A DNA stretch of 64,000 nt from Candidatus Bacteroides merdavium (GTDB lineage: Bacteria; Bacteroidota; Bacteroidia; Bacteroidales; Bacteroidaceae), in assembly GCA_019116805.1 (NCBI GenBank), contig DXAV01000041.1, forward strand, positions 1 through 64,000, in the 5' to 3' direction. A model generated the notes under the pieces. It saw only the letters and a program-made list of their open reading frames with translations, was not told the DNA's origin and ran no database searches. The position numbers were made by a program, and so were the translations under genes. Within the stretch, counting starts at the first letter, position 1. Each line of letters starts with the position of its first letter. Shown one piece after another: positions 1-64,000 of this stretch.

Positions 1-79
1 GATTATGAATCAATTTATGCTTATTTTTGAAAACAGAATCCAGATATAAGAACAAACTTACAGCTGAATCCCGTTTCTA

Positions 80-105
80 TTTACACAAAATTTTGGACAG
101 TGTCC
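80..105. mobile_element. Possible terminal inverted repeat of an IS256-type element extending left of the window
   Basis: TTTACACAAAATTTTGGACAGTGTCC resembles IS256-family ends (...CAAAATTTTGTGTAAA); no transposase is visible in the window. Confidence 0.25.
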
Positions 106-184
106 TTTTTTGAGAAGAAACCCGCCATTGACGTGAATTTTGTCAATGACGGACAACTGTCTATTTTCTAATTTTATTTCGAAC

Positions 185-208
185 TCACGTTAAATCTACT
201 TAACGTGA
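185..208. repeat. Perfect 9-bp inverted repeat TCACGTTAA-N6-TTAACGTGA
   Basis: Read directly from sequence. Confidence 0.8.
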
Positions 209-490
209 AATCGATATAAATCAAAACAAAGCAAGTTTACAGTTTTTAGCTCTTTCACCGAAGATGAAACATGTTTTCCCGCTGAGGTTTCACAGGAACG
301 TACTGATTATAAGCATATTCTTGTGAAAGTAACCCACAAGGGCAGTACGATCATCCATATAATCTGGGTGAGTGTATCTTTCATATTTTCACCCGATCTT
401 TCATCGGATATCATTTATTGGCAGACAATTAGCCCGCATGTGAAAGGGTGAAGGCAAGAAACGGAACAATTACATTATCTGGCTTTGTCA

Positions 491-553
491 ACTACCATGT
501 TTAGCCGGCTAAACACCCTCTTTGCTTCACTAACTACCCTTTTTAGCGGAGTC
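491..553. repeat. Three degenerate 21-bp tandem units
   Basis: ACTACCATGTTTAGCCGGCTA / AACACCCTCTTTGCTTCACTA / ACTACCCTTTTTAGCGGAGTC; units 1 and 3 match at about 15/21. Confidence 0.5.
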
Positions 554-1014
554 ATATTGGTCGTTTGGGAGGCCGCATATCGGATACACTTCCGGCGCAT
601 AGGGTCTGTCGCGAAGCATTGGCAACGGATAGGAAGCGGCTTCCTATGCCTGTGCTTCCTCAGGTGCTATCGAATCACGTTACTTAAGGATGTTTATATG
701 AGTTGTCCTTCTGCTTATGACTCCATATCACATGTAGGAATGATATGCATAGAATTAGCGGGATATTCGCACTATTCATGGCACCCATGGTGTCCTATGT
801 CGTCGGTTTGAAATAAGTAACATAAACCTTTGCTCCAACGTCTCAGTCTGTTTATAAATCCGATTGCTTTCTTTCATCATAACATTTTTGGAAAACGAAA
901 ATTGCTGTTCTATTCTTTGCTGGTCTTGTTTAAATTATATATTTGCGGGTGAAGGTTCGAGGTAGCTATCTGTAGTAAAATTTTAGGGGATGACAATTCG
1001 TGTTATTATTCTAT

Positions 1015-1091
1015 ATTCAAGCAGAATAAAGAATTCTTGGTCCAATAGTTCTTATTGAATATTCCGTAGAATTCTTTATCTGCCTTGAATA
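1015..1091. repeat. Long interrupted inverted repeat (~23-24 bp arms, 30-bp loop)
   Basis: TATTCAGCAGAATAAAGAATTCT versus the reverse complement of AGAATTCTTTATCTGCCTTGAATA. Confidence 0.7.
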
Positions 1092-1126
1092 ACGAGATAC
1101 ACCAAATTATCTTATATGCTCATTCC

Positions 1127-2107
1127 TTAATTTTTAAGCACAGGTTTGTCATTTGGCCACACTACTTCTTGTTGAGTAATAAGCCAGCTTTTGCCATGAT
1201 CATTATTCCCTTGATAAAAAAGATAAGTTCGTCCGTCGGTATCTGTAAAAATATGTGGATGGCCAGATTCACTGGAATTCCATTCCCCTGGTTTCCCATT
1301 ACGTAAAAATGGCTCTTTTGAAAGACGTTTCCAAGTAATGCCATCTTCACTGACTGCAACTCCAATTTGTTGCGGAGCATTATTGTATGCGCCTGCATAA
1401 AACATAAATAGCTTTTCGCCTTTTTTGGCTATTGAAGCACCCTCAATACATTTTCCTTCCCAAGGATAGAACGGACGAAGAATTGCAGAATCAACGGCCA
1501 AAGTCCAGTCTTCACGACTAAAATCTGTATTACTTGGAGCTACAGCCACGCCTTGCATCTGAATTTCAAAATCCTTATCTCGAGTTGCAAAATACAAGAA
1601 ATAACGTCCTTTAAATTCGCAAACTTCTGCGTCAATTGCTCTCCCACAATTCCAATCTCCTGTAGGATGAAATATCGGGTTTGTTGCATCTCTTTGAAAA
1701 TGAATACCGTCTGACGATATGGCATGACAAATGGCATCTTTGGGGCCATTGCCATAAGTTTGATAGAACAAATGTACTTTACCGTCTTTTACCAAAGCTC
1801 CGGGAGCACAAAGTCCATTCGCTTCGTACTTTGCATTTGGGTCAGGTGAGATCTCGCCTACTTTTTTCCAGTTAACGAGGTCATGACTTTCTGCAATGCC
1901 AATGGTCCAAATGGATTTAGGGGCGTCTAATTTGCCCGGAAGGCTATAATATAATAAATATCGCCCATTAAACTTCACAACATGTGGATCCTTGGAAAAC
2001 GGTACTCCTCTTGTAGATGTATCGCCAAACATCATTCGTTTGTTTTGTGCTTGCCCCAGTATGGGCAAGCACAAAGCGAAAAGCAATAATAAAATGCGTA
2101 TATTCAT
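1127..2107 (-). CDS. Secreted GH43-like five-bladed beta-propeller glycosidase
   Basis: Signal peptide; repeated blade motifs such as SKDPHVVKFNGRYLLYYS and AEVCEFKGRYFLYFA; end of SusCD operon. Confidence 0.75.
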   Translation of the reverse strand: MNIRILLLLFALCLPILGQAQNKRMMFGDTSTRGVPFSKDPHVVKFNGRYLLYYSLPGKLDAPKSIWTIGIAESHDLVNWKKVGEISPDPNAKYEANGLCAPGALVKDGKVHLFYQTYGNGPKDAICHAISSDGIHFQRDATNPIFHPTGDWNCGRAIDAEVCEFKGRYFLYFATRDKDFEIQMQGVAVAPSNTDFSREDWTLAVDSAILRPFYPWEGKCIEGASIAKKGEKLFMFYAGAYNNAPQQIGVAVSEDGITWKRLSKEPFLRNGKPGEWNSSESGHPHIFTDTDGRTYLFYQGNNDHGKSWLITQQEVVWPNDKPVLKN

Positions 2108-2122
2108 ATCTTTAATTAATAG

Positions 2123-3856
2123 TTAGTTACCATATCCTGGGTTTTGAACAAATTCCTCAGGGTTAGAAACGTTGTTCAATTGGTCGCGTGGGATGGGTCT
2201 CAAAACATGAAATTCTTGAAATTTACCAGCTGTATGTTCGCTCATTTCCGGATTATTCATGCGTTCATATAATTTGCCGGTTCGTTTCAGGTCATACCAA
2301 CGATGCATTTCTCCCATCAATTCACGTGCGCGTTCATCCAAGATGAAGTCTATAGAGATATCAGCAGGTGTTATTTCCATCTCTGTTTCATGACCGGGAA
2401 CTGCTGCGCGGCGACGGATCTCATTGATATATTGAGCAGACTTTTCCCCATCACCCAATAAGAATGCTGCCTCTGCCGCTAATAGGTAGGTTTCTCCTAA
2501 ACGGAACACAAAAACATCGCGTGAACCTGCTGTCCAGTTGACCTCCGGGCGTAATGGATCCATGTGTTTAGTCAGATAAGCATACATCTTATAGCTGGTG
2601 AAACGGGTATTAGACGGCCATTCCGCATCCGGATTTGTTTCTGACTGTACATCAGTAGCCGGGTCAATCTCATCACGCATGTATTCGGGTAAGAAGACCA
2701 ATACCGGCCATACTTCTTTTATTTGTTCCGGAGTCCAAGGCTCACGGGGATCAATCATGGCTAATTCACCTTTCTTCCATACCTTTTCTTCCATTTGTTT
2801 GGTGTAAGGACTGAATATCCTTTCTGTTACAGATTCCTCAGTACAATTCCATCTGGAAATAAAACAATCCTCAAAGCGTTGGTCAATATCTCGCTCAAAC
2901 AAGTTGATCAAGAAATTGGTAGGACGTTCACGGCTCCACGGACGGCCATATTCAATGGTACGCAATACAGCCGGATGTTCTTCTGAATAAGCTGAGCAGA
3001 AATACATGTGAGCTGTATTTCCGTTGCCATTAAACTCTGCATTCTGAGTATATAAAACGGGGAAAATAACTTCCGAATTATGTTTGTTGTTAATGTCCCA
3101 AAGTTCGGCATGCGAGTTGACAAGTTTGTATTGGCCGGAATTGATTACTTCCTCTGCATACGTTAAAGCATCTTTTAAATCCTGCTCACTACGTTTTACG
3201 GTCAGCAAGACTCTTGACAGATGATGCATTGCTGCATATCGGGTAACGCGACCATACTCTGTAGAGGAATAAGATTCCGGCAAAACTTCCGTTGCGAATT
3301 TCAAATCAGAAATAATCTGATTCCAAACTTCATCTGATTTGGTCTTATGTACTGCTGTTTCTACTTGCGTCGTTGGTTTTACCGGCATAGGAATATCTCC
3401 AAACTGCTGCACCAAATGATAATAATAATGAGCTCTTATGAATAAAGATTCTCCTAAATATTGGTTTCTCAGGTCATCATCCAAACCTTCTATGGTGGAG
3501 TTTTCCAACTTATCAATAATTGTGTTACATTGATTGATGGCTTTGTAGCAATTGTACCACATGCTTCTTACATCTCCATTAGCGGCATCTATAGTCCAAT
3601 AGTACCAATTGCTGCCTTGATGTCCAATCCATATATCAGAAGGTCCCTCACACATGTAAATCAAGTACTCATTGATATACAAATTGCGCAGAGTGGAATA
3701 TAGACCATTTACACCACTGGTAATTCCGGCTTCTGTGGAATAAAAACTGTCACCTACAACTTTGTTATAGGGAGTTTCTTCCAAAAAATCACATGCGGAC
3801 AAGCCCATTAACATGAATGAGGCTACCATCAATTTTAGTTTATTTCGAATATTCAT
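2123..3856 (-). CDS. RagB/SusD family nutrient-uptake lipoprotein
   Basis: Lipobox LSAC; SusD-like C-terminus (ERARELMGEMHRWYDLKRTG); paired with SusC. Confidence 0.95.
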   Translation of the reverse strand: MNIRNKLKLMVASFMLMGLSACDFLEETPYNKVVGDSFYSTEAGITSGVNGLYSTLRNLYINEYLIYMCEGPSDIWIGHQGSNWYYWTIDAANGDVRSMWYNCYKAINQCNTIIDKLENSTIEGLDDDLRNQYLGESLFIRAHYYYHLVQQFGDIPMPVKPTTQVETAVHKTKSDEVWNQIISDLKFATEVLPESYSSTEYGRVTRYAAMHHLSRVLLTVKRSEQDLKDALTYAEEVINSGQYKLVNSHAELWDINNKHNSEVIFPVLYTQNAEFNGNGNTAHMYFCSAYSEEHPAVLRTIEYGRPWSRERPTNFLINLFERDIDQRFEDCFISRWNCTEESVTERIFSPYTKQMEEKVWKKGELAMIDPREPWTPEQIKEVWPVLVFLPEYMRDEIDPATDVQSETNPDAEWPSNTRFTSYKMYAYLTKHMDPLRPEVNWTAGSRDVFVFRLGETYLLAAEAAFLLGDGEKSAQYINEIRRRAAVPGHETEMEITPADISIDFILDERARELMGEMHRWYDLKRTGKLYERMNNPEMSEHTAGKFQEFHVLRPIPRDQLNNVSNPEEFVQNPGYGN

Positions 3857-3874
3857 AACGTTGCTGTTTAATAA

Positions 3875-6800
3875 TTAGAAACTTGCATTGATACCAAAGA
3901 TAAAGGACGTCAAAGGACGATGGTCTGTATAGGCATTACAATTTTCGGGATCCAGACCTACATAATCTCCCTTTGTCCATGTACATGGATTGTCCACCAT
4001 GAAATATACTCTGAATTTTTCACTATGGAATTTTTGAGATATTTCTTTGGGTAAGGTATATCCTAAATTGATATTTTTCAAGCGTACAAAGGACAAGTCG
4101 CGATAAGCATAATCACTTCCCGTCAATAAACTTTGGGAATTGGTTATTTCCGGTTTCGGACATGCGTTTGTGGGGTTTTCCGGTGTCCAGAAGTCTACAT
4201 TCAAATGGTTATAACGGGTTGAACCGGCTTCGTCGGTCAAAACTCCAAGTACCGCTCCATAATTTTGACGTGTATACAGATAGATATTCAAGTCGAAATT
4301 TTTCCAATAAAGTCCGGTAGACAAACCGGCCGTCCATTTAGGAATCTTGTTAAATGTGTACAAGTCACCATCGTCATAAGTTCCATTCTGGTTTACGTCT
4401 TCCACTTTAGGCTGGCCGGGTACACGTCCATATTTGGCCGCTTCCTCTTCTTCGCCATATTGCCATACTCCCATATATTTATACAGGCGTTCTACATACA
4501 AAGGTTCTCCGATAAACCATTTATTACCCGGGCTGTCTTGCTTGCCATTAAACAGTTCTACAATTTCATTCTTATTATAACCAAAAGTCAAGTCAATCGT
4601 CCATCTGAAATCTTTTGTGACAACAGGGACGGTATTCAATGTGAGTTCAACACCCGTGTTACGGGTTTTTCCCACATTCTGCCAAGTATATTCAAAACCT
4701 GTTGTTACCGGTAAATTGCGTCGCATCAGCAAGTCTCTCGTATTACGGACATATGCATCGATAGAACCGCCAATCCGATTGTCGAGGAAACCAAAATCGA
4801 TACCGACATTGTATTCTTCTGTACGCTCCCAGCCTAATTGGGCATTAGCCAGCTCCGTCGGTAGATACCCGATTGCCGGTTGTTCGGAAGTTCCAAAGTA
4901 ATAGGAATATTTTCCTAATGCACCTAATGTGGCATATTCATCGATAGCCGTATTACCTGAGTTACCCCAGCTTAAGCGTAACTTCAAATTGCTTAACCAG
5001 TCTACATCTTTCAGGAAACTCTCCTCATTCATTCGCCATGCCAAAGCTACAGAGGGGAAGAAATCCCATTTATTTCCTTTAGCCAAACGAGAGGAACCGT
5101 CATAACGTCCGGTTAATGTCAACAGATATCTATCTTTGAATGTGTAATTAATTCTGCCCATGAAAGATAGCAGTGACCACTTTTTATAAGAGGACAATCT
5201 CGAAAATACATCCGGAGCCTCGTTGACGTTATACCAAGAACCAAAATACTGCATATCTTGTCCGGTCAGGCCGACCAAATCGTTTTGCAGAGTTTGCATA
5301 TCGTGTACCAACGAAACATCCAACGCATGATCCTTAAAGGTCTTTTTATAGTTTAGGATGTTCGTAAATGTGATTTGTTGCTCACTCGTCTTCTGGAATT
5401 TTGCATCCGGAGAGGCCAACTGGCGTGGCTGGCTCGTCGCACTACGGTAATAGCTGTCTTGTATGTTAGACAAACCATAAGTCAAACTTGTGCGGAATTT
5501 AAGTCCTTTTATAATCTCCCAATCTGCAAATAAGTTCAGTAAGACACGTGTTCTTTTTACTCTGTTGTCAATGTTGTCCTCATCTACGTCGAACATCGGG
5601 TTTGAATGTAATACCGTCTGATACCAACCGCTATTGTAGAACAGAGGGCTTCCGTCTTCATCGTAAACTTGTGTCAATGGATCCAATACTGTACCGTATT
5701 TCCAAACGGTCTCTTCTCCTTTTCGGCGGGTTGTCAGAGCCAAAAGTGAAGAATAACCCACCTTAAGGTTCTTAGTCAATTCCATATCTCCGTTAATACG
5801 GGCAGAGAAGCGTTCATAACCCATGTTGTCGATGATACTTTGATCCTTATTGTATCCCAATACCACCATGTTGCGGTTGCGACCATTCGATTGATTGATG
5901 GTTACATTGTGATCCGTTTTGTATCCTGTTCCGCTGAACATCAAGTCCTGCCAGTCTACAAATTTACCGGATTCCAATACTCCCATCTGTATGTCATCGA
6001 ATATCTCTCCGTCAGTTTTACCATAATTGGCCATTCGTTTCCAATCGGCGTATTTTTCTCCACTCATCATATCATAATTCTTGAATGATTTGGAGATGCC
6101 GAAATACCCGTCATAATTCACAGACAAGTGGCTGTCTTTACGGGCGCGTTTGGTTGTGATAATGATAACACCGTTAGCTCCTCTTGAACCATAAATTGCC
6201 GTAGAAGAAGCGTCTTTTAATACGTCTATTGTTTCAATTTCAGCCGGATTTATCTCATCGATGTTTCCTCCAAACGGAGCATCGTCCACAACTATCAGTG
6301 GCTCATTTCCTGCATTGAGTGAATTATAACCACGAATAACAATCGTGGATGAAGAACCGGGAGCATTTCCCATCGTAATATCAGCGCCTGCTATTTTTCC
6401 TTGTAATGCTTGAATTGGATCTTTCATTACGGCTTGATTCTGAATCGAGGAAGAGTTTACTTGCGATACGGATCCTGTTAAATCTCTTTTCTTTACTGAA
6501 CCGTATCCCACTACTACTACTTCATCCAACACCTCCATATCTTCTGTCAACGTAATGGCTAAGTTTCTTCCGGTAACAGCCTTTAATGTTTGTGATTGAT
6601 ATCCGATAAAAGAAACTTCCAAAGTCGCATTAGCCTGAGTGTTGATGGTAAAATTGCCGTCTACATCAGTAACGGTACCGTTGTCAGTGCCAACCTCCTT
6701 GATGGTGGCTCCGATAACTGGCTCTCCACGTGCATCCACCACTTTTCCTTTTACTACATTACCTTGCTGTTGTACACTTTGGGTAGAAGTTTCCAGTTCG

Positions 6801-7174
6801 GTGGATAAAATAATTTTTTTGTCCAGTACGGTGTAATGTACTCCTGTACCTTCGAATACTTCATCAAGAATAGTAAAGATGTCGCTGTTTTGTGCAGAGA
6901 CGGATACGCGACGATTTAAATCGACATGTGTGTTGTTGTAGAAGAAGTCAAAGTCCGAAGCGTCTTCAATTTGGCGGAGGACATTGGCTACGGTCTCTTC
7001 TTCCACATTCAGGGACAGGCGGGCATTTTGCGCATAACTTTCAGCGGCTTGCAATATGCCGATGGAACAGAAGAGGTAAAAGATAAATAGTTTCATAACT
7101 AAAGGAATTTTTTTTGTGAAGGTAAATAACGACCTTCCGATTTCCACGTTTTGGAAATTTCGCTTGTTTTTCAT
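3875..7174 (-). CDS. SusC/RagA TonB-linked outer-membrane protein with N-terminal STN signalling domain
   Basis: STN domain, carboxypeptidase-regulatory-like domain, plug motif and DVLKDASSTAIYGSRGANGVIIITTK. Confidence 0.95.
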   Translation of the reverse strand: MKNKRNFQNVEIGRSLFTFTKKIPLVMKLFIFYLFCSIGILQAAESYAQNARLSLNVEEETVANVLRQIEDASDFDFFYNNTHVDLNRRVSVSAQNSDIFTILDEVFEGTGVHYTVLDKKIILSTELETSTQSVQQQGNVVKGKVVDARGEPVIGATIKEVGTDNGTVTDVDGNFTINTQANATLEVSFIGYQSQTLKAVTGRNLAITLTEDMEVLDEVVVVGYGSVKKRDLTGSVSQVNSSSIQNQAVMKDPIQALQGKIAGADITMGNAPGSSSTIVIRGYNSLNAGNEPLIVVDDAPFGGNIDEINPAEIETIDVLKDASSTAIYGSRGANGVIIITTKRARKDSHLSVNYDGYFGISKSFKNYDMMSGEKYADWKRMANYGKTDGEIFDDIQMGVLESGKFVDWQDLMFSGTGYKTDHNVTINQSNGRNRNMVVLGYNKDQSIIDNMGYERFSARINGDMELTKNLKVGYSSLLALTTRRKGEETVWKYGTVLDPLTQVYDEDGSPLFYNSGWYQTVLHSNPMFDVDEDNIDNRVKRTRVLLNLFADWEIIKGLKFRTSLTYGLSNIQDSYYRSATSQPRQLASPDAKFQKTSEQQITFTNILNYKKTFKDHALDVSLVHDMQTLQNDLVGLTGQDMQYFGSWYNVNEAPDVFSRLSSYKKWSLLSFMGRINYTFKDRYLLTLTGRYDGSSRLAKGNKWDFFPSVALAWRMNEESFLKDVDWLSNLKLRLSWGNSGNTAIDEYATLGALGKYSYYFGTSEQPAIGYLPTELANAQLGWERTEEYNVGIDFGFLDNRIGGSIDAYVRNTRDLLMRRNLPVTTGFEYTWQNVGKTRNTGVELTLNTVPVVTKDFRWTIDLTFGYNKNEIVELFNGKQDSPGNKWFIGEPLYVERLYKYMGVWQYGEEEEAAKYGRVPGQPKVEDVNQNGTYDDGDLYTFNKIPKWTAGLSTGLYWKNFDLNIYLYTRQNYGAVLGVLTDEAGSTRYNHLNVDFWTPENPTNACPKPEITNSQSLLTGSDYAYRDLSFVRLKNINLGYTLPKEISQKFHSEKFRVYFMVDNPCTWTKGDYVGLDPENCNAYTDHRPLTSFIFGINASF

Positions 7175-7181
7175 AACTTTG
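7150..7181 (+). promoter_or_regulatory. Consensus Bacteroides promoter TTTG-N20-TAACTTTG, antisense to the susC 5' end
   Basis: TTTG 7150-7153, 20-nt spacer, TAACTTTG 7174-7181. Confidence 0.7.
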
Positions 7182-7187
7182 TAGGCA

Positions 7188-7266
7188 TTTTAGTGAAAAA
7201 TAAAGTTCGTGTCTCATGGACTTGTTCATACGGAAAGATGTTGGCGCATTTTTCCGTATGTTTTTT
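7188..7266 (+). ncRNA. Candidate DonS-like cis-antisense sRNA (~78 nt) over the susC 5' leader
   Basis: Consensus promoter upstream; terminator CATACGGAAA-loop-TTTCCGTATG-TTTTTT at 7227-7266. Confidence 0.6.
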
Positions 7267-7349
7267 ACGGTTACTACGGAGATCTGTCTTTCATGGGCTT
7301 TGAGGTTAATTGTGTTAGTATTAGTTTTTTTGAAGTCACAAGTGCTATG

Positions 7350-8369
7350 TCAATAGATTTCTATTCGTATTTTTTCCTGATGAATATCGGGGTCGTTCAG
7401 GTATCGCCAACGAATTCGAGAGGAGAGCTCGAAGTATTTTAGGATTTTTTCAAGCCTTTGAGTGGTGAAAGTGCCGGTGAAACAATTTTTGTTCAAGCGT
7501 GCGTCTTTTACTATGAAGTCTACATTGAAACGTTTGCCCAACATTCGCAGTGCTTCGGGAAGCGGGGTGTTCTCGAAAATAATCTTTCCTTCGGTCCAAG
7601 AAAGCTCGGAGATGCCGGAAGTTCGATGTCGTGATAAGCTTTGGTCGGAAGCGTTGTAGATCAGTTTTTGCCCAGGGTTCAATAACGCTCGTTTGGTGGT
7701 GGCACCTTCTTTATAAAGGAAGCCGACTTTACCTTCGGTCAGGGTAGTCGTGATGTTCGGATTGTCCGGATAGGCTTCGATATTAAAATGAGTACCATAT
7801 ACCTCGACGGCTGATTGGTCGGGGGTATGAACGATGAAGCGGTGTTCCGTGTCTTTGGATACCTCGAAGTATGCTTCGCCAGAGAGGCTGACGGAACGGG
7901 TGCCTCCTATAAAGCGGGAGGGATAACTCAGCGTGGAGCCGGAGTTGAGGTAGACGGTGGTGCCGTCGGGCAGGCTCAATCGGGTGGTCATGCCGGGATT
8001 GGTACGTACCTCCAGCATTTCTGCTATAGGTTCGGCCTGTTGTAGCCGGCTTTGCTGCCAGAGCAAAAGTCCAATCAGCGGGAGGAAAAGGATGGCTGCG
8101 GCACGCTGCCCCCATTCCCACCAGCTGATGGCTCTCTTTTGCGCAATCTTTTTACCCTTAACCTTTTTCAATGCTTTTTCGGTATCAATCTCTTTGCGGA
8201 CCTGGTGTACGTCCACGGCCAGCAGGAGAGAATAGATGCGACGAGCCGTCCGGCGGTTGTCTTCGGAAGAAGCAATCCACGCCTTCACTTCATCGTAGGC
8301 CTCTCCCTCGAGTTTGCCTTCGTAATACTCGATCAATCGTTGCTCAATGTTCGTCTGTTGTTCGTTCAT
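7350..8369 (-). CDS. FecR family anti-sigma factor
   Basis: Cytoplasmic N-domain, single TM, FecR domain (TRLSLPDGTTVYLNSGSTLSYPSRF) and DUF4974-like C-terminus. Confidence 0.93.
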   Translation of the reverse strand: MNEQQTNIEQRLIEYYEGKLEGEAYDEVKAWIASSEDNRRTARRIYSLLLAVDVHQVRKEIDTEKALKKVKGKKIAQKRAISWWEWGQRAAAILFLPLIGLLLWQQSRLQQAEPIAEMLEVRTNPGMTTRLSLPDGTTVYLNSGSTLSYPSRFIGGTRSVSLSGEAYFEVSKDTEHRFIVHTPDQSAVEVYGTHFNIEAYPDNPNITTTLTEGKVGFLYKEGATTKRALLNPGQKLIYNASDQSLSRHRTSGISELSWTEGKIIFENTPLPEALRMLGKRFNVDFIVKDARLNKNCFTGTFTTQRLEKILKYFELSSRIRWRYLNDPDIHQEKIRIEIY

Positions 8370-8477
8370 AAATGGCTCGTTTGATAAAGAGACAGGCGGG
8401 AAAAGGGAGTTCCTAAACGTTTCTTGTGGAATTATGATACGTTAACATCTATCCGGGCGACGGAATTCTGAAAAATG

Positions 8478-8499
8478 AATATCCGCAAGAAGCCAATGC
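8478..8499. repeat. Dispersed intergenic repeat copy 1
   Basis: AATATCCGCAAGAAGCCAATGC; 21/22 identical to 24973-24994. Confidence 0.7.
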
Positions 8500-8755
8500 G
8501 TTTCAGTGGAAAGAAAATGACTAAGTTCTGACAACACTTAGAATCAGTGCCACCTTTTCCTATAGTCTTTCGTACCTTGGCAGGGCAGAGTCACAGGACA
8601 GATGATGTGAAGTCGAAAAAAAGACTTGGCTTCATGCGGACATTCTTAATGGAAAAGCCGTGAGGCAATGGGAAAAATAAAGAAACGGCGATAACAGGTT
8701 TTCTCATAAAACAACTATTTTTGCAGATAGAATGAACGAACGCTAAGTTTATGAC

Positions 8756-9334
8756 ATGGAAACAGTGCATACAGATATTCTTTTGTTGAACAAGCTACAG
8801 AAAGGGGATGCGAAGGCCTTTGATGCGCTTTTTCGGAAATATTATCCGTTGCTGTGTGCGTACGGGCGTCGTTTTGTCTGTGTGGAGAGTGCGGAAGAAA
8901 TCGCACAGGATGCCATGCTCTGGCTTTGGGAGCACCGTGAGGAGGAGATTATCCGGACGTCTTTGGTCAAGTATCTCCTGAAAGTGGTTTACCGCAAGGC
9001 TTTGAACCGGCTTGAGCAGGAGCAGGTAAAGCTGAATGCGGATACCCGTTTTTATCAGGATGTCGTTGAGAATGTGTTGGAGGAGACGGATTTGTGCGAG
9101 GTCAATAACCTGAGCCGGAAGCTGAATGAAGCCATTGCCTGTCTGCCGGATACCTATCGGGAGGCGTTTGTCATGCACCGTTTCAAGGATATGACTTATA
9201 AGGAAATCGCTGCACGCTTGGATGTTTCGGTCAAAACGGTGGATTACCGGATACAACAGGCTTTGAAGCTGCTTGCCTTGGAGCTGAAAGATTATCTTCC
9301 TTTATTGCTCTTTCTGTTTGCCAACAAGGCATAG
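8756..9334 (+). CDS. ECF RNA polymerase sigma-70 factor
   Basis: Sigma region 2 (FDALFRKYYPLLCAYGRRFV) and region 4 (FKDMTYKEIAARLDVSVKTVDYRIQQALK). Confidence 0.93.
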   Translation: METVHTDILLLNKLQKGDAKAFDALFRKYYPLLCAYGRRFVCVESAEEIAQDAMLWLWEHREEEIIRTSLVKYLLKVVYRKALNRLEQEQVKLNADTRFYQDVVENVLEETDLCEVNNLSRKLNEAIACLPDTYREAFVMHRFKDMTYKEIAARLDVSVKTVDYRIQQALKLLALELKDYLPLLLFLFANKA

Positions 9335-9409
9335 ATTATAGATGCGCGTTTGGGTAAAAAATGCTATCTTTGGGGCATAAATGAACTTTTTACTCGATTG
9401 TGCGGCACT

Positions 9410-12400
9410 ATGAAACTACGATTGATTATCTTTTTTCTCTTTTCTGTTGCTGTTCTTCGGCCGGTCCTCTCACAGGCTGATGAACGTTTTTTCAGTAATT
9501 ACAATTATTACTATATCACCGAAAGCAGAGGAGTGCCTCATAGTTTCGTGGACGATATCATTTGCGACTCCGACGGTTTTATCTGGATGGCTACGCACAA
9601 TGGCATCGGAAGATATGACGGATATCAGGTGTTGAGTTTCAATACGCAAACGGAGCCGTTGAAGTTGAAGAATGGCTTTGTGCATAAGCTTTGCGAGGAT
9701 AATTTCCGGCGTTTGTGGATCGGTTCCGAAGGCGGGCTGGAGGTGCTTGACTTGGACACGTATTCCATCATTGATCCTCTCTCTTCCTTGAATGACACGT
9801 TGCGCCGGTTATCGGGTACTTACATCCATTCTTTGTATAAAGACAAGAAGGGTGATTTGTGGATATCTTGCGGCAATAATTTGTGGTGCCTGGAGCTGGA
9901 TGCGGATGGTGAGGTCAGAGATTACTATTGCTTGGCCCGGCCTTGCTCTTCGCCGGTCAAGGCGGTAATAGATGTGGGACATGCTATCTGTGCGGGATTG
10001 GACAATCAGGTGTATGTCTTGAGGAAGAAAGACGGGCACTTACTGGAGGCTGTACCTTTGTCGGACAGTCTGAAGCCTTTCAGTGAGGACTGGCGGATAT
10101 CTTGTATGCTCGAAGACGGGGACTTCCTTTGGATAGGGACGAACCGGGGACTCTTCAGATACAACGTGGCGACCCGCCTGATGCAGCGCTATCGTTACTC
10201 AACCCATCGCCCGGGGATGTTGAGTCAGGCGTATATTACGGACATTAAGATGACGGGACAGGGACATATTATTGTATCTACGCTGAATGGGATTAATGTC
10301 TATCACCGTGAAACGGATGAATTTTCGTTCATTCGCCAGAACAGTGCTTTGCGGGAAGGTACAATCAATTGCAATGCGATTGATTGTATTTATACGGATA
10401 GAGAAACAATCTGGCTCGGTACAGAGACGGGAGGAGTCAACCTGCTTTCTTTGAAACGACTTCAAACAAATCTGTGGTATCCGCCCCAAGTGTCTTTTAT
10501 GGCTGGAGAGAACTTCCCAGTCAATGCAATTTGTGAAGACGAGGCAGGAAATCTTTGGATCAGTATGTTGGAGAGAGGATTGGCTTGTTGGAATCCTGAA
10601 ACAAATGATTATAAAAGGTATCTGTTCTCGCCGAATGATCCTAATTCATTGACTAATAATACGATTAACGGACTTTTTGTTGATTCTGATCACCATCTGT
10701 GGGCCTATACCTGGGGTGTAGGTATTAACGAACTGGACTTGAACCGGATGGGAAACCGGAGTTTTCGGCGTTATACCCGTGAAGAATTTGCGACATTGAA
10801 GGGTGATTTTATTAGCAGTGCCTGTGAAGATGTAATCAACGGAGGGATTTGGTTTGGTTCCACGCGTGGGGTCTTGTTCTATGACAAGGCGACTAAAACC
10901 TTTGAACGCGTGTTGTTTGACGGCATTGAGAATGAGTTTGAGATGATTCCCGCTCTTTATGTGGATCGGAAGAGACGCCTATGGATAGGGACTACTCGGG
11001 GGTTGCTGATGCTTGATTTGTTTTCGTATGCCAGATCTCATAAGAATTTCAGATATACCTACTTTAAATATGAATTGGACGAACCGAAATCAATGAGATT
11101 GGAAAAAATCAACAGTATCTTGGAGGACGGAGAGGGGACTCTGTGGCTGGGAGGAAATGGAAGTGGTCTGTATAAAGTGTCTGAAAATGAACGGGGACAT
11201 TTTGATTTCATCAATTATACGGTACGGAACGGTTTGCCTGACAATACGGTTATTGGTATGACACGAGACGGACAGGGGAATTTATGGATTGTGACTCATG
11301 ACGGTATCTGTAAACTGAATGTGATGGCGATGTCTTTTACCAACTATACTGCGGGTGATGGTTTGCCGTTTACGCAGTATTCTTGGAATGGCATTCATTA
11401 TTCTTCCAGGTATGATCGGATTTATGTGGCTACCAATATGGGAATGTTGGTCATTCGTCCGGAAGAATTGGATTCTCCTTCTGTGGATCGGGTGGTTAAA
11501 CTGACTTCTTTGACGATTGCGGGCAATCCGATTTATCCGTCGAGTGGGGACTATCTGAAGCAGAACATTACAAAAGCGTCATCCATTACGTTGCATGAAA
11601 AAGAAAGCCGTTTTTCGATAGGGTTGGCAACGTGTGACTATGGAAGTAGAAATCGGATCCGATTTTCTTATCGGATGAAAGGTTATGAAAGGGAATGGAA
11701 TGAGACGAGGCCGGGGGATTGTGTCATCAGATATACAGCCGTACCACCGGGACATTATGTACTTCAGGTTTGCGCTACGAATGAGACTGGACAATGGTCT
11801 GGACAAGTGGCGGAGATAGATGTACGTATTATTCCTTATATATATAAGACTGGTTGGTTTTATGTAGGGGTAGTGGTTGTATCGTGTGTGTTGGCTTGGT
11901 GGTTCTATCGTTGGAAAACGAAACGTTATCGTGCGCAAAGGGCCGAATTGAAACAGAAAGTGGAAGAGCGTACGCAGGAACTGGCAGTACAGAACAGACA
12001 GTTGGAGGTGATGGCCGAGCAGGTAAAAGAGGCGACGGAGGAGAAAATAGCTTTCTTTACTAATATAACTCATGAGTTCAGGACTCCTGTGACGTTGATT
12101 CACGGCCCTATTGAGCATGCCTTGAAGGTGGTGAAGGATGAAGAGGTAAAGAAGCAGTTGGAGATTGCAGAGCGGAACTCTGGTTACTTGCTGTCTTTGG
12201 TGAATGAATTGATGGATTTCCGGAAACTGGATATGAACAAAGTGGTGTTGGATCGTAAAGCTTGTAATTTTGTAGAGTTCATTTCGGAACTGTTGTTGCC
12301 GTTTAAGGTTTTTGCAAGGGAACGTGGTATTGAAGTCTGTTTATATACTCATATTGATCATCCATGTGTACTGATAGATGTGGCCTACATGCGTAAGGCG

Positions 12401-13582
12401 TTGATAAATTTGGTGGCAAATGCCGTGAAGTTTACGCCGGACAACGGGCGTATTGATGTGTTTGTGGCAGCTATTCCCAAACGCGGTCAGGTGGGGCCAC
12501 AGCTTTATGTCAATGTCTGTGATACAGGATCTGGGATTGTTGAATCGGATATGGACAAGATTTTCGATCGTTTTTTCCAGTCTAAATCCAGCGAGAAGCA
12601 TCCGGTCTTTGGACAAAGTGGTACGGGAATAGGGCTCTTTTTGTGTAAACGGATTATTGAATTACATGGTGGTGTAATTTTTGCCCGTAACAATCAGGGG
12701 CGTGGTGCTTCTTTCCGGGTGCTTTTGCCTTTATTGCAGGCCGATTGTGAGTTGCTGCCTCAAAGTCCTGGCCATGTGGTGGAACACGAGCAAATGCAGA
12801 TGGAAGGCGAAGAAGGTGTTCATAAGGAAACGGTTCTTGTTGTGGAGGACAACAAGGATATGCGTGCCTATGTATGCACATTGTTGTCCAAGGATTATCG
12901 TGTATTGGAGGCAGAGCATGGAGAAGAGGCGCTTCGGATCGTTCAGAAACATACTGTGGATTTGATTGTGAGCGACTTGATGATGCCTGTCATGGATGGG
13001 ATGGAGCTATCTCGGCGTATTAAAGATAATCTGCTTACCTCACATATTCCCTTCCTGATGCTTACGGCTATTTCTTCGGATGTACAGGAAAAGAAAAGTT
13101 TCGAAATAGGCGTCGATGAATATATCTGTAAACCTTTTGATGAAGAGGTGTTTTTGTTACGCATTCGGAATATATTGAACTTGAGAAACCGTTATAAGAA
13201 GAGATTTTCTACAAGTGGTGATGTCGGTGAGCTGCATATCAAGGAAGAATCCAGAGATCAGGTGTTTGTTAACAAGGCTGTGGAGCTGATGAAAAAGAAT
13301 TATGCAAATTCGGAATACAACTTGGAATCTTTTGTCCGTGATATGGGGTATAGTAAAACATTGGTGAATTCCAAGATGCATGCATTGGTGGGACAACCAA
13401 TCGGACAGTTTATGAAAAATTATCGATTGAATGTGGCTCGACAGATGATGCAGGAAAGAAAAGGAGATATCAATGTTTCGGAGGTGGCCTATGCTGTCGG
13501 ATTTAATGATCCCAAGTATTTTACAAAATGCTTCAAGGAGTTTTTTGGTTATTTGCCTAGTCAGGAACTTAAAAAAGATTAA
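9410..13582 (+). CDS. Hybrid two-component system regulator (HTCS)
   Basis: Reg_prop periplasmic repeats, Y_Y_Y domain, HisKA (FFTNITHEFRTPVTLI), HATPase, receiver, AraC HTH. Start 9410 preferred over 9350 because a signal peptide begins there and a -7 TATCTTTG lies at 9365-9372. Confidence 0.95.
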   Translation: MKLRLIIFFLFSVAVLRPVLSQADERFFSNYNYYYITESRGVPHSFVDDIICDSDGFIWMATHNGIGRYDGYQVLSFNTQTEPLKLKNGFVHKLCEDNFRRLWIGSEGGLEVLDLDTYSIIDPLSSLNDTLRRLSGTYIHSLYKDKKGDLWISCGNNLWCLELDADGEVRDYYCLARPCSSPVKAVIDVGHAICAGLDNQVYVLRKKDGHLLEAVPLSDSLKPFSEDWRISCMLEDGDFLWIGTNRGLFRYNVATRLMQRYRYSTHRPGMLSQAYITDIKMTGQGHIIVSTLNGINVYHRETDEFSFIRQNSALREGTINCNAIDCIYTDRETIWLGTETGGVNLLSLKRLQTNLWYPPQVSFMAGENFPVNAICEDEAGNLWISMLERGLACWNPETNDYKRYLFSPNDPNSLTNNTINGLFVDSDHHLWAYTWGVGINELDLNRMGNRSFRRYTREEFATLKGDFISSACEDVINGGIWFGSTRGVLFYDKATKTFERVLFDGIENEFEMIPALYVDRKRRLWIGTTRGLLMLDLFSYARSHKNFRYTYFKYELDEPKSMRLEKINSILEDGEGTLWLGGNGSGLYKVSENERGHFDFINYTVRNGLPDNTVIGMTRDGQGNLWIVTHDGICKLNVMAMSFTNYTAGDGLPFTQYSWNGIHYSSRYDRIYVATNMGMLVIRPEELDSPSVDRVVKLTSLTIAGNPIYPSSGDYLKQNITKASSITLHEKESRFSIGLATCDYGSRNRIRFSYRMKGYEREWNETRPGDCVIRYTAVPPGHYVLQVCATNETGQWSGQVAEIDVRIIPYIYKTGWFYVGVVVVSCVLAWWFYRWKTKRYRAQRAELKQKVEERTQELAVQNRQLEVMAEQVKEATEEKIAFFTNITHEFRTPVTLIHGPIEHALKVVKDEEVKKQLEIAERNSGYLLSLVNELMDFRKLDMNKVVLDRKACNFVEFISELLLPFKVFARERGIEVCLYTHIDHPCVLIDVAYMRKALINLVANAVKFTPDNGRIDVFVAAIPKRGQVGPQLYVNVCDTGSGIVESDMDKIFDRFFQSKSSEKHPVFGQSGTGIGLFLCKRIIELHGGVIFARNNQGRGASFRVLLPLLQADCELLPQSPGHVVEHEQMQMEGEEGVHKETVLVVEDNKDMRAYVCTLLSKDYRVLEAEHGEEALRIVQKHTVDLIVSDLMMPVMDGMELSRRIKDNLLTSHIPFLMLTAISSDVQEKKSFEIGVDEYICKPFDEEVFLLRIRNILNLRNRYKKRFSTSGDVGELHIKEESRDQVFVNKAVELMKKNYANSEYNLESFVRDMGYSKTLVNSKMHALVGQPIGQFMKNYRLNVARQMMQERKGDINVSEVAYAVGFNDPKYFTKCFKEFFGYLPSQELKKD

Positions 13583-13702
13583 AGTGACATTTGGAAGCTT
13601 TTAGATTAATTGATTGGACTATATTCTTCTCAAAGTTTTCTATTTTCCACTTACAGACAGATGAAAGTCTCTATATTTGTTGCATAATAGACAGAATGCA
13701 TC

Positions 13703-15862
13703 ATGAAGAACAAATTCGGCTTACTTTTTTTATTGGTGTCCGTATGGACTGTCCAATTGTTTGCCAGTCCAATTGACGGACTGCTTGAGAGAATAGATAA
13801 GGGCGCCTCGCGCAAGTTTGTCATTGAACTGAAAAAAAGCGAGAAGGATTTCTTTGAGCTTGATCAGAAAGGGGCGAAAGTGGTGGTTCGAGGTAATACC
13901 TATGTTAATATCGCTACGGGACTCAATTGGTATCTGAAATATTATGCAGGCATTCATCTCACTTGGAATGGTATGCAGGCCAAATTGCCTGAGGTGTTGC
14001 CGCCCGTTAAACAAAAATTACGCAAGGAAACAGATCTCAGCTTGCGTTATGACTTCAATTATTGCACCTATTCTTATACCATGGCTTTCTGGGATTGGGA
14101 ACGCTGGGAGAAGGAAATCGACTGGATGGCCTTACATGGCATTAATTTGCCATTGGCGGCTGTAGGTATGGAATGCGTATGGCGTAATATGCTTTTGAAG
14201 TTGGGCTATAGTAACGATGAGGTGAACCGTTTTATTGCCGGTCCGGCTTTTTTGGCCTGGTGGGCTATGAATAATCTGGAAGGCTGGGGAGGACCAAATC
14301 CTGACAGTTGGTATGCTCAGCAGGAAGCTTTGCAGAAAAAGATATTGAAACGGATGAAAGAATATGGCATTAAACCTGTTTTTCCTGGTTACAGCGGCAT
14401 GGTACCCCACGATGCCGATGAAAAGATGGGGCTTGACATTGAGAAACCTGAATTATGGAACGGTTTTGTACGTCCGGCCTTCTTACAGCCGACCGATGCT
14501 CGTTATTCCGAGATAGCTTCCCTCTATTATGCTGAACAGCAAAAACTTTTCGGTAAGGCAGACTACTATTCTATGGACCCCTTCCATGAATTGGAGAATG
14601 CCGATGAGGTGGATTTCGATGCAGCTGGAAAGGCTGTAATGACAGAAATGAAGAAGGTAAATCCGAAGGCTGTTTGGGTGGTACAAGGATGGACGGAAAA
14701 TCCGCGTCCAGAGATGATCAAGAACCTGAACAATGGCGATCTGCTTATCCTTGACCTTTTCAGTGAATGTCGTCCGATGTGGGGTATTCCTTCTATCTGG
14801 AAACGCGATAAGGGTTACGAACAGCACGACTGGTTGTTCTGTATGCTCGAGAATTTTGGCGGTAACGTTGGATTGCATGGACGTATGGATCAGTTGCTGA
14901 ACAATTTCTATTTGACTAAAAATAATCCGCTGGCGGCTCATTTAAAAGGTATTGGACTGACGATGGAAGGTTCGGAGAACAATCCGGTGATGTTTGAACT
15001 GATGTGCGAACTGCCTTGGCGGCCCGAGAAGTTCACCAAGGAAGAGTGGTTGAAGGACTATGTTTTTGCCCGCTATGGTGTACGTGATGAAAAGATTGAG
15101 CAGGCTTGGATGATCTTGGCCAACTCTATCTATAATTGTCCTTTCGGAAACAATCAACAGGGGCCTCACGAGTCCATTTTCTGCGGACGTCCTACTCTGA
15201 ACAATTTCCAGGCCAGCAGCTGGTCGAAGATGCAGAACTATTATGACCCCACCGTGACGGCTGAAGCAGCTGCTCTGATGGTGGAAGTGGCTGACAAATA
15301 TCGTGGTAACAACAATTTTGAATATGATTTGGTCGATATGGTACGTCAGGCCATTTCGGATGAGGCTCGTATTGTTTATAACCGAACTGTGGCAGACTTC
15401 AAGAGTTTTGATAAACGGAGTTTTGCCCGTGATTCCAAGCGTTTTCTTGATTTGCTGTTGATGCAGGATAGCCTGTTGGGTACACGTAGTGAATTCCGTG
15501 TGGGGCGCTGGATTCAGCAGGCCCGTAAATTGGGAAATACTTCTGAGGAGAAAGACCTTTACGAATGGAATGCCCGTGTACAGATTACAACATGGGGCAA
15601 CCGTACGTGCGCCGATGACGGTGGCTTGCGCGACTATGCTCACAAAGAGTGGAATGGCATTCTGCGTGATTTCTACTACATGCGCTGGTCGGCCTATTGG
15701 AAGACCTTGCAGGATCAGTTGGACGGTAAGCCGGAAGTGAAACTGGACTATTACGCTATGGAAGAGCCTTGGACGCGGGCCAAGAATCTCTATACGGCTG
15801 AACCTGAAGGTGATTGTATCGAAATGGCTAAAAAAGCTATCAAGTTGGTTCAGAATGATTAA
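13703..15862 (+). CDS. Alpha-N-acetylglucosaminidase, GH89 (NAGLU family)
   Basis: NAGLU motifs (YNYCTYSYTMAFWDWERWEKEIDWMALHGINLPLA-like, GIGLTMEGSENNPVMFEL). Confidence 0.92.
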   Translation: MKNKFGLLFLLVSVWTVQLFASPIDGLLERIDKGASRKFVIELKKSEKDFFELDQKGAKVVVRGNTYVNIATGLNWYLKYYAGIHLTWNGMQAKLPEVLPPVKQKLRKETDLSLRYDFNYCTYSYTMAFWDWERWEKEIDWMALHGINLPLAAVGMECVWRNMLLKLGYSNDEVNRFIAGPAFLAWWAMNNLEGWGGPNPDSWYAQQEALQKKILKRMKEYGIKPVFPGYSGMVPHDADEKMGLDIEKPELWNGFVRPAFLQPTDARYSEIASLYYAEQQKLFGKADYYSMDPFHELENADEVDFDAAGKAVMTEMKKVNPKAVWVVQGWTENPRPEMIKNLNNGDLLILDLFSECRPMWGIPSIWKRDKGYEQHDWLFCMLENFGGNVGLHGRMDQLLNNFYLTKNNPLAAHLKGIGLTMEGSENNPVMFELMCELPWRPEKFTKEEWLKDYVFARYGVRDEKIEQAWMILANSIYNCPFGNNQQGPHESIFCGRPTLNNFQASSWSKMQNYYDPTVTAEAAALMVEVADKYRGNNNFEYDLVDMVRQAISDEARIVYNRTVADFKSFDKRSFARDSKRFLDLLLMQDSLLGTRSEFRVGRWIQQARKLGNTSEEKDLYEWNARVQITTWGNRTCADDGGLRDYAHKEWNGILRDFYYMRWSAYWKTLQDQLDGKPEVKLDYYAMEEPWTRAKNLYTAEPEGDCIEMAKKAIKLVQND

Positions 15863-15882
15863 CAGTTAAGGGTGAAAAGTTC

Positions 15883-16968
15883 ATGACTGAGGTTTTGGCA
15901 AAAAAAAGGTTGTTATCGCTTGACGTGTTGCGAGGTATCACTGTGGCAGGAATGATTGTGGTGAACAATGCAGGGGGAAAATTGTCGTATGATTCATTGC
16001 GCCACTCGGCATGGAATGGTATGACGCCTTGTGATCTGGTATTCCCTTTCTTCTTGTTCATCATGGGGATTTCGACTTATATAGCTCTTCGTAAATTCCA
16101 TTTTGAACCCTCAAGGGCCGTCGTGAAGAAGATTTTGAAACGTACCTTGCTCATCCTGCTGATAGGTGTTGCCATCCATTGGTTTGACTATATCTGTGAG
16201 GGCGATTTCCTACCCTTTGCTCATTTGAGACTGACAGGTGTATTGCAACGCATTGCACTATGCTATTGTGCAGTATCTTTTCTGGCTCTTTATCTGCCTC
16301 ATAGATGGATGGGCTGGATAGCAGGAATTGTATTGGCCGCTTATGGAATTGTGTTGCTTACGTTGAATGGCTATTTGCCCGATGAAACCAATTTGCTTTC
16401 CGTTATTGATCGTGCAGTGTTGGGTGCCGACCATTTATATCAGAAAAGCCCGATTGATCCCGAAGGTCTGTTCAGTACTTTGCCTTCTATAGCCCATACA
16501 TTGATAGGATTTTGTTGTGGTCGGTTGGTTATGGAATCTGATACGCTGGAAAAGAAGATCGTTGGACTTTTTGTGGTGGGCTTTCTGTTGATGTCTGTGG
16601 GTTTTCTGTTAACAGAAGCCTTGCCGTTGAACAAGCGTATATGGTCGCCTACTTTTGCTTTGACTACTTGCGGTTTGGCAGTCATGCTTCAGGCTACCTT
16701 GATGTACTATATTGACTATAAGGACAAACGACGCTGGTGTCGTTTCTTTGAGGTGTTTGGCGTTAACCCGTTGTTCTTGTATGTTCTGAGTGAAGCTTTA
16801 GCCATCGTAATTGGAGCTATAGGCATCAAGCTGCCCGTTTATAACGCAATCCATTTTTTTGTGTCAGATCCTTATCTGGCTTCTGCTGTTTATTCATTGT
16901 TGTTTATGCTGCTGATGGCTGTAGCTGGTTATCCATTGTATAGGAAGAAAATATATATCAAATTATGA
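15883..16968 (+). CDS. DUF5009/HGSNAT-like membrane acetyltransferase
   Basis: Polytopic; N-terminal LDVLRGITVAGMI...RHSAWNGMTPCDLVFPFFLFIMG as in heparan-alpha-glucosaminide N-acetyltransferase relatives. Confidence 0.88.
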   Translation: MTEVLAKKRLLSLDVLRGITVAGMIVVNNAGGKLSYDSLRHSAWNGMTPCDLVFPFFLFIMGISTYIALRKFHFEPSRAVVKKILKRTLLILLIGVAIHWFDYICEGDFLPFAHLRLTGVLQRIALCYCAVSFLALYLPHRWMGWIAGIVLAAYGIVLLTLNGYLPDETNLLSVIDRAVLGADHLYQKSPIDPEGLFSTLPSIAHTLIGFCCGRLVMESDTLEKKIVGLFVVGFLLMSVGFLLTEALPLNKRIWSPTFALTTCGLAVMLQATLMYYIDYKDKRRWCRFFEVFGVNPLFLYVLSEALAIVIGAIGIKLPVYNAIHFFVSDPYLASAVYSLLFMLLMAVAGYPLYRKKIYIKL

Positions 16969-19292
16969 GACGGCCCGAATTAGTTGTATTGTTTCTTTTA
17001 ACACTCTGTTTATGCTTCCCGAGCGGTTGTACGGATGTACCTGGCGGAGTATCGCGTTTGTCCTATGTAGATACACGAGTAGGAACGGATGCCAGTATGA
17101 CACGGACTGCTGGCTTGTTCGGTAAAAATTCTGAAGAGTATGGACAGACTTTGCCTGCTGTCCTTGAACCCAACGGCATGAATTTTTGGACACCTCAGAC
17201 TCGCGATTCTGAAAAGAAGTGTATAGCTCCTTATTATTATCGGGATAGCCTTTTTCAAGGCTTTCGCAATTCTCATTGGATTGTAGGTGGCTGTACGCAA
17301 GACTATGGTTCTATGACGTTAATGCCGTTATATGAAACTTTGCGTTGCCAGGCCGATACCCGTGCCACACGTTTTTCCCATGCAGATGAAGTGGCCACAC
17401 CTGCCTATTATGCCGTGACCTTACCCGATGAAGGTATTCGTGCGGAGTTGACGGCCCGTTCGCGTACGGCTATTTTCCGTTTCACCTATCAGAAGGCTGG
17501 CAAGGCTTATCTGATAGTTACTCCTAATAGTGATGAAGGGCTGGGCTTTGTGCGCATTGATACAGTAAACGGCCGTATTTATGGTTATAATCCTGTTCAC
17601 CGCATCTATCAGGGCTGGGGAGAACCAGCAGGCTTTAGTGGACACTTTGTGGTGGAGCTTCAGAAGAAAATTAGCGGTTGTGGTACTTTTGCGGCAGATT
17701 CGTTGTTCGATGCCTCTTTGGAATTGGGAGATCGTCCGTTAATGGGGGCCTATGTGGCTTTTGAGGTGGAAGCTGGTGAGGAGGTATTGGTAAAAGCTGC
17801 TTCATCGTTTGTGGATGAGGCTGGAGCAGAACAGAATTTGCAGGCGGAGATACCTCATTGGAACTTTGAACAGGTACGTCGTGAATTGACAAATATTTGG
17901 GAACAGCGTTTCAATCTCATCCGGGTGGAGACCGATGACGAAGATGCGTTGGCTAAATTCTACGGTGCTTTCTATCGGGCCAGCTTCTTGCCACGTACGT
18001 TCAATGATGTGGATGGGCGTTATCCGGCTTTTGCAACAGGGGAACAAGTGATGCAGGTGACCGGGGAGCAGACGTATTACGATGATTATAGTCTGTGGGA
18101 TACGTATCGGGCTTTACATCCGCTGGTCAATTTGATTACTCCGCAGAGGGGTGGGGAGATGATGCAGTCGTTGGTTCGCAAATACGAACAAGGCGGTTGG
18201 ATGCCCATTTTCCCTTGCTGGAATAGCTATACGTCAGCTATGATTGGCGACCATGTGGCATCGGTGATAGCTGATGCATGGAACAAAGGAATCCGGAATT
18301 TTGATGCCAGCAAAGCGTATGAAGGTATGCGGAAGAATGCATTCGAACGTCCAGCCTCTTTGGCAGAATACCGTGACGGTATGGGACGTCGTGCGCTCGA
18401 TTCTTATTTGAAGTATGACTATATTCCCTTGGAGGATAGTGTGCTTGATGCATTCCATACACGTGAGCAAGTATCGCGTACTTTGGAATATGCTTACGAC
18501 GATTTTGCATTGGCACAGGTGGCGGCTGCTTTAGGGAAAACGGATGATTATAAAGCTTTGATGGATCGTGCTCGTAATTATCGTCATGTTATCGATCCTC
18601 GAACGGGTTATGCACAGGGACGCCATGCTGACGGAACTTTCTTGAACGACGATAACGCATTTCGTTTCACACGGTTTATTACCGAAGGGGCACCTTGTCA
18701 TTATACATGGTATGTTCCGCAAGATCCATATGGTCTGATGGAGCAGATGGGAGGCAAGGATAATTATGTTGTCAAGCTTGACTCCATGTTCAGTGAAGGT
18801 CGTTATTGGCATGGTAACGAACCTTGTCATCAAGTGGCTTTTATGTTCAATTATGCCGGGCAGCCGTGGAAGACGCAACGGGCCGTTCGCCATATTATGG
18901 ATACGGAATATCATAATGCGCCGGGCGGATTAGCCGGAAATGATGATGCAGGTCAAATGTCGGCATGGTATATGTTTGCGGCTATGGGATTTTATCCCGT
19001 TTGTCCAGGGACACCCTACTATATGCTGGCTAGTCCTTCTTTTAGTTTCGTTACACTCTGTCCGCAAGGAGGCCGTCCATTCACTATCAAAGCCGAGGGC
19101 GCTTCTGGGAAAAATATCTATATTCAGCGTGCTATGCTGAACGGACAACCTTATACCAAAAACTACTTGGACCATGCCGACATTGTGGAAGGTGGTACGT
19201 TGGAGCTGGAGATGGGTCCTGAACCCAATCGGGAGTGGGGTAGCTTGTTGAAGGATTGCCCGCCAGATGTGATGGAAGAAATTGAAAATTAA
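16965..19292 (+). CDS. GH92 family alpha-mannosidase-like glycosidase
   Basis: Lipobox; YVDTRVGTD start motif; GNDDAGQMSAWYMFAAMGFYPVCPG. Confidence 0.93.
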   Translation: MRRPELVVLFLLTLCLCFPSGCTDVPGGVSRLSYVDTRVGTDASMTRTAGLFGKNSEEYGQTLPAVLEPNGMNFWTPQTRDSEKKCIAPYYYRDSLFQGFRNSHWIVGGCTQDYGSMTLMPLYETLRCQADTRATRFSHADEVATPAYYAVTLPDEGIRAELTARSRTAIFRFTYQKAGKAYLIVTPNSDEGLGFVRIDTVNGRIYGYNPVHRIYQGWGEPAGFSGHFVVELQKKISGCGTFAADSLFDASLELGDRPLMGAYVAFEVEAGEEVLVKAASSFVDEAGAEQNLQAEIPHWNFEQVRRELTNIWEQRFNLIRVETDDEDALAKFYGAFYRASFLPRTFNDVDGRYPAFATGEQVMQVTGEQTYYDDYSLWDTYRALHPLVNLITPQRGGEMMQSLVRKYEQGGWMPIFPCWNSYTSAMIGDHVASVIADAWNKGIRNFDASKAYEGMRKNAFERPASLAEYRDGMGRRALDSYLKYDYIPLEDSVLDAFHTREQVSRTLEYAYDDFALAQVAAALGKTDDYKALMDRARNYRHVIDPRTGYAQGRHADGTFLNDDNAFRFTRFITEGAPCHYTWYVPQDPYGLMEQMGGKDNYVVKLDSMFSEGRYWHGNEPCHQVAFMFNYAGQPWKTQRAVRHIMDTEYHNAPGGLAGNDDAGQMSAWYMFAAMGFYPVCPGTPYYMLASPSFSFVTLCPQGGRPFTIKAEGASGKNIYIQRAMLNGQPYTKNYLDHADIVEGGTLELEMGPEPNREWGSLLKDCPPDVMEEIEN

Positions 19293-19320
19293 TTATTAAT
19301 CATTATCATAGACCATAGAT

Positions 19321-20730
19321 ATGAGAATCAAGAACATTTTTTTTGCATTTTGTTGTTTGTGCCTGGCTGCTTGTTGTGGCCCGAAGCAAGCGAATCATGT
19401 GTACAACGTCATGGACTATGGTGCCGTGGGCGACGGGCTAACCGATGATGCGACCGCTATCCAGAAAGCTATTGACGCCTGTACACAGGCTGGTGGAGGG
19501 CAGGTATTGATACCTGCCGGGCATACTTTCCTGTGTAGTCCCTTCAAATTGGCATCGTTTGTGGAGTTGCATTTGGAAGCCAACTCTCGTTTGTTGGCGA
19601 ATCCTGATGAGTCCGTTTATACCGAAAGTGCTTTTCGTGAGAATCGTGGAGAAGGCATGATGTGGATCAGTGGAAAGGATTTGAAACAGGTTTCCATCAC
19701 CGGAACAGGAACTATTGACGGGAATGGCGTGGCATTCATGGGACAGGAGCTGGAAGACTCGTACGAACTGAAACCTGTGACTGATTTCGACCCACGTCCG
19801 CATGTTCTGACGTTGGAAGCTATTGATCGTTTGGTCATTCGCGACGTGACTATCTGTAATAGCCCTTACTGGACTGTACATCTCATCGGTTGCAAGGATG
19901 CGGTGATAGACGGCATTAGTATTCGTAATAACTTAAAGATACGTAACGGTGATGGTATTGATGTGGACCATTCGCGTCACGTGCGCATTGCCAATTGCTA
20001 TATAGAGTCGGGTGACGACTGTATCTGTCTGAAAAATCGTCGTGAATTTGAGGAATATGGTTCTTGTGAGGATGTGGTGGTAACTAACTGTACCATGGTA
20101 TCTCGTTCGTGTGCTATTAAAATCGGTTCCGAGAATATGGATGCCATTAATAATGTGTTGTTCAATAATTGTGTCATTCGCGACAGTAACCGTGGTATTG
20201 GCATCCAAAACCGAGATGAAGGTACGGTGACCAATGTCGTGTTTGACAATATGATTGTTGATTGCCGTCTGTGGTCAGACGTGTGGTGGGGTAAGGCAGA
20301 ACCGATTTATGTGACTTCTTATCCGCGTGCTGTGGGTAATCATAAGGATGCCGGATGGCGTTTCCCTAAAGGAGCAACTGAAGGGCGTTGCGGTGAGGTG
20401 AGTCGCATCTGGTTTTCCAATGTGAAGTGTATAAGCGAGAATGGCGTGTTTGTTGGTGGTGATGTCCCTGGGAAGGTTAACCATATCTATTTTGATGATA
20501 TTGATATCCAGTTGTTGAAACGGACGGATTATCTTGGCGGTGTCTATGACAAACGCCCCTGCCAAGGTGAGGGCTTTGTGAATGATAAGGTCTATGGCTT
20601 CTACATTGATACAGCTAGTGACATCTTTATCAATAATCCCCGTTTGACATGGGGGGACACTCGTCCTGTGACGGCTTCTGGCGAGTTGTTGAAGCAGAAG
20701 GCTTCGACAAATGTTGTGGTGACCCGATAA
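19321..20730 (+). CDS. GH28-like right-handed beta-helix glycosidase
   Basis: DYGAVGDGLTDDATAIQKAIDAC; NGDGIDVD and SGDDCICLKN motifs. Confidence 0.85.
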   Translation: MRIKNIFFAFCCLCLAACCGPKQANHVYNVMDYGAVGDGLTDDATAIQKAIDACTQAGGGQVLIPAGHTFLCSPFKLASFVELHLEANSRLLANPDESVYTESAFRENRGEGMMWISGKDLKQVSITGTGTIDGNGVAFMGQELEDSYELKPVTDFDPRPHVLTLEAIDRLVIRDVTICNSPYWTVHLIGCKDAVIDGISIRNNLKIRNGDGIDVDHSRHVRIANCYIESGDDCICLKNRREFEEYGSCEDVVVTNCTMVSRSCAIKIGSENMDAINNVLFNNCVIRDSNRGIGIQNRDEGTVTNVVFDNMIVDCRLWSDVWWGKAEPIYVTSYPRAVGNHKDAGWRFPKGATEGRCGEVSRIWFSNVKCISENGVFVGGDVPGKVNHIYFDDIDIQLLKRTDYLGGVYDKRPCQGEGFVNDKVYGFYIDTASDIFINNPRLTWGDTRPVTASGELLKQKASTNVVVTR

Positions 20731-20754
20731 GCAAACTTTAAATCTTGATGTGTT

Positions 20755-22017
20755 ATGAACAGACTAGTTCTCTTTCTATATGTATGTGTGTGTGCGGTGG
20801 GGATAGCCACCGCACAGTTGAGGCCCACCAACGAAGAACTGGGTAGTATCTATTTTGCGTATCCGGCACCGAACACTGTTCAGACTCCGCCTCCTGTTGG
20901 TTTTGAGGCATTCTATATCTCGCATTATGGGCGTCATGGCTCCCGTTGGCGTACTGATGATATGCACTACAAAGAGGTGGTTGATGTATTCGACTCACTA
21001 GCTACAATTCGTGCCCTTACGCCGTTGGGTGAAGAGGTTCGCGGACGCCTTCATCGGGTGTGGGAGGATGCTCGTGGACGTAGTGGAAACATTACTCCGC
21101 TGGGTGAACGTCAGCATCGCGACATTGCCTACCGTATGTTTACTTCATTCCCGTCGGTCTTTGCCGATAGTGCTGTAGTCGATGCTCGCTCGTCCACGTC
21201 GCTGCGTTGTGCCATGAGCATGAGTTATTTCACAGAAGCCTTGAAGGAGCAAAATCCGCAGTTGCGCGTTAGTCGCCGGGCTTATCAATGCTATATGGAT
21301 TACATTGCTCATACGTCGCCCGAGGCTGAGGCTTTCTGTTCCGATACGGCAGCGTGGCGTACTGACTTCCGCCGTTTTGAGCAGGAACAGATACGGCCGG
21401 AGCGTTTTGTGAAAGCTTTGGTCGCTCCGTCTGTCTGCATGTCGTACGTGCAGGAACGTAAGATTATGGAAGGTCTCTATTGGATTGCTATCGATATGCA
21501 GAATTGTGACCACCTAAAGGGAGTTGACTTCTTTGACCTCTTTACGTACGATGAATTGATGGCTTTGTGGAAGGTGGTGAATGCCCGTATGTATGTATGT
21601 AACGCGGCTGCTCCACTTAATGGGGGGCTGATGCCTCGCCAGGCCTCCGCTTTATTGCGCAATATTGTCGAAAGTGCCGACTTGGCCATAGCTGCTGGAC
21701 AGCCCTGTTCCGATTTGCGTTTCGGACACGATACCCATCTTATCCGCCTGCTTGCGTTGCTGCGCGTGGAGGGATGTGATGGTAGTGAGGTAGATATTGA
21801 GAAGTTCCACTTGGCTTGGCAGGACTACCGCGTCTCGCCGATGGCAGCCAACCTGCAACTCATATTCTTCCGCAATGCCGGGGGGCAAATATTGGTGAAG
21901 TTGCTCCACAACGAACACGAAGTGCGTCTCACCGGTCTTGCCCCTGCCTCTGGTCCTTACTATTACTGGGCGGATTTGCGACGGCATCTTTGGGGGTTGC
22001 TCGATGAAGCTGATTGA
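20755..22017 (+). CDS. Secreted histidine-type phosphatase
   Basis: RHGSRW catalytic motif and C-terminal GHDTHL. Confidence 0.85.
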   Translation: MNRLVLFLYVCVCAVGIATAQLRPTNEELGSIYFAYPAPNTVQTPPPVGFEAFYISHYGRHGSRWRTDDMHYKEVVDVFDSLATIRALTPLGEEVRGRLHRVWEDARGRSGNITPLGERQHRDIAYRMFTSFPSVFADSAVVDARSSTSLRCAMSMSYFTEALKEQNPQLRVSRRAYQCYMDYIAHTSPEAEAFCSDTAAWRTDFRRFEQEQIRPERFVKALVAPSVCMSYVQERKIMEGLYWIAIDMQNCDHLKGVDFFDLFTYDELMALWKVVNARMYVCNAAAPLNGGLMPRQASALLRNIVESADLAIAAGQPCSDLRFGHDTHLIRLLALLRVEGCDGSEVDIEKFHLAWQDYRVSPMAANLQLIFFRNAGGQILVKLLHNEHEVRLTGLAPASGPYYYWADLRRHLWGLLDEAD

Positions 22018-22022
22018 GAGGC

Positions 22023-22565
22023 TTATTTCCTAATCTCCTCTGCTGTCCAGTTTATTTCCAGTGGATTGTCTTTCATCCGCCATACTAGCGGTAGAGTCGG
22101 ATGGTCCAGTATCCACATTTCTTCATTCTCGACCGTGTCCTTGACATGCAGTAGCGGCAGGCTCAAGGCGCGGTCGTCTGTATCCAGTAGACGGTACGTC
22201 GTTCGGTTATAGTCCATTTCTCCCGTCGTTTTCAGCGTGCGGTATGCTTTGCGTCCTATCATGTATACCGTTTCGCCGGCAGGCAGTGTCACATGGTTCT
22301 TGTCCTCCGGCTGCAGAAAACTAAGTGACGAGCCGTTTTCTACGTTCTCCGGCATCATGGTGTAAGTCCCCGACAGCCATTTCAACTTGCGTTCGATGCC
22401 CCAGATGAGGCTTACGGTGTCATTCTTTTCTTCGAAGCTCATCTCAAAGCGCCGCGTCTGCCCGTGCAGCTTAAAGACGAACAGCAATGTGTCCGGTATC
22501 ACCTGTGCCCCTGCGGCGAGGGACATCCACAGTAAAGTCAGTAGAGTAAGAAGTTTGGTTTTCAT
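22023..22565 (-). CDS. Secreted protein of unknown function
   Basis: Signal peptide MKTKLLTLLTLLWMSLAAGAQ; starts 4 nt after the GH92 stop. Confidence 0.7.
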   Translation of the reverse strand: MKTKLLTLLTLLWMSLAAGAQVIPDTLLFVFKLHGQTRRFEMSFEEKNDTVSLIWGIERKLKWLSGTYTMMPENVENGSSLSFLQPEDKNHVTLPAGETVYMIGRKAYRTLKTTGEMDYNRTTYRLLDTDDRALSLPLLHVKDTVENEEMWILDHPTLPLVWRMKDNPLEINWTAEEIRK

Positions 22566-22569
22566 AATG

Positions 22570-24876
22570 TTATTTCTCTTCCTTGAACATACGTTTTCCC
22601 CACTCGCCCGGTTTGTCGCCCATCTTCAGTATCAGTGTACCACCCTCCATGAGTGTGGCGTGGCGCAGGGCTGAGTAGGGGTAATTCTTGCCGTTTAGTG
22701 TGGCCGATATGATGTGACGATTCCGCTCTGACAGCCCTTCGGTTATGATGCGGAATTGGCGACCGTTCGCCAGATGGAACGTTACCTCCCGCAGCATCGG
22801 TGCGTGGATGAGGTAATAGTCCTGTCCTCCGTTAGGATAGAGCGGCATCATGTGGAACGCCAGCCACGATGACATTGCTCCCGCATCGTCCCTGCCTGGC
22901 AGACCGTCTGCTTTTGCACTGAAGTGCTGCCCTACGATTTCACGCACCCGATCCGCACTGCGGTCGGGTTTCCCTATCCAGTGATACAGATACGGCGTGA
23001 GAAAGGCCGGTTCGTTGTTCACATTGTAATAGCCGTGATCGAAAAATGTGTCCAGCCTTCGTTCGAAAGCCTCGGCTCCTCCACACATCGCTATCAGCCC
23101 CGGTACGTCGTGGGGCACGCTTAGCGAGTATTCCCACGACGAACCCTCGTAGAAAAATGTATTCCACCACGGCGTGTACCATGGCCCTTCTGACGTCACG
23201 GGCGTGTAGACATACTTCGGCTTGCGCAGTCGGCTGTGTCCATAGGTCAGGCTGTCCAGCCAGTTGCCCTGTGCGTCGCGCGGCATAATGAAGCCCCGTG
23301 CACCGTCGTGCTCATAGTCAGAGCGCCAAAGATTTTTCCAGCTTTCGCTTTGCTTCAAGTACTGCTTTGCCAGATCCTTCTTACCCATGCCTTTCGCTAC
23401 CAGATAGATGGCATAGTCACAGTAGCTGTATTCTACCGTGCGGTTACCCGCACGTGGAATGCCCCAAGGCACATAGCCCAAGTGTAGATATTCGTCCAGT
23501 CCGCCCCGGCCTTCCGCCTCGTGGTGTCCGCCTGGATCCACGGTGGCGTCTTTCAGCATCGCCTCCAGTGCCAGGTCCCAGTCGATACCCTGTAAGCCCT
23601 TCACGTAGGCGTCTGCTATCATCACTTCTGCGTTCGAGCCTCCTTGCGTGCGTCCGTTACAGTTACCGCTACGTGCGTCAGGAAGGTATCCGTCCCGTTT
23701 GTAGATATATAGTAATGACTGCACTAAGTCTGCCTCGCGCTTCGGATCCATCAGTGTAAGTAGTGGTGTGCTTGTGCGGTATGTGTCCCAGATGGCATAA
23801 TAATCATCGTAGTAAGGTTGCGGGTCATTCCACAACGGATTTTCTCCCGTTCGGTCCGCCGGCATCATCAGGGCATGGTAGATGGCCGTGTAGAACATAC
23901 GTTTTTGTTCCTCCGGCGTGTCGTTTGCTATCGAGATGCGTCCCAGCAGCTCCTCCCAGGTATTCAGCAGCCGTCGGTACACCTTCTCCATGGACCATTC
24001 CGGCAAGTCATGGTGTGCGTTGTGGCGTGCCCGTCCCGTGCTCAGGAATGAGATACCCACCCTTAGATGCACTTGATTTTCTTCCCCGCCGAACCGTAGC
24101 AGCGCACCCGTCTTCTGATAAGAATCATATTGTCGTTTCTGGTCCGGGTAGATGCTGTCGCCCTTCCAGGTTGCCGTTTCGATGAAGGGGCGGTCAGTCT
24201 GTGCGTAGAAATACACGGTGTACGCTCTTCCGTTGTTCCATCCACCCCGTATGCGAGTATATCCCTCCACTTCCGTGTCACTGACGATGTTCACTTCCGA
24301 TCCCACAAACTGTTGCGCCTCGCGAGCGTCCGGTACCGGGTTTTCGCCGAGGAAAAATCCTGCGTCGATGGCCAGTCCTTTCAGGGAGTCTGTAGGATAG
24401 GTGAAGCGATACAATGCGGCTCGTTCAGCCGTGGTAATCTCCGTTCGGATGCCGTTTTCGCGGTATGTCGTGCGGTAATATCCCAGTGAGAAGTCTTCTT
24501 CCGCGCGGTGGAAGTAATGGTTAATCTGGTTCATGCCGTTGCAGAAGGGTTGCACCAGAACGTTGCCATACTTCTGTCCGCCTCCCGTCCCGCTGATGTG
24601 GGTCTGTGCGAAGCCGTCCACCCGTGTGGGCATGGGATCCCATCCGTTGTTAGGTGCGGGCGTACAGTCCGGTGAAGGTTTCACCATGCCGAACGGGTAG
24701 GTCGGGCCGATGAATACACGTCCCAGCCCTTCGCTGCCGATGCGCAGGTCTACATATTGCGTTAACAGGAACTCGTCGGCAATCCGGCCGGGCAGTCCCT
24801 CAGCATGGGCGGCGTGTGACGTTCCTGCCAGGATGACTGTCCATGCTGTATAAAGGAATGATTTGATTTTTCGCAT
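22570..24876 (-). CDS. GH92 family alpha-mannosidase-like glycosidase
   Basis: YVDLRIGSEGLGRVFIGPTYPFGMVKPSPD and GRDDAGAMSSW; start at MRKIKSFLY preferred (ORF extends to 24909). Confidence 0.93.
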   Translation of the reverse strand: MRKIKSFLYTAWTVILAGTSHAAHAEGLPGRIADEFLLTQYVDLRIGSEGLGRVFIGPTYPFGMVKPSPDCTPAPNNGWDPMPTRVDGFAQTHISGTGGGQKYGNVLVQPFCNGMNQINHYFHRAEEDFSLGYYRTTYRENGIRTEITTAERAALYRFTYPTDSLKGLAIDAGFFLGENPVPDAREAQQFVGSEVNIVSDTEVEGYTRIRGGWNNGRAYTVYFYAQTDRPFIETATWKGDSIYPDQKRQYDSYQKTGALLRFGGEENQVHLRVGISFLSTGRARHNAHHDLPEWSMEKVYRRLLNTWEELLGRISIANDTPEEQKRMFYTAIYHALMMPADRTGENPLWNDPQPYYDDYYAIWDTYRTSTPLLTLMDPKREADLVQSLLYIYKRDGYLPDARSGNCNGRTQGGSNAEVMIADAYVKGLQGIDWDLALEAMLKDATVDPGGHHEAEGRGGLDEYLHLGYVPWGIPRAGNRTVEYSYCDYAIYLVAKGMGKKDLAKQYLKQSESWKNLWRSDYEHDGARGFIMPRDAQGNWLDSLTYGHSRLRKPKYVYTPVTSEGPWYTPWWNTFFYEGSSWEYSLSVPHDVPGLIAMCGGAEAFERRLDTFFDHGYYNVNNEPAFLTPYLYHWIGKPDRSADRVREIVGQHFSAKADGLPGRDDAGAMSSWLAFHMMPLYPNGGQDYYLIHAPMLREVTFHLANGRQFRIITEGLSERNRHIISATLNGKNYPYSALRHATLMEGGTLILKMGDKPGEWGKRMFKEEK

Positions 24877-24972
24877 GCTTGTTATTTTATAGGGTAGTGA
24901 AGGTTTCATCTGATTGCAAAATTAATAAAAGGCTGCGGAAACGCAAGTGACGGCGACATGTCTTTTTGAATA

Positions 24973-24994
24973 AATATCCGCAAGAAGCCGATGC
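24973..24994. repeat. Dispersed intergenic repeat copy 2
   Basis: AATATCCGCAAGAAGCCGATGC; 21/22 identical to 8478-8499. Confidence 0.7.
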
Positions 24995-25033
24995 CTGCCC
25001 TCTGTCAGCCTGTTCACACCCAGCGTTCCATAA

Positions 25034-25120
25034 GGTGTGAAGCCTTCACACCTCTTCACGCTTTTAGTGTGAAGGCGTCACATCCGTACTGTGAAGGTGT
25101 CACATTCTTACTGTGAAAGA
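25034..25120. repeat. 22-bp-period palindromic array (TGTGA-N5-TCACA units)
   Basis: TGTGAAG at 25068 and 25090 (then TGTGAAA at 25112); adjoining perfect palindrome GGTGTGAAGCCTTCACACC 25034-25052. Confidence 0.75.
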
Positions 25121-25199
25121 AAGAAGAAGCGGACAAGGAGGGAAAAGGGTATTTCGCCACACTTGCCTCCTTCGTACATTGATGTGGTAATTCATGTAA

Positions 25200-25258
25200 G
25201 AAAAAGCCTTGCACGTATCCTGTGGAATGGCATTACCGCAGGTTTTGTGCAAGGCCTA
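25200..25258 (-). terminator. Complex intrinsic terminator of the SusCD operon
   Basis: Minus strand AGGCCTTGCAC...GTGCAAGGCTTTTTC with nested CCTGCGG/CCACAGG stem. Confidence 0.75.
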
Positions 25259-25322
25259 CATTTTTAAAACTCTAAATAAAACAATCGCTTGCTTTTACCT
25301 TAAAAATGTTTCTGTGTGTTTA

Positions 25323-26999
25323 TTAGTATCCGGCGTTCTGGCTCCAGTTCGTGTTGGCATTCAGTGTATTTACACTCAACGGCCACAGACGATATTGCGG
25401 GTTGGTCGCATCGGGATTGAAGTCGTTCTTGAAGCCCCAGTCGCGTTCGAAGTCACCGAAACGGATCAAGTCGTTACGACGCCAGTGCTCGTCCAGGAAC
25501 TCACGGCCACGTTCGTCCAAAATCTCTTGCAGGCTTGGATTGTGGTCCAAGAGCGGAGCGTTGACGTATCCACGGATTTGGTTGAACAGGCTCTGCGGTG
25601 TATCACCGTTGGCAGACGTAGTTGCACCTTGGCGTACAAGGGCTTCGCATTTCATCAGAATAACATCCGCATAACGGAAGATAGGCACATCGTTATCCTG
25701 ATTACGGCTGAACGTGTTGTAATCATTGATGTCGGGGAAGAACTTGATGGAACGATAACCCTGTGTCCAACCTGTTAAATCAGCACCACAATTGAGATCC
25801 GCATTCGGTACTACAGGATTTTCAGGATCACTATAATCTTCTTTTAATGTGATACTCTTTGTGAAAGTTACATCGTTGTCATTATATGTATTGCGTACGG
25901 TAGTCGGTTCACCGGTATTGTTGTCATACTGGTAAACATCGAATGTTTCCATGCCGATATTCTCACCCGTATTACCGGCAATGACATCGTTACGACGGTC
26001 ACCCGGCAGACAGAACAGTTCTACAAACTCCGGAGTCAGCGTCATGTTTCCACCTACAGAGTTACTCATCTCAATGCTGTAGAAACCATTGCTGTTCTGA
26101 CCACGGCGCCAGGTACGGAAGCGGGCGAATGTCATTCCTTGTATAGTTTCTGCATCAAATGGCATGGCATAGATGAAGTCCTTGATCTGCGATCCGTTAG
26201 TGTACATGAACTTCGTCTTGTAGTCATCGCTCAAATCGAAGTAACCGGAAGCAATGACACGGTCGCAAGCGGCGATACAGTCATTCAACTTTTCGTTCTC
26301 GGCCGTAGAAGACCAACTGGCACTGGTTACATCTTGTGTGTACACGTTCCAGTTGATGTACAACTTAGCCAGCAGGGCATCTACCATCCAGCGGGTCGGT
26401 TTCCCGTAAGTAGAGGCATCTACATTTTCATAGCAGTTGTCACGAACAGCGAGCAGTTCTGATTCAATCCAACGGGCTGCTTCGGCGCGTGGTGAGCGGT
26501 CTATAGCCTCGTCTTCCGCCAACAGGTGGTCGATGATAGGCGTGTCGCCCCAATGATCCATAATCATGAAATGGTAGAAAGCACGTACAGCACGTACAGG
26601 AGCTAAATCCTCCTCAGATACGCCACCTTCGCTCAGGTCGAAGATGACACGGTTGCAGTTGGTGATACCGGTCAGCAATTCGTTGAACACGTCTAATTGA
26701 GCGGCCGAGTTTGTCGGGCTGATCATGTGCAGCGAGAAGTTCGCCATATCACGGTTGTTCAGGTAGTCACCGTCGAAACTGACTGCCGTATATTCGTCCG
26801 AGTTACAGGATACGCCTTCATCAAAACGACGCCCGATAGCGGCACGGAACGAATAGAAAGCGTTGCTCATCTGTGCCTCAATGGCAATTTCTGAGTCGGG
26901 CATTTCGGTATATTGCGACTTGATGTCCACATCTAAGTCAGTACAACCGATGGTTGTCAGTGCCAGCAGGGCACCTGTTACTATATTTCTTGTTTTCAT
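25323..26999 (-). CDS. RagB/SusD family lipoprotein
   Basis: Lipobox TIGC; SusD C-terminal region; paired with SusC. Confidence 0.94.
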   Translation of the reverse strand: MKTRNIVTGALLALTTIGCTDLDVDIKSQYTEMPDSEIAIEAQMSNAFYSFRAAIGRRFDEGVSCNSDEYTAVSFDGDYLNNRDMANFSLHMISPTNSAAQLDVFNELLTGITNCNRVIFDLSEGGVSEEDLAPVRAVRAFYHFMIMDHWGDTPIIDHLLAEDEAIDRSPRAEAARWIESELLAVRDNCYENVDASTYGKPTRWMVDALLAKLYINWNVYTQDVTSASWSSTAENEKLNDCIAACDRVIASGYFDLSDDYKTKFMYTNGSQIKDFIYAMPFDAETIQGMTFARFRTWRRGQNSNGFYSIEMSNSVGGNMTLTPEFVELFCLPGDRRNDVIAGNTGENIGMETFDVYQYDNNTGEPTTVRNTYNDNDVTFTKSITLKEDYSDPENPVVPNADLNCGADLTGWTQGYRSIKFFPDINDYNTFSRNQDNDVPIFRYADVILMKCEALVRQGATTSANGDTPQSLFNQIRGYVNAPLLDHNPSLQEILDERGREFLDEHWRRNDLIRFGDFERDWGFKNDFNPDATNPQYRLWPLSVNTLNANTNWSQNAGY

Positions 27000-27023
27000 A
27001 TGTTTAATCTCTTATGTTAAGGG

Positions 27024-30000
27024 TTAGAAATTCACATTAACACCTACCATGAACGTACGGGTACGCGGGTAAGTGGTATTACGCCAGTCGATACCCGGAG
27101 TCAGGCCACCCAGGCTGATTTCAGGGTCGATACCCTTGTAGCCCGTAATGGTGAATACATTGTTGCAGGTAGCATACAGGCGCAGGTTGTTGATGTAGTT
27201 ACCAATCTTGCCGAAGTTGTAACCCAAAGTCAAGGTTGCCAGGCGCAGATAAGAACCATTCTCTAAGTAGCGGTCGGATGGAGCTTGGGCGCGGGTGTCG
27301 TGTGCGTTTTGTTCTCCTGCCACTTCCGCCAACACGTTCTTTCCATTGCTAACCAAACTTACGTTGTTGTAGTAGCAGCGGGTAGCGTTGAAAATCTTGT
27401 TGCCTGCCATACCTTGGAAGAAAGCGGTCAGCGTCCAGTTCTTCCATGTCAGGTCGTTGTTCCATCCGTACACGATTTTCGGTTGGGCTGAACCGTGCAT
27501 ACGTTTGTCTTCCAGTTCGGGCGAATCGGTTGTTCCAATCAGGTTGCCTTCTTCGTCATAATCGTTGAAGATAGAACCGCCATCCTCACCGTAGCCGGCC
27601 CATTCCCACAGGCAGAACTGGCCGATGGGGTAACCTTCCTGGATGCGTTGTACTTCGGCGTTGGTCGAATAACCGCCTACATCCGGATTACCTTGCGGAA
27701 TATAGTCTACTGAATAAGTTTCGTTAGAAAGTTTTTCCACCACATTCTTGTTGTGGGACAGGTTCAATGACGTGCTCCACGTGAAGTTGCGGGTCTGTAC
27801 CGGAATGGCGTTAATGGTGATTTCAATACCCTTGTTGCTGATGTCACCTACGTTAGCAGTCATTCGGTTATACGGATAACGGCTGGTAGAAACTTCATAA
27901 TCGTAAATCAAGTCGGAAGTTTTCTTGCTGTAGTATTCGATGGTACCGGTCAAACGGTTGTCGAAGAAGCCGAAGTCCAAACCGATGTTGAACATGCCGG
28001 TACTTTCCCACTTCAAATCAGGATTCGAGTTACGGGTTGCGCCCAATACGCGGTATTGCGAAGAAGTCCCGTTACCATCCACATAAGTAAACCAGCCGGT
28101 AGAACCATACACCGGACGTGCATAGAAGGCATCAAAGCCAAGAGAGTTACCGCTGACACCGTAACCTACACGGAGTTTCAAGTCATCGAACACGTTCTGG
28201 TCTTTCATGAAGTCCTCTTCCGTAATGCGCCATGCGGCCGATACAGAGGGGAACGTACCCCAACGGTTGTTTTCACCGAAAGCGGAAGAACCGTCACGAC
28301 GTACCGTAGCCTGCAACAGGTATTTGCTGTTGAAGCTGTAGTTGACACGTCCGTAGAACGAAATCATACGCAACGTAGAAAGGTTGTTGCTGATAACATC
28401 GTTGATAGAAATGTTGTTGGCAACTCCCATGTTATGGTAACCCAAGTCATCGTTGTAGAAATTGTAAACCTTCAGACCGAAACCGTCGTTGTTATCGGCT
28501 TGTTCCCAAGAATAACCGAGCATGACGCCTACTTTGTGTGCATCGGCAAAGGTATGATCCCAATTGACGTAAGTTTCCATCTGTTTGCGGATGTTTTCCA
28601 CAGTGCTGCGGTCTGCCTGACCATTGCGGGAAGCTACACTCGGAAGCTGGCTTTGGCTGCTGTTGTAGTTACTATAGATGTACTGCTGATTTTGGTAAGA
28701 CAGGTTCAAGTGCCAGTCCAATCCTTCAATGATGTGCAGCGTAGCCTGTGCGTTACCTTGCAACAGTTTCTCCTTCGTGTCGTAGCGGTCTTCGTTGATC
28801 ATCGCAACGGGGTTGTAGTTTTGCGAGATAGAAGTATTGCGATACCACGTATCATCCGCATTTCTTACCGGAACCAACGGGCTGTAGTAATACATGGCGT
28901 CCAATACGCTTTGGCCGGTATCGCCTGTAGGACCGGTAGAACTGTTGCGCACGCTGGCATTGACGCTGAAAGCCAAATCCAAACGGTCGTTCAAGGCTTT
29001 CGTCTGTACAAATGAACGGGCGTTCAGGCGGTCCATATTTGTTCCGCGTACTACACCTTGACGATCCATGAAGTTGATAGAGGCACTGTACTGTGTCTTC
29101 TCATTACCGCCGTTGATGGATACATTGTGGTTGTGGCTGAAGCCGGTGCGGAGCACTTCGTCTTGCCAGTTGGTATTGGCGGGATTGTTTACATCATAAT
29201 AGGAAGAAAGGTCGATGCTGTTGGCATTGGCAAAGCTCAGTAATTCGTCAGCTGTCATCATATCCAGCGAATTCATCGTCTTATCCCATGCCACGTAGCC
29301 GCTATAGCTTACATTCGTGTGCCCATCCTTGTTTCCTTTCTTCGTGGTTACGATGATGACACCGTTGGCAGCCTTCGAACCATAGATGGCGGTAGCGGAA
29401 GCATCGCGCAACACATCAATGCTCTCGATGTCATCCGGAGCAACAAGGGACAGGCTGGCACCCGGCACGCCATCGATTACATAATAAGGCTCCATGGCTT
29501 CACCGGTACGCAGGGAAGATGCACCACGCAGCGAGATGGAAGCCGAACCGTTCGGGTCGCTGGTGTTGGCCACGGTCAGCCCCGGAACTTTACCTTGCAG
29601 CATCTGGGCGGGGCTGGTGATGACACCCACGTTCATGTCTTCCGCTTTCACACTAGTAATAGAACTGGTCACATCCTTGCGTTGCATACTGCCGTAACCT
29701 ACTACTACCACTTCTTCCAACGCTTGCGCGTCTTCGCTCATCACCACATCAATGACGTTACGGTCCACTTTGATATCTTGAGTTGTGAAACCAATGTAGG
29801 AGAATTGCAGGGTTTTGCCCTTCTCTACATTGATGGAGTACTTACCGTCCACGTCGGTAATGTTGCCGTTGGTGGTACCTACTTCCAGCACGTTGACGCC
29901 CGGAAGCGGCATACCGGTCTTGTCTGTTACTGTACCGGTCACTTGGTTTTGTGCAAATGCTAAGGTACTACTTAGCAGGAACATAACAAAGACTACGCTT

Positions 30001-30041
30001 TGTAATAATGTCCACCTCTTTTTTAATTGTACATTCAGCAT
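27024..30041 (-). CDS. SusC/RagA TonB-linked outer-membrane protein (no STN domain)
   Basis: [51 protein letters not shown]. Confidence 0.95.
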   Translation of the reverse strand: [1005 protein letters not shown]

Positions 30042-30119
30042 AAAATTAGATTTTAGTTTGGTGAATTATTTATTTGTCTGTACACTATAGTTTATAATGT
30101 TTTATGTTAATTTGCGGTG

Positions 30120-30154
30120 CAAAGGTACTTGTGATGTATTACATTAATGTGACA
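30120..30154 (-). promoter_or_regulatory. susC promoter -7 (TACCTTTG) with overlapping palindromes
   Basis: CAAAGGTA 30120-30127; ATGTATTACAT 30134-30144 and ACATTAATGT 30141-30150 where a -33 box would lie. Confidence 0.5.
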
Positions 30155-30705
30155 GATTTGTTACGAGAAATTGTAATTTGTTGATAGCCAGATTGTTAAG
30201 GCGAATTGTTTTCCCTTCTTGCAAGTGCTTTTAGATGAAATTACTTGCAAAAAGATTGGCAAGTGGAAATATTCGTCTATATGAGCGAATATTCTTTTGC
30301 GTGTGTAAGTGTTCATACTTGTTTTCATAGACTTTTCAGGTTTTGGGCAAAGCTACAATCTTTGGGAATATTGTGGGGGGAATTTTGTACAAAACAGGTG
30401 GAATATAGTAAATGGTTTTTCCTCTTTGTCGGTGCCTCAAATATTAATTGTCTGAAATACACTTATTTGTTGCGAAACCAATTTTGCATGGTGAGAATTT
30501 AGTTTTGCACTTATGGAGTATCGTCTTTTCTTTTATTCCTCTATTCGAAATCATTTCCGTGTAGGGGAAGGCATGAAAACGCTTGGGAGATATTCTATTT
30601 TGTCAATTTAGGTTGGCTTGGATGAGTCGTAAGAAGCATAGATTTAACGGTCGTAAACAAGTACATGCTGATCAAGTGTAAAATGTTACTTTGGATTGCT
30701 CCATG

Positions 30706-31392
30706 TCATAAATTGCCTTCATCGTTGAAGCTGTAGTAGCGTCCGTCAGTTACAATGAGATGGTCAACGAGCCGGATATTCATGGTTTGCGCGGCCTGCT
30801 GTACGACTTGGGTCAGGCGGATGTCGTCGTTGCTGGGGCGTGTGTTGCCCGAGGGGTGGTTATGTATCAGGGCGATTTGTGTGGCTCGTTGGAGTAATGC
30901 TTCGCGCAGGATGGCTCTTACATCGGCAGTGGTTTGGTCAATACCTCCACGGCTGATGCGTACTTTGTCTATGACTTTCCCGGCCTGATTGAGCAGCAAT
31001 ACCCAAAATTCTTCGGTAGGCAGGTCGCAAAGCAGGGGGTGGAACAGATTGTAGATGTCGGTTGATGCCTTGATGATGAGGCGTTCTCCTTGGGCTTGCA
31101 GGCTACGCCTTTTGCCTAGCTCAAGAGCAGCCATGACAGTGATGCTTTTGGCAGGACCCATACCTTTGAAGCGGGCAAAGTCACGAACTTCCCATTTGGC
31201 CAGTTGATTCAGGTTGTTGTCGCATGCCGACAGAATGCGTTGCATAAGGGTTACGGCACTTTCGTCTGTATTGCCGGAGCCGATCAGAATGCCTAGTAGT
31301 TCGGCATCGGTCAGCGTTTCAGCTCCTTTTTGCATCATTTTCTCACGAGGACGATCGGATTCGGCCAGTTGTTTGATGGTGAGTTTGTTCAT
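30706..31392 (-). CDS. radC: RadC/JAB domain protein
   Basis: ALIHNHPSGNTRPSNDDIRLT JAB motif; UPF0758 N-terminal HhH region. Confidence 0.93.
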   Translation of the reverse strand: MNKLTIKQLAESDRPREKMMQKGAETLTDAELLGILIGSGNTDESAVTLMQRILSACDNNLNQLAKWEVRDFARFKGMGPAKSITVMAALELGKRRSLQAQGERLIIKASTDIYNLFHPLLCDLPTEEFWVLLLNQAGKVIDKVRISRGGIDQTTADVRAILREALLQRATQIALIHNHPSGNTRPSNDDIRLTQVVQQAAQTMNIRLVDHLIVTDGRYYSFNDEGNL

Positions 31393-31457
31393 GATAATAG
31401 TGGTTAGCGGTGAGTGGCTGGTGTACTGATTGTTCACCATTCACTTATCATTGCTTT

Positions 31458-32447
31458 TTATTTATAAAAATTCTTTTTGAAAGCTTCAAATTCTCCTTTC
31501 CGCCAAACGCAACGGTTCCACCATGCGCGCCAGAATCCTGTCCCGTAGCCGATAAGCTGGATGTAGGAGGCTGCAATGGAATAGAGTCCGATGCGAAAGC
31601 TCCCGTTTTTTGCGGTGGAATCGATGAAGATGAGCAATGCGTAGGCCAAAAGGGGCAGCAGTGCATAGGGGCAGAAAATCCCACCGATGAGCAACAGAAC
31701 GGTTCCCAATGTGAACAGGGCCGGGAGCAGATGAACCAGCTTCAGCGATTCAGGATATTTTTTATAGAGATTGATGCGTGCAATACCAGAATTATGTACC
31801 TGTTTGAAGAACTTTTTCAGGTCGGTGCGGCGTTTGTGATACACCCATGCGCCTGGAAAGAGACGGCAGCGATAGCCTGCTTTGAAGATACGGATACTGA
31901 AATCAATGTCTTCGCCAAAACGCATCTTTGAGAAACCTCCCAAAGCCTGATAGACACTGCATCGCACACCCATGTTGAAGCTGCGGGGATAGAACTTGTC
32001 CATCTTCTTTTTGCCTCCACGAATGCCACCGGTGGTGAAGAATGAGGTCATGGAGTAGTTGATGGCCTTTTGGATGTCGCTGAATGACTCGTGGGCACGG
32101 TCGGGGCCTCCAAAAGCGTCGGCAGGGCGGGTTTGCAGCTCCTTTTCCACGGCTTCAAAGTAATCTGGGGGCAGGATACAGTCAGAATCTAATATAATAA
32201 GGTACTCCCCTTGGCTGCGTTCGGCGCCGTAGTTGCGTGTCTGTCCGGGGCCAGAGTTGGGTTTGTTGTAGTAGTGGATGTCCAGCTGGTCGCTGTACTT
32301 CTCCACGACTTCCCGACAGGGGATGGACGAACCGTCTTCTACTACCACTACCTCAAAATCTTTGAGAGTTTGCAGGGTGAGGCTCTGTAGCAGTTCGTCC
32401 ACTTCGTCGGGGCGATTAAAAACGGGGATGATAACCGAATACTTCAT
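31458..32447 (-). CDS. Family 2 glycosyltransferase
   Basis: MKYSVIIPVFNRPDEVDELLQSL; LDSDC (DxD-type); C-terminal TM helices. Confidence 0.9.
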   Translation of the reverse strand: MKYSVIIPVFNRPDEVDELLQSLTLQTLKDFEVVVVEDGSSIPCREVVEKYSDQLDIHYYNKPNSGPGQTRNYGAERSQGEYLIILDSDCILPPDYFEAVEKELQTRPADAFGGPDRAHESFSDIQKAINYSMTSFFTTGGIRGGKKKMDKFYPRSFNMGVRCSVYQALGGFSKMRFGEDIDFSIRIFKAGYRCRLFPGAWVYHKRRTDLKKFFKQVHNSGIARINLYKKYPESLKLVHLLPALFTLGTVLLLIGGIFCPYALLPLLAYALLIFIDSTAKNGSFRIGLYSIAASYIQLIGYGTGFWRAWWNRCVWRKGEFEAFKKNFYK

Positions 32448-32575
32448 GATGAATAATGATGTTTCTTGGACAAAGATAATTTTTTCCTTTGGATAAGTAT
32501 GGAAGGTTGCAGATAAATCTTTATTTTTGTTCAAATTGTTTTAATGTACAGAATGAGTTAACACTTTATTATTAT

Positions 32576-34609
32576 ATGAAGCGCTTATTTCTATTATTCG
32601 GTTTGTTGTTGTTTACTGGTGTTTTGTCGGCTGAGCGAAAAGATTTATTGATTAATGATCATTGGATGTTCCGTTTCAGTCATCAGGTACAGAGGGGCAG
32701 TGCACAGCTGGTGCATTTACCTCATACATGGAATGCGTTGGATACTGATGCCTGTTCAGATTATTATCGGGGGATGGGAGTTTATACAAAAGAATTGTGG
32801 ATAGATCCTAACTGGCGGGGCAAGCGTTTGTTTTTGCGTTTTGAGGGCGCCAATACTGTCACCAATGTCTTTGTGAATGATTTCCATGTGGGTGAACATC
32901 GGGGCGGATACGGGGCGTTCGTGTTCGAGATAACTGATAAAGTCCGCTATGGTGAAAAGAATAAGCTGCTTGTCAGTGTGAACAATGCGCTTCAATTGGA
33001 TGTAATGCCCTTGCTGGGCGATTTTAATTTCTATGGAGGTATTTATCGGGATGTTCATCTGGTAGTGACTGATCAAGTGAACATATCTTTGACTGATTAT
33101 GCTTCTCCGGGTGTATATCTCATTCAGGAAAAGGTGAGCGATAAACAGGCGGATGTGCGAGCTAAAGTATGCCTGTCCAACTCAACAACGTCTGTTGAGA
33201 GCCGCCAGCTTTCCTTGAAAATCTATGGAGAAAACAACCGTGTCGTTTGGGAGCAGAAACGTGATTTGACCGTGGCGCCCGGTGAGAGTGTTGTATCGGT
33301 AGATGTTCTGCTGGACAATCCTCGTTTATGGAACGGGCGTAAGGATCCGTTTCTGTATCGGGTGGAGGTCGCGCTGCTTAAGGAAGGGCAGGTGACCGAC
33401 CGTGTTTGTCAGCCTTTGGGACTGCGCTACTATCACGTGGATGCTGAGAAAGGTTTTTTCCTGAATGGAGAGCATTTGAAGTTGCAGGGAGTGTGCCGCC
33501 ATCAGGAGCGTAATGAGGTGGGCAACGCTTTGCGTAAAGTACATCATGAAGAAGACGCGGCTATCATGGCTGAGATGGGAGTCAATGCCGTACGCCTGGC
33601 CCACTATCCACAAGCGGCTTATATGTATGATCTCATGGACCGTTATGGTATAGTGACGTGGGCCGAGATTCCTTTTGTGGGGCCCGGTGGATATCTGGAT
33701 AGGGGATTTGTCAATCAGGAGAGTTTTCGGGCAAACGGTCGTGAACAGCTGAAAGAACTTATCCGGCAGCATTTCAACCATCCTTCCATTTGTTTTTGGG
33801 GATTGTTTAACGAACTGAAAACTTATGGAGATAATCCAACGGAGTATATTCGCGAACTCAACGAACTGGCTCAGCAGGAGGATCCTACCCGACTGACTAC
33901 AGCGGCAAGCAACATATCGGCCAAAGACCCCATTGGCATGATTACCGATGTGATAGCCTGGAATCAGTATTTTGGCTGGTATGGTGGCGAGCCGTCGGAT
34001 ATGGGCAAGTTTCTGGACGATACCCATAGAGCTTTCCCGCAGCTGAAAATAGCTATCAGTGAATATGGGGCCGGTGCCAGCATCTGGCATCAGCAGGACA
34101 GCATCGTCAAAGGTTTGCCTTCCGGTTATTGGCATCCTGAGAATTATCAGACCTATTACCACATGGAAAACTGGAAAGCCTTGGCCGAACGTCCTTTCGT
34201 ATGGGGCTCGTTTGTGTGGAATATGTTTGATTTTGGGGCAGCCCACCGTACGGAAGGTGACCGTCCGGGCGTGAATGACAAAGGGTTGGTGACCCGCGAC
34301 CGTAAAGTGCGTAAGGATGCTTTCTATTTCTATAAGGCTAACTGGAACCATGAAGATGCTATGGTCTATATAGCCAACCGTCGCCACACCGAACGTACCA
34401 AGCTTCAAACATCGGTTATGGTCTTTACCAATATGCCTGAAGCAGAATTGTTTGTCAATGGTGTCAGTATGGGTACATGCAAGGCCGATGCGTATGCTAC
34501 TTGTCAGTGGTCGGATGTTCGTCTGGCTCCGGGCAAGAATGTCGTGGAAGTATATGCCGGTAAGGGTAAGAAGATGCAGACCGACCGGGTGGTTTGGAAT
34601 GTACGTTGA
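32576..34609 (+). CDS. GH2 beta-galactosidase-like glycosidase
   Basis: GH2 sandwich and TIM barrel; LQGVCRHQERNEVG, HFNHPSICFWGLFNE. Confidence 0.92.
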   Translation: MKRLFLLFGLLLFTGVLSAERKDLLINDHWMFRFSHQVQRGSAQLVHLPHTWNALDTDACSDYYRGMGVYTKELWIDPNWRGKRLFLRFEGANTVTNVFVNDFHVGEHRGGYGAFVFEITDKVRYGEKNKLLVSVNNALQLDVMPLLGDFNFYGGIYRDVHLVVTDQVNISLTDYASPGVYLIQEKVSDKQADVRAKVCLSNSTTSVESRQLSLKIYGENNRVVWEQKRDLTVAPGESVVSVDVLLDNPRLWNGRKDPFLYRVEVALLKEGQVTDRVCQPLGLRYYHVDAEKGFFLNGEHLKLQGVCRHQERNEVGNALRKVHHEEDAAIMAEMGVNAVRLAHYPQAAYMYDLMDRYGIVTWAEIPFVGPGGYLDRGFVNQESFRANGREQLKELIRQHFNHPSICFWGLFNELKTYGDNPTEYIRELNELAQQEDPTRLTTAASNISAKDPIGMITDVIAWNQYFGWYGGEPSDMGKFLDDTHRAFPQLKIAISEYGAGASIWHQQDSIVKGLPSGYWHPENYQTYYHMENWKALAERPFVWGSFVWNMFDFGAAHRTEGDRPGVNDKGLVTRDRKVRKDAFYFYKANWNHEDAMVYIANRRHTERTKLQTSVMVFTNMPEAELFVNGVSMGTCKADAYATCQWSDVRLAPGKNVVEVYAGKGKKMQTDRVVWNVR

Positions 34610-34681
34610 ATGCCTTGATATTGGGGTATGCTATATGAAAAGGATACTAATCGCTTGTTGCAGATGTTGCGAATGGAGGAA

Positions 34682-34720
34682 TAAAAAAATCCCGCATTCT
34701 TTATAGGAAGGAATGCGGGA
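34682..34720 (-). terminator. Intrinsic terminator downstream of efp
   Basis: CCCGCATTC/GAATGCGGG stem with A-run on + (T-run on -). Confidence 0.8.
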
Positions 34721-34747
34721 AGCATATATATGAAGGTTTGTTTGTCC

Positions 34748-35314
34748 TTAAGCCTTTACACGTCCTACGTATGATCCGTCGCGTGTGTCGATTTCAATCG
34801 TTTCGCCTTCGTTGATGAAGAGGGGAACACGAACGGTAGCACCTGACTCAACGGTAGCGGGCTTCAGTGTGTTGGTGGCAGTGTCGCCCTTCAGACCCGG
34901 TTCCGTATAGGTAACCTTCATCTGAACCTTGATAGGCATGTCAGCGTAGAGTACGGTTTCGGTAGAAGCGTCGGACACTACATCCACTACCTGGCCTTCG
35001 AGCAGGAAGTCAACGCCGTTGATCAGGTCGTGGGCGATGGGAATTTGGTCGAATGTTTCCTGGTTCATGAACATGTAGTCTTCGCCTTCCTGATAGAGGT
35101 ACTGGTAGGGGCGGCGTTCCACACGTACGTCTTCCAGCTTCTCACCGATGTTGAAGCGGCGCTCCAGTACGTAGCCGTTCACTACGTCTTTCAGTTTGGT
35201 ACGCATGAAGGTGTTACCTTTTCCCGGCTTTACATGCAGGAAGTCGATGCAGAAATACAGCTTGCCGTCCATGCGGATGCAAGTTCCGATTTTAATGTCT
35301 TGGGCATTAATCAT
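34748..35314 (-). CDS. efp: Elongation factor P
   Basis: 188 aa EF-P with [19 protein letters not shown]. Confidence 0.97.
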
Positions 35315-35373
35315 AACTATCTTCTTTTATTTTATGTGTTATTAATGAGTCTTTTCTCGTACGAAATGCGGTG

Positions 35374-35405
35374 CAAAAGTAATGGAAATCGGTAAAAAAC
35401 ACAAA
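35374..35405 (-). promoter_or_regulatory. efp promoter TTTG-N20-TACTTTTG
   Basis: Exact match to Bacteroides -33/-7 spacing on the minus strand. Confidence 0.75.
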
Positions 35406-35506
35406 ACTTTTGAGAGAAAATGAGTTATCTCTTGGTTTATTTGAAAAAACTCCCTATTTTTGCAGCCCGAATTCGTGAGAATAATAATGTAAAACAAGAT
35501 ACAGCG

Positions 35507-35668
35507 ATGAAAAGAACATTTCAACCCTCTAACAGAAAGAGAAAAAACAAACACGGTTTCCGTGAGAGAATGGCTACAGCCAATGGCCGCAGAGTATTGG
35601 CAGCACGTCGTGCCAAAGGCCGCAAGAAACTGACAGTTTCTGACGAATACAACGGAGTGAAGGCATAA
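35507..35668 (+). CDS. rpmH: 50S ribosomal protein L34
   Basis: [47 protein letters not shown]. Confidence 0.98.
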
Positions 35669-35691
35669 GGCTATATCCTTGTAAAAGAAAT

Positions 35692-35727
35692 AAAGCTCCG
35701 CAGATATCCCGGTATCTGCGGAGCTTT
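35692..35727 (+). terminator. Intrinsic terminator after rpmH
   Basis: AAAGCTCCGCAGATA-tcccgg-TATCTGCGGAGCTTTT. Confidence 0.9.
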
Positions 35728-35826
35728 TCTGTTTCTATATCCGTCTTTCGGGTGGGCTCATTCGGTTGCCAAAGGTGTCGTTCTTTTTGGGGGCTTCTCG
35801 CCTGTCCGATGAGGCTTTCCTCACGG

Positions 35827-35936
35827 CTTTCCCTCAGCCGGTGAAAACCTTTCCCCTTTAAAGGGAAAGTCTTTCCCTTTGAAAGGGAAGATCTTTCTCT
35901 CGGTGAGGGAAAACTTTTCCCACTTTGCGAGAAAGG
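35827..35936. repeat. Five tandem 22-bp quasi-palindromic units (CTTTCCC...GGGAAAG)
   Basis: CTTTCCCTCAGCCGGTGAAAAC / CTTTCCCCTTTAAAGGGAAAGT / CTTTCCCTTTGAAAGGGAAGAT / CTTTCTCTCGGTGAGGGAAAAC / TTTTCCCACTTTGCGAGAAAGG. Confidence 0.85.
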
Positions 35937-35960
35937 GGTAGAAACTCTTTCTGCTGATAA

Positions 35961-36410
35961 TCAAGACTCTGTGTCGTAGCGGTAAATGTACTCGTCGTAC
36001 ACCGGCTCTGCGTCGATGCCGCGTTCGAGGAAGAATTGTCGTATCTGTTCCTGCTGCCGGGGTGTTATCAGTCGCTCGCCGTGCTTGATGCGGTAGTAAG
36101 GATTCTTGCCGAAGTAATCGTAGATTTTCCGCTTGAGCCATACGGCGTCTTTGTAGCTGAAGGTCTGTAGCTGTGCCAGCAGTGACTCGATGCCGCGTGC
36201 GAAACGTTTCTTGTCGGCGGGGCTGAAGTGCGGGCAGTCTCGTCCGGCCAGGCCGCGCGACACGGCGGGCGAGAGGATGCGGATATAGGTGAGGCTGGAG
36301 GGCAGGCCTTCCATCAGGGCGTGGCGCAAGCATTGTGCGGCCAGGGGACAGTCGGCCTGCGTGCAGAATGCGTAATACTTGGACAGTTGGGTGTAATCAA
36401 AATCGAGCAT
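35961..36410 (-). CDS. DUF6078 family protein
   Basis: Cysteine-containing N-terminus (YAFCTQADCPLAAQCLRH) typical of this Bacteroides family. Confidence 0.7.
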   Translation of the reverse strand: MLDFDYTQLSKYYAFCTQADCPLAAQCLRHALMEGLPSSLTYIRILSPAVSRGLAGRDCPHFSPADKKRFARGIESLLAQLQTFSYKDAVWLKRKIYDYFGKNPYYRIKHGERLITPRQQEQIRQFFLERGIDAEPVYDEYIYRYDTES

Positions 36411-36522
36411 AAGGTTGTCGTTTTTTAATTATAGGTTCACACAGGCAAAGGTAAGATTTTTTGCAAGATAGGAGGCGTTTCGGTAAAAAAAAAACAAGCA
36501 AGCTTGTTTTTCTGCTTTCAAC

Positions 36523-36618
36523 TTTCACTATCTTTTGATAAAATAGGATGCGGTTCGGCAGAAATAATTGAAAATTATATTTTCATTTGTTTCTGCGCTC
36601 ACCTTTCGCTATCTTTGC
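36523..36618 (+). repeat. ~96-bp promoter-bearing module, copy A
   Basis: 38/42 identity at one end and 21/21 at the other versus reverse complement of 45142-45239. Confidence 0.85.
36586..36617 (+). promoter_or_regulatory. Promoter TTTG-N20-TATCTTTG
   Basis: Exact consensus 5' of the PASTA gene (ATG 36636). Confidence 0.85.
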
Positions 36619-36635
36619 CCGAAAAAGCGAAGGTT

Positions 36636-37295
36636 ATGACTATAAAAGAATTCTTTTCTTTCCGGAAAAACAGACTTTTCTGGTGGAACATCATAGCTAT
36701 GGTGGTTGTGGCGGCCGGAATAATATTCGGTGTGCTGAAGGCCTTGGATGTATATACCCGTCATGGAGAAGCCGTCGTTGTGCCCGATGTAAAAGGCTTG
36801 AGCCTGTCCGAAGCACAAAAAATGTTTGCTGACCGAGGATTGGCGTGTGTGGTGGCTGACTCGAATTATGTGAAAACACTTCCTGCCGGTTGCATACTTG
36901 ATTATACCCCCGGAGTGGGGCAGCGTGTGAAAGAAGGACGCTTGATTTACTTGACAATCAATACCTTGAATGTGCCGTTGCAAGAGGTTCCTGACGTGGC
37001 CGACAACAGTTCCGTGCGTCAGGCCGAAGCCCGTCTGCTGGCAGCAGGTTTTCGTCTGACGAGTAATGACTCCATTCCTGGTGAAAAGGACTGGGTGTAT
37101 GCTGTGAAATATCGTGGCGACTCTTTGGGTATAGGAGCCAAAGTGCCGGTAGGAGCCGTGTTGACACTGGTTATTGGAAATGGAAAGGAAGTTCCATTAC
37201 CTGCCGACTCATTGGGAATAGAGGTAACCGAGGGATTGTCAACCGACTCTCAACCGGAAGCCGGGCAAACGTTGGATGAAGAAGATTGGTTTTGA
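36636..37295 (+). CDS. Single-pass membrane PASTA-domain protein
   Basis: N-terminal TM; VVVPDVKGLSLSEAQKMFADRGL and VPDVADNSSVRQAEARLLAAGF repeats; no kinase domain. Confidence 0.9.
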   Translation: MTIKEFFSFRKNRLFWWNIIAMVVVAAGIIFGVLKALDVYTRHGEAVVVPDVKGLSLSEAQKMFADRGLACVVADSNYVKTLPAGCILDYTPGVGQRVKEGRLIYLTINTLNVPLQEVPDVADNSSVRQAEARLLAAGFRLTSNDSIPGEKDWVYAVKYRGDSLGIGAKVPVGAVLTLVIGNGKEVPLPADSLGIEVTEGLSTDSQPEAGQTLDEEDWF

Positions 37296-37301
37296 CGGAT
37301 T

Positions 37302-38384
37302 ATGATGGAAGAAGATCTGGATATTGACATTGATGATATAGAAAACGATTGTCCCGACGACGTGGAGCCGGTGGGCGACGAGGCCCAGCTCTACGAACAC
37401 TTCCGCGTGGTGGTGGACAAGGGGCAGGAGATGGTGCGCGTGGACAAGTATCTTTTTGACCGCATCACCAACTCCTCGCGCAACCGCATCCAGAAGGCGG
37501 CCGACGCGGGCTTTGTCATGGCCAATGGCAAGCCCGTGAAAAGCAGCTATAAGGTAAAGCCGTTCGATGTGATAACGGTGATGATGGACCGCCCCCGCTA
37601 CGACAACGAAGTGGTGCCCGAAGACATCCCGCTGAACGTGGTCTATGAGGACGACTACGTGATGGTGGTCAACAAACCCGCCGGACTGGTGGTGCATCCG
37701 GGCCATGGCAACTGGCACGGCACGCTGGTGAACGCCATCGCGTGGCACCTGAAGGACACCAAGGGCTACGATGCCAACGACCCGCACCTGGGGCTGGTGC
37801 ACCGCATCGACAAGGATACCTCCGGCCTGCTGGTCATTGCCAAGACGGCCGACGCCAAGACCAACCTGGGCTGGCAGTTCTTCCACAAGACCACCAAGCG
37901 CCGTTATCGGGCCCTGGTGTGGGGTAACGTGGAGCAGGACGAGGGGACGATTGTGGGCAACATCGGCCGCAATCCCAAGGACCGCCTCCAGATGGCTGTC
38001 CTGCCCGAGGGCGAAGGCAAGCATGCCGTGACCCACTACCGCGTGTTGGAACGCTTCGGCTACGTCACGCTCGTCGAGTGCATCCTTGAGACGGGGCGCA
38101 CGCACCAGATACGTGTGCACATGAAACACATCGGCCACGTGCTCTTCAACGACGAACGCTACGGCGGCCACGAAATTCTGAAAGGTACACATTTTGCCAA
38201 ATACAAACAATTTGTAAACAACTGCTTTGACATCTGCCCGCGTCAGGCGCTCCACGCCATGACGCTGGGCTTTGTCCATCCCGTCACCGGCGAGGAAATG
38301 TACTTCACTTCCGAACTGCCCGACGACATGACGAACCTCATCGGCAAATGGAGAAGCTACATCAGTAACAGAGAATTGGAATGA
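37302..38384 (+). CDS. rluD: RluA/RluD family 23S rRNA pseudouridine synthase
   Basis: S4 domain; LGLVHRIDKDTSGLLVIAKT; ETGRTHQIRVHMKHIGHVLFND. Confidence 0.95.
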   Translation: MMEEDLDIDIDDIENDCPDDVEPVGDEAQLYEHFRVVVDKGQEMVRVDKYLFDRITNSSRNRIQKAADAGFVMANGKPVKSSYKVKPFDVITVMMDRPRYDNEVVPEDIPLNVVYEDDYVMVVNKPAGLVVHPGHGNWHGTLVNAIAWHLKDTKGYDANDPHLGLVHRIDKDTSGLLVIAKTADAKTNLGWQFFHKTTKRRYRALVWGNVEQDEGTIVGNIGRNPKDRLQMAVLPEGEGKHAVTHYRVLERFGYVTLVECILETGRTHQIRVHMKHIGHVLFNDERYGGHEILKGTHFAKYKQFVNNCFDICPRQALHAMTLGFVHPVTGEEMYFTSELPDDMTNLIGKWRSYISNRELE

Positions 38385-39355
38385 AACGCACGATTGCCAT
38401 TGTTGCCGGAGGCGATACCTCCGAGTATGAAGTTTCCCTGCGCAGCGCACAAGGGATTTACTCCTTCATCGACAAGGAGAAATATACATTATATATAGTA
38501 GGCATGCACGGTCTTGACTGGCATGTGCGGCTCGACGACGGACGCACGCTGCCCGTGGACCGCAATGACTTCAGCTTCCAGCTGGACGGGCAGAAGGTGA
38601 AGTTCGACTTCGCCTACATCACCATCCATGGTACGCCGGGTGAGGACGGACGCCTGCAGGGCTACTTCGACATGCTCCGTATCCCGTACTCCTGCTGTGG
38701 CGTGCTGGCGGCAGCGCTTACGTATGACAAGTTTGCCTGCAATCAGTACCTGCATGCCTATGGCGTGCGCATTGCCGAGTCGCTCCTCCTGCGCCAGGGA
38801 CAGAGCATCACCGACGACGAAGTGGTGGAGAAGATCGGCCTGCCCTGCTTCATCAAGCCCAGCCTGGGAGGCTCCAGCTTCGGCGTGACCAAGGTGAAGA
38901 CACGCGAACAGATACAGCCCGCCATTGCCAAGGCTTTCGACGAAGCGCAGGAAGTGGTGGTGGAAGCCTTTATGGACGGCATCGAGCTGACCTGCGGTTG
39001 CTACAAGACGCGCGACAAGTCGGTGGTCTTCCCCATCACCGAAGTGGTGAGTCACAACGAATACTTCGACTACAAGGCCAAGTACAACGGCGAGTCCGAC
39101 GAAATTACGCCTGCCCGCATCTCCGACGAACTGACTGATCGGGTGAAGAAGCTCACCTCTGCCATCTACGACATCTTGGGCGCGCAGGGCATCATCCGTG
39201 TGGATTATATCGTGACCGAGGGCGACAAGATCAATCTGCTCGAGGTGAACACCACGCCGGGCATGACGGCCACCAGCTTCATCCCCCAGCAGGTGCGTGC
39301 CGCCGGCTTGGACATCAAGGACGTGATGACAGACATTATAGAACACAAGTTTTAA
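38381..39355 (+). CDS. ddl: D-alanine--D-alanine ligase
   Basis: GGDTSEYEVSLRSAQGIY; KPSLGGSSFGVTKV; EVNTTPGMTATSFIPQQ. Confidence 0.96.
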   Translation: MKRTIAIVAGGDTSEYEVSLRSAQGIYSFIDKEKYTLYIVGMHGLDWHVRLDDGRTLPVDRNDFSFQLDGQKVKFDFAYITIHGTPGEDGRLQGYFDMLRIPYSCCGVLAAALTYDKFACNQYLHAYGVRIAESLLLRQGQSITDDEVVEKIGLPCFIKPSLGGSSFGVTKVKTREQIQPAIAKAFDEAQEVVVEAFMDGIELTCGCYKTRDKSVVFPITEVVSHNEYFDYKAKYNGESDEITPARISDELTDRVKKLTSAIYDILGAQGIIRVDYIVTEGDKINLLEVNTTPGMTATSFIPQQVRAAGLDIKDVMTDIIEHKF

Positions 39356-39367
39356 CCTTTCATTGCC

Positions 39368-40513
39368 ATGTACGACGAATTTGACGAAATCCGCCCTTAC
39401 CACGACGAGGAACTTCCCGAAGTGTACGAGGAATTGATAGCCGATCCGGCTTTCAGGCAGGTGGCCTCCGCGGCCTTTCCCAGTGTACCTTTTGAGATGC
39501 TGGCCGCCAAAATGCGTAGCTGCAAGACGAAACTCGAGTTTCAGAAAGCCTTCGGATACACCATGCTGAAGCGTATCATGCAGGAGGCTTCGGACGGTGT
39601 GACGCTGGACAATGAACTGGCCGATAAGTCTGGTGCCTATACCTATATATCCAATCACCGCGACATTATTCTCGACTCCGGCTTCCTTTCCGTGTTGTTG
39701 GTTGACGGCGGGGGTGATACGGTGGAGATAGCGATCGGCGACAATCTCCTTATCTACCCTTGGATTAAGAAACTGGTGCGCATCAATAAGTCGTTCATCG
39801 TACAGCGCGGACTACCCATGCGGCAGATGCTCGAGTCGTCGGCCCGTATGTCGCGCTATATGCACTACGCTATCTCGCAGAAAAAGCAGTCCATCTGGAT
39901 AGCCCAGCGTGAGGGACGTGCCAAGGACTCGGACGACCGTACGCAGGACAGTGTGCTCAAGATGCTGAGCATCGGTGGCGAGGGCGATGTACTGGACCGC
40001 CTGATGGAGATGAACATTGCGCCGCTCTCCATTTCCTACGAGTTCGACCCCTGCGACTTCCTCAAGGCATGGGAGTTCCAGCTGAAGCGCGACTATCCCG
40101 ATTACAAGAAGTCAACTGCAGATGACCTGAAGAACATGCAGACGGGTTTGCTCGGCTACAAGGGGCGGGTACACTTCCATATAGCTCCCTGCATCAACGC
40201 TAGCTTGGCGACTTTGGATCGCAAGATGCCCCGTCAGGAACTTTTTCCGAAAATATCCGCTCTTATTGACCGGGAAATTCATCGTGGATACCGTTTGTAT
40301 CCTTGTAATTATGTGGCTGCCGACTTGTTGGCGGATACCGATGTATATGCCAGTCGTTATACAGCAAATGATAAGAGTAAGTTTGTTGCCTATTTGGAGG
40401 GCCAGTTGGACCGTATTACTCTGGAAAATAAGGATGACGTTTTCTTGCGTAGGAAAATGCTGGAAATGTATGCCAATCCGCTGAAGAATTATCTGAAAGC
40501 TGTTGAAGTATGA
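39368..40513 (+). CDS. 1-acyl-sn-glycerol-3-phosphate acyltransferase-like protein
   Basis: ISNHRDIILDSGFLS acyltransferase-type motif; IWIAQREGRAKDS. Confidence 0.75.
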   Translation: MYDEFDEIRPYHDEELPEVYEELIADPAFRQVASAAFPSVPFEMLAAKMRSCKTKLEFQKAFGYTMLKRIMQEASDGVTLDNELADKSGAYTYISNHRDIILDSGFLSVLLVDGGGDTVEIAIGDNLLIYPWIKKLVRINKSFIVQRGLPMRQMLESSARMSRYMHYAISQKKQSIWIAQREGRAKDSDDRTQDSVLKMLSIGGEGDVLDRLMEMNIAPLSISYEFDPCDFLKAWEFQLKRDYPDYKKSTADDLKNMQTGLLGYKGRVHFHIAPCINASLATLDRKMPRQELFPKISALIDREIHRGYRLYPCNYVAADLLADTDVYASRYTANDKSKFVAYLEGQLDRITLENKDDVFLRRKMLEMYANPLKNYLKAVEV

Positions 40514-41190
40514 GGAAGTATCCGATAGGAAATTTCTACAGTTGGTTCCTTCTGGGAGTCTGTGTGTTGCTGTGTGCATGTTCGGATGACGATTATCATT
40601 ATCCTTCTGTGAAGTTGGAGTTTCTTACAGCCTATTCGGATGCAGAAGGGGGCTTGCAGTATGTGGTGACTGATGAGGGGGGTAAATATCCTATTTGGGC
40701 CGGTGTGGACGACTGGCGCATTACTCCCGACTCGTTGATACGCATTGTCAGCAATTATGAGATTATGCAGACGGACGGCGTTGAAGGGGTACGCCTTTAT
40801 TCGGCATTGGCTGCCGTTTCGTCGTTGCCTTTGCCGGCCGACCATTTTGAAGGAGGGATCATGATGGATCCGGTCGATATTCTCAGCATTTGGATGGGGC
40901 GTGACTATCTTAACATGATGCTTGAGGTTAAGGCACAAAATCGTCCGCATGAATTCTTTTTTGTGGAGGAGAGCCGGGTAATAGATGCCGAAAACCATCA
41001 TGCTTCTGTTTCATTGCTTCTCTATCATGATGACGGGGACGATATCCAGGCCTATACCAAGCGGGCCTATTGTTCTGTTCCTTTGCGCCATTATGTGGAA
41101 GAGGGTGTGGAAACGGTGACGGTTCACTTCAGAGTGTACACCTACTCCGGTGAGGTGAAGAAATATGAATTTGAATATAAGCCTTTATAA
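40510..41190 (+). CDS. NigD-like lipoprotein
   Basis: Lipobox LLCAC; NigD-type fold pattern; ATGA overlap with upstream gene. Confidence 0.75.
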   Translation: MRKYPIGNFYSWFLLGVCVLLCACSDDDYHYPSVKLEFLTAYSDAEGGLQYVVTDEGGKYPIWAGVDDWRITPDSLIRIVSNYEIMQTDGVEGVRLYSALAAVSSLPLPADHFEGGIMMDPVDILSIWMGRDYLNMMLEVKAQNRPHEFFFVEESRVIDAENHHASVSLLLYHDDGDDIQAYTKRAYCSVPLRHYVEEGVETVTVHFRVYTYSGEVKKYEFEYKPL

Positions 41191-41204
41191 ATTGTTTGTT
41201 TCTT

Positions 41205-41591
41205 ATGAAAACCTTATTCGCATCTATTTGTCTGTTATTCTCTTCACTCTTTTCCTGCCAGCAGAAAGGTGGAGATTTTAAGACTTTGTCTGTCAGTGAA
41301 TTCGCCGATGTGATAAACAATCCTGATGTGCAGCGTTTGGATGTCCGGACGGTTGCAGAATATTCTGAAGGTCATATTCCGGGCAGTATGAATATTAATG
41401 TGTTGGATGGCACATTTGCAACTGTAGTTGATTCTGTCTTGCAATCTTCCCGTCCTGTTGCTCTTTATTGTCGTAGTGGTAAACGAAGCAAGAAAGCTGC
41501 ACGTATATTGTCAGAGAAAGGTTTTAAAGTCTATGAATTGGGTACAGGCTTTAACGGTTGGGTGGAAGCCGGAAAGGTCGTAGAAAGATAA
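41205..41591 (+). CDS. Exported rhodanese-like domain protein
   Basis: LDVRTVAEYSEGHIPGSMNI; CRSGKRSKKAA active-site loop. Confidence 0.92.
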   Translation: MKTLFASICLLFSSLFSCQQKGGDFKTLSVSEFADVINNPDVQRLDVRTVAEYSEGHIPGSMNINVLDGTFATVVDSVLQSSRPVALYCRSGKRSKKAARILSEKGFKVYELGTGFNGWVEAGKVVER

Positions 41592-41740
41592 GTTGGGGGT
41601 TCGTGAAACCATATAGATTGTGAAGAGGCTGCTTTTCACGGGATTTGTTTGGATTTGCTTGTTCGTTTCGTCTTTTTTTTGTATCTTGACGCAGCGTTTT
41701 TTTAAACGTCTGGATGTTATTAATTTTTAATCTATTGAAC

Positions 41741-44074
41741 ATGCGAATTTTATCTGTTTTCAGTTGGGGAAGCATGGCTTTGGCCGGATTGTTTTTGGCT
41801 TCCTGCGTGGGTAAGGCACCAGTGGTTGCCGATTATGAGGTAGTTCCCATTCCTGTGGAAATTGCGACTGCCCAAGATGCTCCTTTCGTTATGAAGGACG
41901 GTACGACAATCTATTATACGGCTGGCAACGAGAAGATGCGCCGGAATGCCGAGTTCCTGGCATCGTATGTCGGAAGCCAGACGGGTGTCAAGTTGAACGT
42001 GAAGGAAGGTGGTGAAGAACAGGAAGGCATTCTTTTGCAATTGGGACTGGAGAAGGAGAATCCGGAAGCCTATTCATTGGAAGTGAAACAAGGCCGGGTG
42101 GTGATTTCCGCACCGACTGAAGCTGGGGTTTTCTATGGTATCCAGACATTGCGCAAGTCGATTGGCGTAGCCGAGGGCGGTAACATCGAACTGCCGGCTG
42201 TGCGTATTGCCGACGAACCGCGTTTCGGCTATCGTGGCATGATGCTGGACGTAAGCCGTCACTTCTTCTCTGTGGACGATGTGAAATGCTATATCGACAT
42301 GCTGGCACTTCACAACATCAACCGCCTGCACTGGCATCTGACTGACGACCAGGGCTGGCGAATTGAAATCAAAAAATATCCGAAACTGGCCGAAATCGCT
42401 TCGCAGCGCAAGGAAACGGTTATCGGACGCAATAGCGGCAAATACGACGGAAAGCCTTACGGCGGTTTCTATACGCAGGAACAGGCAAAGGAAATAATTG
42501 CCTATGCTGCCGAACGTTATATTACGGTGATTCCTGAAATTGACCTCCCCGGACATATGCAGGCTGCTCTGACGGCTTATCCTGAACTGGGATGTACGGG
42601 TGGCCCGTATGAAGTATGGACGCAGTGGGGCGTTTCGGATAATGTGCTCTGCGCGGGCAACGACCAGACCATCCAGTTTGTGAAGGACGTGCTGGCCGAA
42701 ATCGTAGAAATATTCCCTTCCGAATACATTCATGTGGGAGGTGACGAATGTCCCAAGACGGTATGGGCAAAGTGTCCCAAGTGTCAGGCACGTATCAAGG
42801 CGTTGGGGCTGAAGAGCGACAGCAAGCATACCAAGGAAGAACGTTTGCAGAGTTTTGTCATCCACGAAGCCGAAGCTTTCCTTGGCTCGAAAGGCCGGAA
42901 GATGATTGGCTGGGACGAGACGTTGGAAGGTGGTCTGGCTCCGGGGGCCACAGTGATGTCCTGGCGTGGTGAAGGCGGAGGTATTGAAGCGGTCAAGCAG
43001 GGTCACGACGTGGTAATGACTCCCAATACGTACCTCTATTTCGATTACTATCAGTCGAAGGATACCGATACCGAGCCGCTGGCTATCGGAGGATATCTGC
43101 CTATGGAGCGTGTGTACAGTTATGAACCTATGCCCAAAACTTTGTCGCCGGAAGAGCAGAAGTATATCATCGGAGTACAGGCTAACTTGTGGACAGAGTA
43201 CATTCCTGACCTGAAGCAGGCGCAGTATATGGTACTGCCTCGTATGGCAGCCCTGTGCGAAGTGCAGTGGAGCTTGTCGGACAAGAAAGATTATGAATCG
43301 TTCCTGAAGCGTGTGAGCCGTCTGGTTGACATTTATCAGAAGAACGGTTGGAACTATGCGAAACATATCTTTGATGTACGTCTCAGTCTGACCCCCAATG
43401 CCGAAACCGGTACGCTCGATGTCACAGCCCGTACGATAGACAATGCCCCTGTTTACTATACACTGGATGGCAGTGAACCAACCGGTGCTTCGCAGCAATA
43501 TACGGAAGTGTTGAAGATTGACAAACCCTGTACGCTCCGTACGGTAGCCATCCGTCCTTCCGGAAAATCAAAGGTGACAACCGATGAAATCAGCTTCAGC
43601 AAATCGTCGATGAAGCCGATTACCATGTTGCAGCCCATCAACAAGCAGTACGAATTTACCGGCGCTACGGTATTGGTGGACGGCATGACGGGCAACATGA
43701 ACTATAAGACCGGTCGTTGGATTGCTTTTTACCGGAATGACATGGAAGCCGTTATCGACTTGAAGAAACCGACGGATATCTCTTCGATGACGTTGCATAC
43801 TTGCGTGGAGAAGGGTGACTGGATATTCGATGCCCGTGGCATTACGGTGTCGGTTTCGGATGATAACCAGACGTTCAAGGAAGTGGCTTCCGAGTCCTAT
43901 CCGGCGATGAAGGCCGACGATCCCAATCAGATTTACACCCACAAGCTGGAGTTCAATCCTGTAAAGACGCGCTACGTCAAGGTGAAAGCTCTTTCCGAGC
44001 GTGAAATCCCGTCCTGGCATGGTGGCAAGGGAAATCCGGGCTTCCTGTTTGTCGATGAAATTATTCTGGAATAA
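41741..44074 (+). CDS. GH20 beta-N-acetylhexosaminidase with C-terminal discoidin-like domain
   Basis: Lipobox LASC; HVGGDECPKTVW; MMLDVSRHFFSVDDVK. Confidence 0.96.
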   Translation: MRILSVFSWGSMALAGLFLASCVGKAPVVADYEVVPIPVEIATAQDAPFVMKDGTTIYYTAGNEKMRRNAEFLASYVGSQTGVKLNVKEGGEEQEGILLQLGLEKENPEAYSLEVKQGRVVISAPTEAGVFYGIQTLRKSIGVAEGGNIELPAVRIADEPRFGYRGMMLDVSRHFFSVDDVKCYIDMLALHNINRLHWHLTDDQGWRIEIKKYPKLAEIASQRKETVIGRNSGKYDGKPYGGFYTQEQAKEIIAYAAERYITVIPEIDLPGHMQAALTAYPELGCTGGPYEVWTQWGVSDNVLCAGNDQTIQFVKDVLAEIVEIFPSEYIHVGGDECPKTVWAKCPKCQARIKALGLKSDSKHTKEERLQSFVIHEAEAFLGSKGRKMIGWDETLEGGLAPGATVMSWRGEGGGIEAVKQGHDVVMTPNTYLYFDYYQSKDTDTEPLAIGGYLPMERVYSYEPMPKTLSPEEQKYIIGVQANLWTEYIPDLKQAQYMVLPRMAALCEVQWSLSDKKDYESFLKRVSRLVDIYQKNGWNYAKHIFDVRLSLTPNAETGTLDVTARTIDNAPVYYTLDGSEPTGASQQYTEVLKIDKPCTLRTVAIRPSGKSKVTTDEISFSKSSMKPITMLQPINKQYEFTGATVLVDGMTGNMNYKTGRWIAFYRNDMEAVIDLKKPTDISSMTLHTCVEKGDWIFDARGITVSVSDDNQTFKEVASESYPAMKADDPNQIYTHKLEFNPVKTRYVKVKALSEREIPSWHGGKGNPGFLFVDEIILE

Positions 44075-44090
44075 GATTTTGGAATAGTGC

Positions 44091-44140
44091 AAAAAAGTAA
44101 AAGAGGCAGAATTTTCGGGTTTCTGCCTCTTTTACTTTTT
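44091..44140. terminator. Bidirectional intrinsic terminator
   Basis: AAAAGTAAAAGAGGCAGA...TCTGCCTCTTTTACTTTT between convergent genes. Confidence 0.92.
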
Positions 44141-44156
44141 ATTTGAAGAAGCCGAT

Positions 44157-45110
44157 TTACAGACTCTCCAACAGACGCTTCAATACAACCGTTGCCGAAA
44201 TTTCGCGATTGGCAGCTTCGGGGATAACGATGCTTTGCGGACTTTCGATGACGTCATCGGTCACAATCATGTTACGGCGGACGGGCAGGCAGTGCATGAA
44301 GTAGGCATTGTTGGTAACAGCCATCTGACGATCGCTCACTGTCCATGCGCGGTCCTTGCTCAAAATCTGTCCGTAATTGTCACCGGTATAGGCTGCCCAG
44401 TTCTTGGCATAAACGAAGTCGGCACCTTCAAAAGCTTTCATTTGGTCGTATTCCACGCGGGCATTACCTACGAATTTCGGATCGAGTTCGTAGCCTTCGG
44501 GGTGTGTGATGACAAATTCATAATCCGTAGCATTCATCCATTCGGCAAACGAATTGGGGACAGCCTGCGGTAGCGGGCGCGGATGGGGAGCCCAGGTCAT
44601 GACAACTTTCGGGCGATCCTTCTTTTTATATTCTTCGATGGTGATGAGGTCGGCAAAGCTTTGTAGCGGGTGACGGGTGGCAGCTTCCATGGAGAATACG
44701 GGGCGGCCTGAGTATTGGATGAATTGGTTCAATATCACTTCGTTGTAGTCGTAGTCTCTGCTTTCGAAACGGGCAAAGGAACGTACACCGATAATGTCAC
44801 AATAACAGCCCATTACGGGAATTGCCTCCAGCAGATGTTCAGGCTTGTCGCCATCCATAATGACACCGCGTTCCGTTTCCAGTTTCCAGGCACCTTGGTT
44901 GATGTCCAGTACAATGACATTCATGCCTAGGTTGAGGGCTGCTTTTTGGGTACTCAAGCGGGTGCGCAGGCTGGAATTGAAGAAAATCATCATCAATGTC
45001 TTGTTACGTCCCAGTTCTACGTATTTAAACCGGTCTTTTTTGATTTCAAACGCTTCGTCAAGTGCAGTTTTCAGGTTGCCGATATCCTGCACACAGGTAA
45101 AATTCTTCAT
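44157..45110 (-). CDS. argF': N-succinylornithine carbamoyltransferase (argF')
   Basis: Bacteroides transcarbamylase; FFNSSLRTR; HCLPVRR; proline at residue 90. Confidence 0.92.
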   Translation of the reverse strand: MKNFTCVQDIGNLKTALDEAFEIKKDRFKYVELGRNKTLMMIFFNSSLRTRLSTQKAALNLGMNVIVLDINQGAWKLETERGVIMDGDKPEHLLEAIPVMGCYCDIIGVRSFARFESRDYDYNEVILNQFIQYSGRPVFSMEAATRHPLQSFADLITIEEYKKKDRPKVVMTWAPHPRPLPQAVPNSFAEWMNATDYEFVITHPEGYELDPKFVGNARVEYDQMKAFEGADFVYAKNWAAYTGDNYGQILSKDRAWTVSDRQMAVTNNAYFMHCLPVRRNMIVTDDVIESPQSIVIPEAANREISATVVLKRLLESL

Positions 45111-45141
45111 AACGACTTACTTTTTTAATATATAATTGTTA

Positions 45142-45239
45142 GCAAAGATAGCGAAAGGTGAGAGGAGAACAAAATATTGAAACTCGTTTCAGATATTTTT
45201 TCTCCCGAACCGCATCCTTTCTTATGAAAAGATAGTGAA
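45142..45239 (-). repeat. ~98-bp promoter-bearing module, copy B (inverted)
   Basis: Reverse complement aligns to 36523-36618. Confidence 0.85.
45143..45173 (-). promoter_or_regulatory. argF' promoter TTTG-N19-TATCTTTG
   Basis: CAAAGATA 45143-45150 and CAAA 45170-45173 on the plus strand. Confidence 0.85.
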
Positions 45240-45329
45240 ATGTATCGGGTTTTGAATGAAGATGTCTGTTTTTTAGTATCTTTGTCGGATGTTACCGAGT
45301 AGTTACGGGTAGTTAAAAAGAAGGAAGCC

Positions 45330-45857
45330 TTGTTTATGCATAGTCATAGTAGCCATATGGATGAACGTTTGCTTAAACGTCTTTTTGAAGCATATTCCAA
45401 TGATTTGCTTTACTATGCACAGTATCTTGTTCACTCCAAAGAAGAAGCGGAAGAGATTGTGAGTGATGTTTTCTTTGAAGTATGGCAACATCGTGACAAG
45501 TTCTCAGAAGTGAAAAACGAGAAGGCGTGGTTGCTGAAGGTGACTCACAACAAGGTGGTGTCTTGGTTGCGTAAGAATGCTAACGGGCAGGCTCTTGTGC
45601 CGTGGGAGGAGGTAGGCAGCCATGGCACGTTTGTTGATTTGCAGACACCCGATTCGCAAATTATCAGTCGGGAGGAAATATTCCGTATCCATCACGTCAT
45701 AAACCAGCTTCCTCCCCGTTGCAGGCAGGTCTTTTTGCTGGCCAAAATCGAAAAGCTTCCTTATAAAGAGATTGCCGATGTGCTGGGCATCTCTGTGAAA
45801 ACAATCAATATTCATGTGGCCAAAGCACTGGAAACGATTTCCTCGGTCTTGAAGTAG
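45330..45857 (+). CDS. ECF RNA polymerase sigma-70 factor
   Basis: LFEAYSNDLLYYAQYLVHSKEEAEEIVSDVFFEVW; LPYKEIADVLGISVKTINIHVAKALE. Confidence 0.94.
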   Translation: MFMHSHSSHMDERLLKRLFEAYSNDLLYYAQYLVHSKEEAEEIVSDVFFEVWQHRDKFSEVKNEKAWLLKVTHNKVVSWLRKNANGQALVPWEEVGSHGTFVDLQTPDSQIISREEIFRIHHVINQLPPRCRQVFLLAKIEKLPYKEIADVLGISVKTINIHVAKALETISSVLK

Positions 45858-45870
45858 GGCCGGCTCCAAT

Positions 45871-46028
45871 GTGGGTAGTTACGGCTCCCAAGTAGGTGTT
45901 TGGCGGGCGAATGTAGGTGTTTAGGCTGGGAAAAGCGGTCGTTTGTCCAGCTTAAATCATTGTTTTGTCCAGCTTAAAACGATGCTTTACCCAGCTTGGA
46001 CAAATGCTTTAAGCAGGTCAAATATTTC
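45871..46028. repeat. Degenerate 21-22 bp period array between sigma and fecR
   Basis: TTTGTCCAGCTTAAA at 45942 and 45964, inverted partner CCAGCTTGGACAAA at 45991; GTAGGTGTTT at 45892 and 45913. Confidence 0.75.
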
Positions 46029-46284
46029 TTTTGGTGAAGCGAAAGTTTCACAATCATTATATTATGGGATTTTCATTTCTGGTTTCATCCTTTCACAATG
46101 ATTTATCTTGCTGATATTGAGCCTGTAATGGTGAAAGATGATCCTTCACGGCGAAAGATAGTCAGGTGTTTTCACTTTTTGTAGAACCGGCCTTGCATGG
46201 AGCCGGAAAACTTTTTTTTGAAAAAAATGCAAGACGTATAGGAGATTTTTCTGGAAACTGCGTCTTGTTTTATATACTTCAAAG

Positions 46285-47478
46285 ATGAAAGACGAAAAAA
46301 AAGAATATAATAATAGGTATGAAAAGTTAGCGTCCTTGCTGGAAGACCCACAGGACCTGACCAAAATGAATGGAGCTTTTTCGGATGATGAGGCTCGCAA
46401 ACTTTTGTTTATTTGGAATGAATGTCTGCCTGCCGAGGCTGACGCATCAAAAGTTTGGGAGAAAACGCTTCAGCGGATTAGGCAGGCTCAGGAACAGGAA
46501 GCGGCAAACCGTAGAAGGCGTTTTGTCCTTGCTTGGAGATGGGTGGCGGCGGCTTCGGTAGTTCTTTGTATCGGTTTGGCTTCGCTTTGGTTCCTGGATA
46601 CGGAAGTCACGGTGGACGAACGAAGCCGGATGGAGCAAATGCTGTTGGCGCAGGTTGATACGGGCGAAGTGAAGGAAGTGACCCTTGTGGTTTCCGACCA
46701 TAAGAAAGTGGAGCTGGCCAACAATGCCAAGGTCGCTTATAACGCATCCGGTCAGGTCAGTGTCAACTCGGTGAAGTTGAAAGAACCGTCCGTGCGGGAA
46801 GAAGATAACTCAACACAAGCCTCTTCCGAAGAGGCTGTGGAATATAACCAGCTGATTGTGCCCAAGGGCCGTCGTTCTATGATTGTATTGGCTGATAACA
46901 GCAAGATGTGGATTAACTCCGGCAGTAAGGTGATTTATCCGCGCTCTTTTAAGGGCGACAAGCGTGAAATCTATGTGGAAGGAGAAGTCTATTTGAAGGT
47001 GAGCCGCGATGAAGCGAAACCATTTGTGGTGAATACGTCAGCTTTTGATGTAGAAGTGTTGGGGACATCTTTCAATGTATCTGCCTATAAGGGGGATGCC
47101 CATGCTTCGGTTGTATTGGTAGAAGGAGCTGTTGATGTGAAGGATGCGGCAGACAGACATCTTCGGATGCAGCCCAATGAGCGGGTATGCTTGGATGAGA
47201 AGGAAGGGTTGAGGAAAGAGACGGTGAACGCGCTCGATTATATTCATTGGGTGGACGGCATTTGGGTCTTGAACGGAAAACCTTTGAAAGAAGTACTTGA
47301 TTACTTGAGTACATATTATGGAGAAGTTGTAGTTTGTGATCCTTCCATAGCAAATGAATTGTTTTATGGAAAATTATTTTTGAATGATGAACTGGAGAAG
47401 GTGATAGAGTCAATTTTGCAGACGTTTCCTGCGGACTTGAAAATACCAGAGGAGGCTATTTATGTTTCTGCAGATTGA
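46285..47478 (+). CDS. FecR family anti-sigma factor
   Basis: TM segment; IVPKGRRSMIVLADNSKMWINSGSKVIYPRSF; DUF4974-like C-terminus. Confidence 0.94.
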   Translation: MKDEKKEYNNRYEKLASLLEDPQDLTKMNGAFSDDEARKLLFIWNECLPAEADASKVWEKTLQRIRQAQEQEAANRRRRFVLAWRWVAAASVVLCIGLASLWFLDTEVTVDERSRMEQMLLAQVDTGEVKEVTLVVSDHKKVELANNAKVAYNASGQVSVNSVKLKEPSVREEDNSTQASSEEAVEYNQLIVPKGRRSMIVLADNSKMWINSGSKVIYPRSFKGDKREIYVEGEVYLKVSRDEAKPFVVNTSAFDVEVLGTSFNVSAYKGDAHASVVLVEGAVDVKDAADRHLRMQPNERVCLDEKEGLRKETVNALDYIHWVDGIWVLNGKPLKEVLDYLSTYYGEVVVCDPSIANELFYGKLFLNDELEKVIESILQTFPADLKIPEEAIYVSAD

Positions 47479-47548
47479 TAGTAAGTGTATAAATGATATT
47501 GTTAATCTTAAAGGATATGGCTATGAAGTAAAAAAAGTGTCTTGTATG

Positions 47549-47587
47549 AAAAAAAAGGTCGGTCAATACTCGCAATATTGCCCGACC
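47549..47587 (-). terminator. Minus-strand intrinsic terminator in the fecR-susC gap; possible end of an antisense sRNA
   Basis: Minus strand GGTCGGGCAATATTGCGAGTATTGACCGACCTTTTTTTT. Confidence 0.65.
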
Positions 47588-47642
47588 AAAGATGATTTTA
47601 ATTATTCCATTTTTTAGTAACCAAAATCAGTACGAAAGTATG

Positions 47643-50600
47643 AAAAAGAAAACGACTTCTGGTCGGATGAAGGGATTTTTTACATCTCTTTATCTATTAA
47701 TTAGTGTTTTTTTATTGACAGGGGGTGCTTGGGCTCCTCTGCATGCTGCAGATACTCGTGGGAGTAGCAAGCAGGCTGTGACGACTACTCAAACGCTGAA
47801 GGAATTGTTCAGCTATATTGAGAAGAACAGCAATCTGGTCATTCTTTATTCGAAGGGCCTTTTGTCCGAGCTGGATAAAAAGGTTTCCATCAATATGAAT
47901 GGTAAGAAGGCTGAAGAAATCTTGAAGGAGTTGGCTGATGCTGCCAATCTGGAGATCAAGATCAGTGACCGGCAAGTGACGGTAATGAAAAAAGCTCCGA
48001 TTGTACAGCAAAGTAACAACATCAAGGTGACCGGACAGGTGTTCGATGATCTGGGCGAAACGGTTCCCGGTGCCAATGTGACGGTGAAAGGAAACACTTC
48101 CATCGGTACGGTGACCGACTTGGACGGTAACTTTACATTGGAAGTCCCCAAAGGAACTACTTTGGTGGTGTCTTTTATCGGATATGCCAATTATGAGTAT
48201 GTAGCACAAGGCACCGACAAGGTGACCATTAAACTGTCGCCCGATTCAGAAGCATTGGATGAAGTGGTTGTGGTAGGTTATGGTATGCAGCGCAAGAGCT
48301 CTATTACCGGTTCCATTTCTTCCATCAAGGCAGAAAAACTGAAAGATGTCACTACGCCGAGTGTAGCCAATATGTTGCAGGGTAAGGTGGCCGGTGCAGT
48401 GGTTGCCCCCACTTCCGGTCGTCCGGGCGAGGGTGTGAGCATCCGTGTGCGTGGTATCGGTTCAATTCGCGGTAATGTGGAGCCCTTGTGGGTAATCGAC
48501 GGTGTGGTAGGTGCTTCTTCTGCCGACCTGAACCCGAATGATATCGAAACCATTTCTATTTTGAAAGACGGTTCCGCTACGGCATTGTATGGTTCTCGTG
48601 GTGCGAACGGCGTTATTCAGGTAACTACCAAGCGTGCTACTACGGGTACGTCTCAGATTGATTTATCTGCCAAGTTTGGTGTGTCGCAGTTGCAGAAAGG
48701 TAACTTGGAGATGATGTCGGGTGCTGAATATTATGACTATGTACGTACGGCTTATGAGAACGCCGGAACGTTGGATTCTCAAGGCTGGCTGCAACCCTAT
48801 TTGCGCGACCGTAACTTCGACTGGTGGGACTTGGCTACTCAGAATGCCTTGACTCAGAACTATAACATCGGTTACCGTTATGGCAATGAAAAAATCAAGT
48901 CGTATGTATCCGGTGACTACTATACGGAAGAAGGTACCATCAAGGGATTTGATTACGACCGTTTCACGTTCCGTTCGAATACGGATTATATTGTGAATGA
49001 CCGCTTGACCTTGAAGGCAAAAGTGGCTGCAAGTTATAAAGAGACATTCAACCAGGAATATTCATTGGCGCATACCAGCTACACTCCGTGGGATACTCCT
49101 TGGGATTCTCAAGGCAATCTGAAGGACGGAAGTCAGGGCGTACCGACTGCAGATGCTGCTCCCACAGCCAACCCGGATGATTATTGGTATTCCGACGGTG
49201 GTTCAAACTTCTTGTATGACCGTGATTTGAGCTGGTCTAAGAGTCGTAATAACGGTATAGATTTGGGCGTCGGCTTTGATTTCAAGATTATCGAAGGATT
49301 GACTTTTGAGTCGAACAACCGTATTGGTTTCAATAATAGTTATTCCAGCTCTTATGTAGATCCCAACAGCCGTTCCGGTGCAGGTACCGACGGTTCTTAT
49401 TATGACGGTGAATCCAATACACGTTCTATCTATACCAGCCAGTTGCTGCGCTTCCTGAAAACGTTCGGTGAGAAGCACGAAATCAATGCCTATTTGGGTT
49501 ATGACTACGATGAATACCGTTATTGGGATTTGAGCGCTACGGCTTATAAGATTTTCTCGGGAGCCGAGATTATCAATGCGGGTGCCGAGGATCCTACAGC
49601 CAGTGGTACTAAATCGGAATCGAAGAATGCGGCAATTTACTTGAATGTCAACTATTCGTTCGATAGCAAGTATCTCATTCAAGGTATGATTCGTCGCGAC
49701 GGTTCTTCGAAGTTCGGTAGCGACAAGCGTTGGGCTACTTTCTGGTCGGTCGGTGCCGGCTGGAACATGCACAAGGAAGAGTTTATCAGCCAGTTCGAGT
49801 GGATCAATGAATTGAAGCCCCGTGTTTCTTACGGTATCAGCGGTAACCAGCCGGGCGGTGCTTACGAATGGGCTACCATCTTCGGTTACACTTCTCAGTA
49901 TGCCAACGAAATCGCATTCTTGTCCAACTATCAGGGAAATCCCGATTTGTCTTGGGAAGAGACGGCCAACTTTGACGCCGGTATTGATATCCGCCTGTTC
50001 GATCGTGTAAACATTACATTCGACTATTACCTGAAGAAGGTGAAGAACCTGATTTATCTCCGTCACCTGCCCGCCGTTACCGGTTTCAACCGCCAGACGG
50101 CCAACAACGGTAAGATGGAGAACTCGGGTGTGGAACTGACCATTACGCCTGAAATCATCCGTACCAAGGATTGGTACTGGGACATCAGCTTCAACATGGG
50201 TTATAACCGTAACGAAGTGACTTACCTGCCGGATGGTGATGACCTGACGATGCAGGCAGTGGCTGTGGGCTATCCCTATATGAACTGGTATATGAAGGAA
50301 TGGGCCGGTGTGGACACCATGACCGGAACTCCGTTGTGGTTCAAGGTTGACTCGGAAACGGGCGAAAAGACGGTGACGGGCAATTATAATGAGGCTACCA
50401 ACGTATTGCTGGATGCTTCTCCGACACCGAAAGTGAACGGTGGTTTGAGCACCAATCTCAGTTGGAAAGGCTTGTCGCTGAATGCTAACTTTACGTTTAG
50501 TGCCGGTGCCAAGATTTACAACGGTATGCGTGCCGGTGCACTTGACCGTGATGCAGAACGTCCTTCACAACCGGCTATGAAGTTGGCTGACGGCTGGAGC

Positions 50601-50936
50601 CGTTGGGAGAAACCGGGCGACATTGCCACGCATCCCCAGTTGAGAGCCGGTGGTAATAACGGAGCGTCCAACACTTCTACCCGCTATCTGGAGAATGGTG
50701 ACTATTTCAAACTGAAGTCGTTGACGCTTTCCTACAGCTTCCCCAAGAAGTGGCTGGAACCGTTGAAGATTAAAGGTGCTAACCTGAGTGTAGGTGGAGA
50801 AAACCTGTTTACCATTACCAAGTTCTCCGGTCAGGATCCAGAAATTCTGCTTTCTTCTTCCTACAACGGAAGTGCCAGTGGTTTTGGCTATCCTACCGTT
50901 AGACGTTTCACCGTAGGATTGAATGTTAACTTCTAA
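47643..50936 (+). CDS. SusC/RagA TonB-linked outer-membrane protein with N-terminal STN domain
   Basis: STN domain, carboxypeptidase-like domain, SILKDGSATALYGSRGANGVIQVTTK. Confidence 0.95.
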   Translation, partial: KKKTTSGRMKGFFTSLYLLISVFLLTGGAWAPLHAADTRGSSKQAVTTTQTLKELFSYIEKNSNLVILYSKGLLSELDKKVSINMNGKKAEEILKELADAANLEIKISDRQVTVMKKAPIVQQSNNIKVTGQVFDDLGETVPGANVTVKGNTSIGTVTDLDGNFTLEVPKGTTLVVSFIGYANYEYVAQGTDKVTIKLSPDSEALDEVVVVGYGMQRKSSITGSISSIKAEKLKDVTTPSVANMLQGKVAGAVVAPTSGRPGEGVSIRVRGIGSIRGNVEPLWVIDGVVGASSADLNPNDIETISILKDGSATALYGSRGANGVIQVTTKRATTGTSQIDLSAKFGVSQLQKGNLEMMSGAEYYDYVRTAYENAGTLDSQGWLQPYLRDRNFDWWDLATQNALTQNYNIGYRYGNEKIKSYVSGDYYTEEGTIKGFDYDRFTFRSNTDYIVNDRLTLKAKVAASYKETFNQEYSLAHTSYTPWDTPWDSQGNLKDGSQGVPTADAAPTANPDDYWYSDGGSNFLYDRDLSWSKSRNNGIDLGVGFDFKIIEGLTFESNNRIGFNNSYSSSYVDPNSRSGAGTDGSYYDGESNTRSIYTSQLLRFLKTFGEKHEINAYLGYDYDEYRYWDLSATAYKIFSGAEIINAGAEDPTASGTKSESKNAAIYLNVNYSFDSKYLIQGMIRRDGSSKFGSDKRWATFWSVGAGWNMHKEEFISQFEWINELKPRVSYGISGNQPGGAYEWATIFGYTSQYANEIAFLSNYQGNPDLSWEETANFDAGIDIRLFDRVNITFDYYLKKVKNLIYLRHLPAVTGFNRQTANNGKMENSGVELTITPEIIRTKDWYWDISFNMGYNRNEVTYLPDGDDLTMQAVAVGYPYMNWYMKEWAGVDTMTGTPLWFKVDSETGEKTVTGNYNEATNVLLDASPTPKVNGGLSTNLSWKGLSLNANFTFSAGAKIYNGMRAGALDRDAERPSQPAMKLADGWSRWEKPGDIATHPQLRAGGNNGASNTSTRYLENGDYFKLKSLTLSYSFPKKWLEPLKIKGANLSVGGENLFTITKFSGQDPEILLSSSYNGSASGFGYPTVRRFTVGLNVNF

Positions 50937-50963
50937 GTAATGATAACCAATAAGATAGAAACT

Positions 50964-52760
50964 ATGAAACTGAAATATACATTAGGTGCCTTGGCTGCTG
51001 TATTCTCATTGGCAAGTTGCAGCTTGGACGTAAATATGTACGATGGTGTAACGGGTGAGGACGTTACGGTTCGTAACATTGTGGAATTGTCGCAAGGCAG
51101 TTACAGCATGTTGAAATATGATGGTGGTTTGATTGATTACGGCTATTATTTTTGGACTTACGGAGGCGATGACCTCTCTTGGGGCGGTACGTCCACTGAC
51201 ACCAAGTTTGATATCTATGATTATAGCCGCAATATCACTAGTTCTGTTACAGAGTATGCTTGGGAATTGGGTTACCGTACCATCGGTAACTGTAATAAGG
51301 TGATTGAAATGGGAGCCGAGTTGGGTGAAAATCTGACTGCTGAGGAAAAGGTGATTGTCGGTGAGAACTATTATCTTCGTGCCTTGTGCTATTTCCTGTT
51401 GGTCAACGAGTTTGCGCAACCTTATTCCAACAATCCGACCCAGAACCCGGGTTTACCCCTGAAGCTGAACAGCGATCCTGATGATCTGCCCCAAAGCCGT
51501 TCTACAGTCGCCGAAATCTATGATCAGGTGGTGAAGGATTTGCAGGATGCCATTACTTACATGACATTGCCGGCTGGTCTGTCTCCTAAAAACAGTTGTT
51601 ATGCCACGAAGGAGGCTGCTGAAGCTTTGCTGGCCAGGGTATATCTCTATATGGAAAATTGGGAAGGTGCATGGGAAATGGCAAACAATGTCATTACTTC
51701 CGGCCGTTTTGAATTATTGCGTGGTGAAGAATATGCCATTTATTCCCAGCATGTTCCTGAAGAGAATTCTGAAACCATTTTTGCTGTACGCCGTACCAAA
51801 TTGAAAGATGATGGAGGCTATGGTAAGATGGGAGGTTTGTATATTCGTGTTGACAATAGTGGTTGGGAAGAAATGTACGCATCGGCTCCTTATTTGGAAT
51901 TGCTGGAACTCTATTTGGATGACAAGGGTTATCCTCAAGATTTGCGTAGTAATTTCATTACCAAGCGATATGTAGAAGATGGTACTAATACCGATATTTA
52001 TCCGATTACCGGTAACCCTGAACGTAATTATCAGGATTGGACATTTGCTTATACAGCGAAACAAAACAATACAGCAAATTACGAATATCGTCAGATTTCT
52101 GTTGAAAAACAGGCTGATGGAACATATGCTATGAGTGCAGAAGATGCTGCATCGTTCCGAAGTGCTACCATTCAGTCTGAACCTTATAACTTGGGTACCC
52201 GCTATTATGTGGTGGCATCGGACGGAACGAAGTATGTAGGACGTATTGAACCGCGAGTATATGATGCAAGAACACTTCGTCAGAAAGAGTCTATTTTCTT
52301 GGTATATGCCATTAACAAGTGTTCTTATCAGGAGCAATATTACCATCTGTGGTCTCCGATCATTTCCCGTTTGGCAGAAATGTACCTGATTCGTGCCGAG
52401 GCCAATCTGGAAAAGGGAGGTGATACGCAGGCTACGTTGGACGACGTGAATGTACTTCGTGAAAGAGCCGGTATCCCCGAGTGGACACTGGATAATATCA
52501 AGACTGCCGAATATGGCCAGCCGAAGGATATCCACAAGATTATTGAAGAAGAGCGTATGCTGGAGTTTGCTTGGGAAGGTCAACGTCGTTTCGACGTGTT
52601 CCGCTGGCGCCAGACGCTGGATCGCAAGTATCCGGGTGGTCATACATTGAGACAGGGTGACCGCTATCTGGAGATCCCTTACAATTCTCCTTCGGTATGC
52701 GAGTATATCCCGCAAGCGCAGTATGATGCTTATCCTTATGATTTGGGACAGAACCCCTGA
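50964..52760 (+). CDS. RagB/SusD family lipoprotein
   Basis: MKLKYTLGALAAVFSLASCSLD lipobox; EERMLEFAWEGQRRFDVFRW. Confidence 0.95.
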   Translation: MKLKYTLGALAAVFSLASCSLDVNMYDGVTGEDVTVRNIVELSQGSYSMLKYDGGLIDYGYYFWTYGGDDLSWGGTSTDTKFDIYDYSRNITSSVTEYAWELGYRTIGNCNKVIEMGAELGENLTAEEKVIVGENYYLRALCYFLLVNEFAQPYSNNPTQNPGLPLKLNSDPDDLPQSRSTVAEIYDQVVKDLQDAITYMTLPAGLSPKNSCYATKEAAEALLARVYLYMENWEGAWEMANNVITSGRFELLRGEEYAIYSQHVPEENSETIFAVRRTKLKDDGGYGKMGGLYIRVDNSGWEEMYASAPYLELLELYLDDKGYPQDLRSNFITKRYVEDGTNTDIYPITGNPERNYQDWTFAYTAKQNNTANYEYRQISVEKQADGTYAMSAEDAASFRSATIQSEPYNLGTRYYVVASDGTKYVGRIEPRVYDARTLRQKESIFLVYAINKCSYQEQYYHLWSPIISRLAEMYLIRAEANLEKGGDTQATLDDVNVLRERAGIPEWTLDNIKTAEYGQPKDIHKIIEEERMLEFAWEGQRRFDVFRWRQTLDRKYPGGHTLRQGDRYLEIPYNSPSVCEYIPQAQYDAYPYDLGQNP

Positions 52761-52866
52761 TTTTTGAAGGATTGTCATGGATATCTACCCGCTTCTCTCA
52801 TGGGGGAAGGAGCGGGTAGATACAAAGAAGTCATTGTAACATCATTAAAATAACAGAATTTATAAA

Positions 52867-53724
52867 ATGAAAAAAATATCATATTTATTATTACTCCTTT
52901 TGGCGTTTGTGTATGCCGGATGTGCTGATACGGAGCAGCCTTATGTAGGCTATGTGATTATAGAACGTGCAGTGGTGGAGGCAGAAGCTAATTCGGTAGC
53001 TACCATTACAGCGGATACGGATATTGACTCGCCCATTGAAATCAAATCGATTGATTTTGGAGAAGGAGAAGCTGAATGGTGTACTATTACAACCAAAGGC
53101 AAGGAAATTACTGTGACCACTACGCAGGCTAATTCGGGTTCGAATTATCGTACGGCCACGGTCAATGTGAAATGCGGTTATTGGCTGAAGTCATTCCAGG
53201 TACTGCAGAAATATGCCGGACAGGAATACCTGCAATACGACTGGACACGTTGGACGGCTACCGGCAACAGTGTAGAAAGCAGTGATGGAGGTGGTTATCC
53301 GAGCTTGTTCAGCGATGATCGTTCCACATTCTGGCACAGCCAGTATAGCGGTGATGTTCCTTCTTTGCCTTATTGGATTGTAGTGGATATGCAAGAAGAA
53401 TTGGAGATTGCCAAGTTTGATATCGGCAGGAGATATTACGCAGGCAATGGTAATAATTACGGTTCAGTAAAGACTTTGAAGCTGTATGCCAGTACGGATA
53501 ATGAAAACTTCACGGAAGTCGGTGGCTTTACGTTTGAAATTCCCTGGACGGCTCCGGATGGAACAGTTGTAGAGAGCTTTACCAGTCCGCTGATTCCGGC
53601 TTATGAAGAAATCATTCTGGCAGAACCTGTGAAGGCACGTTACATGAAGATGGAAATCTTGGAAACTAATACAAGCAACAATGCGTGTCAGATCTCTTAT
53701 TTCAAAGCTTACGAAAAAATCTAA
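52867..53724 (+). CDS. Surface lipoprotein with BACON-like and F5/8 type C (discoidin) domains
   Basis: Lipobox YAGC; TFWHSQYSGDVPSLPYWIVVDMQEELEIAKFDIGRR. Confidence 0.82.
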   Translation: MKKISYLLLLLLAFVYAGCADTEQPYVGYVIIERAVVEAEANSVATITADTDIDSPIEIKSIDFGEGEAEWCTITTKGKEITVTTTQANSGSNYRTATVNVKCGYWLKSFQVLQKYAGQEYLQYDWTRWTATGNSVESSDGGGYPSLFSDDRSTFWHSQYSGDVPSLPYWIVVDMQEELEIAKFDIGRRYYAGNGNNYGSVKTLKLYASTDNENFTEVGGFTFEIPWTAPDGTVVESFTSPLIPAYEEIILAEPVKARYMKMEILETNTSNNACQISYFKAYEKI

Positions 53725-53766
53725 AGCCATAAATTCTTCTACCTATTAAAATCTAAGTATCTTTGC

Positions 53767-53805
53767 AGAGGATGTCCGATACATTTTTTCAGACATCCTC
53801 TTTTT
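53767..53805 (+). terminator. Intrinsic terminator between the discoidin lipoprotein and GH110
   Basis: AGAGGATGTC...GACATCCTCTTTTT. Confidence 0.85.
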
Positions 53806-53830
53806 ATAAAACTGGAATGCCTGGAAGACC

Positions 53831-55627
53831 ATGAAAAAAACGATAGGAGCAGGAATGCTTTCATTATTTTTTAGCTGTTTGATGTCATTTCCCGTTTATG
53901 CTCAGGGCATGAAAGTTTATGATGTGGCCGACTATGGTTTGGAGGCGAACCGTTCGAAGGATGCCTCCGCCGTTTTACAGAAAATGTTGGAGAGGATTAG
54001 GACCGAGTGTGGAAACGGTGAGAATGTTGTGATACGTTTCCATGAAGGCGTTTATAATTTCTATGAAAAGGGAGCGGCAGTACGGGAATATTATATATCC
54101 AATCATGATCAGGACAATCCGAAACGGGTAGGGATTGCTTTGGAGGGTATGAAGGGGCTGACATTAGACGGAGGTGGTGCAGCTTTTGTCTTCCATGGCA
54201 GAATGTTGCCGATATCCCTGCTGCATTCCGAAAATTGTGTCTTGAAGGATTTCAGTATTGATTTTGTCAATCCGCATATTGCCCAGGTGGAGATTGTGAA
54301 GAACGACCCGCAAGGAGGAATAACCTTCCGCCCGGCTTCCTGGGTGAAATATCGTATTACCAAAGACAGTGTATTCGAAGCATACGGTGACGGTTGGACG
54401 GTGCGTCATAGCTGGGGCATTCCTTTTGAAAAGGATACCAAACGGATTGTCTATAATGCAGGTGATCGTGGATGCAATACTAGAGGAGCTTTTCTGGTGG
54501 AGAAAGGACTGATACAGGCTCCGCATTGGAAAGACGAGAAACTGACGCCGGGTACCATATTTGTCATGCGTGGTTGGGGACGTCCCACTCCAGGTATTTT
54601 CCTCTCACAGAATACCGATACGCGTCTGGAAAATATTCAGGTGCACTATGCTGAGGGTATGGGACTTTTGGCACAGCTCTGTGAAAATATTACCCTTGAA
54701 AAGTTTAATGTATGTCTGAAAGGAGATAATGATCCCCGTTACTTTACCACACAGGCAGATGCTACCCATTTTTCGGGCTGCAAAGGAAAAATTATTTCAC
54801 GTAATGGCTTGTATGAGGGGATGATGGACGATGCCATCAATGTACATGGTACTTACCTGAAAGTGATCGGTCGCCTGGATGACCGTACATTGGTAGGGCG
54901 TTATATGCATGACCAGTCCTGGGGCTTTGAATGGGGACGTGTAGGTGACGAAGTGCAGTTCATACGTTCGAGCACGATGGAACTGACAGGTTCGGTGAAT
55001 CATATTGCTTCCATCCGTGCGTATGATAAAGAAGATGTCGAGGGAGCTCGCGAGTTTCTCATCACTTTTGTGGAGCCTGTTCATGCGGACATTGACGAAA
55101 AAGGTGGCTTCGGCATTGAAAACCTGACCTGGTCTCCTGAAGTTGTATTCTCCGATAATCTGGTTCGTAATAACCGAGCCCGTGGTGCCTTGTTCAGTAC
55201 GCCGCGTCCGACGGTTGTAGAGAATAATACGTTTGACCATACATCCGGAACGGCCATTTTGCTTTGTGGTGATTGCAACGGATGGTTCGAAACGGGAGCT
55301 TGTCGTGACGTACAGATACGGAACAACCGTTTTATTAATGCTTTGACCAGTATGTACCAGTTTACCAATGCGGTGATTTCCATCTATCCGGAAATTCCTG
55401 AGCTGGAGAAACAGCAGTCCTACTTTCACGGAGGGAAAGAGGGTGGTATTGTGATAGAAAACAATGTGTTCGATACGTTTGACGCTCCCGTTTTGTATGC
55501 CAAGTCGGTGGATGGTCTTGTTTTTCGGAACAATACGATACGAACGAATACAGAATATCCACCTTTCCATTTCAACAGAAACCGTTTCTGGCTGGAAAGG
55601 GTTACTCGTATTGCTATCACGGAATGA
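53831..55627 (+). CDS. GH110 alpha-1,3-galactosidase-like beta-helix enzyme
   Basis: GH110-type N-terminus (YYISNHDQDNPKRVGIALEGMKGLTLDGGGAAFVFHGRMLPI) and beta-helix repeats. Confidence 0.87.
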   Translation: MKKTIGAGMLSLFFSCLMSFPVYAQGMKVYDVADYGLEANRSKDASAVLQKMLERIRTECGNGENVVIRFHEGVYNFYEKGAAVREYYISNHDQDNPKRVGIALEGMKGLTLDGGGAAFVFHGRMLPISLLHSENCVLKDFSIDFVNPHIAQVEIVKNDPQGGITFRPASWVKYRITKDSVFEAYGDGWTVRHSWGIPFEKDTKRIVYNAGDRGCNTRGAFLVEKGLIQAPHWKDEKLTPGTIFVMRGWGRPTPGIFLSQNTDTRLENIQVHYAEGMGLLAQLCENITLEKFNVCLKGDNDPRYFTTQADATHFSGCKGKIISRNGLYEGMMDDAINVHGTYLKVIGRLDDRTLVGRYMHDQSWGFEWGRVGDEVQFIRSSTMELTGSVNHIASIRAYDKEDVEGAREFLITFVEPVHADIDEKGGFGIENLTWSPEVVFSDNLVRNNRARGALFSTPRPTVVENNTFDHTSGTAILLCGDCNGWFETGACRDVQIRNNRFINALTSMYQFTNAVISIYPEIPELEKQQSYFHGGKEGGIVIENNVFDTFDAPVLYAKSVDGLVFRNNTIRTNTEYPPFHFNRNRFWLERVTRIAITE

Positions 55628-55672
55628 GATGCGAATTACTTCTAACTAACTTAAATTATAAACTCGTAAAGC

Positions 55673-58600
55673 ATGAAGAACTTTTTTTTCAATCTTGAGC
55701 ACTGGAAGGCGATGCCTTTGGTTGTGGCCTTACTTATGGTATCTCCCCAGCAGAGGGCTCAAGCAGCATGTAATGAAAAAGACGGTCTTGAGGTTATGCA
55801 GCAGACCACAGGGATTGTGGAGGTAACCCAAATCAATCCGACTACTGTGGAGGTCCTTTTCACGGACAATCAACGCATGACACTCGATTTTTATGGAGAA
55901 AACATTTTCCGAATGTTTCAAGACAATGCCGGAGGTATCCTTCGTGATCCTCAGGCTGAACCGGAAGCCAAAATTCTGGTGAACCAACCGCGTAAGGCAG
56001 TAACAAAATTGACCTTGCAGGATGAAGCCGGGTTATTGTCTGTGGCTACGGGGAAAATCAAAGTCGTGTTTGACAAGAATACGGCATTGATGAAAGTATT
56101 CAATCAGGAGAACGGAAAGGCCGTAATGGAGGAAGTGTCTCCGATTTCGTTCGACAAGGAAACGGTTACACTGAAGCTGAAAGAGCAGGCAGATGAGTAT
56201 TTCTATGGCGGAGGTGTGCAGAACGGACGCTTTTCTCACAAGGGGCGTGCTATCGCCATTGAAAATCAGAACAGCTGGACGGACGGAGGCGTGGCATCGC
56301 CCAATCCTTTCTATTGGTCCACAAACGGTTATGCTATCATGTGGCATACGTTCAAGAAAGGTGTCTATGATTTTGGGCGTGAAGAGGCAGGCGTTGTCAA
56401 GCTGTCCCACCAAACGGATTATCTGGACCTCTTCGTGATGGTCAATGAAGGGGCTGTTCCTTTGCTGAACGATTTCTATCAACTGACAGGAAATCCCGTC
56501 CTGATACCGAAGTTCGGTTTCTATCAGGGACATCTGAACGCTTATAACCGCGACTATTGGAAGGAAGATGAGAACGGTATCCTGTTTGAAGACGGGAAGC
56601 GCTATAAAGAAAGCCAGAAAGACAATGGAGGAATCAAAGAGTCGTTGAACGGTGAAAAGAATAATTATCAGTTCTCGGCTCGGGCGGTAATCGACCGATA
56701 TAAGAGCCATGATATGCCGCTGGGCTGGTTGCTCCCGAATGACGGTTACGGTGCTGGTTACGGACAGACCGGGACGCTGGACGGCAATATCCAGAACTTG
56801 AAGAGTCTGACGGACTATGCCCATGAGAATGGGGTGGAAATCGGCCTTTGGACTCAATCCGATCTGCATCCGAAGGAAGGTGTGGAGGCCTTGCTCCAAC
56901 GTGATATTGTAAAGGAAGTGCGAGACGCAGGCGTGCGTGTGCTGAAGACGGATGTCGCTTGGGTGGGTGCCGGTTATTCATTCGGATTGAACGGTATTGC
57001 GGATGTGGCACAAATCATGCCGTACTATGGTAATAACGCCCGTCCTTTTATCATCAGTCTGGACGGTTGGGCCGGTACTCAACGTTATGCAGGTATCTGG
57101 TCGGGTGATCAGACGGGTGGTAACTGGGAGTACATCCGTTTCCACATTCCGACTTATATCGGTTCAGGTCTTTCGGGTAATCCCAATATCTCTTCGGACA
57201 TGGACGGAATTTTCGGTGGCAAGAATTTAGCCGTAAATACCCGTGATTTCCAGTGGAAGACTTTTACGCCCATGCAACTGAACATGGACGGATGGGGTGC
57301 CAATGAAAAATATCCGCATGCTTTGGGTGAACCTGCTACTTCTATCAACCGCTGGTATCTGAAACTGAAGTCGGAAATTATGCCGTATGCATATAGCATT
57401 GCTCATGAATCAGTGGACGGTTTGCCTATGATCCGTGCCATGTTTCTTGAATATCCCAATGCCTATACGTTGGGTAAGGCTACCCAGTATCAATATTTGT
57501 ATGGCCCTTACTTCCTTGTAGCACCGATTTATCAGGCTACAAAAGCTGATGAACAGGGAAACGACGTCCGCAATGGCATTTATTTGCCCGAGGGGGAATG
57601 GGTGGATTACTTTTCTGGTGATGTTTATCAGGGTGGTTGCATTATCAACAACTTTGCTTCGCCGCTTTGGAAGCTGCCCGTGTTTGTGAAGAGAGGAGCC
57701 ATTATACCGATGGTGAATCCGAACAACAATGTACATGAAATAGATCAGCATCTGCGTATCTATGAGTTGTATCCTTATGGTTATTCTTCGTTTACGGAAT
57801 ATGACGACGACGGTGTGTCGGAAGAATATCGTTTGGGCAAATTCGCAACTACGTTGATAGAGTCTGAAGTGAACGAGAAAGGTGATCTCTTGGTAACGGT
57901 TCATCCTGCACAGGGCGATTTCGACGGTTTTGTCAAAGAGAAGGTGACTGAGTTCAGAATTAATGTGACTGAGAAACCAAAGAAAGTTGTGGCCAGTGCT
58001 GGCAAAGATAAAATCAAACTGACGGAAGTTACTTCGTTGGAAGCATTCCAGGCTGGGGAGAATGTCTATTTCTATCACCAGGCTCCCAACTTGAACCGGT
58101 TTGCGACGCCGGGTAGTGAATTCGCCAAGGAAGTAATCACAAAGAACCCGCAACTGTTGGTAAAACTGGCCGCTTCGGATATTACCGTTGCTCCTACAAC
58201 CTTGAAGGTGAAGGGCTTTGTTTTTGCTCCTGCTGACAAATATCGTATTTCGACAGGTGCTTTGTCTGTTCCTCAGCCGAACATTTCCGAGGAGAATACA
58301 GAAGCCTATACGCTGAAACCTACATGGGATAAAGTGCCCAATGCTGATTTCTATGAGATTGAGTTTGACGGTATGCTTTATACAACTATCCAAGAAACGG
58401 AATTGTTGTTCGAGGGGTTGAAGGCAGAAACTGCTTATTCCTTTAAGGTGCGTGCTGTGAATAAAGATGGTGTGTCTGATTGGGCTGAATGTAGTGCCGT
58501 GACGAAGCAGAATCCTTTGGAATTTGCGATTACTGGTATTATGGGTGAAACCTCTGTACCCAACCAGGGTGGCTCTATCAGGAAGCTGTTTGATTTTGAA

Positions 58601-59533
58601 GAAGGTGAGTTGTGGCATACGCAATATGGAGCGAAAGCTGTACCGTTTGATTTGGTTATCGATTTGAAATCCATCAATCAGATTGAAAAACTTCACTATT
58701 TGCCTCGTGACAATGCGGGTAACGGAACCCTGCTGAAGGGAACAATCTACTACAGTATGGATAAGGAGAAGTGGACGGAAGCAGGAACCTTCGACTGGAA
58801 ACGCGATAACGAGACGAAGATCTTTGCCTTCGATCAGAAGCCGACCGTACGTTATATCAAGATGAGTGTAACCGAAGCAGTAGGTGACTATGGTTCAGGG
58901 CGCGAGATTTATGTGTTCAAGGTGCCGGGTACGGAAAGCTACCTGCCGGGCGACATCAACAACGACAAGAAGATTGATGAAAATGACCTGACCTCGTACA
59001 CCAACTATACAGGTTTGCGAAGAGGTGACTCCGACTTTGAGGGTTACATTAGCCGTGGTGACTTGAACGGTAATGATTTGATTGACGCTTACGATATTTC
59101 TGCGGTAGCTACCTGCCTGGAGGGTGGTGCTCACAGCAGGAATGTGGAGAAGGTAGAAGGCAATATCAGTTTGACAACTGCCAAACGTTCTTACGCCAAG
59201 GATGAGATTGTCGAGGTGCAGGTGAAAGGTGTCGGCCTGAAAGCTGTCAATGCTTTGAGCTTTGCCTTGCCTTACAATCCTGCCGATTATGAATTTGTGG
59301 GTGTAGAAGTTGGAGCTGTCAAAGAAATGTATAACATGACTAACGACCGTCTGCATACCAGTGGTGAGAAAGCCCTTTATCCGACCTTCGTCAACTTGGG
59401 TGACCGAGGCACGTTGGAAGGAGATTGCGACCTGTTTGTCATCAAGCTGAAAGCGAATCGTAATGTCAGGTTTGATTTGCAGGCAAAAGACGGCTTTTTG
59501 GTTAACAAGCGAATGGAAGTCAGAAAGTTCTGA
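55673..59533 (+). CDS. Multidomain GH31 glycosidase with FN3, discoidin, dockerin and cohesin-like domains
   Basis: VRVLKTDVAWVGAGYSFGLNG nucleophile region; WSGDQTGGNWEYIRFHIPTYIGSGLSG; GDINNDKKIDENDL and GDLNGNDLIDAYDI Ca-binding loops. Confidence 0.88.
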   Translation: MKNFFFNLEHWKAMPLVVALLMVSPQQRAQAACNEKDGLEVMQQTTGIVEVTQINPTTVEVLFTDNQRMTLDFYGENIFRMFQDNAGGILRDPQAEPEAKILVNQPRKAVTKLTLQDEAGLLSVATGKIKVVFDKNTALMKVFNQENGKAVMEEVSPISFDKETVTLKLKEQADEYFYGGGVQNGRFSHKGRAIAIENQNSWTDGGVASPNPFYWSTNGYAIMWHTFKKGVYDFGREEAGVVKLSHQTDYLDLFVMVNEGAVPLLNDFYQLTGNPVLIPKFGFYQGHLNAYNRDYWKEDENGILFEDGKRYKESQKDNGGIKESLNGEKNNYQFSARAVIDRYKSHDMPLGWLLPNDGYGAGYGQTGTLDGNIQNLKSLTDYAHENGVEIGLWTQSDLHPKEGVEALLQRDIVKEVRDAGVRVLKTDVAWVGAGYSFGLNGIADVAQIMPYYGNNARPFIISLDGWAGTQRYAGIWSGDQTGGNWEYIRFHIPTYIGSGLSGNPNISSDMDGIFGGKNLAVNTRDFQWKTFTPMQLNMDGWGANEKYPHALGEPATSINRWYLKLKSEIMPYAYSIAHESVDGLPMIRAMFLEYPNAYTLGKATQYQYLYGPYFLVAPIYQATKADEQGNDVRNGIYLPEGEWVDYFSGDVYQGGCIINNFASPLWKLPVFVKRGAIIPMVNPNNNVHEIDQHLRIYELYPYGYSSFTEYDDDGVSEEYRLGKFATTLIESEVNEKGDLLVTVHPAQGDFDGFVKEKVTEFRINVTEKPKKVVASAGKDKIKLTEVTSLEAFQAGENVYFYHQAPNLNRFATPGSEFAKEVITKNPQLLVKLAASDITVAPTTLKVKGFVFAPADKYRISTGALSVPQPNISEENTEAYTLKPTWDKVPNADFYEIEFDGMLYTTIQETELLFEGLKAETAYSFKVRAVNKDGVSDWAECSAVTKQNPLEFAITGIMGETSVPNQGGSIRKLFDFEEGELWHTQYGAKAVPFDLVIDLKSINQIEKLHYLPRDNAGNGTLLKGTIYYSMDKEKWTEAGTFDWKRDNETKIFAFDQKPTVRYIKMSVTEAVGDYGSGREIYVFKVPGTESYLPGDINNDKKIDENDLTSYTNYTGLRRGDSDFEGYISRGDLNGNDLIDAYDISAVATCLEGGAHSRNVEKVEGNISLTTAKRSYAKDEIVEVQVKGVGLKAVNALSFALPYNPADYEFVGVEVGAVKEMYNMTNDRLHTSGEKALYPTFVNLGDRGTLEGDCDLFVIKLKANRNVRFDLQAKDGFLVNKRMEVRKF

Positions 59534-59683
59534 AAAAGAGAGGCCTCTTCTTGTTTCATCGGCAAGGAATGCCTACCTTTGCAAAAATATAAAAAGGAAG
59601 AAGGTGGCGTCTGAAAAACGACTCCCCTTCCCTTCAATAAATTAAATCAACTTTATTCTTTAACTTTTAAATTAAAACCATTT

Positions 59684-61234
59684 ATGAAAAAAATTGGAAC
59701 ATTTGTGTTGGCCATGTGCCTGGTAGTGTTGGGTGCATGCTCTACACAGACATCCTCTACCGTTCAGACGAACGATAAGGGAACCCAGTGGGAATGGAAG
59801 AACGGTACCATTGTAGTAAAGACTCCCGAACGTCCTGCCGGACAGCAGAGTGTCTTGGGGTTGACTACTCCGAAGATGGAAGTGGTACGTGTAGGATTTG
59901 TAGGTTTGGGTATGCGCGGTCCGGGTGCCGTAGCCCGTTTCACTTATATCCCCGGTACTCAGATTGTAGCCCTTTGCGACTATGAACAAAAACGTGCCGA
60001 GGCTTGTCAGCAGATACTGAAGAAAGCTTCTCTGCCGAAGGCTGCCATCTATTCAGGTGCCAATGGTTACGAGGAACTCTGCAAACGCGATGATATTGAC
60101 TTGGTTTATATTGCTGCCGACTGGCTGCATCACTTCCCCATCGCCAAGTGTGCATTGGAAAATGGTAAGAACGTGGCTATCGAAGTGCCTTCGGCCATGA
60201 ACTTGAAAGAATGCTGGGAGCTGATCAACCTGAGTGAAAAAACTCGTAAGCACTGTATGATTTTGGAGAACTGCTGCTACGACTGGTTCGAAATGAATAC
60301 CTTGAACATGGCTCAGAACGGTGTGTTCGGTGAAGTAATCCGTGCACAGGGTGCTTATATCCATAACTTGAGCGAGTTCTGGGATTACTATTGGAAGAAC
60401 GGCGAAGGCGACAAGCTGGGCTGGCGTCTGGACTACAACATGCGTCATCGTGGTGACGTATATGCCACTCACGGTCTTGGCCCTGTTGCACAGGCGCTTG
60501 ACATCCACCGTGGTGACCGTATGACTACGCTCGTGGCTATGGATACCAAGTCGGTTATCGGTAAGGCATTGGTTGAGGAAAGAACTGACTCTACTTGCAA
60601 TAATTTCCGTAACGGTGACCATACTACGACATTGATTCGCACTGCCAACGGTAAGGTGATTGAAATCCAGCATAATGTAATGACTCCGCAACCTTACAAC
60701 CGTCTGTATCAGTTGACGGGTACCAAAGGTTTTGCCAATAAGTATCCGGTAGAAGGTTATGCTCTTGATGCTGCTCAGTTGAGCGCTTCGGGTGTACAAC
60801 CTAAAGTTGACGACCTGAGCTCACACGGTTTCATGTCCGATGCCGATATGAAGGCTTTGGTAGAGAAATATCAGCACCCCATCCTGAAGAAGTATGGCGA
60901 AATGGCCAAGGAAGTAGGTGGTCACGGTGGTATGGACTTCATCATGGATAGCCGTCTGGTTTATTGCTTGCAGAATGGTCTGCCTCTGGATATGGACGTA
61001 TATGACCTGGCCGAGTGGTGCTGTCTGGCCGAGTTGGGTGAACTGTCTATGGACAATGGTTGCGCAGCTGTTGAATTCCCCGACTTCACTCGCGGCGAAT
61101 GGAATGTAGTGAAAGGTTACAAGCACGCTTATGCAAGCCCTGAAGAAGAGAAGGTTAGCATGGAGAAGGCTAAAGCTTTCACTGCCAAGTTGAAAGAACA
61201 AGGTGCAAAAGAATGGGCGGCAGAAGGTAAATAA
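59684..61234 (+). CDS. GH109-like NAD-dependent glycosidase / Gfo-Idh-MocA family lipoprotein
   Basis: Lipobox LGAC; VRVGFVGLGMRGPGAVARF Rossmann motif; YATHGLGPVAQALDIHRGDRM. Confidence 0.85.
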   Translation: MKKIGTFVLAMCLVVLGACSTQTSSTVQTNDKGTQWEWKNGTIVVKTPERPAGQQSVLGLTTPKMEVVRVGFVGLGMRGPGAVARFTYIPGTQIVALCDYEQKRAEACQQILKKASLPKAAIYSGANGYEELCKRDDIDLVYIAADWLHHFPIAKCALENGKNVAIEVPSAMNLKECWELINLSEKTRKHCMILENCCYDWFEMNTLNMAQNGVFGEVIRAQGAYIHNLSEFWDYYWKNGEGDKLGWRLDYNMRHRGDVYATHGLGPVAQALDIHRGDRMTTLVAMDTKSVIGKALVEERTDSTCNNFRNGDHTTTLIRTANGKVIEIQHNVMTPQPYNRLYQLTGTKGFANKYPVEGYALDAAQLSASGVQPKVDDLSSHGFMSDADMKALVEKYQHPILKKYGEMAKEVGGHGGMDFIMDSRLVYCLQNGLPLDMDVYDLAEWCCLAELGELSMDNGCAAVEFPDFTRGEWNVVKGYKHAYASPEEEKVSMEKAKAFTAKLKEQGAKEWAAEGK

Positions 61235-61253
61235 AACACTGTTTTCCGAAGAG

Positions 61254-61321
61254 GAAAGCAATGGAATCTTTATCCCATTCCATCTTTTTATAGTATAAAG
61301 CCGGCTTAGTCCGGCTTTTTT
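61254..61321 (+). terminator. Tandem intrinsic terminators after the GH109-like gene
   Basis: ATGGAAT...ATTCCATCTTTTT and AAGCCGGCTTAGTCCGGCTTTTTT. Confidence 0.8.
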
Positions 61322-61358
61322 ACTATCTTTGCCTGTGCTGACCAAATTGAAATCTGAG

Positions 61359-62540
61359 ATGAAGAAAACACTTTTATGGTTCTGTCTTTTGGCGTGGTGT
61401 ACTGCTGTGCAGGCGCAACAGGACCCTTTGATTGATCCGGAAGAAGGGCGGACACTGCTCGAACGTTTTACCAAAGGTGGGAAATCCATTTCGTCCAGCA
61501 GTATGAACCTGCAATTCTATACCTCGGCAGCTGCCAATTTTATAGATGGCGAGCTGGATGAGGCGGCTTTTAAAATTAATGGAGTACGTCTGGAGTTGCT
61601 GGGAGATTTTGGCAAGAACTTCTCTTACCACTTCCGGCAATCGTTCAATAAGTATAGTAATCCCCGTGCGGTGGATAACCTGTCCTCGTCTGTAGAGTGT
61701 GCTTACGTTGACTGGCGAATGAAACCACATTTTACGTTGACGGTAGGCAAGCAAGCCATTCAGCTTAGTGGCTATGAATATTGGGTGAATGCCATCCGGG
61801 TGCGCGAATTCAGCGACTTTAATAATTATATTGATTGTTATCAGGCAGGGGTGAACGGTGCCATTATCTTTTCGCCGACGCAAAGGCTGAACGTGCAAGT
61901 CCTGAATAATTCGGCGGCCAAGGGATCGGACTCCTTCATTTATGGTCTTCCTGAGGGGGTAACCAAAGTAAAGGTCCCTGTACTTTCTACGCTCAACTGG
62001 GATGGATATTTCTTTGATAAAGGCTTGAACCTGCGTTATTCCGCTTCATGGGGACAGTTGGCGGGAAAGCGTGACCTCCTTTACTTGACGGCAGGTAATG
62101 TATGGGAGAAAGGTCCTATCGTGGCATATGCGGACTTTATGTATTCACGCGAGGGGATTGATACGAAGGGATTGATCAGTGAATTGTCGGCAGCTTTGCC
62201 CGATGGCGGGGTAACAGCGCAGCATGTGAACTACTTTACGACAATCCTCAATTTCGATTATCGTGTACACGAGCATTGGAATCTATATGCGAAGGGAGCT
62301 TATGAGCTGGGCGGCGTATATAAGAAAAATGGCCCTTACGAGAAGGGCCTTTACCGTCGCACGTGGAATGCACAATTGTGTGCGGAGTATTTCCCGATGG
62401 ACAATAGCGAACTGCGTATCTATCTGCATCTGCTTTATAAAGCTCATGGGCTGACATCCCGTGCTCGTGCACTGGAGGCTGATGATTATACATCGCAGCG
62501 CATTTCGTTGGGCTTGGTCTATACCATTCCTGTATTTTAA
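61359..62540 (+). CDS. OprO/OprP-like outer-membrane porin
   Basis: Signal peptide; FHGR-like [27 protein letters not shown] porin pattern; TATCTTTG at 61324. Confidence 0.75.
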
Positions 62541-63787
62541 GGCTTTCTGATTTGTCCGTCGCCTTCGATGATCCATTTATAGGTGGTGATTTCTTCCAGA
62601 GCCATCGGACCGCGGGCGTGTAATTTCTGTGTACTGATACCTATTTCAGCGCCTAATCCGAATTGTGCTCCGTCGGTGAATGAAGTTGGCGCATTGACAT
62701 AGACGCAGGCGGCATCCACCTTACGACAGAACAAGGCCGCATTCGTTGGGTTTTCGGTCACAATACACTCGCTGTGCTTCGAACTATAGTATTGGATGTG
62801 CTTCAGGGCTTCTCCTATCGAACTGACGGTCTTGACGGACATCTTGTAATCCAAGAACTCGGTACCGAAGTCTTCGCTGGTGGCTTCCTTGAGCAGTTCT
62901 TGTGGATATTTCCCTTGCAGGGCGGCGTATGCAGGGATGTCGGCACAGATAATGACATGACTCTCGGCCAGCGGTGCGCAGAGTTGGGGCAGATTGGTGA
63001 GGCGTTCGGTATGGACAATCAGGCAATCCAAGGCATTGCATACGCTGACACGGCGTGTCTTGGCGTTGTTAACGATGGCTGTTCCTTTTTGCAAGTCGCC
63101 GTCCAGATCGAAATAGGTGTGGCAGATACCGGCACCTGTTTCGATGACAGGGATGGTAGCGTTTTGGCGGACGAACTGGATGAGGTTGCTACTGCCACGG
63201 GGTATTAGCAAATCCACATATTGGTTGGCATGGAGTAGTTCGGCGGTCGCTTCATGGGTGGCGGGCAGGAGTTCGGCCACATGTGGGTTGAGCTGGAAAC
63301 GCTCCAATACTTGGTGAATGACTTGGAGGATGGCGCGGTTCGAACAGTCGGCATCGCTTCCACCCTTCAGAATGCAGGCGTTTCCGCTCTTCAGGCAGAG
63401 CGAGAAGACATCGAAGCTGACGTTGGGGCGAGCTTCATAGATGATGCCGATGACACCAAAAGGCACGCTGACTCTCCGTATGCGCAAACCGTTGGGAAGG
63501 GTGTTCTTCTTCAGGGTACGACCCAACGGAGAGGGTAGGGTAGCTACATTGCGGATGTCAGCGGCAATGCCTTGCAGGCGTTCTTTCGTGAGCTTCAGAC
63601 GGTCGTATTTGGGATTGGTCGGATCCATACGCTCCAGGTCCTTGCGATTTTCGGACAGAATGAAGTCTGTCTGCTCGATGGCGGCATCGGCTACGGCCAG
63701 CAGGATGGTGTTGATATCTTTGTCGGTCAGTTCCAGTAGTTGGAGGCTGGCCTCTTGTACGGCTTCAAATGTATGGGACAAGTTCAT
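62537..63787 (-). CDS. proA: Gamma-glutamyl phosphate reductase
   Basis: [59 protein letters not shown]. Confidence 0.97.
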
Positions 63788-63804
63788 GGTTGTAAGTTTT
63801 GTGG

Positions 63805-64000
63805 TTATTCGATATACAAGTAGTCATAGTGGACGACGGGCTTTTCGCCGTGCTTACCCATGGCTTCGCGGGCTTGGACCGAACTGCAATTGGCTTTTCC
63901 GACGCCTATGGTTCTACCTTCTGCATTGACAATGCGGACGATGTCGTCTTTCTCGAAGTCGCCTTTGACGGCTGTGATGCCTACTGGCAGAATGCTGGCG
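63805..64000 (-). CDS. proB: Glutamate 5-kinase, C-terminal PUA domain (truncated by window end)
   Basis: Minus-strand translation [64 protein letters not shown]. Confidence 0.92.

Follow-up and report, generated by a model that had tools for sequence, protein, structure and literature searches.

Gene Content of the Locus

The window, a stretch of 64,000 nt covering positions 1 to 64,000 of contig DXAV01000041.1 of Candidatus Bacteroides merdavium (assembly GCA_019116805.1), contains the following genes, each given with the evidence for its assignment:

47592..50936, + strand: SusC-like TonB-dependent transporter (ORF translation, typical SusC plug motifs)
50940..52760, + strand: SusD-like lipoprotein (ORF translation and position after SusC)
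52867..53724, + strand: BACON and F5/8C lipoprotein, likely a surface glycan-binding protein (Pfam)
53831..55627, + strand: GH110-type alpha-galactosidase (Pfam GLAA-B barrel domains and beta helix)
55673..59533, + strand: GH31 subfamily-18-type enzyme, predicted alpha-N-acetylgalactosaminidase, 1286 aa (ORF, Pfam GH31 domains, PDB matches)
59684..61234, + strand: GH109-type alpha-N-acetylgalactosaminidase (Pfam Glyco_hydro_109_C)

A porin gene was also detected by Pfam among the neighbours of the GH31 gene, and an ECF-type sigma factor and FecR are encoded upstream of the locus. The SusC/SusD-like pair, recognised from its sequence, together with the GH110, GH31 and GH109 enzymes assigned by Pfam, identifies the region as a polysaccharide utilisation locus. 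The enzyme families suggest that it handles alpha-Gal and alpha-GalNAc on mucin-type glycans. With GH31 flanked by GH110 and GH109, the locus appears geared to mucin sugars of the blood-group B/A and Tn types. The nearest relative among the best 80 of 459 relatives found in named genomes, Caecibacteroides pullorum, has the BACON-F5/8C, GH110, GH109 and porin genes in common with the locus described here. In strain AN421 of this species, the nearest GH31 homologue is only 947 aa long in frame, which suggests that a frameshift, a stop or an error in the assembly lies upstream (L036).

Domain Architecture of the GH31 Protein

The modules of the GH31 protein follow in the order signal peptide, GH31, FN3, F5/8C (CBM32-like), dockerin and cohesin. 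The parts preceding the C-terminal tail are:

55673..55765, + strand: signal peptide, probably of signal peptidase I type, without lipobox (MKNFFFNLEHWKAMPLVVALLMVSPQQRAQA preceding AC; homologue N-termini)
55877..57967, + strand: GH31 catalytic region, comprising mutarotase-like N-domain, barrel, C-domain and DUF5110
58280..58489, + strand: fibronectin type III domain (Pfam fn3, residues 870-939)
58511..58918, + strand: F5/8 type C (CBM32-like) domain (Pfam PF00754, residues 964-1076)

Judged by its sequence, ORF 55673-59533 belongs to GH31 subfamily 18 (GH31_18), and alpha-N-acetylgalactosaminidase activity is predicted for its product. The closest solved relative is the Enterococcus faecalis GH31 alpha-N-acetylgalactosaminidase (PDB 6m76/7f7r, E about 1e-285), with which an end-to-end alignment spans the catalytic region through FN3 and the catalytic Asp is conserved. 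D427 was assigned as the nucleophile from its alignment with the residue that 7f7r and 7f7q have mutated (to N or A), and D479, within the conserved SGDQTGG motif, is likely the acid/base. CBM32-type modules in the PDB matched residues 947-1079.

The N-terminus resembles a signal-peptidase-I signal, and a lipobox was absent from this protein as well as from 70 of 71 homologues. The surface location named in the first-pass annotation was thus not borne out, and the GH31 protein is more likely periplasmic; the related B. thetaiotaomicron enzyme BT3169 is likewise placed in the periplasm in the model presented in PMC11992087.

The Dockerin and Cohesin Modules

The first-pass annotation had described two dockerin-type calcium loops and a cohesin-like stretch at the end of the enzyme. 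Both were recovered in frame, after the FN3 and discoidin (F5/8C) domains, and the tail is composed as follows:

58946..59128, + strand: type I dockerin, residues 1092-1152 (approximate; Pfam), the most conserved module
58952..58987, + strand: calcium loop 1, DINNDKKIDEND (ligands D5, N7, D9 and D16 in tail numbering, 100% conserved in 157 homologues)
59060..59095, + strand: calcium loop 2, DLNGNDLIDAYD (ligands D41, N43, N45 and D52 in tail numbering, 97-100% conserved in 157 homologues)
59120..59158, + strand: spacer of about 13 residues (length 12-14 in 152 of 157 homologues, sequence free)
59159..59530, + strand: cohesin-fold domain, residues 1163-1286 (Pfam in 58 of 77 tails; AF2 and Foldseek)

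The Pfam profile Dockerin_1 (PF00404) scored 25.6 bits on the tail alone and 21.2 bits on the full protein, against a cut-off of 22.9, and matched all 77 tails (that of the GH31 protein and those of its relatives) at E <= 0.01. Both loops are canonical F-hands (D-x-[DN]-x-[DN]...D), with helices spanning tail residues 14-23 and 50-59. With every calcium ligand retained in at least 97% of the 157 homologues, the observation goes far beyond chance. Mean pairwise identity was 84% for the dockerin versus 77% for the catalytic region.

The cohesin was less readily recognised. The Pfam profile Cohesin (PF00963) scored 17.8 bits for the GH31 protein, below its cut-off of 24.1, and the identity of the module is therefore uncertain from sequence alone; the tails of relatives reach 39 bits, and 58 of the 77 matched at E <= 0.01 (best 2.7e-8). 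Searching the PDB by sequence with the tail, either as a single sequence or as a 77-row profile, returned weak dockerin matches and no cohesin. The check by AlphaFold and Foldseek of residues ~1090-1286, proposed alongside the original description, recovered the cohesin fold. The AF2 model of the 197-aa tail, built from the 77-row alignment, reached pLDDT 95 and pTM 0.90, and all 48 Foldseek matches in the PDB at E <= 0.001 were cohesins. The first- and third-ranked matches, 2jh2 (cohesin-like) and 2vo8, are noncellulosomal modules of Clostridium perfringens. The model thus supports a cohesin with a nine-strand jelly-roll fold at the end of the tail.

Distribution of the Tail among Relatives

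A GH31_18 catalytic region was detected in 76 of 251 Bacteroidaceae genomes, and the full tail was present in all 76. The sole additional tail (G244) belongs to a frame shortened to 715 aa, close to a contig start. Scanning named genomes yielded 459 relatives; the best 80 of the 459 all had a GH31_18 match in the same locus and spanned Bacteroides, Parabacteroides, Dysgonomonas, Odoribacter, Pedobacter, Mucilaginibacter, Sphingobacterium and Elizabethkingia. The only full relative in a plasmid search was from Phocaeicola massiliensis. Given this co-occurrence in 76 of 76 genomes and across the listed genera, the tail is a standard part of GH31_18 in the phylum rather than a local curiosity. 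A literature search, conducted largely without subscription papers, found no description of a strict linkage of dockerin and cohesin to GH31_18 across Bacteroidota.

The same conservation bears on the idea that the tail is a functionless relic retained by descent. Nothing speaks for this directly; a related GH31_18 from Hoskinsella has neither dockerin nor cohesin reported (PMC13096917), so that activity would not need the tail. Against it stand calcium ligands at least 97% conserved, a dockerin 84% identical across the phylum and not one loss in 76 genomes, which bring the relic reading close to refuted.

Partner Modules Elsewhere in the Genomes

A profile search of the genome itself (85.6% complete) revealed no other genuine dockerin or cohesin. 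The other dockerin matches fell in two SusC-like proteins, where the loop is of DxxGDG type, and the other cohesin match was a lipoprotein adjoining a SusD-like gene; all were rejected as chance. Across 12 relatives with a completeness of 90% or more, including three single-contig genomes, cohesin matches and full-length dockerin matches were confined to the GH31 protein. Three extra dockerin matches in these genomes cover just half of the module (about 30 of 57 positions) and fall in other ORFs, 883-1130 aa long. The search for further modules suggested by the first-pass annotation thus came back empty in the genome itself and in all 12 relatives, with the limit that divergent cohesins elsewhere could be missed, since Pfam missed the tail's own cohesin in five of the 12. 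Neither the genome itself nor the 12 near-complete relatives showed a scaffoldin or repeated cohesins on other proteins, as a cellulosome-type system would have.

These results weigh on a cellulosome-like, heterotypic assembly, in which the tail would link the GH31 enzyme to others that bear a dockerin or a cohesin. Such pairing has a precedent in the mucin-active enzymes of C. perfringens, which pair in trans (PMC12997984), and some Bacteroidaceae genera are dockerin-rich, with 11-36 dockerin and 0-3 cohesin matches per genome (G096, G030, G110, G115, G068 and G102). The no-partner argument is accordingly limited to the genomes tested, and genera combining 11-36 dockerins with 1-3 cohesins lend the idea some weight. 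However, no partner was seen in the genome itself or in the 12 near-complete, tail-bearing relatives, and the cohesin of the C. perfringens GH31 enzyme bound none of the dockerins tested by ELISA (PMC12997984). The absence of a lipobox or other surface signal and the treatment of BT3169 as periplasmic also make assembly with other surface enzymes, as had been suggested, unlikely. Overall, we consider heterotypic assembly very improbable.

Single-chain cohesin-dockerin pairs, as predicted from reading frames, recur outside GH31. Other ORFs, of 447-1492 aa, have a cohesin with a dockerin immediately after it in one chain (L128, L129, G010:C6:118123-118695, G068:C1:3573-4166 and G086:C59:14084-14674). 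Separately, four Bacteroidaceae ORFs of about 2340-2740 aa contain a cohesin, in some with CARDB or DUF5006 alongside (L120, L122, L123 and L126), and one cohesin is fused to a CotH kinase domain (L127, 1276-3339, - strand).

Arrangement and Proposed Binding of the Two Modules

A pTM of 0.90 is high for two domains and points confidently to one defined relative arrangement of dockerin and cohesin in the model, although pTM is silent on which surfaces touch. A longer AF2 model, from FN3 to cohesin, had a pTM of 0.77, so the placement of the tail relative to the CBM32 domain and the rest of the enzyme is less certain. The length of the spacer is nearly fixed, although one relative has 29 residues.

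We slightly favour, at a little better than an even chance for the whole explanation, an intrachain complex of the C-terminal dockerin with the cohesin next to it. The dockerin would be folded by two calcium ions, as the conserved ligands suggest, and the short spacer of fixed length would let it lie against its own cohesin. The GH31_18 alpha-N-acetylgalactosaminidase would thereby end, after FN3 and CBM32, in a rigid unit that depends on calcium. Since each module would occupy the other, the pair would stabilise or cap the end of the enzyme and recruit no other enzymes. The classical cohesin-dockerin interface, the calcium dependence and the stabilising role are what we infer. Because the relatives keep exactly one dockerin and one cohesin, both on this protein, the most likely role of the pair is internal, holding its own enzyme together instead of connecting it to others. 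Binding in cis is favoured by the confident two-domain model, the near-fixed spacer length with free sequence and the single-copy partners. Among the three roles offered by the first-pass annotation, self-capping is therefore the best supported, oligomers of the same enzyme are possible and assembly with other enzymes did not hold up.

Single-copy modules would also fit homotypic binding in trans, in which the dockerin of one copy would bind the cohesin of another, giving domain-swap dimers or head-to-tail chains. As both modules reside in the same protein, binding in trans could only involve another copy of that enzyme; the recognition surfaces are conserved, and the coupling data are silent on cis versus trans. 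Nevertheless, the AF2 monomer already adopts one confident arrangement, the short fixed spacer favours cis, and with equal surfaces, cis binding would win through local concentration. We therefore regard trans binding as unlikely, if worth keeping in mind. Similarly doubtful is the broader proposal that the pair is fixed across Bacteroidota as a homotypic device forming calcium-dependent GH31_18 dimers or chains in the periplasm.

The conservation of the cohesin surface is uneven. Mean entropy of outward residues was 0.53 on the sheet that bears the dockerin site in known cohesins versus 1.39 on the other sheet, the assignment of residues to sheets being approximate (strand alternation on the model's DSSP and the general architecture of the type I complex). 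We take the conserved sheet to be the dockerin-binding sheet of known type I cohesins. The cohesin has an unusually strong invariant patch: R137, H139, K144, Y147, T149 and N152 (tail numbering). On the dockerin, the conserved faces outnumber those needed by one contact.

The strength of this patch and the extra conserved dockerin faces would also suit a side-by-side, non-classical packing that leaves the conserved cohesin sheet free for another ligand, e.g., mucin or the catalytic domain of the same enzyme. Direct coupling analysis of 157 tails (76-118 effective sequences) yielded dockerin-cohesin pairs for 17 of the top 50, no enrichment over the 42% expected by chance and a point against the preferred self-bound pair. 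The top pair, A55-M192 (tail numbering), lies near the cohesin C-terminus and could reflect packing at that end rather than at the classical face; together with V72-R195, it brings helix 3 of the dockerin close to the ends of the cohesin. At this number of effective sequences the coupling data are weak, and the coincidence of the conserved sheet with the dockerin site of known cohesins is the simpler reading, which leaves non-classical packing rather improbable and binding of the dockerin to its own cohesin the preferred interpretation.

Comparison with Known Systems

The E. faecalis GH31_18 enzyme (PDB 6m76, 7f7q and 7f7r) shares the nucleophile and can be aligned through FN3, where its solved construct stops; unlike the GH31 protein described here, it is annotated as an LPXTG cell-wall-anchored protein. 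The Bacteroides GH31 alpha-N-acetylgalactosaminidases BT3169 and its B. caccae counterpart very probably belong to the same enzyme group. According to PMC11992087, which cites Rahfeld et al., they act on the core GalNAc of mucin glycoproteins and are located in the periplasm; the paper makes no mention of a dockerin or cohesin for either enzyme.

Cellulosomal pairs (e.g., 1ohz and 2vn5) have the same cohesin fold and two-loop dockerin as the GH31 tail. They differ in joining separate chains via multi-cohesin scaffoldins, whereas the GH31 tail has both modules in one chain with no scaffoldin visible. The co-presence of the two modules in Bacteroidetes MAGs has been called surprising (PMC12997984). 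In our Bacteroidaceae survey, the GH31 tail carried an above-cut-off cohesin match in 11 of the 23 genomes having one. At least part of the co-presence is thus probably the GH31_18 enzyme, and both modules in one genome need not mean a cellulosome.

The closest parallel by description is the GH31 enzyme of C. perfringens ATCC 13124, which carries a cohesin (X82) and a dockerin in one chain (PMC12997984). Like the enzyme described here, it comes from a mucin degrader and has one cohesin and one dockerin. AF3 pairs its cohesin both with its own dockerin and with that of a GH2 enzyme (PMC12997984); together with the negative ELISA, this counts in favour of a self-bound pair in the enzyme described here. 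C. perfringens, however, is a Firmicute whose genome encodes other dockerin- and cohesin-bearing enzymes, so that trans partners exist there. The tail of the GH31 protein described here provides a naturally occurring cohesin-dockerin pair in a single chain, carried by a group of enzymes acting on mucin O-glycans, which they trim.
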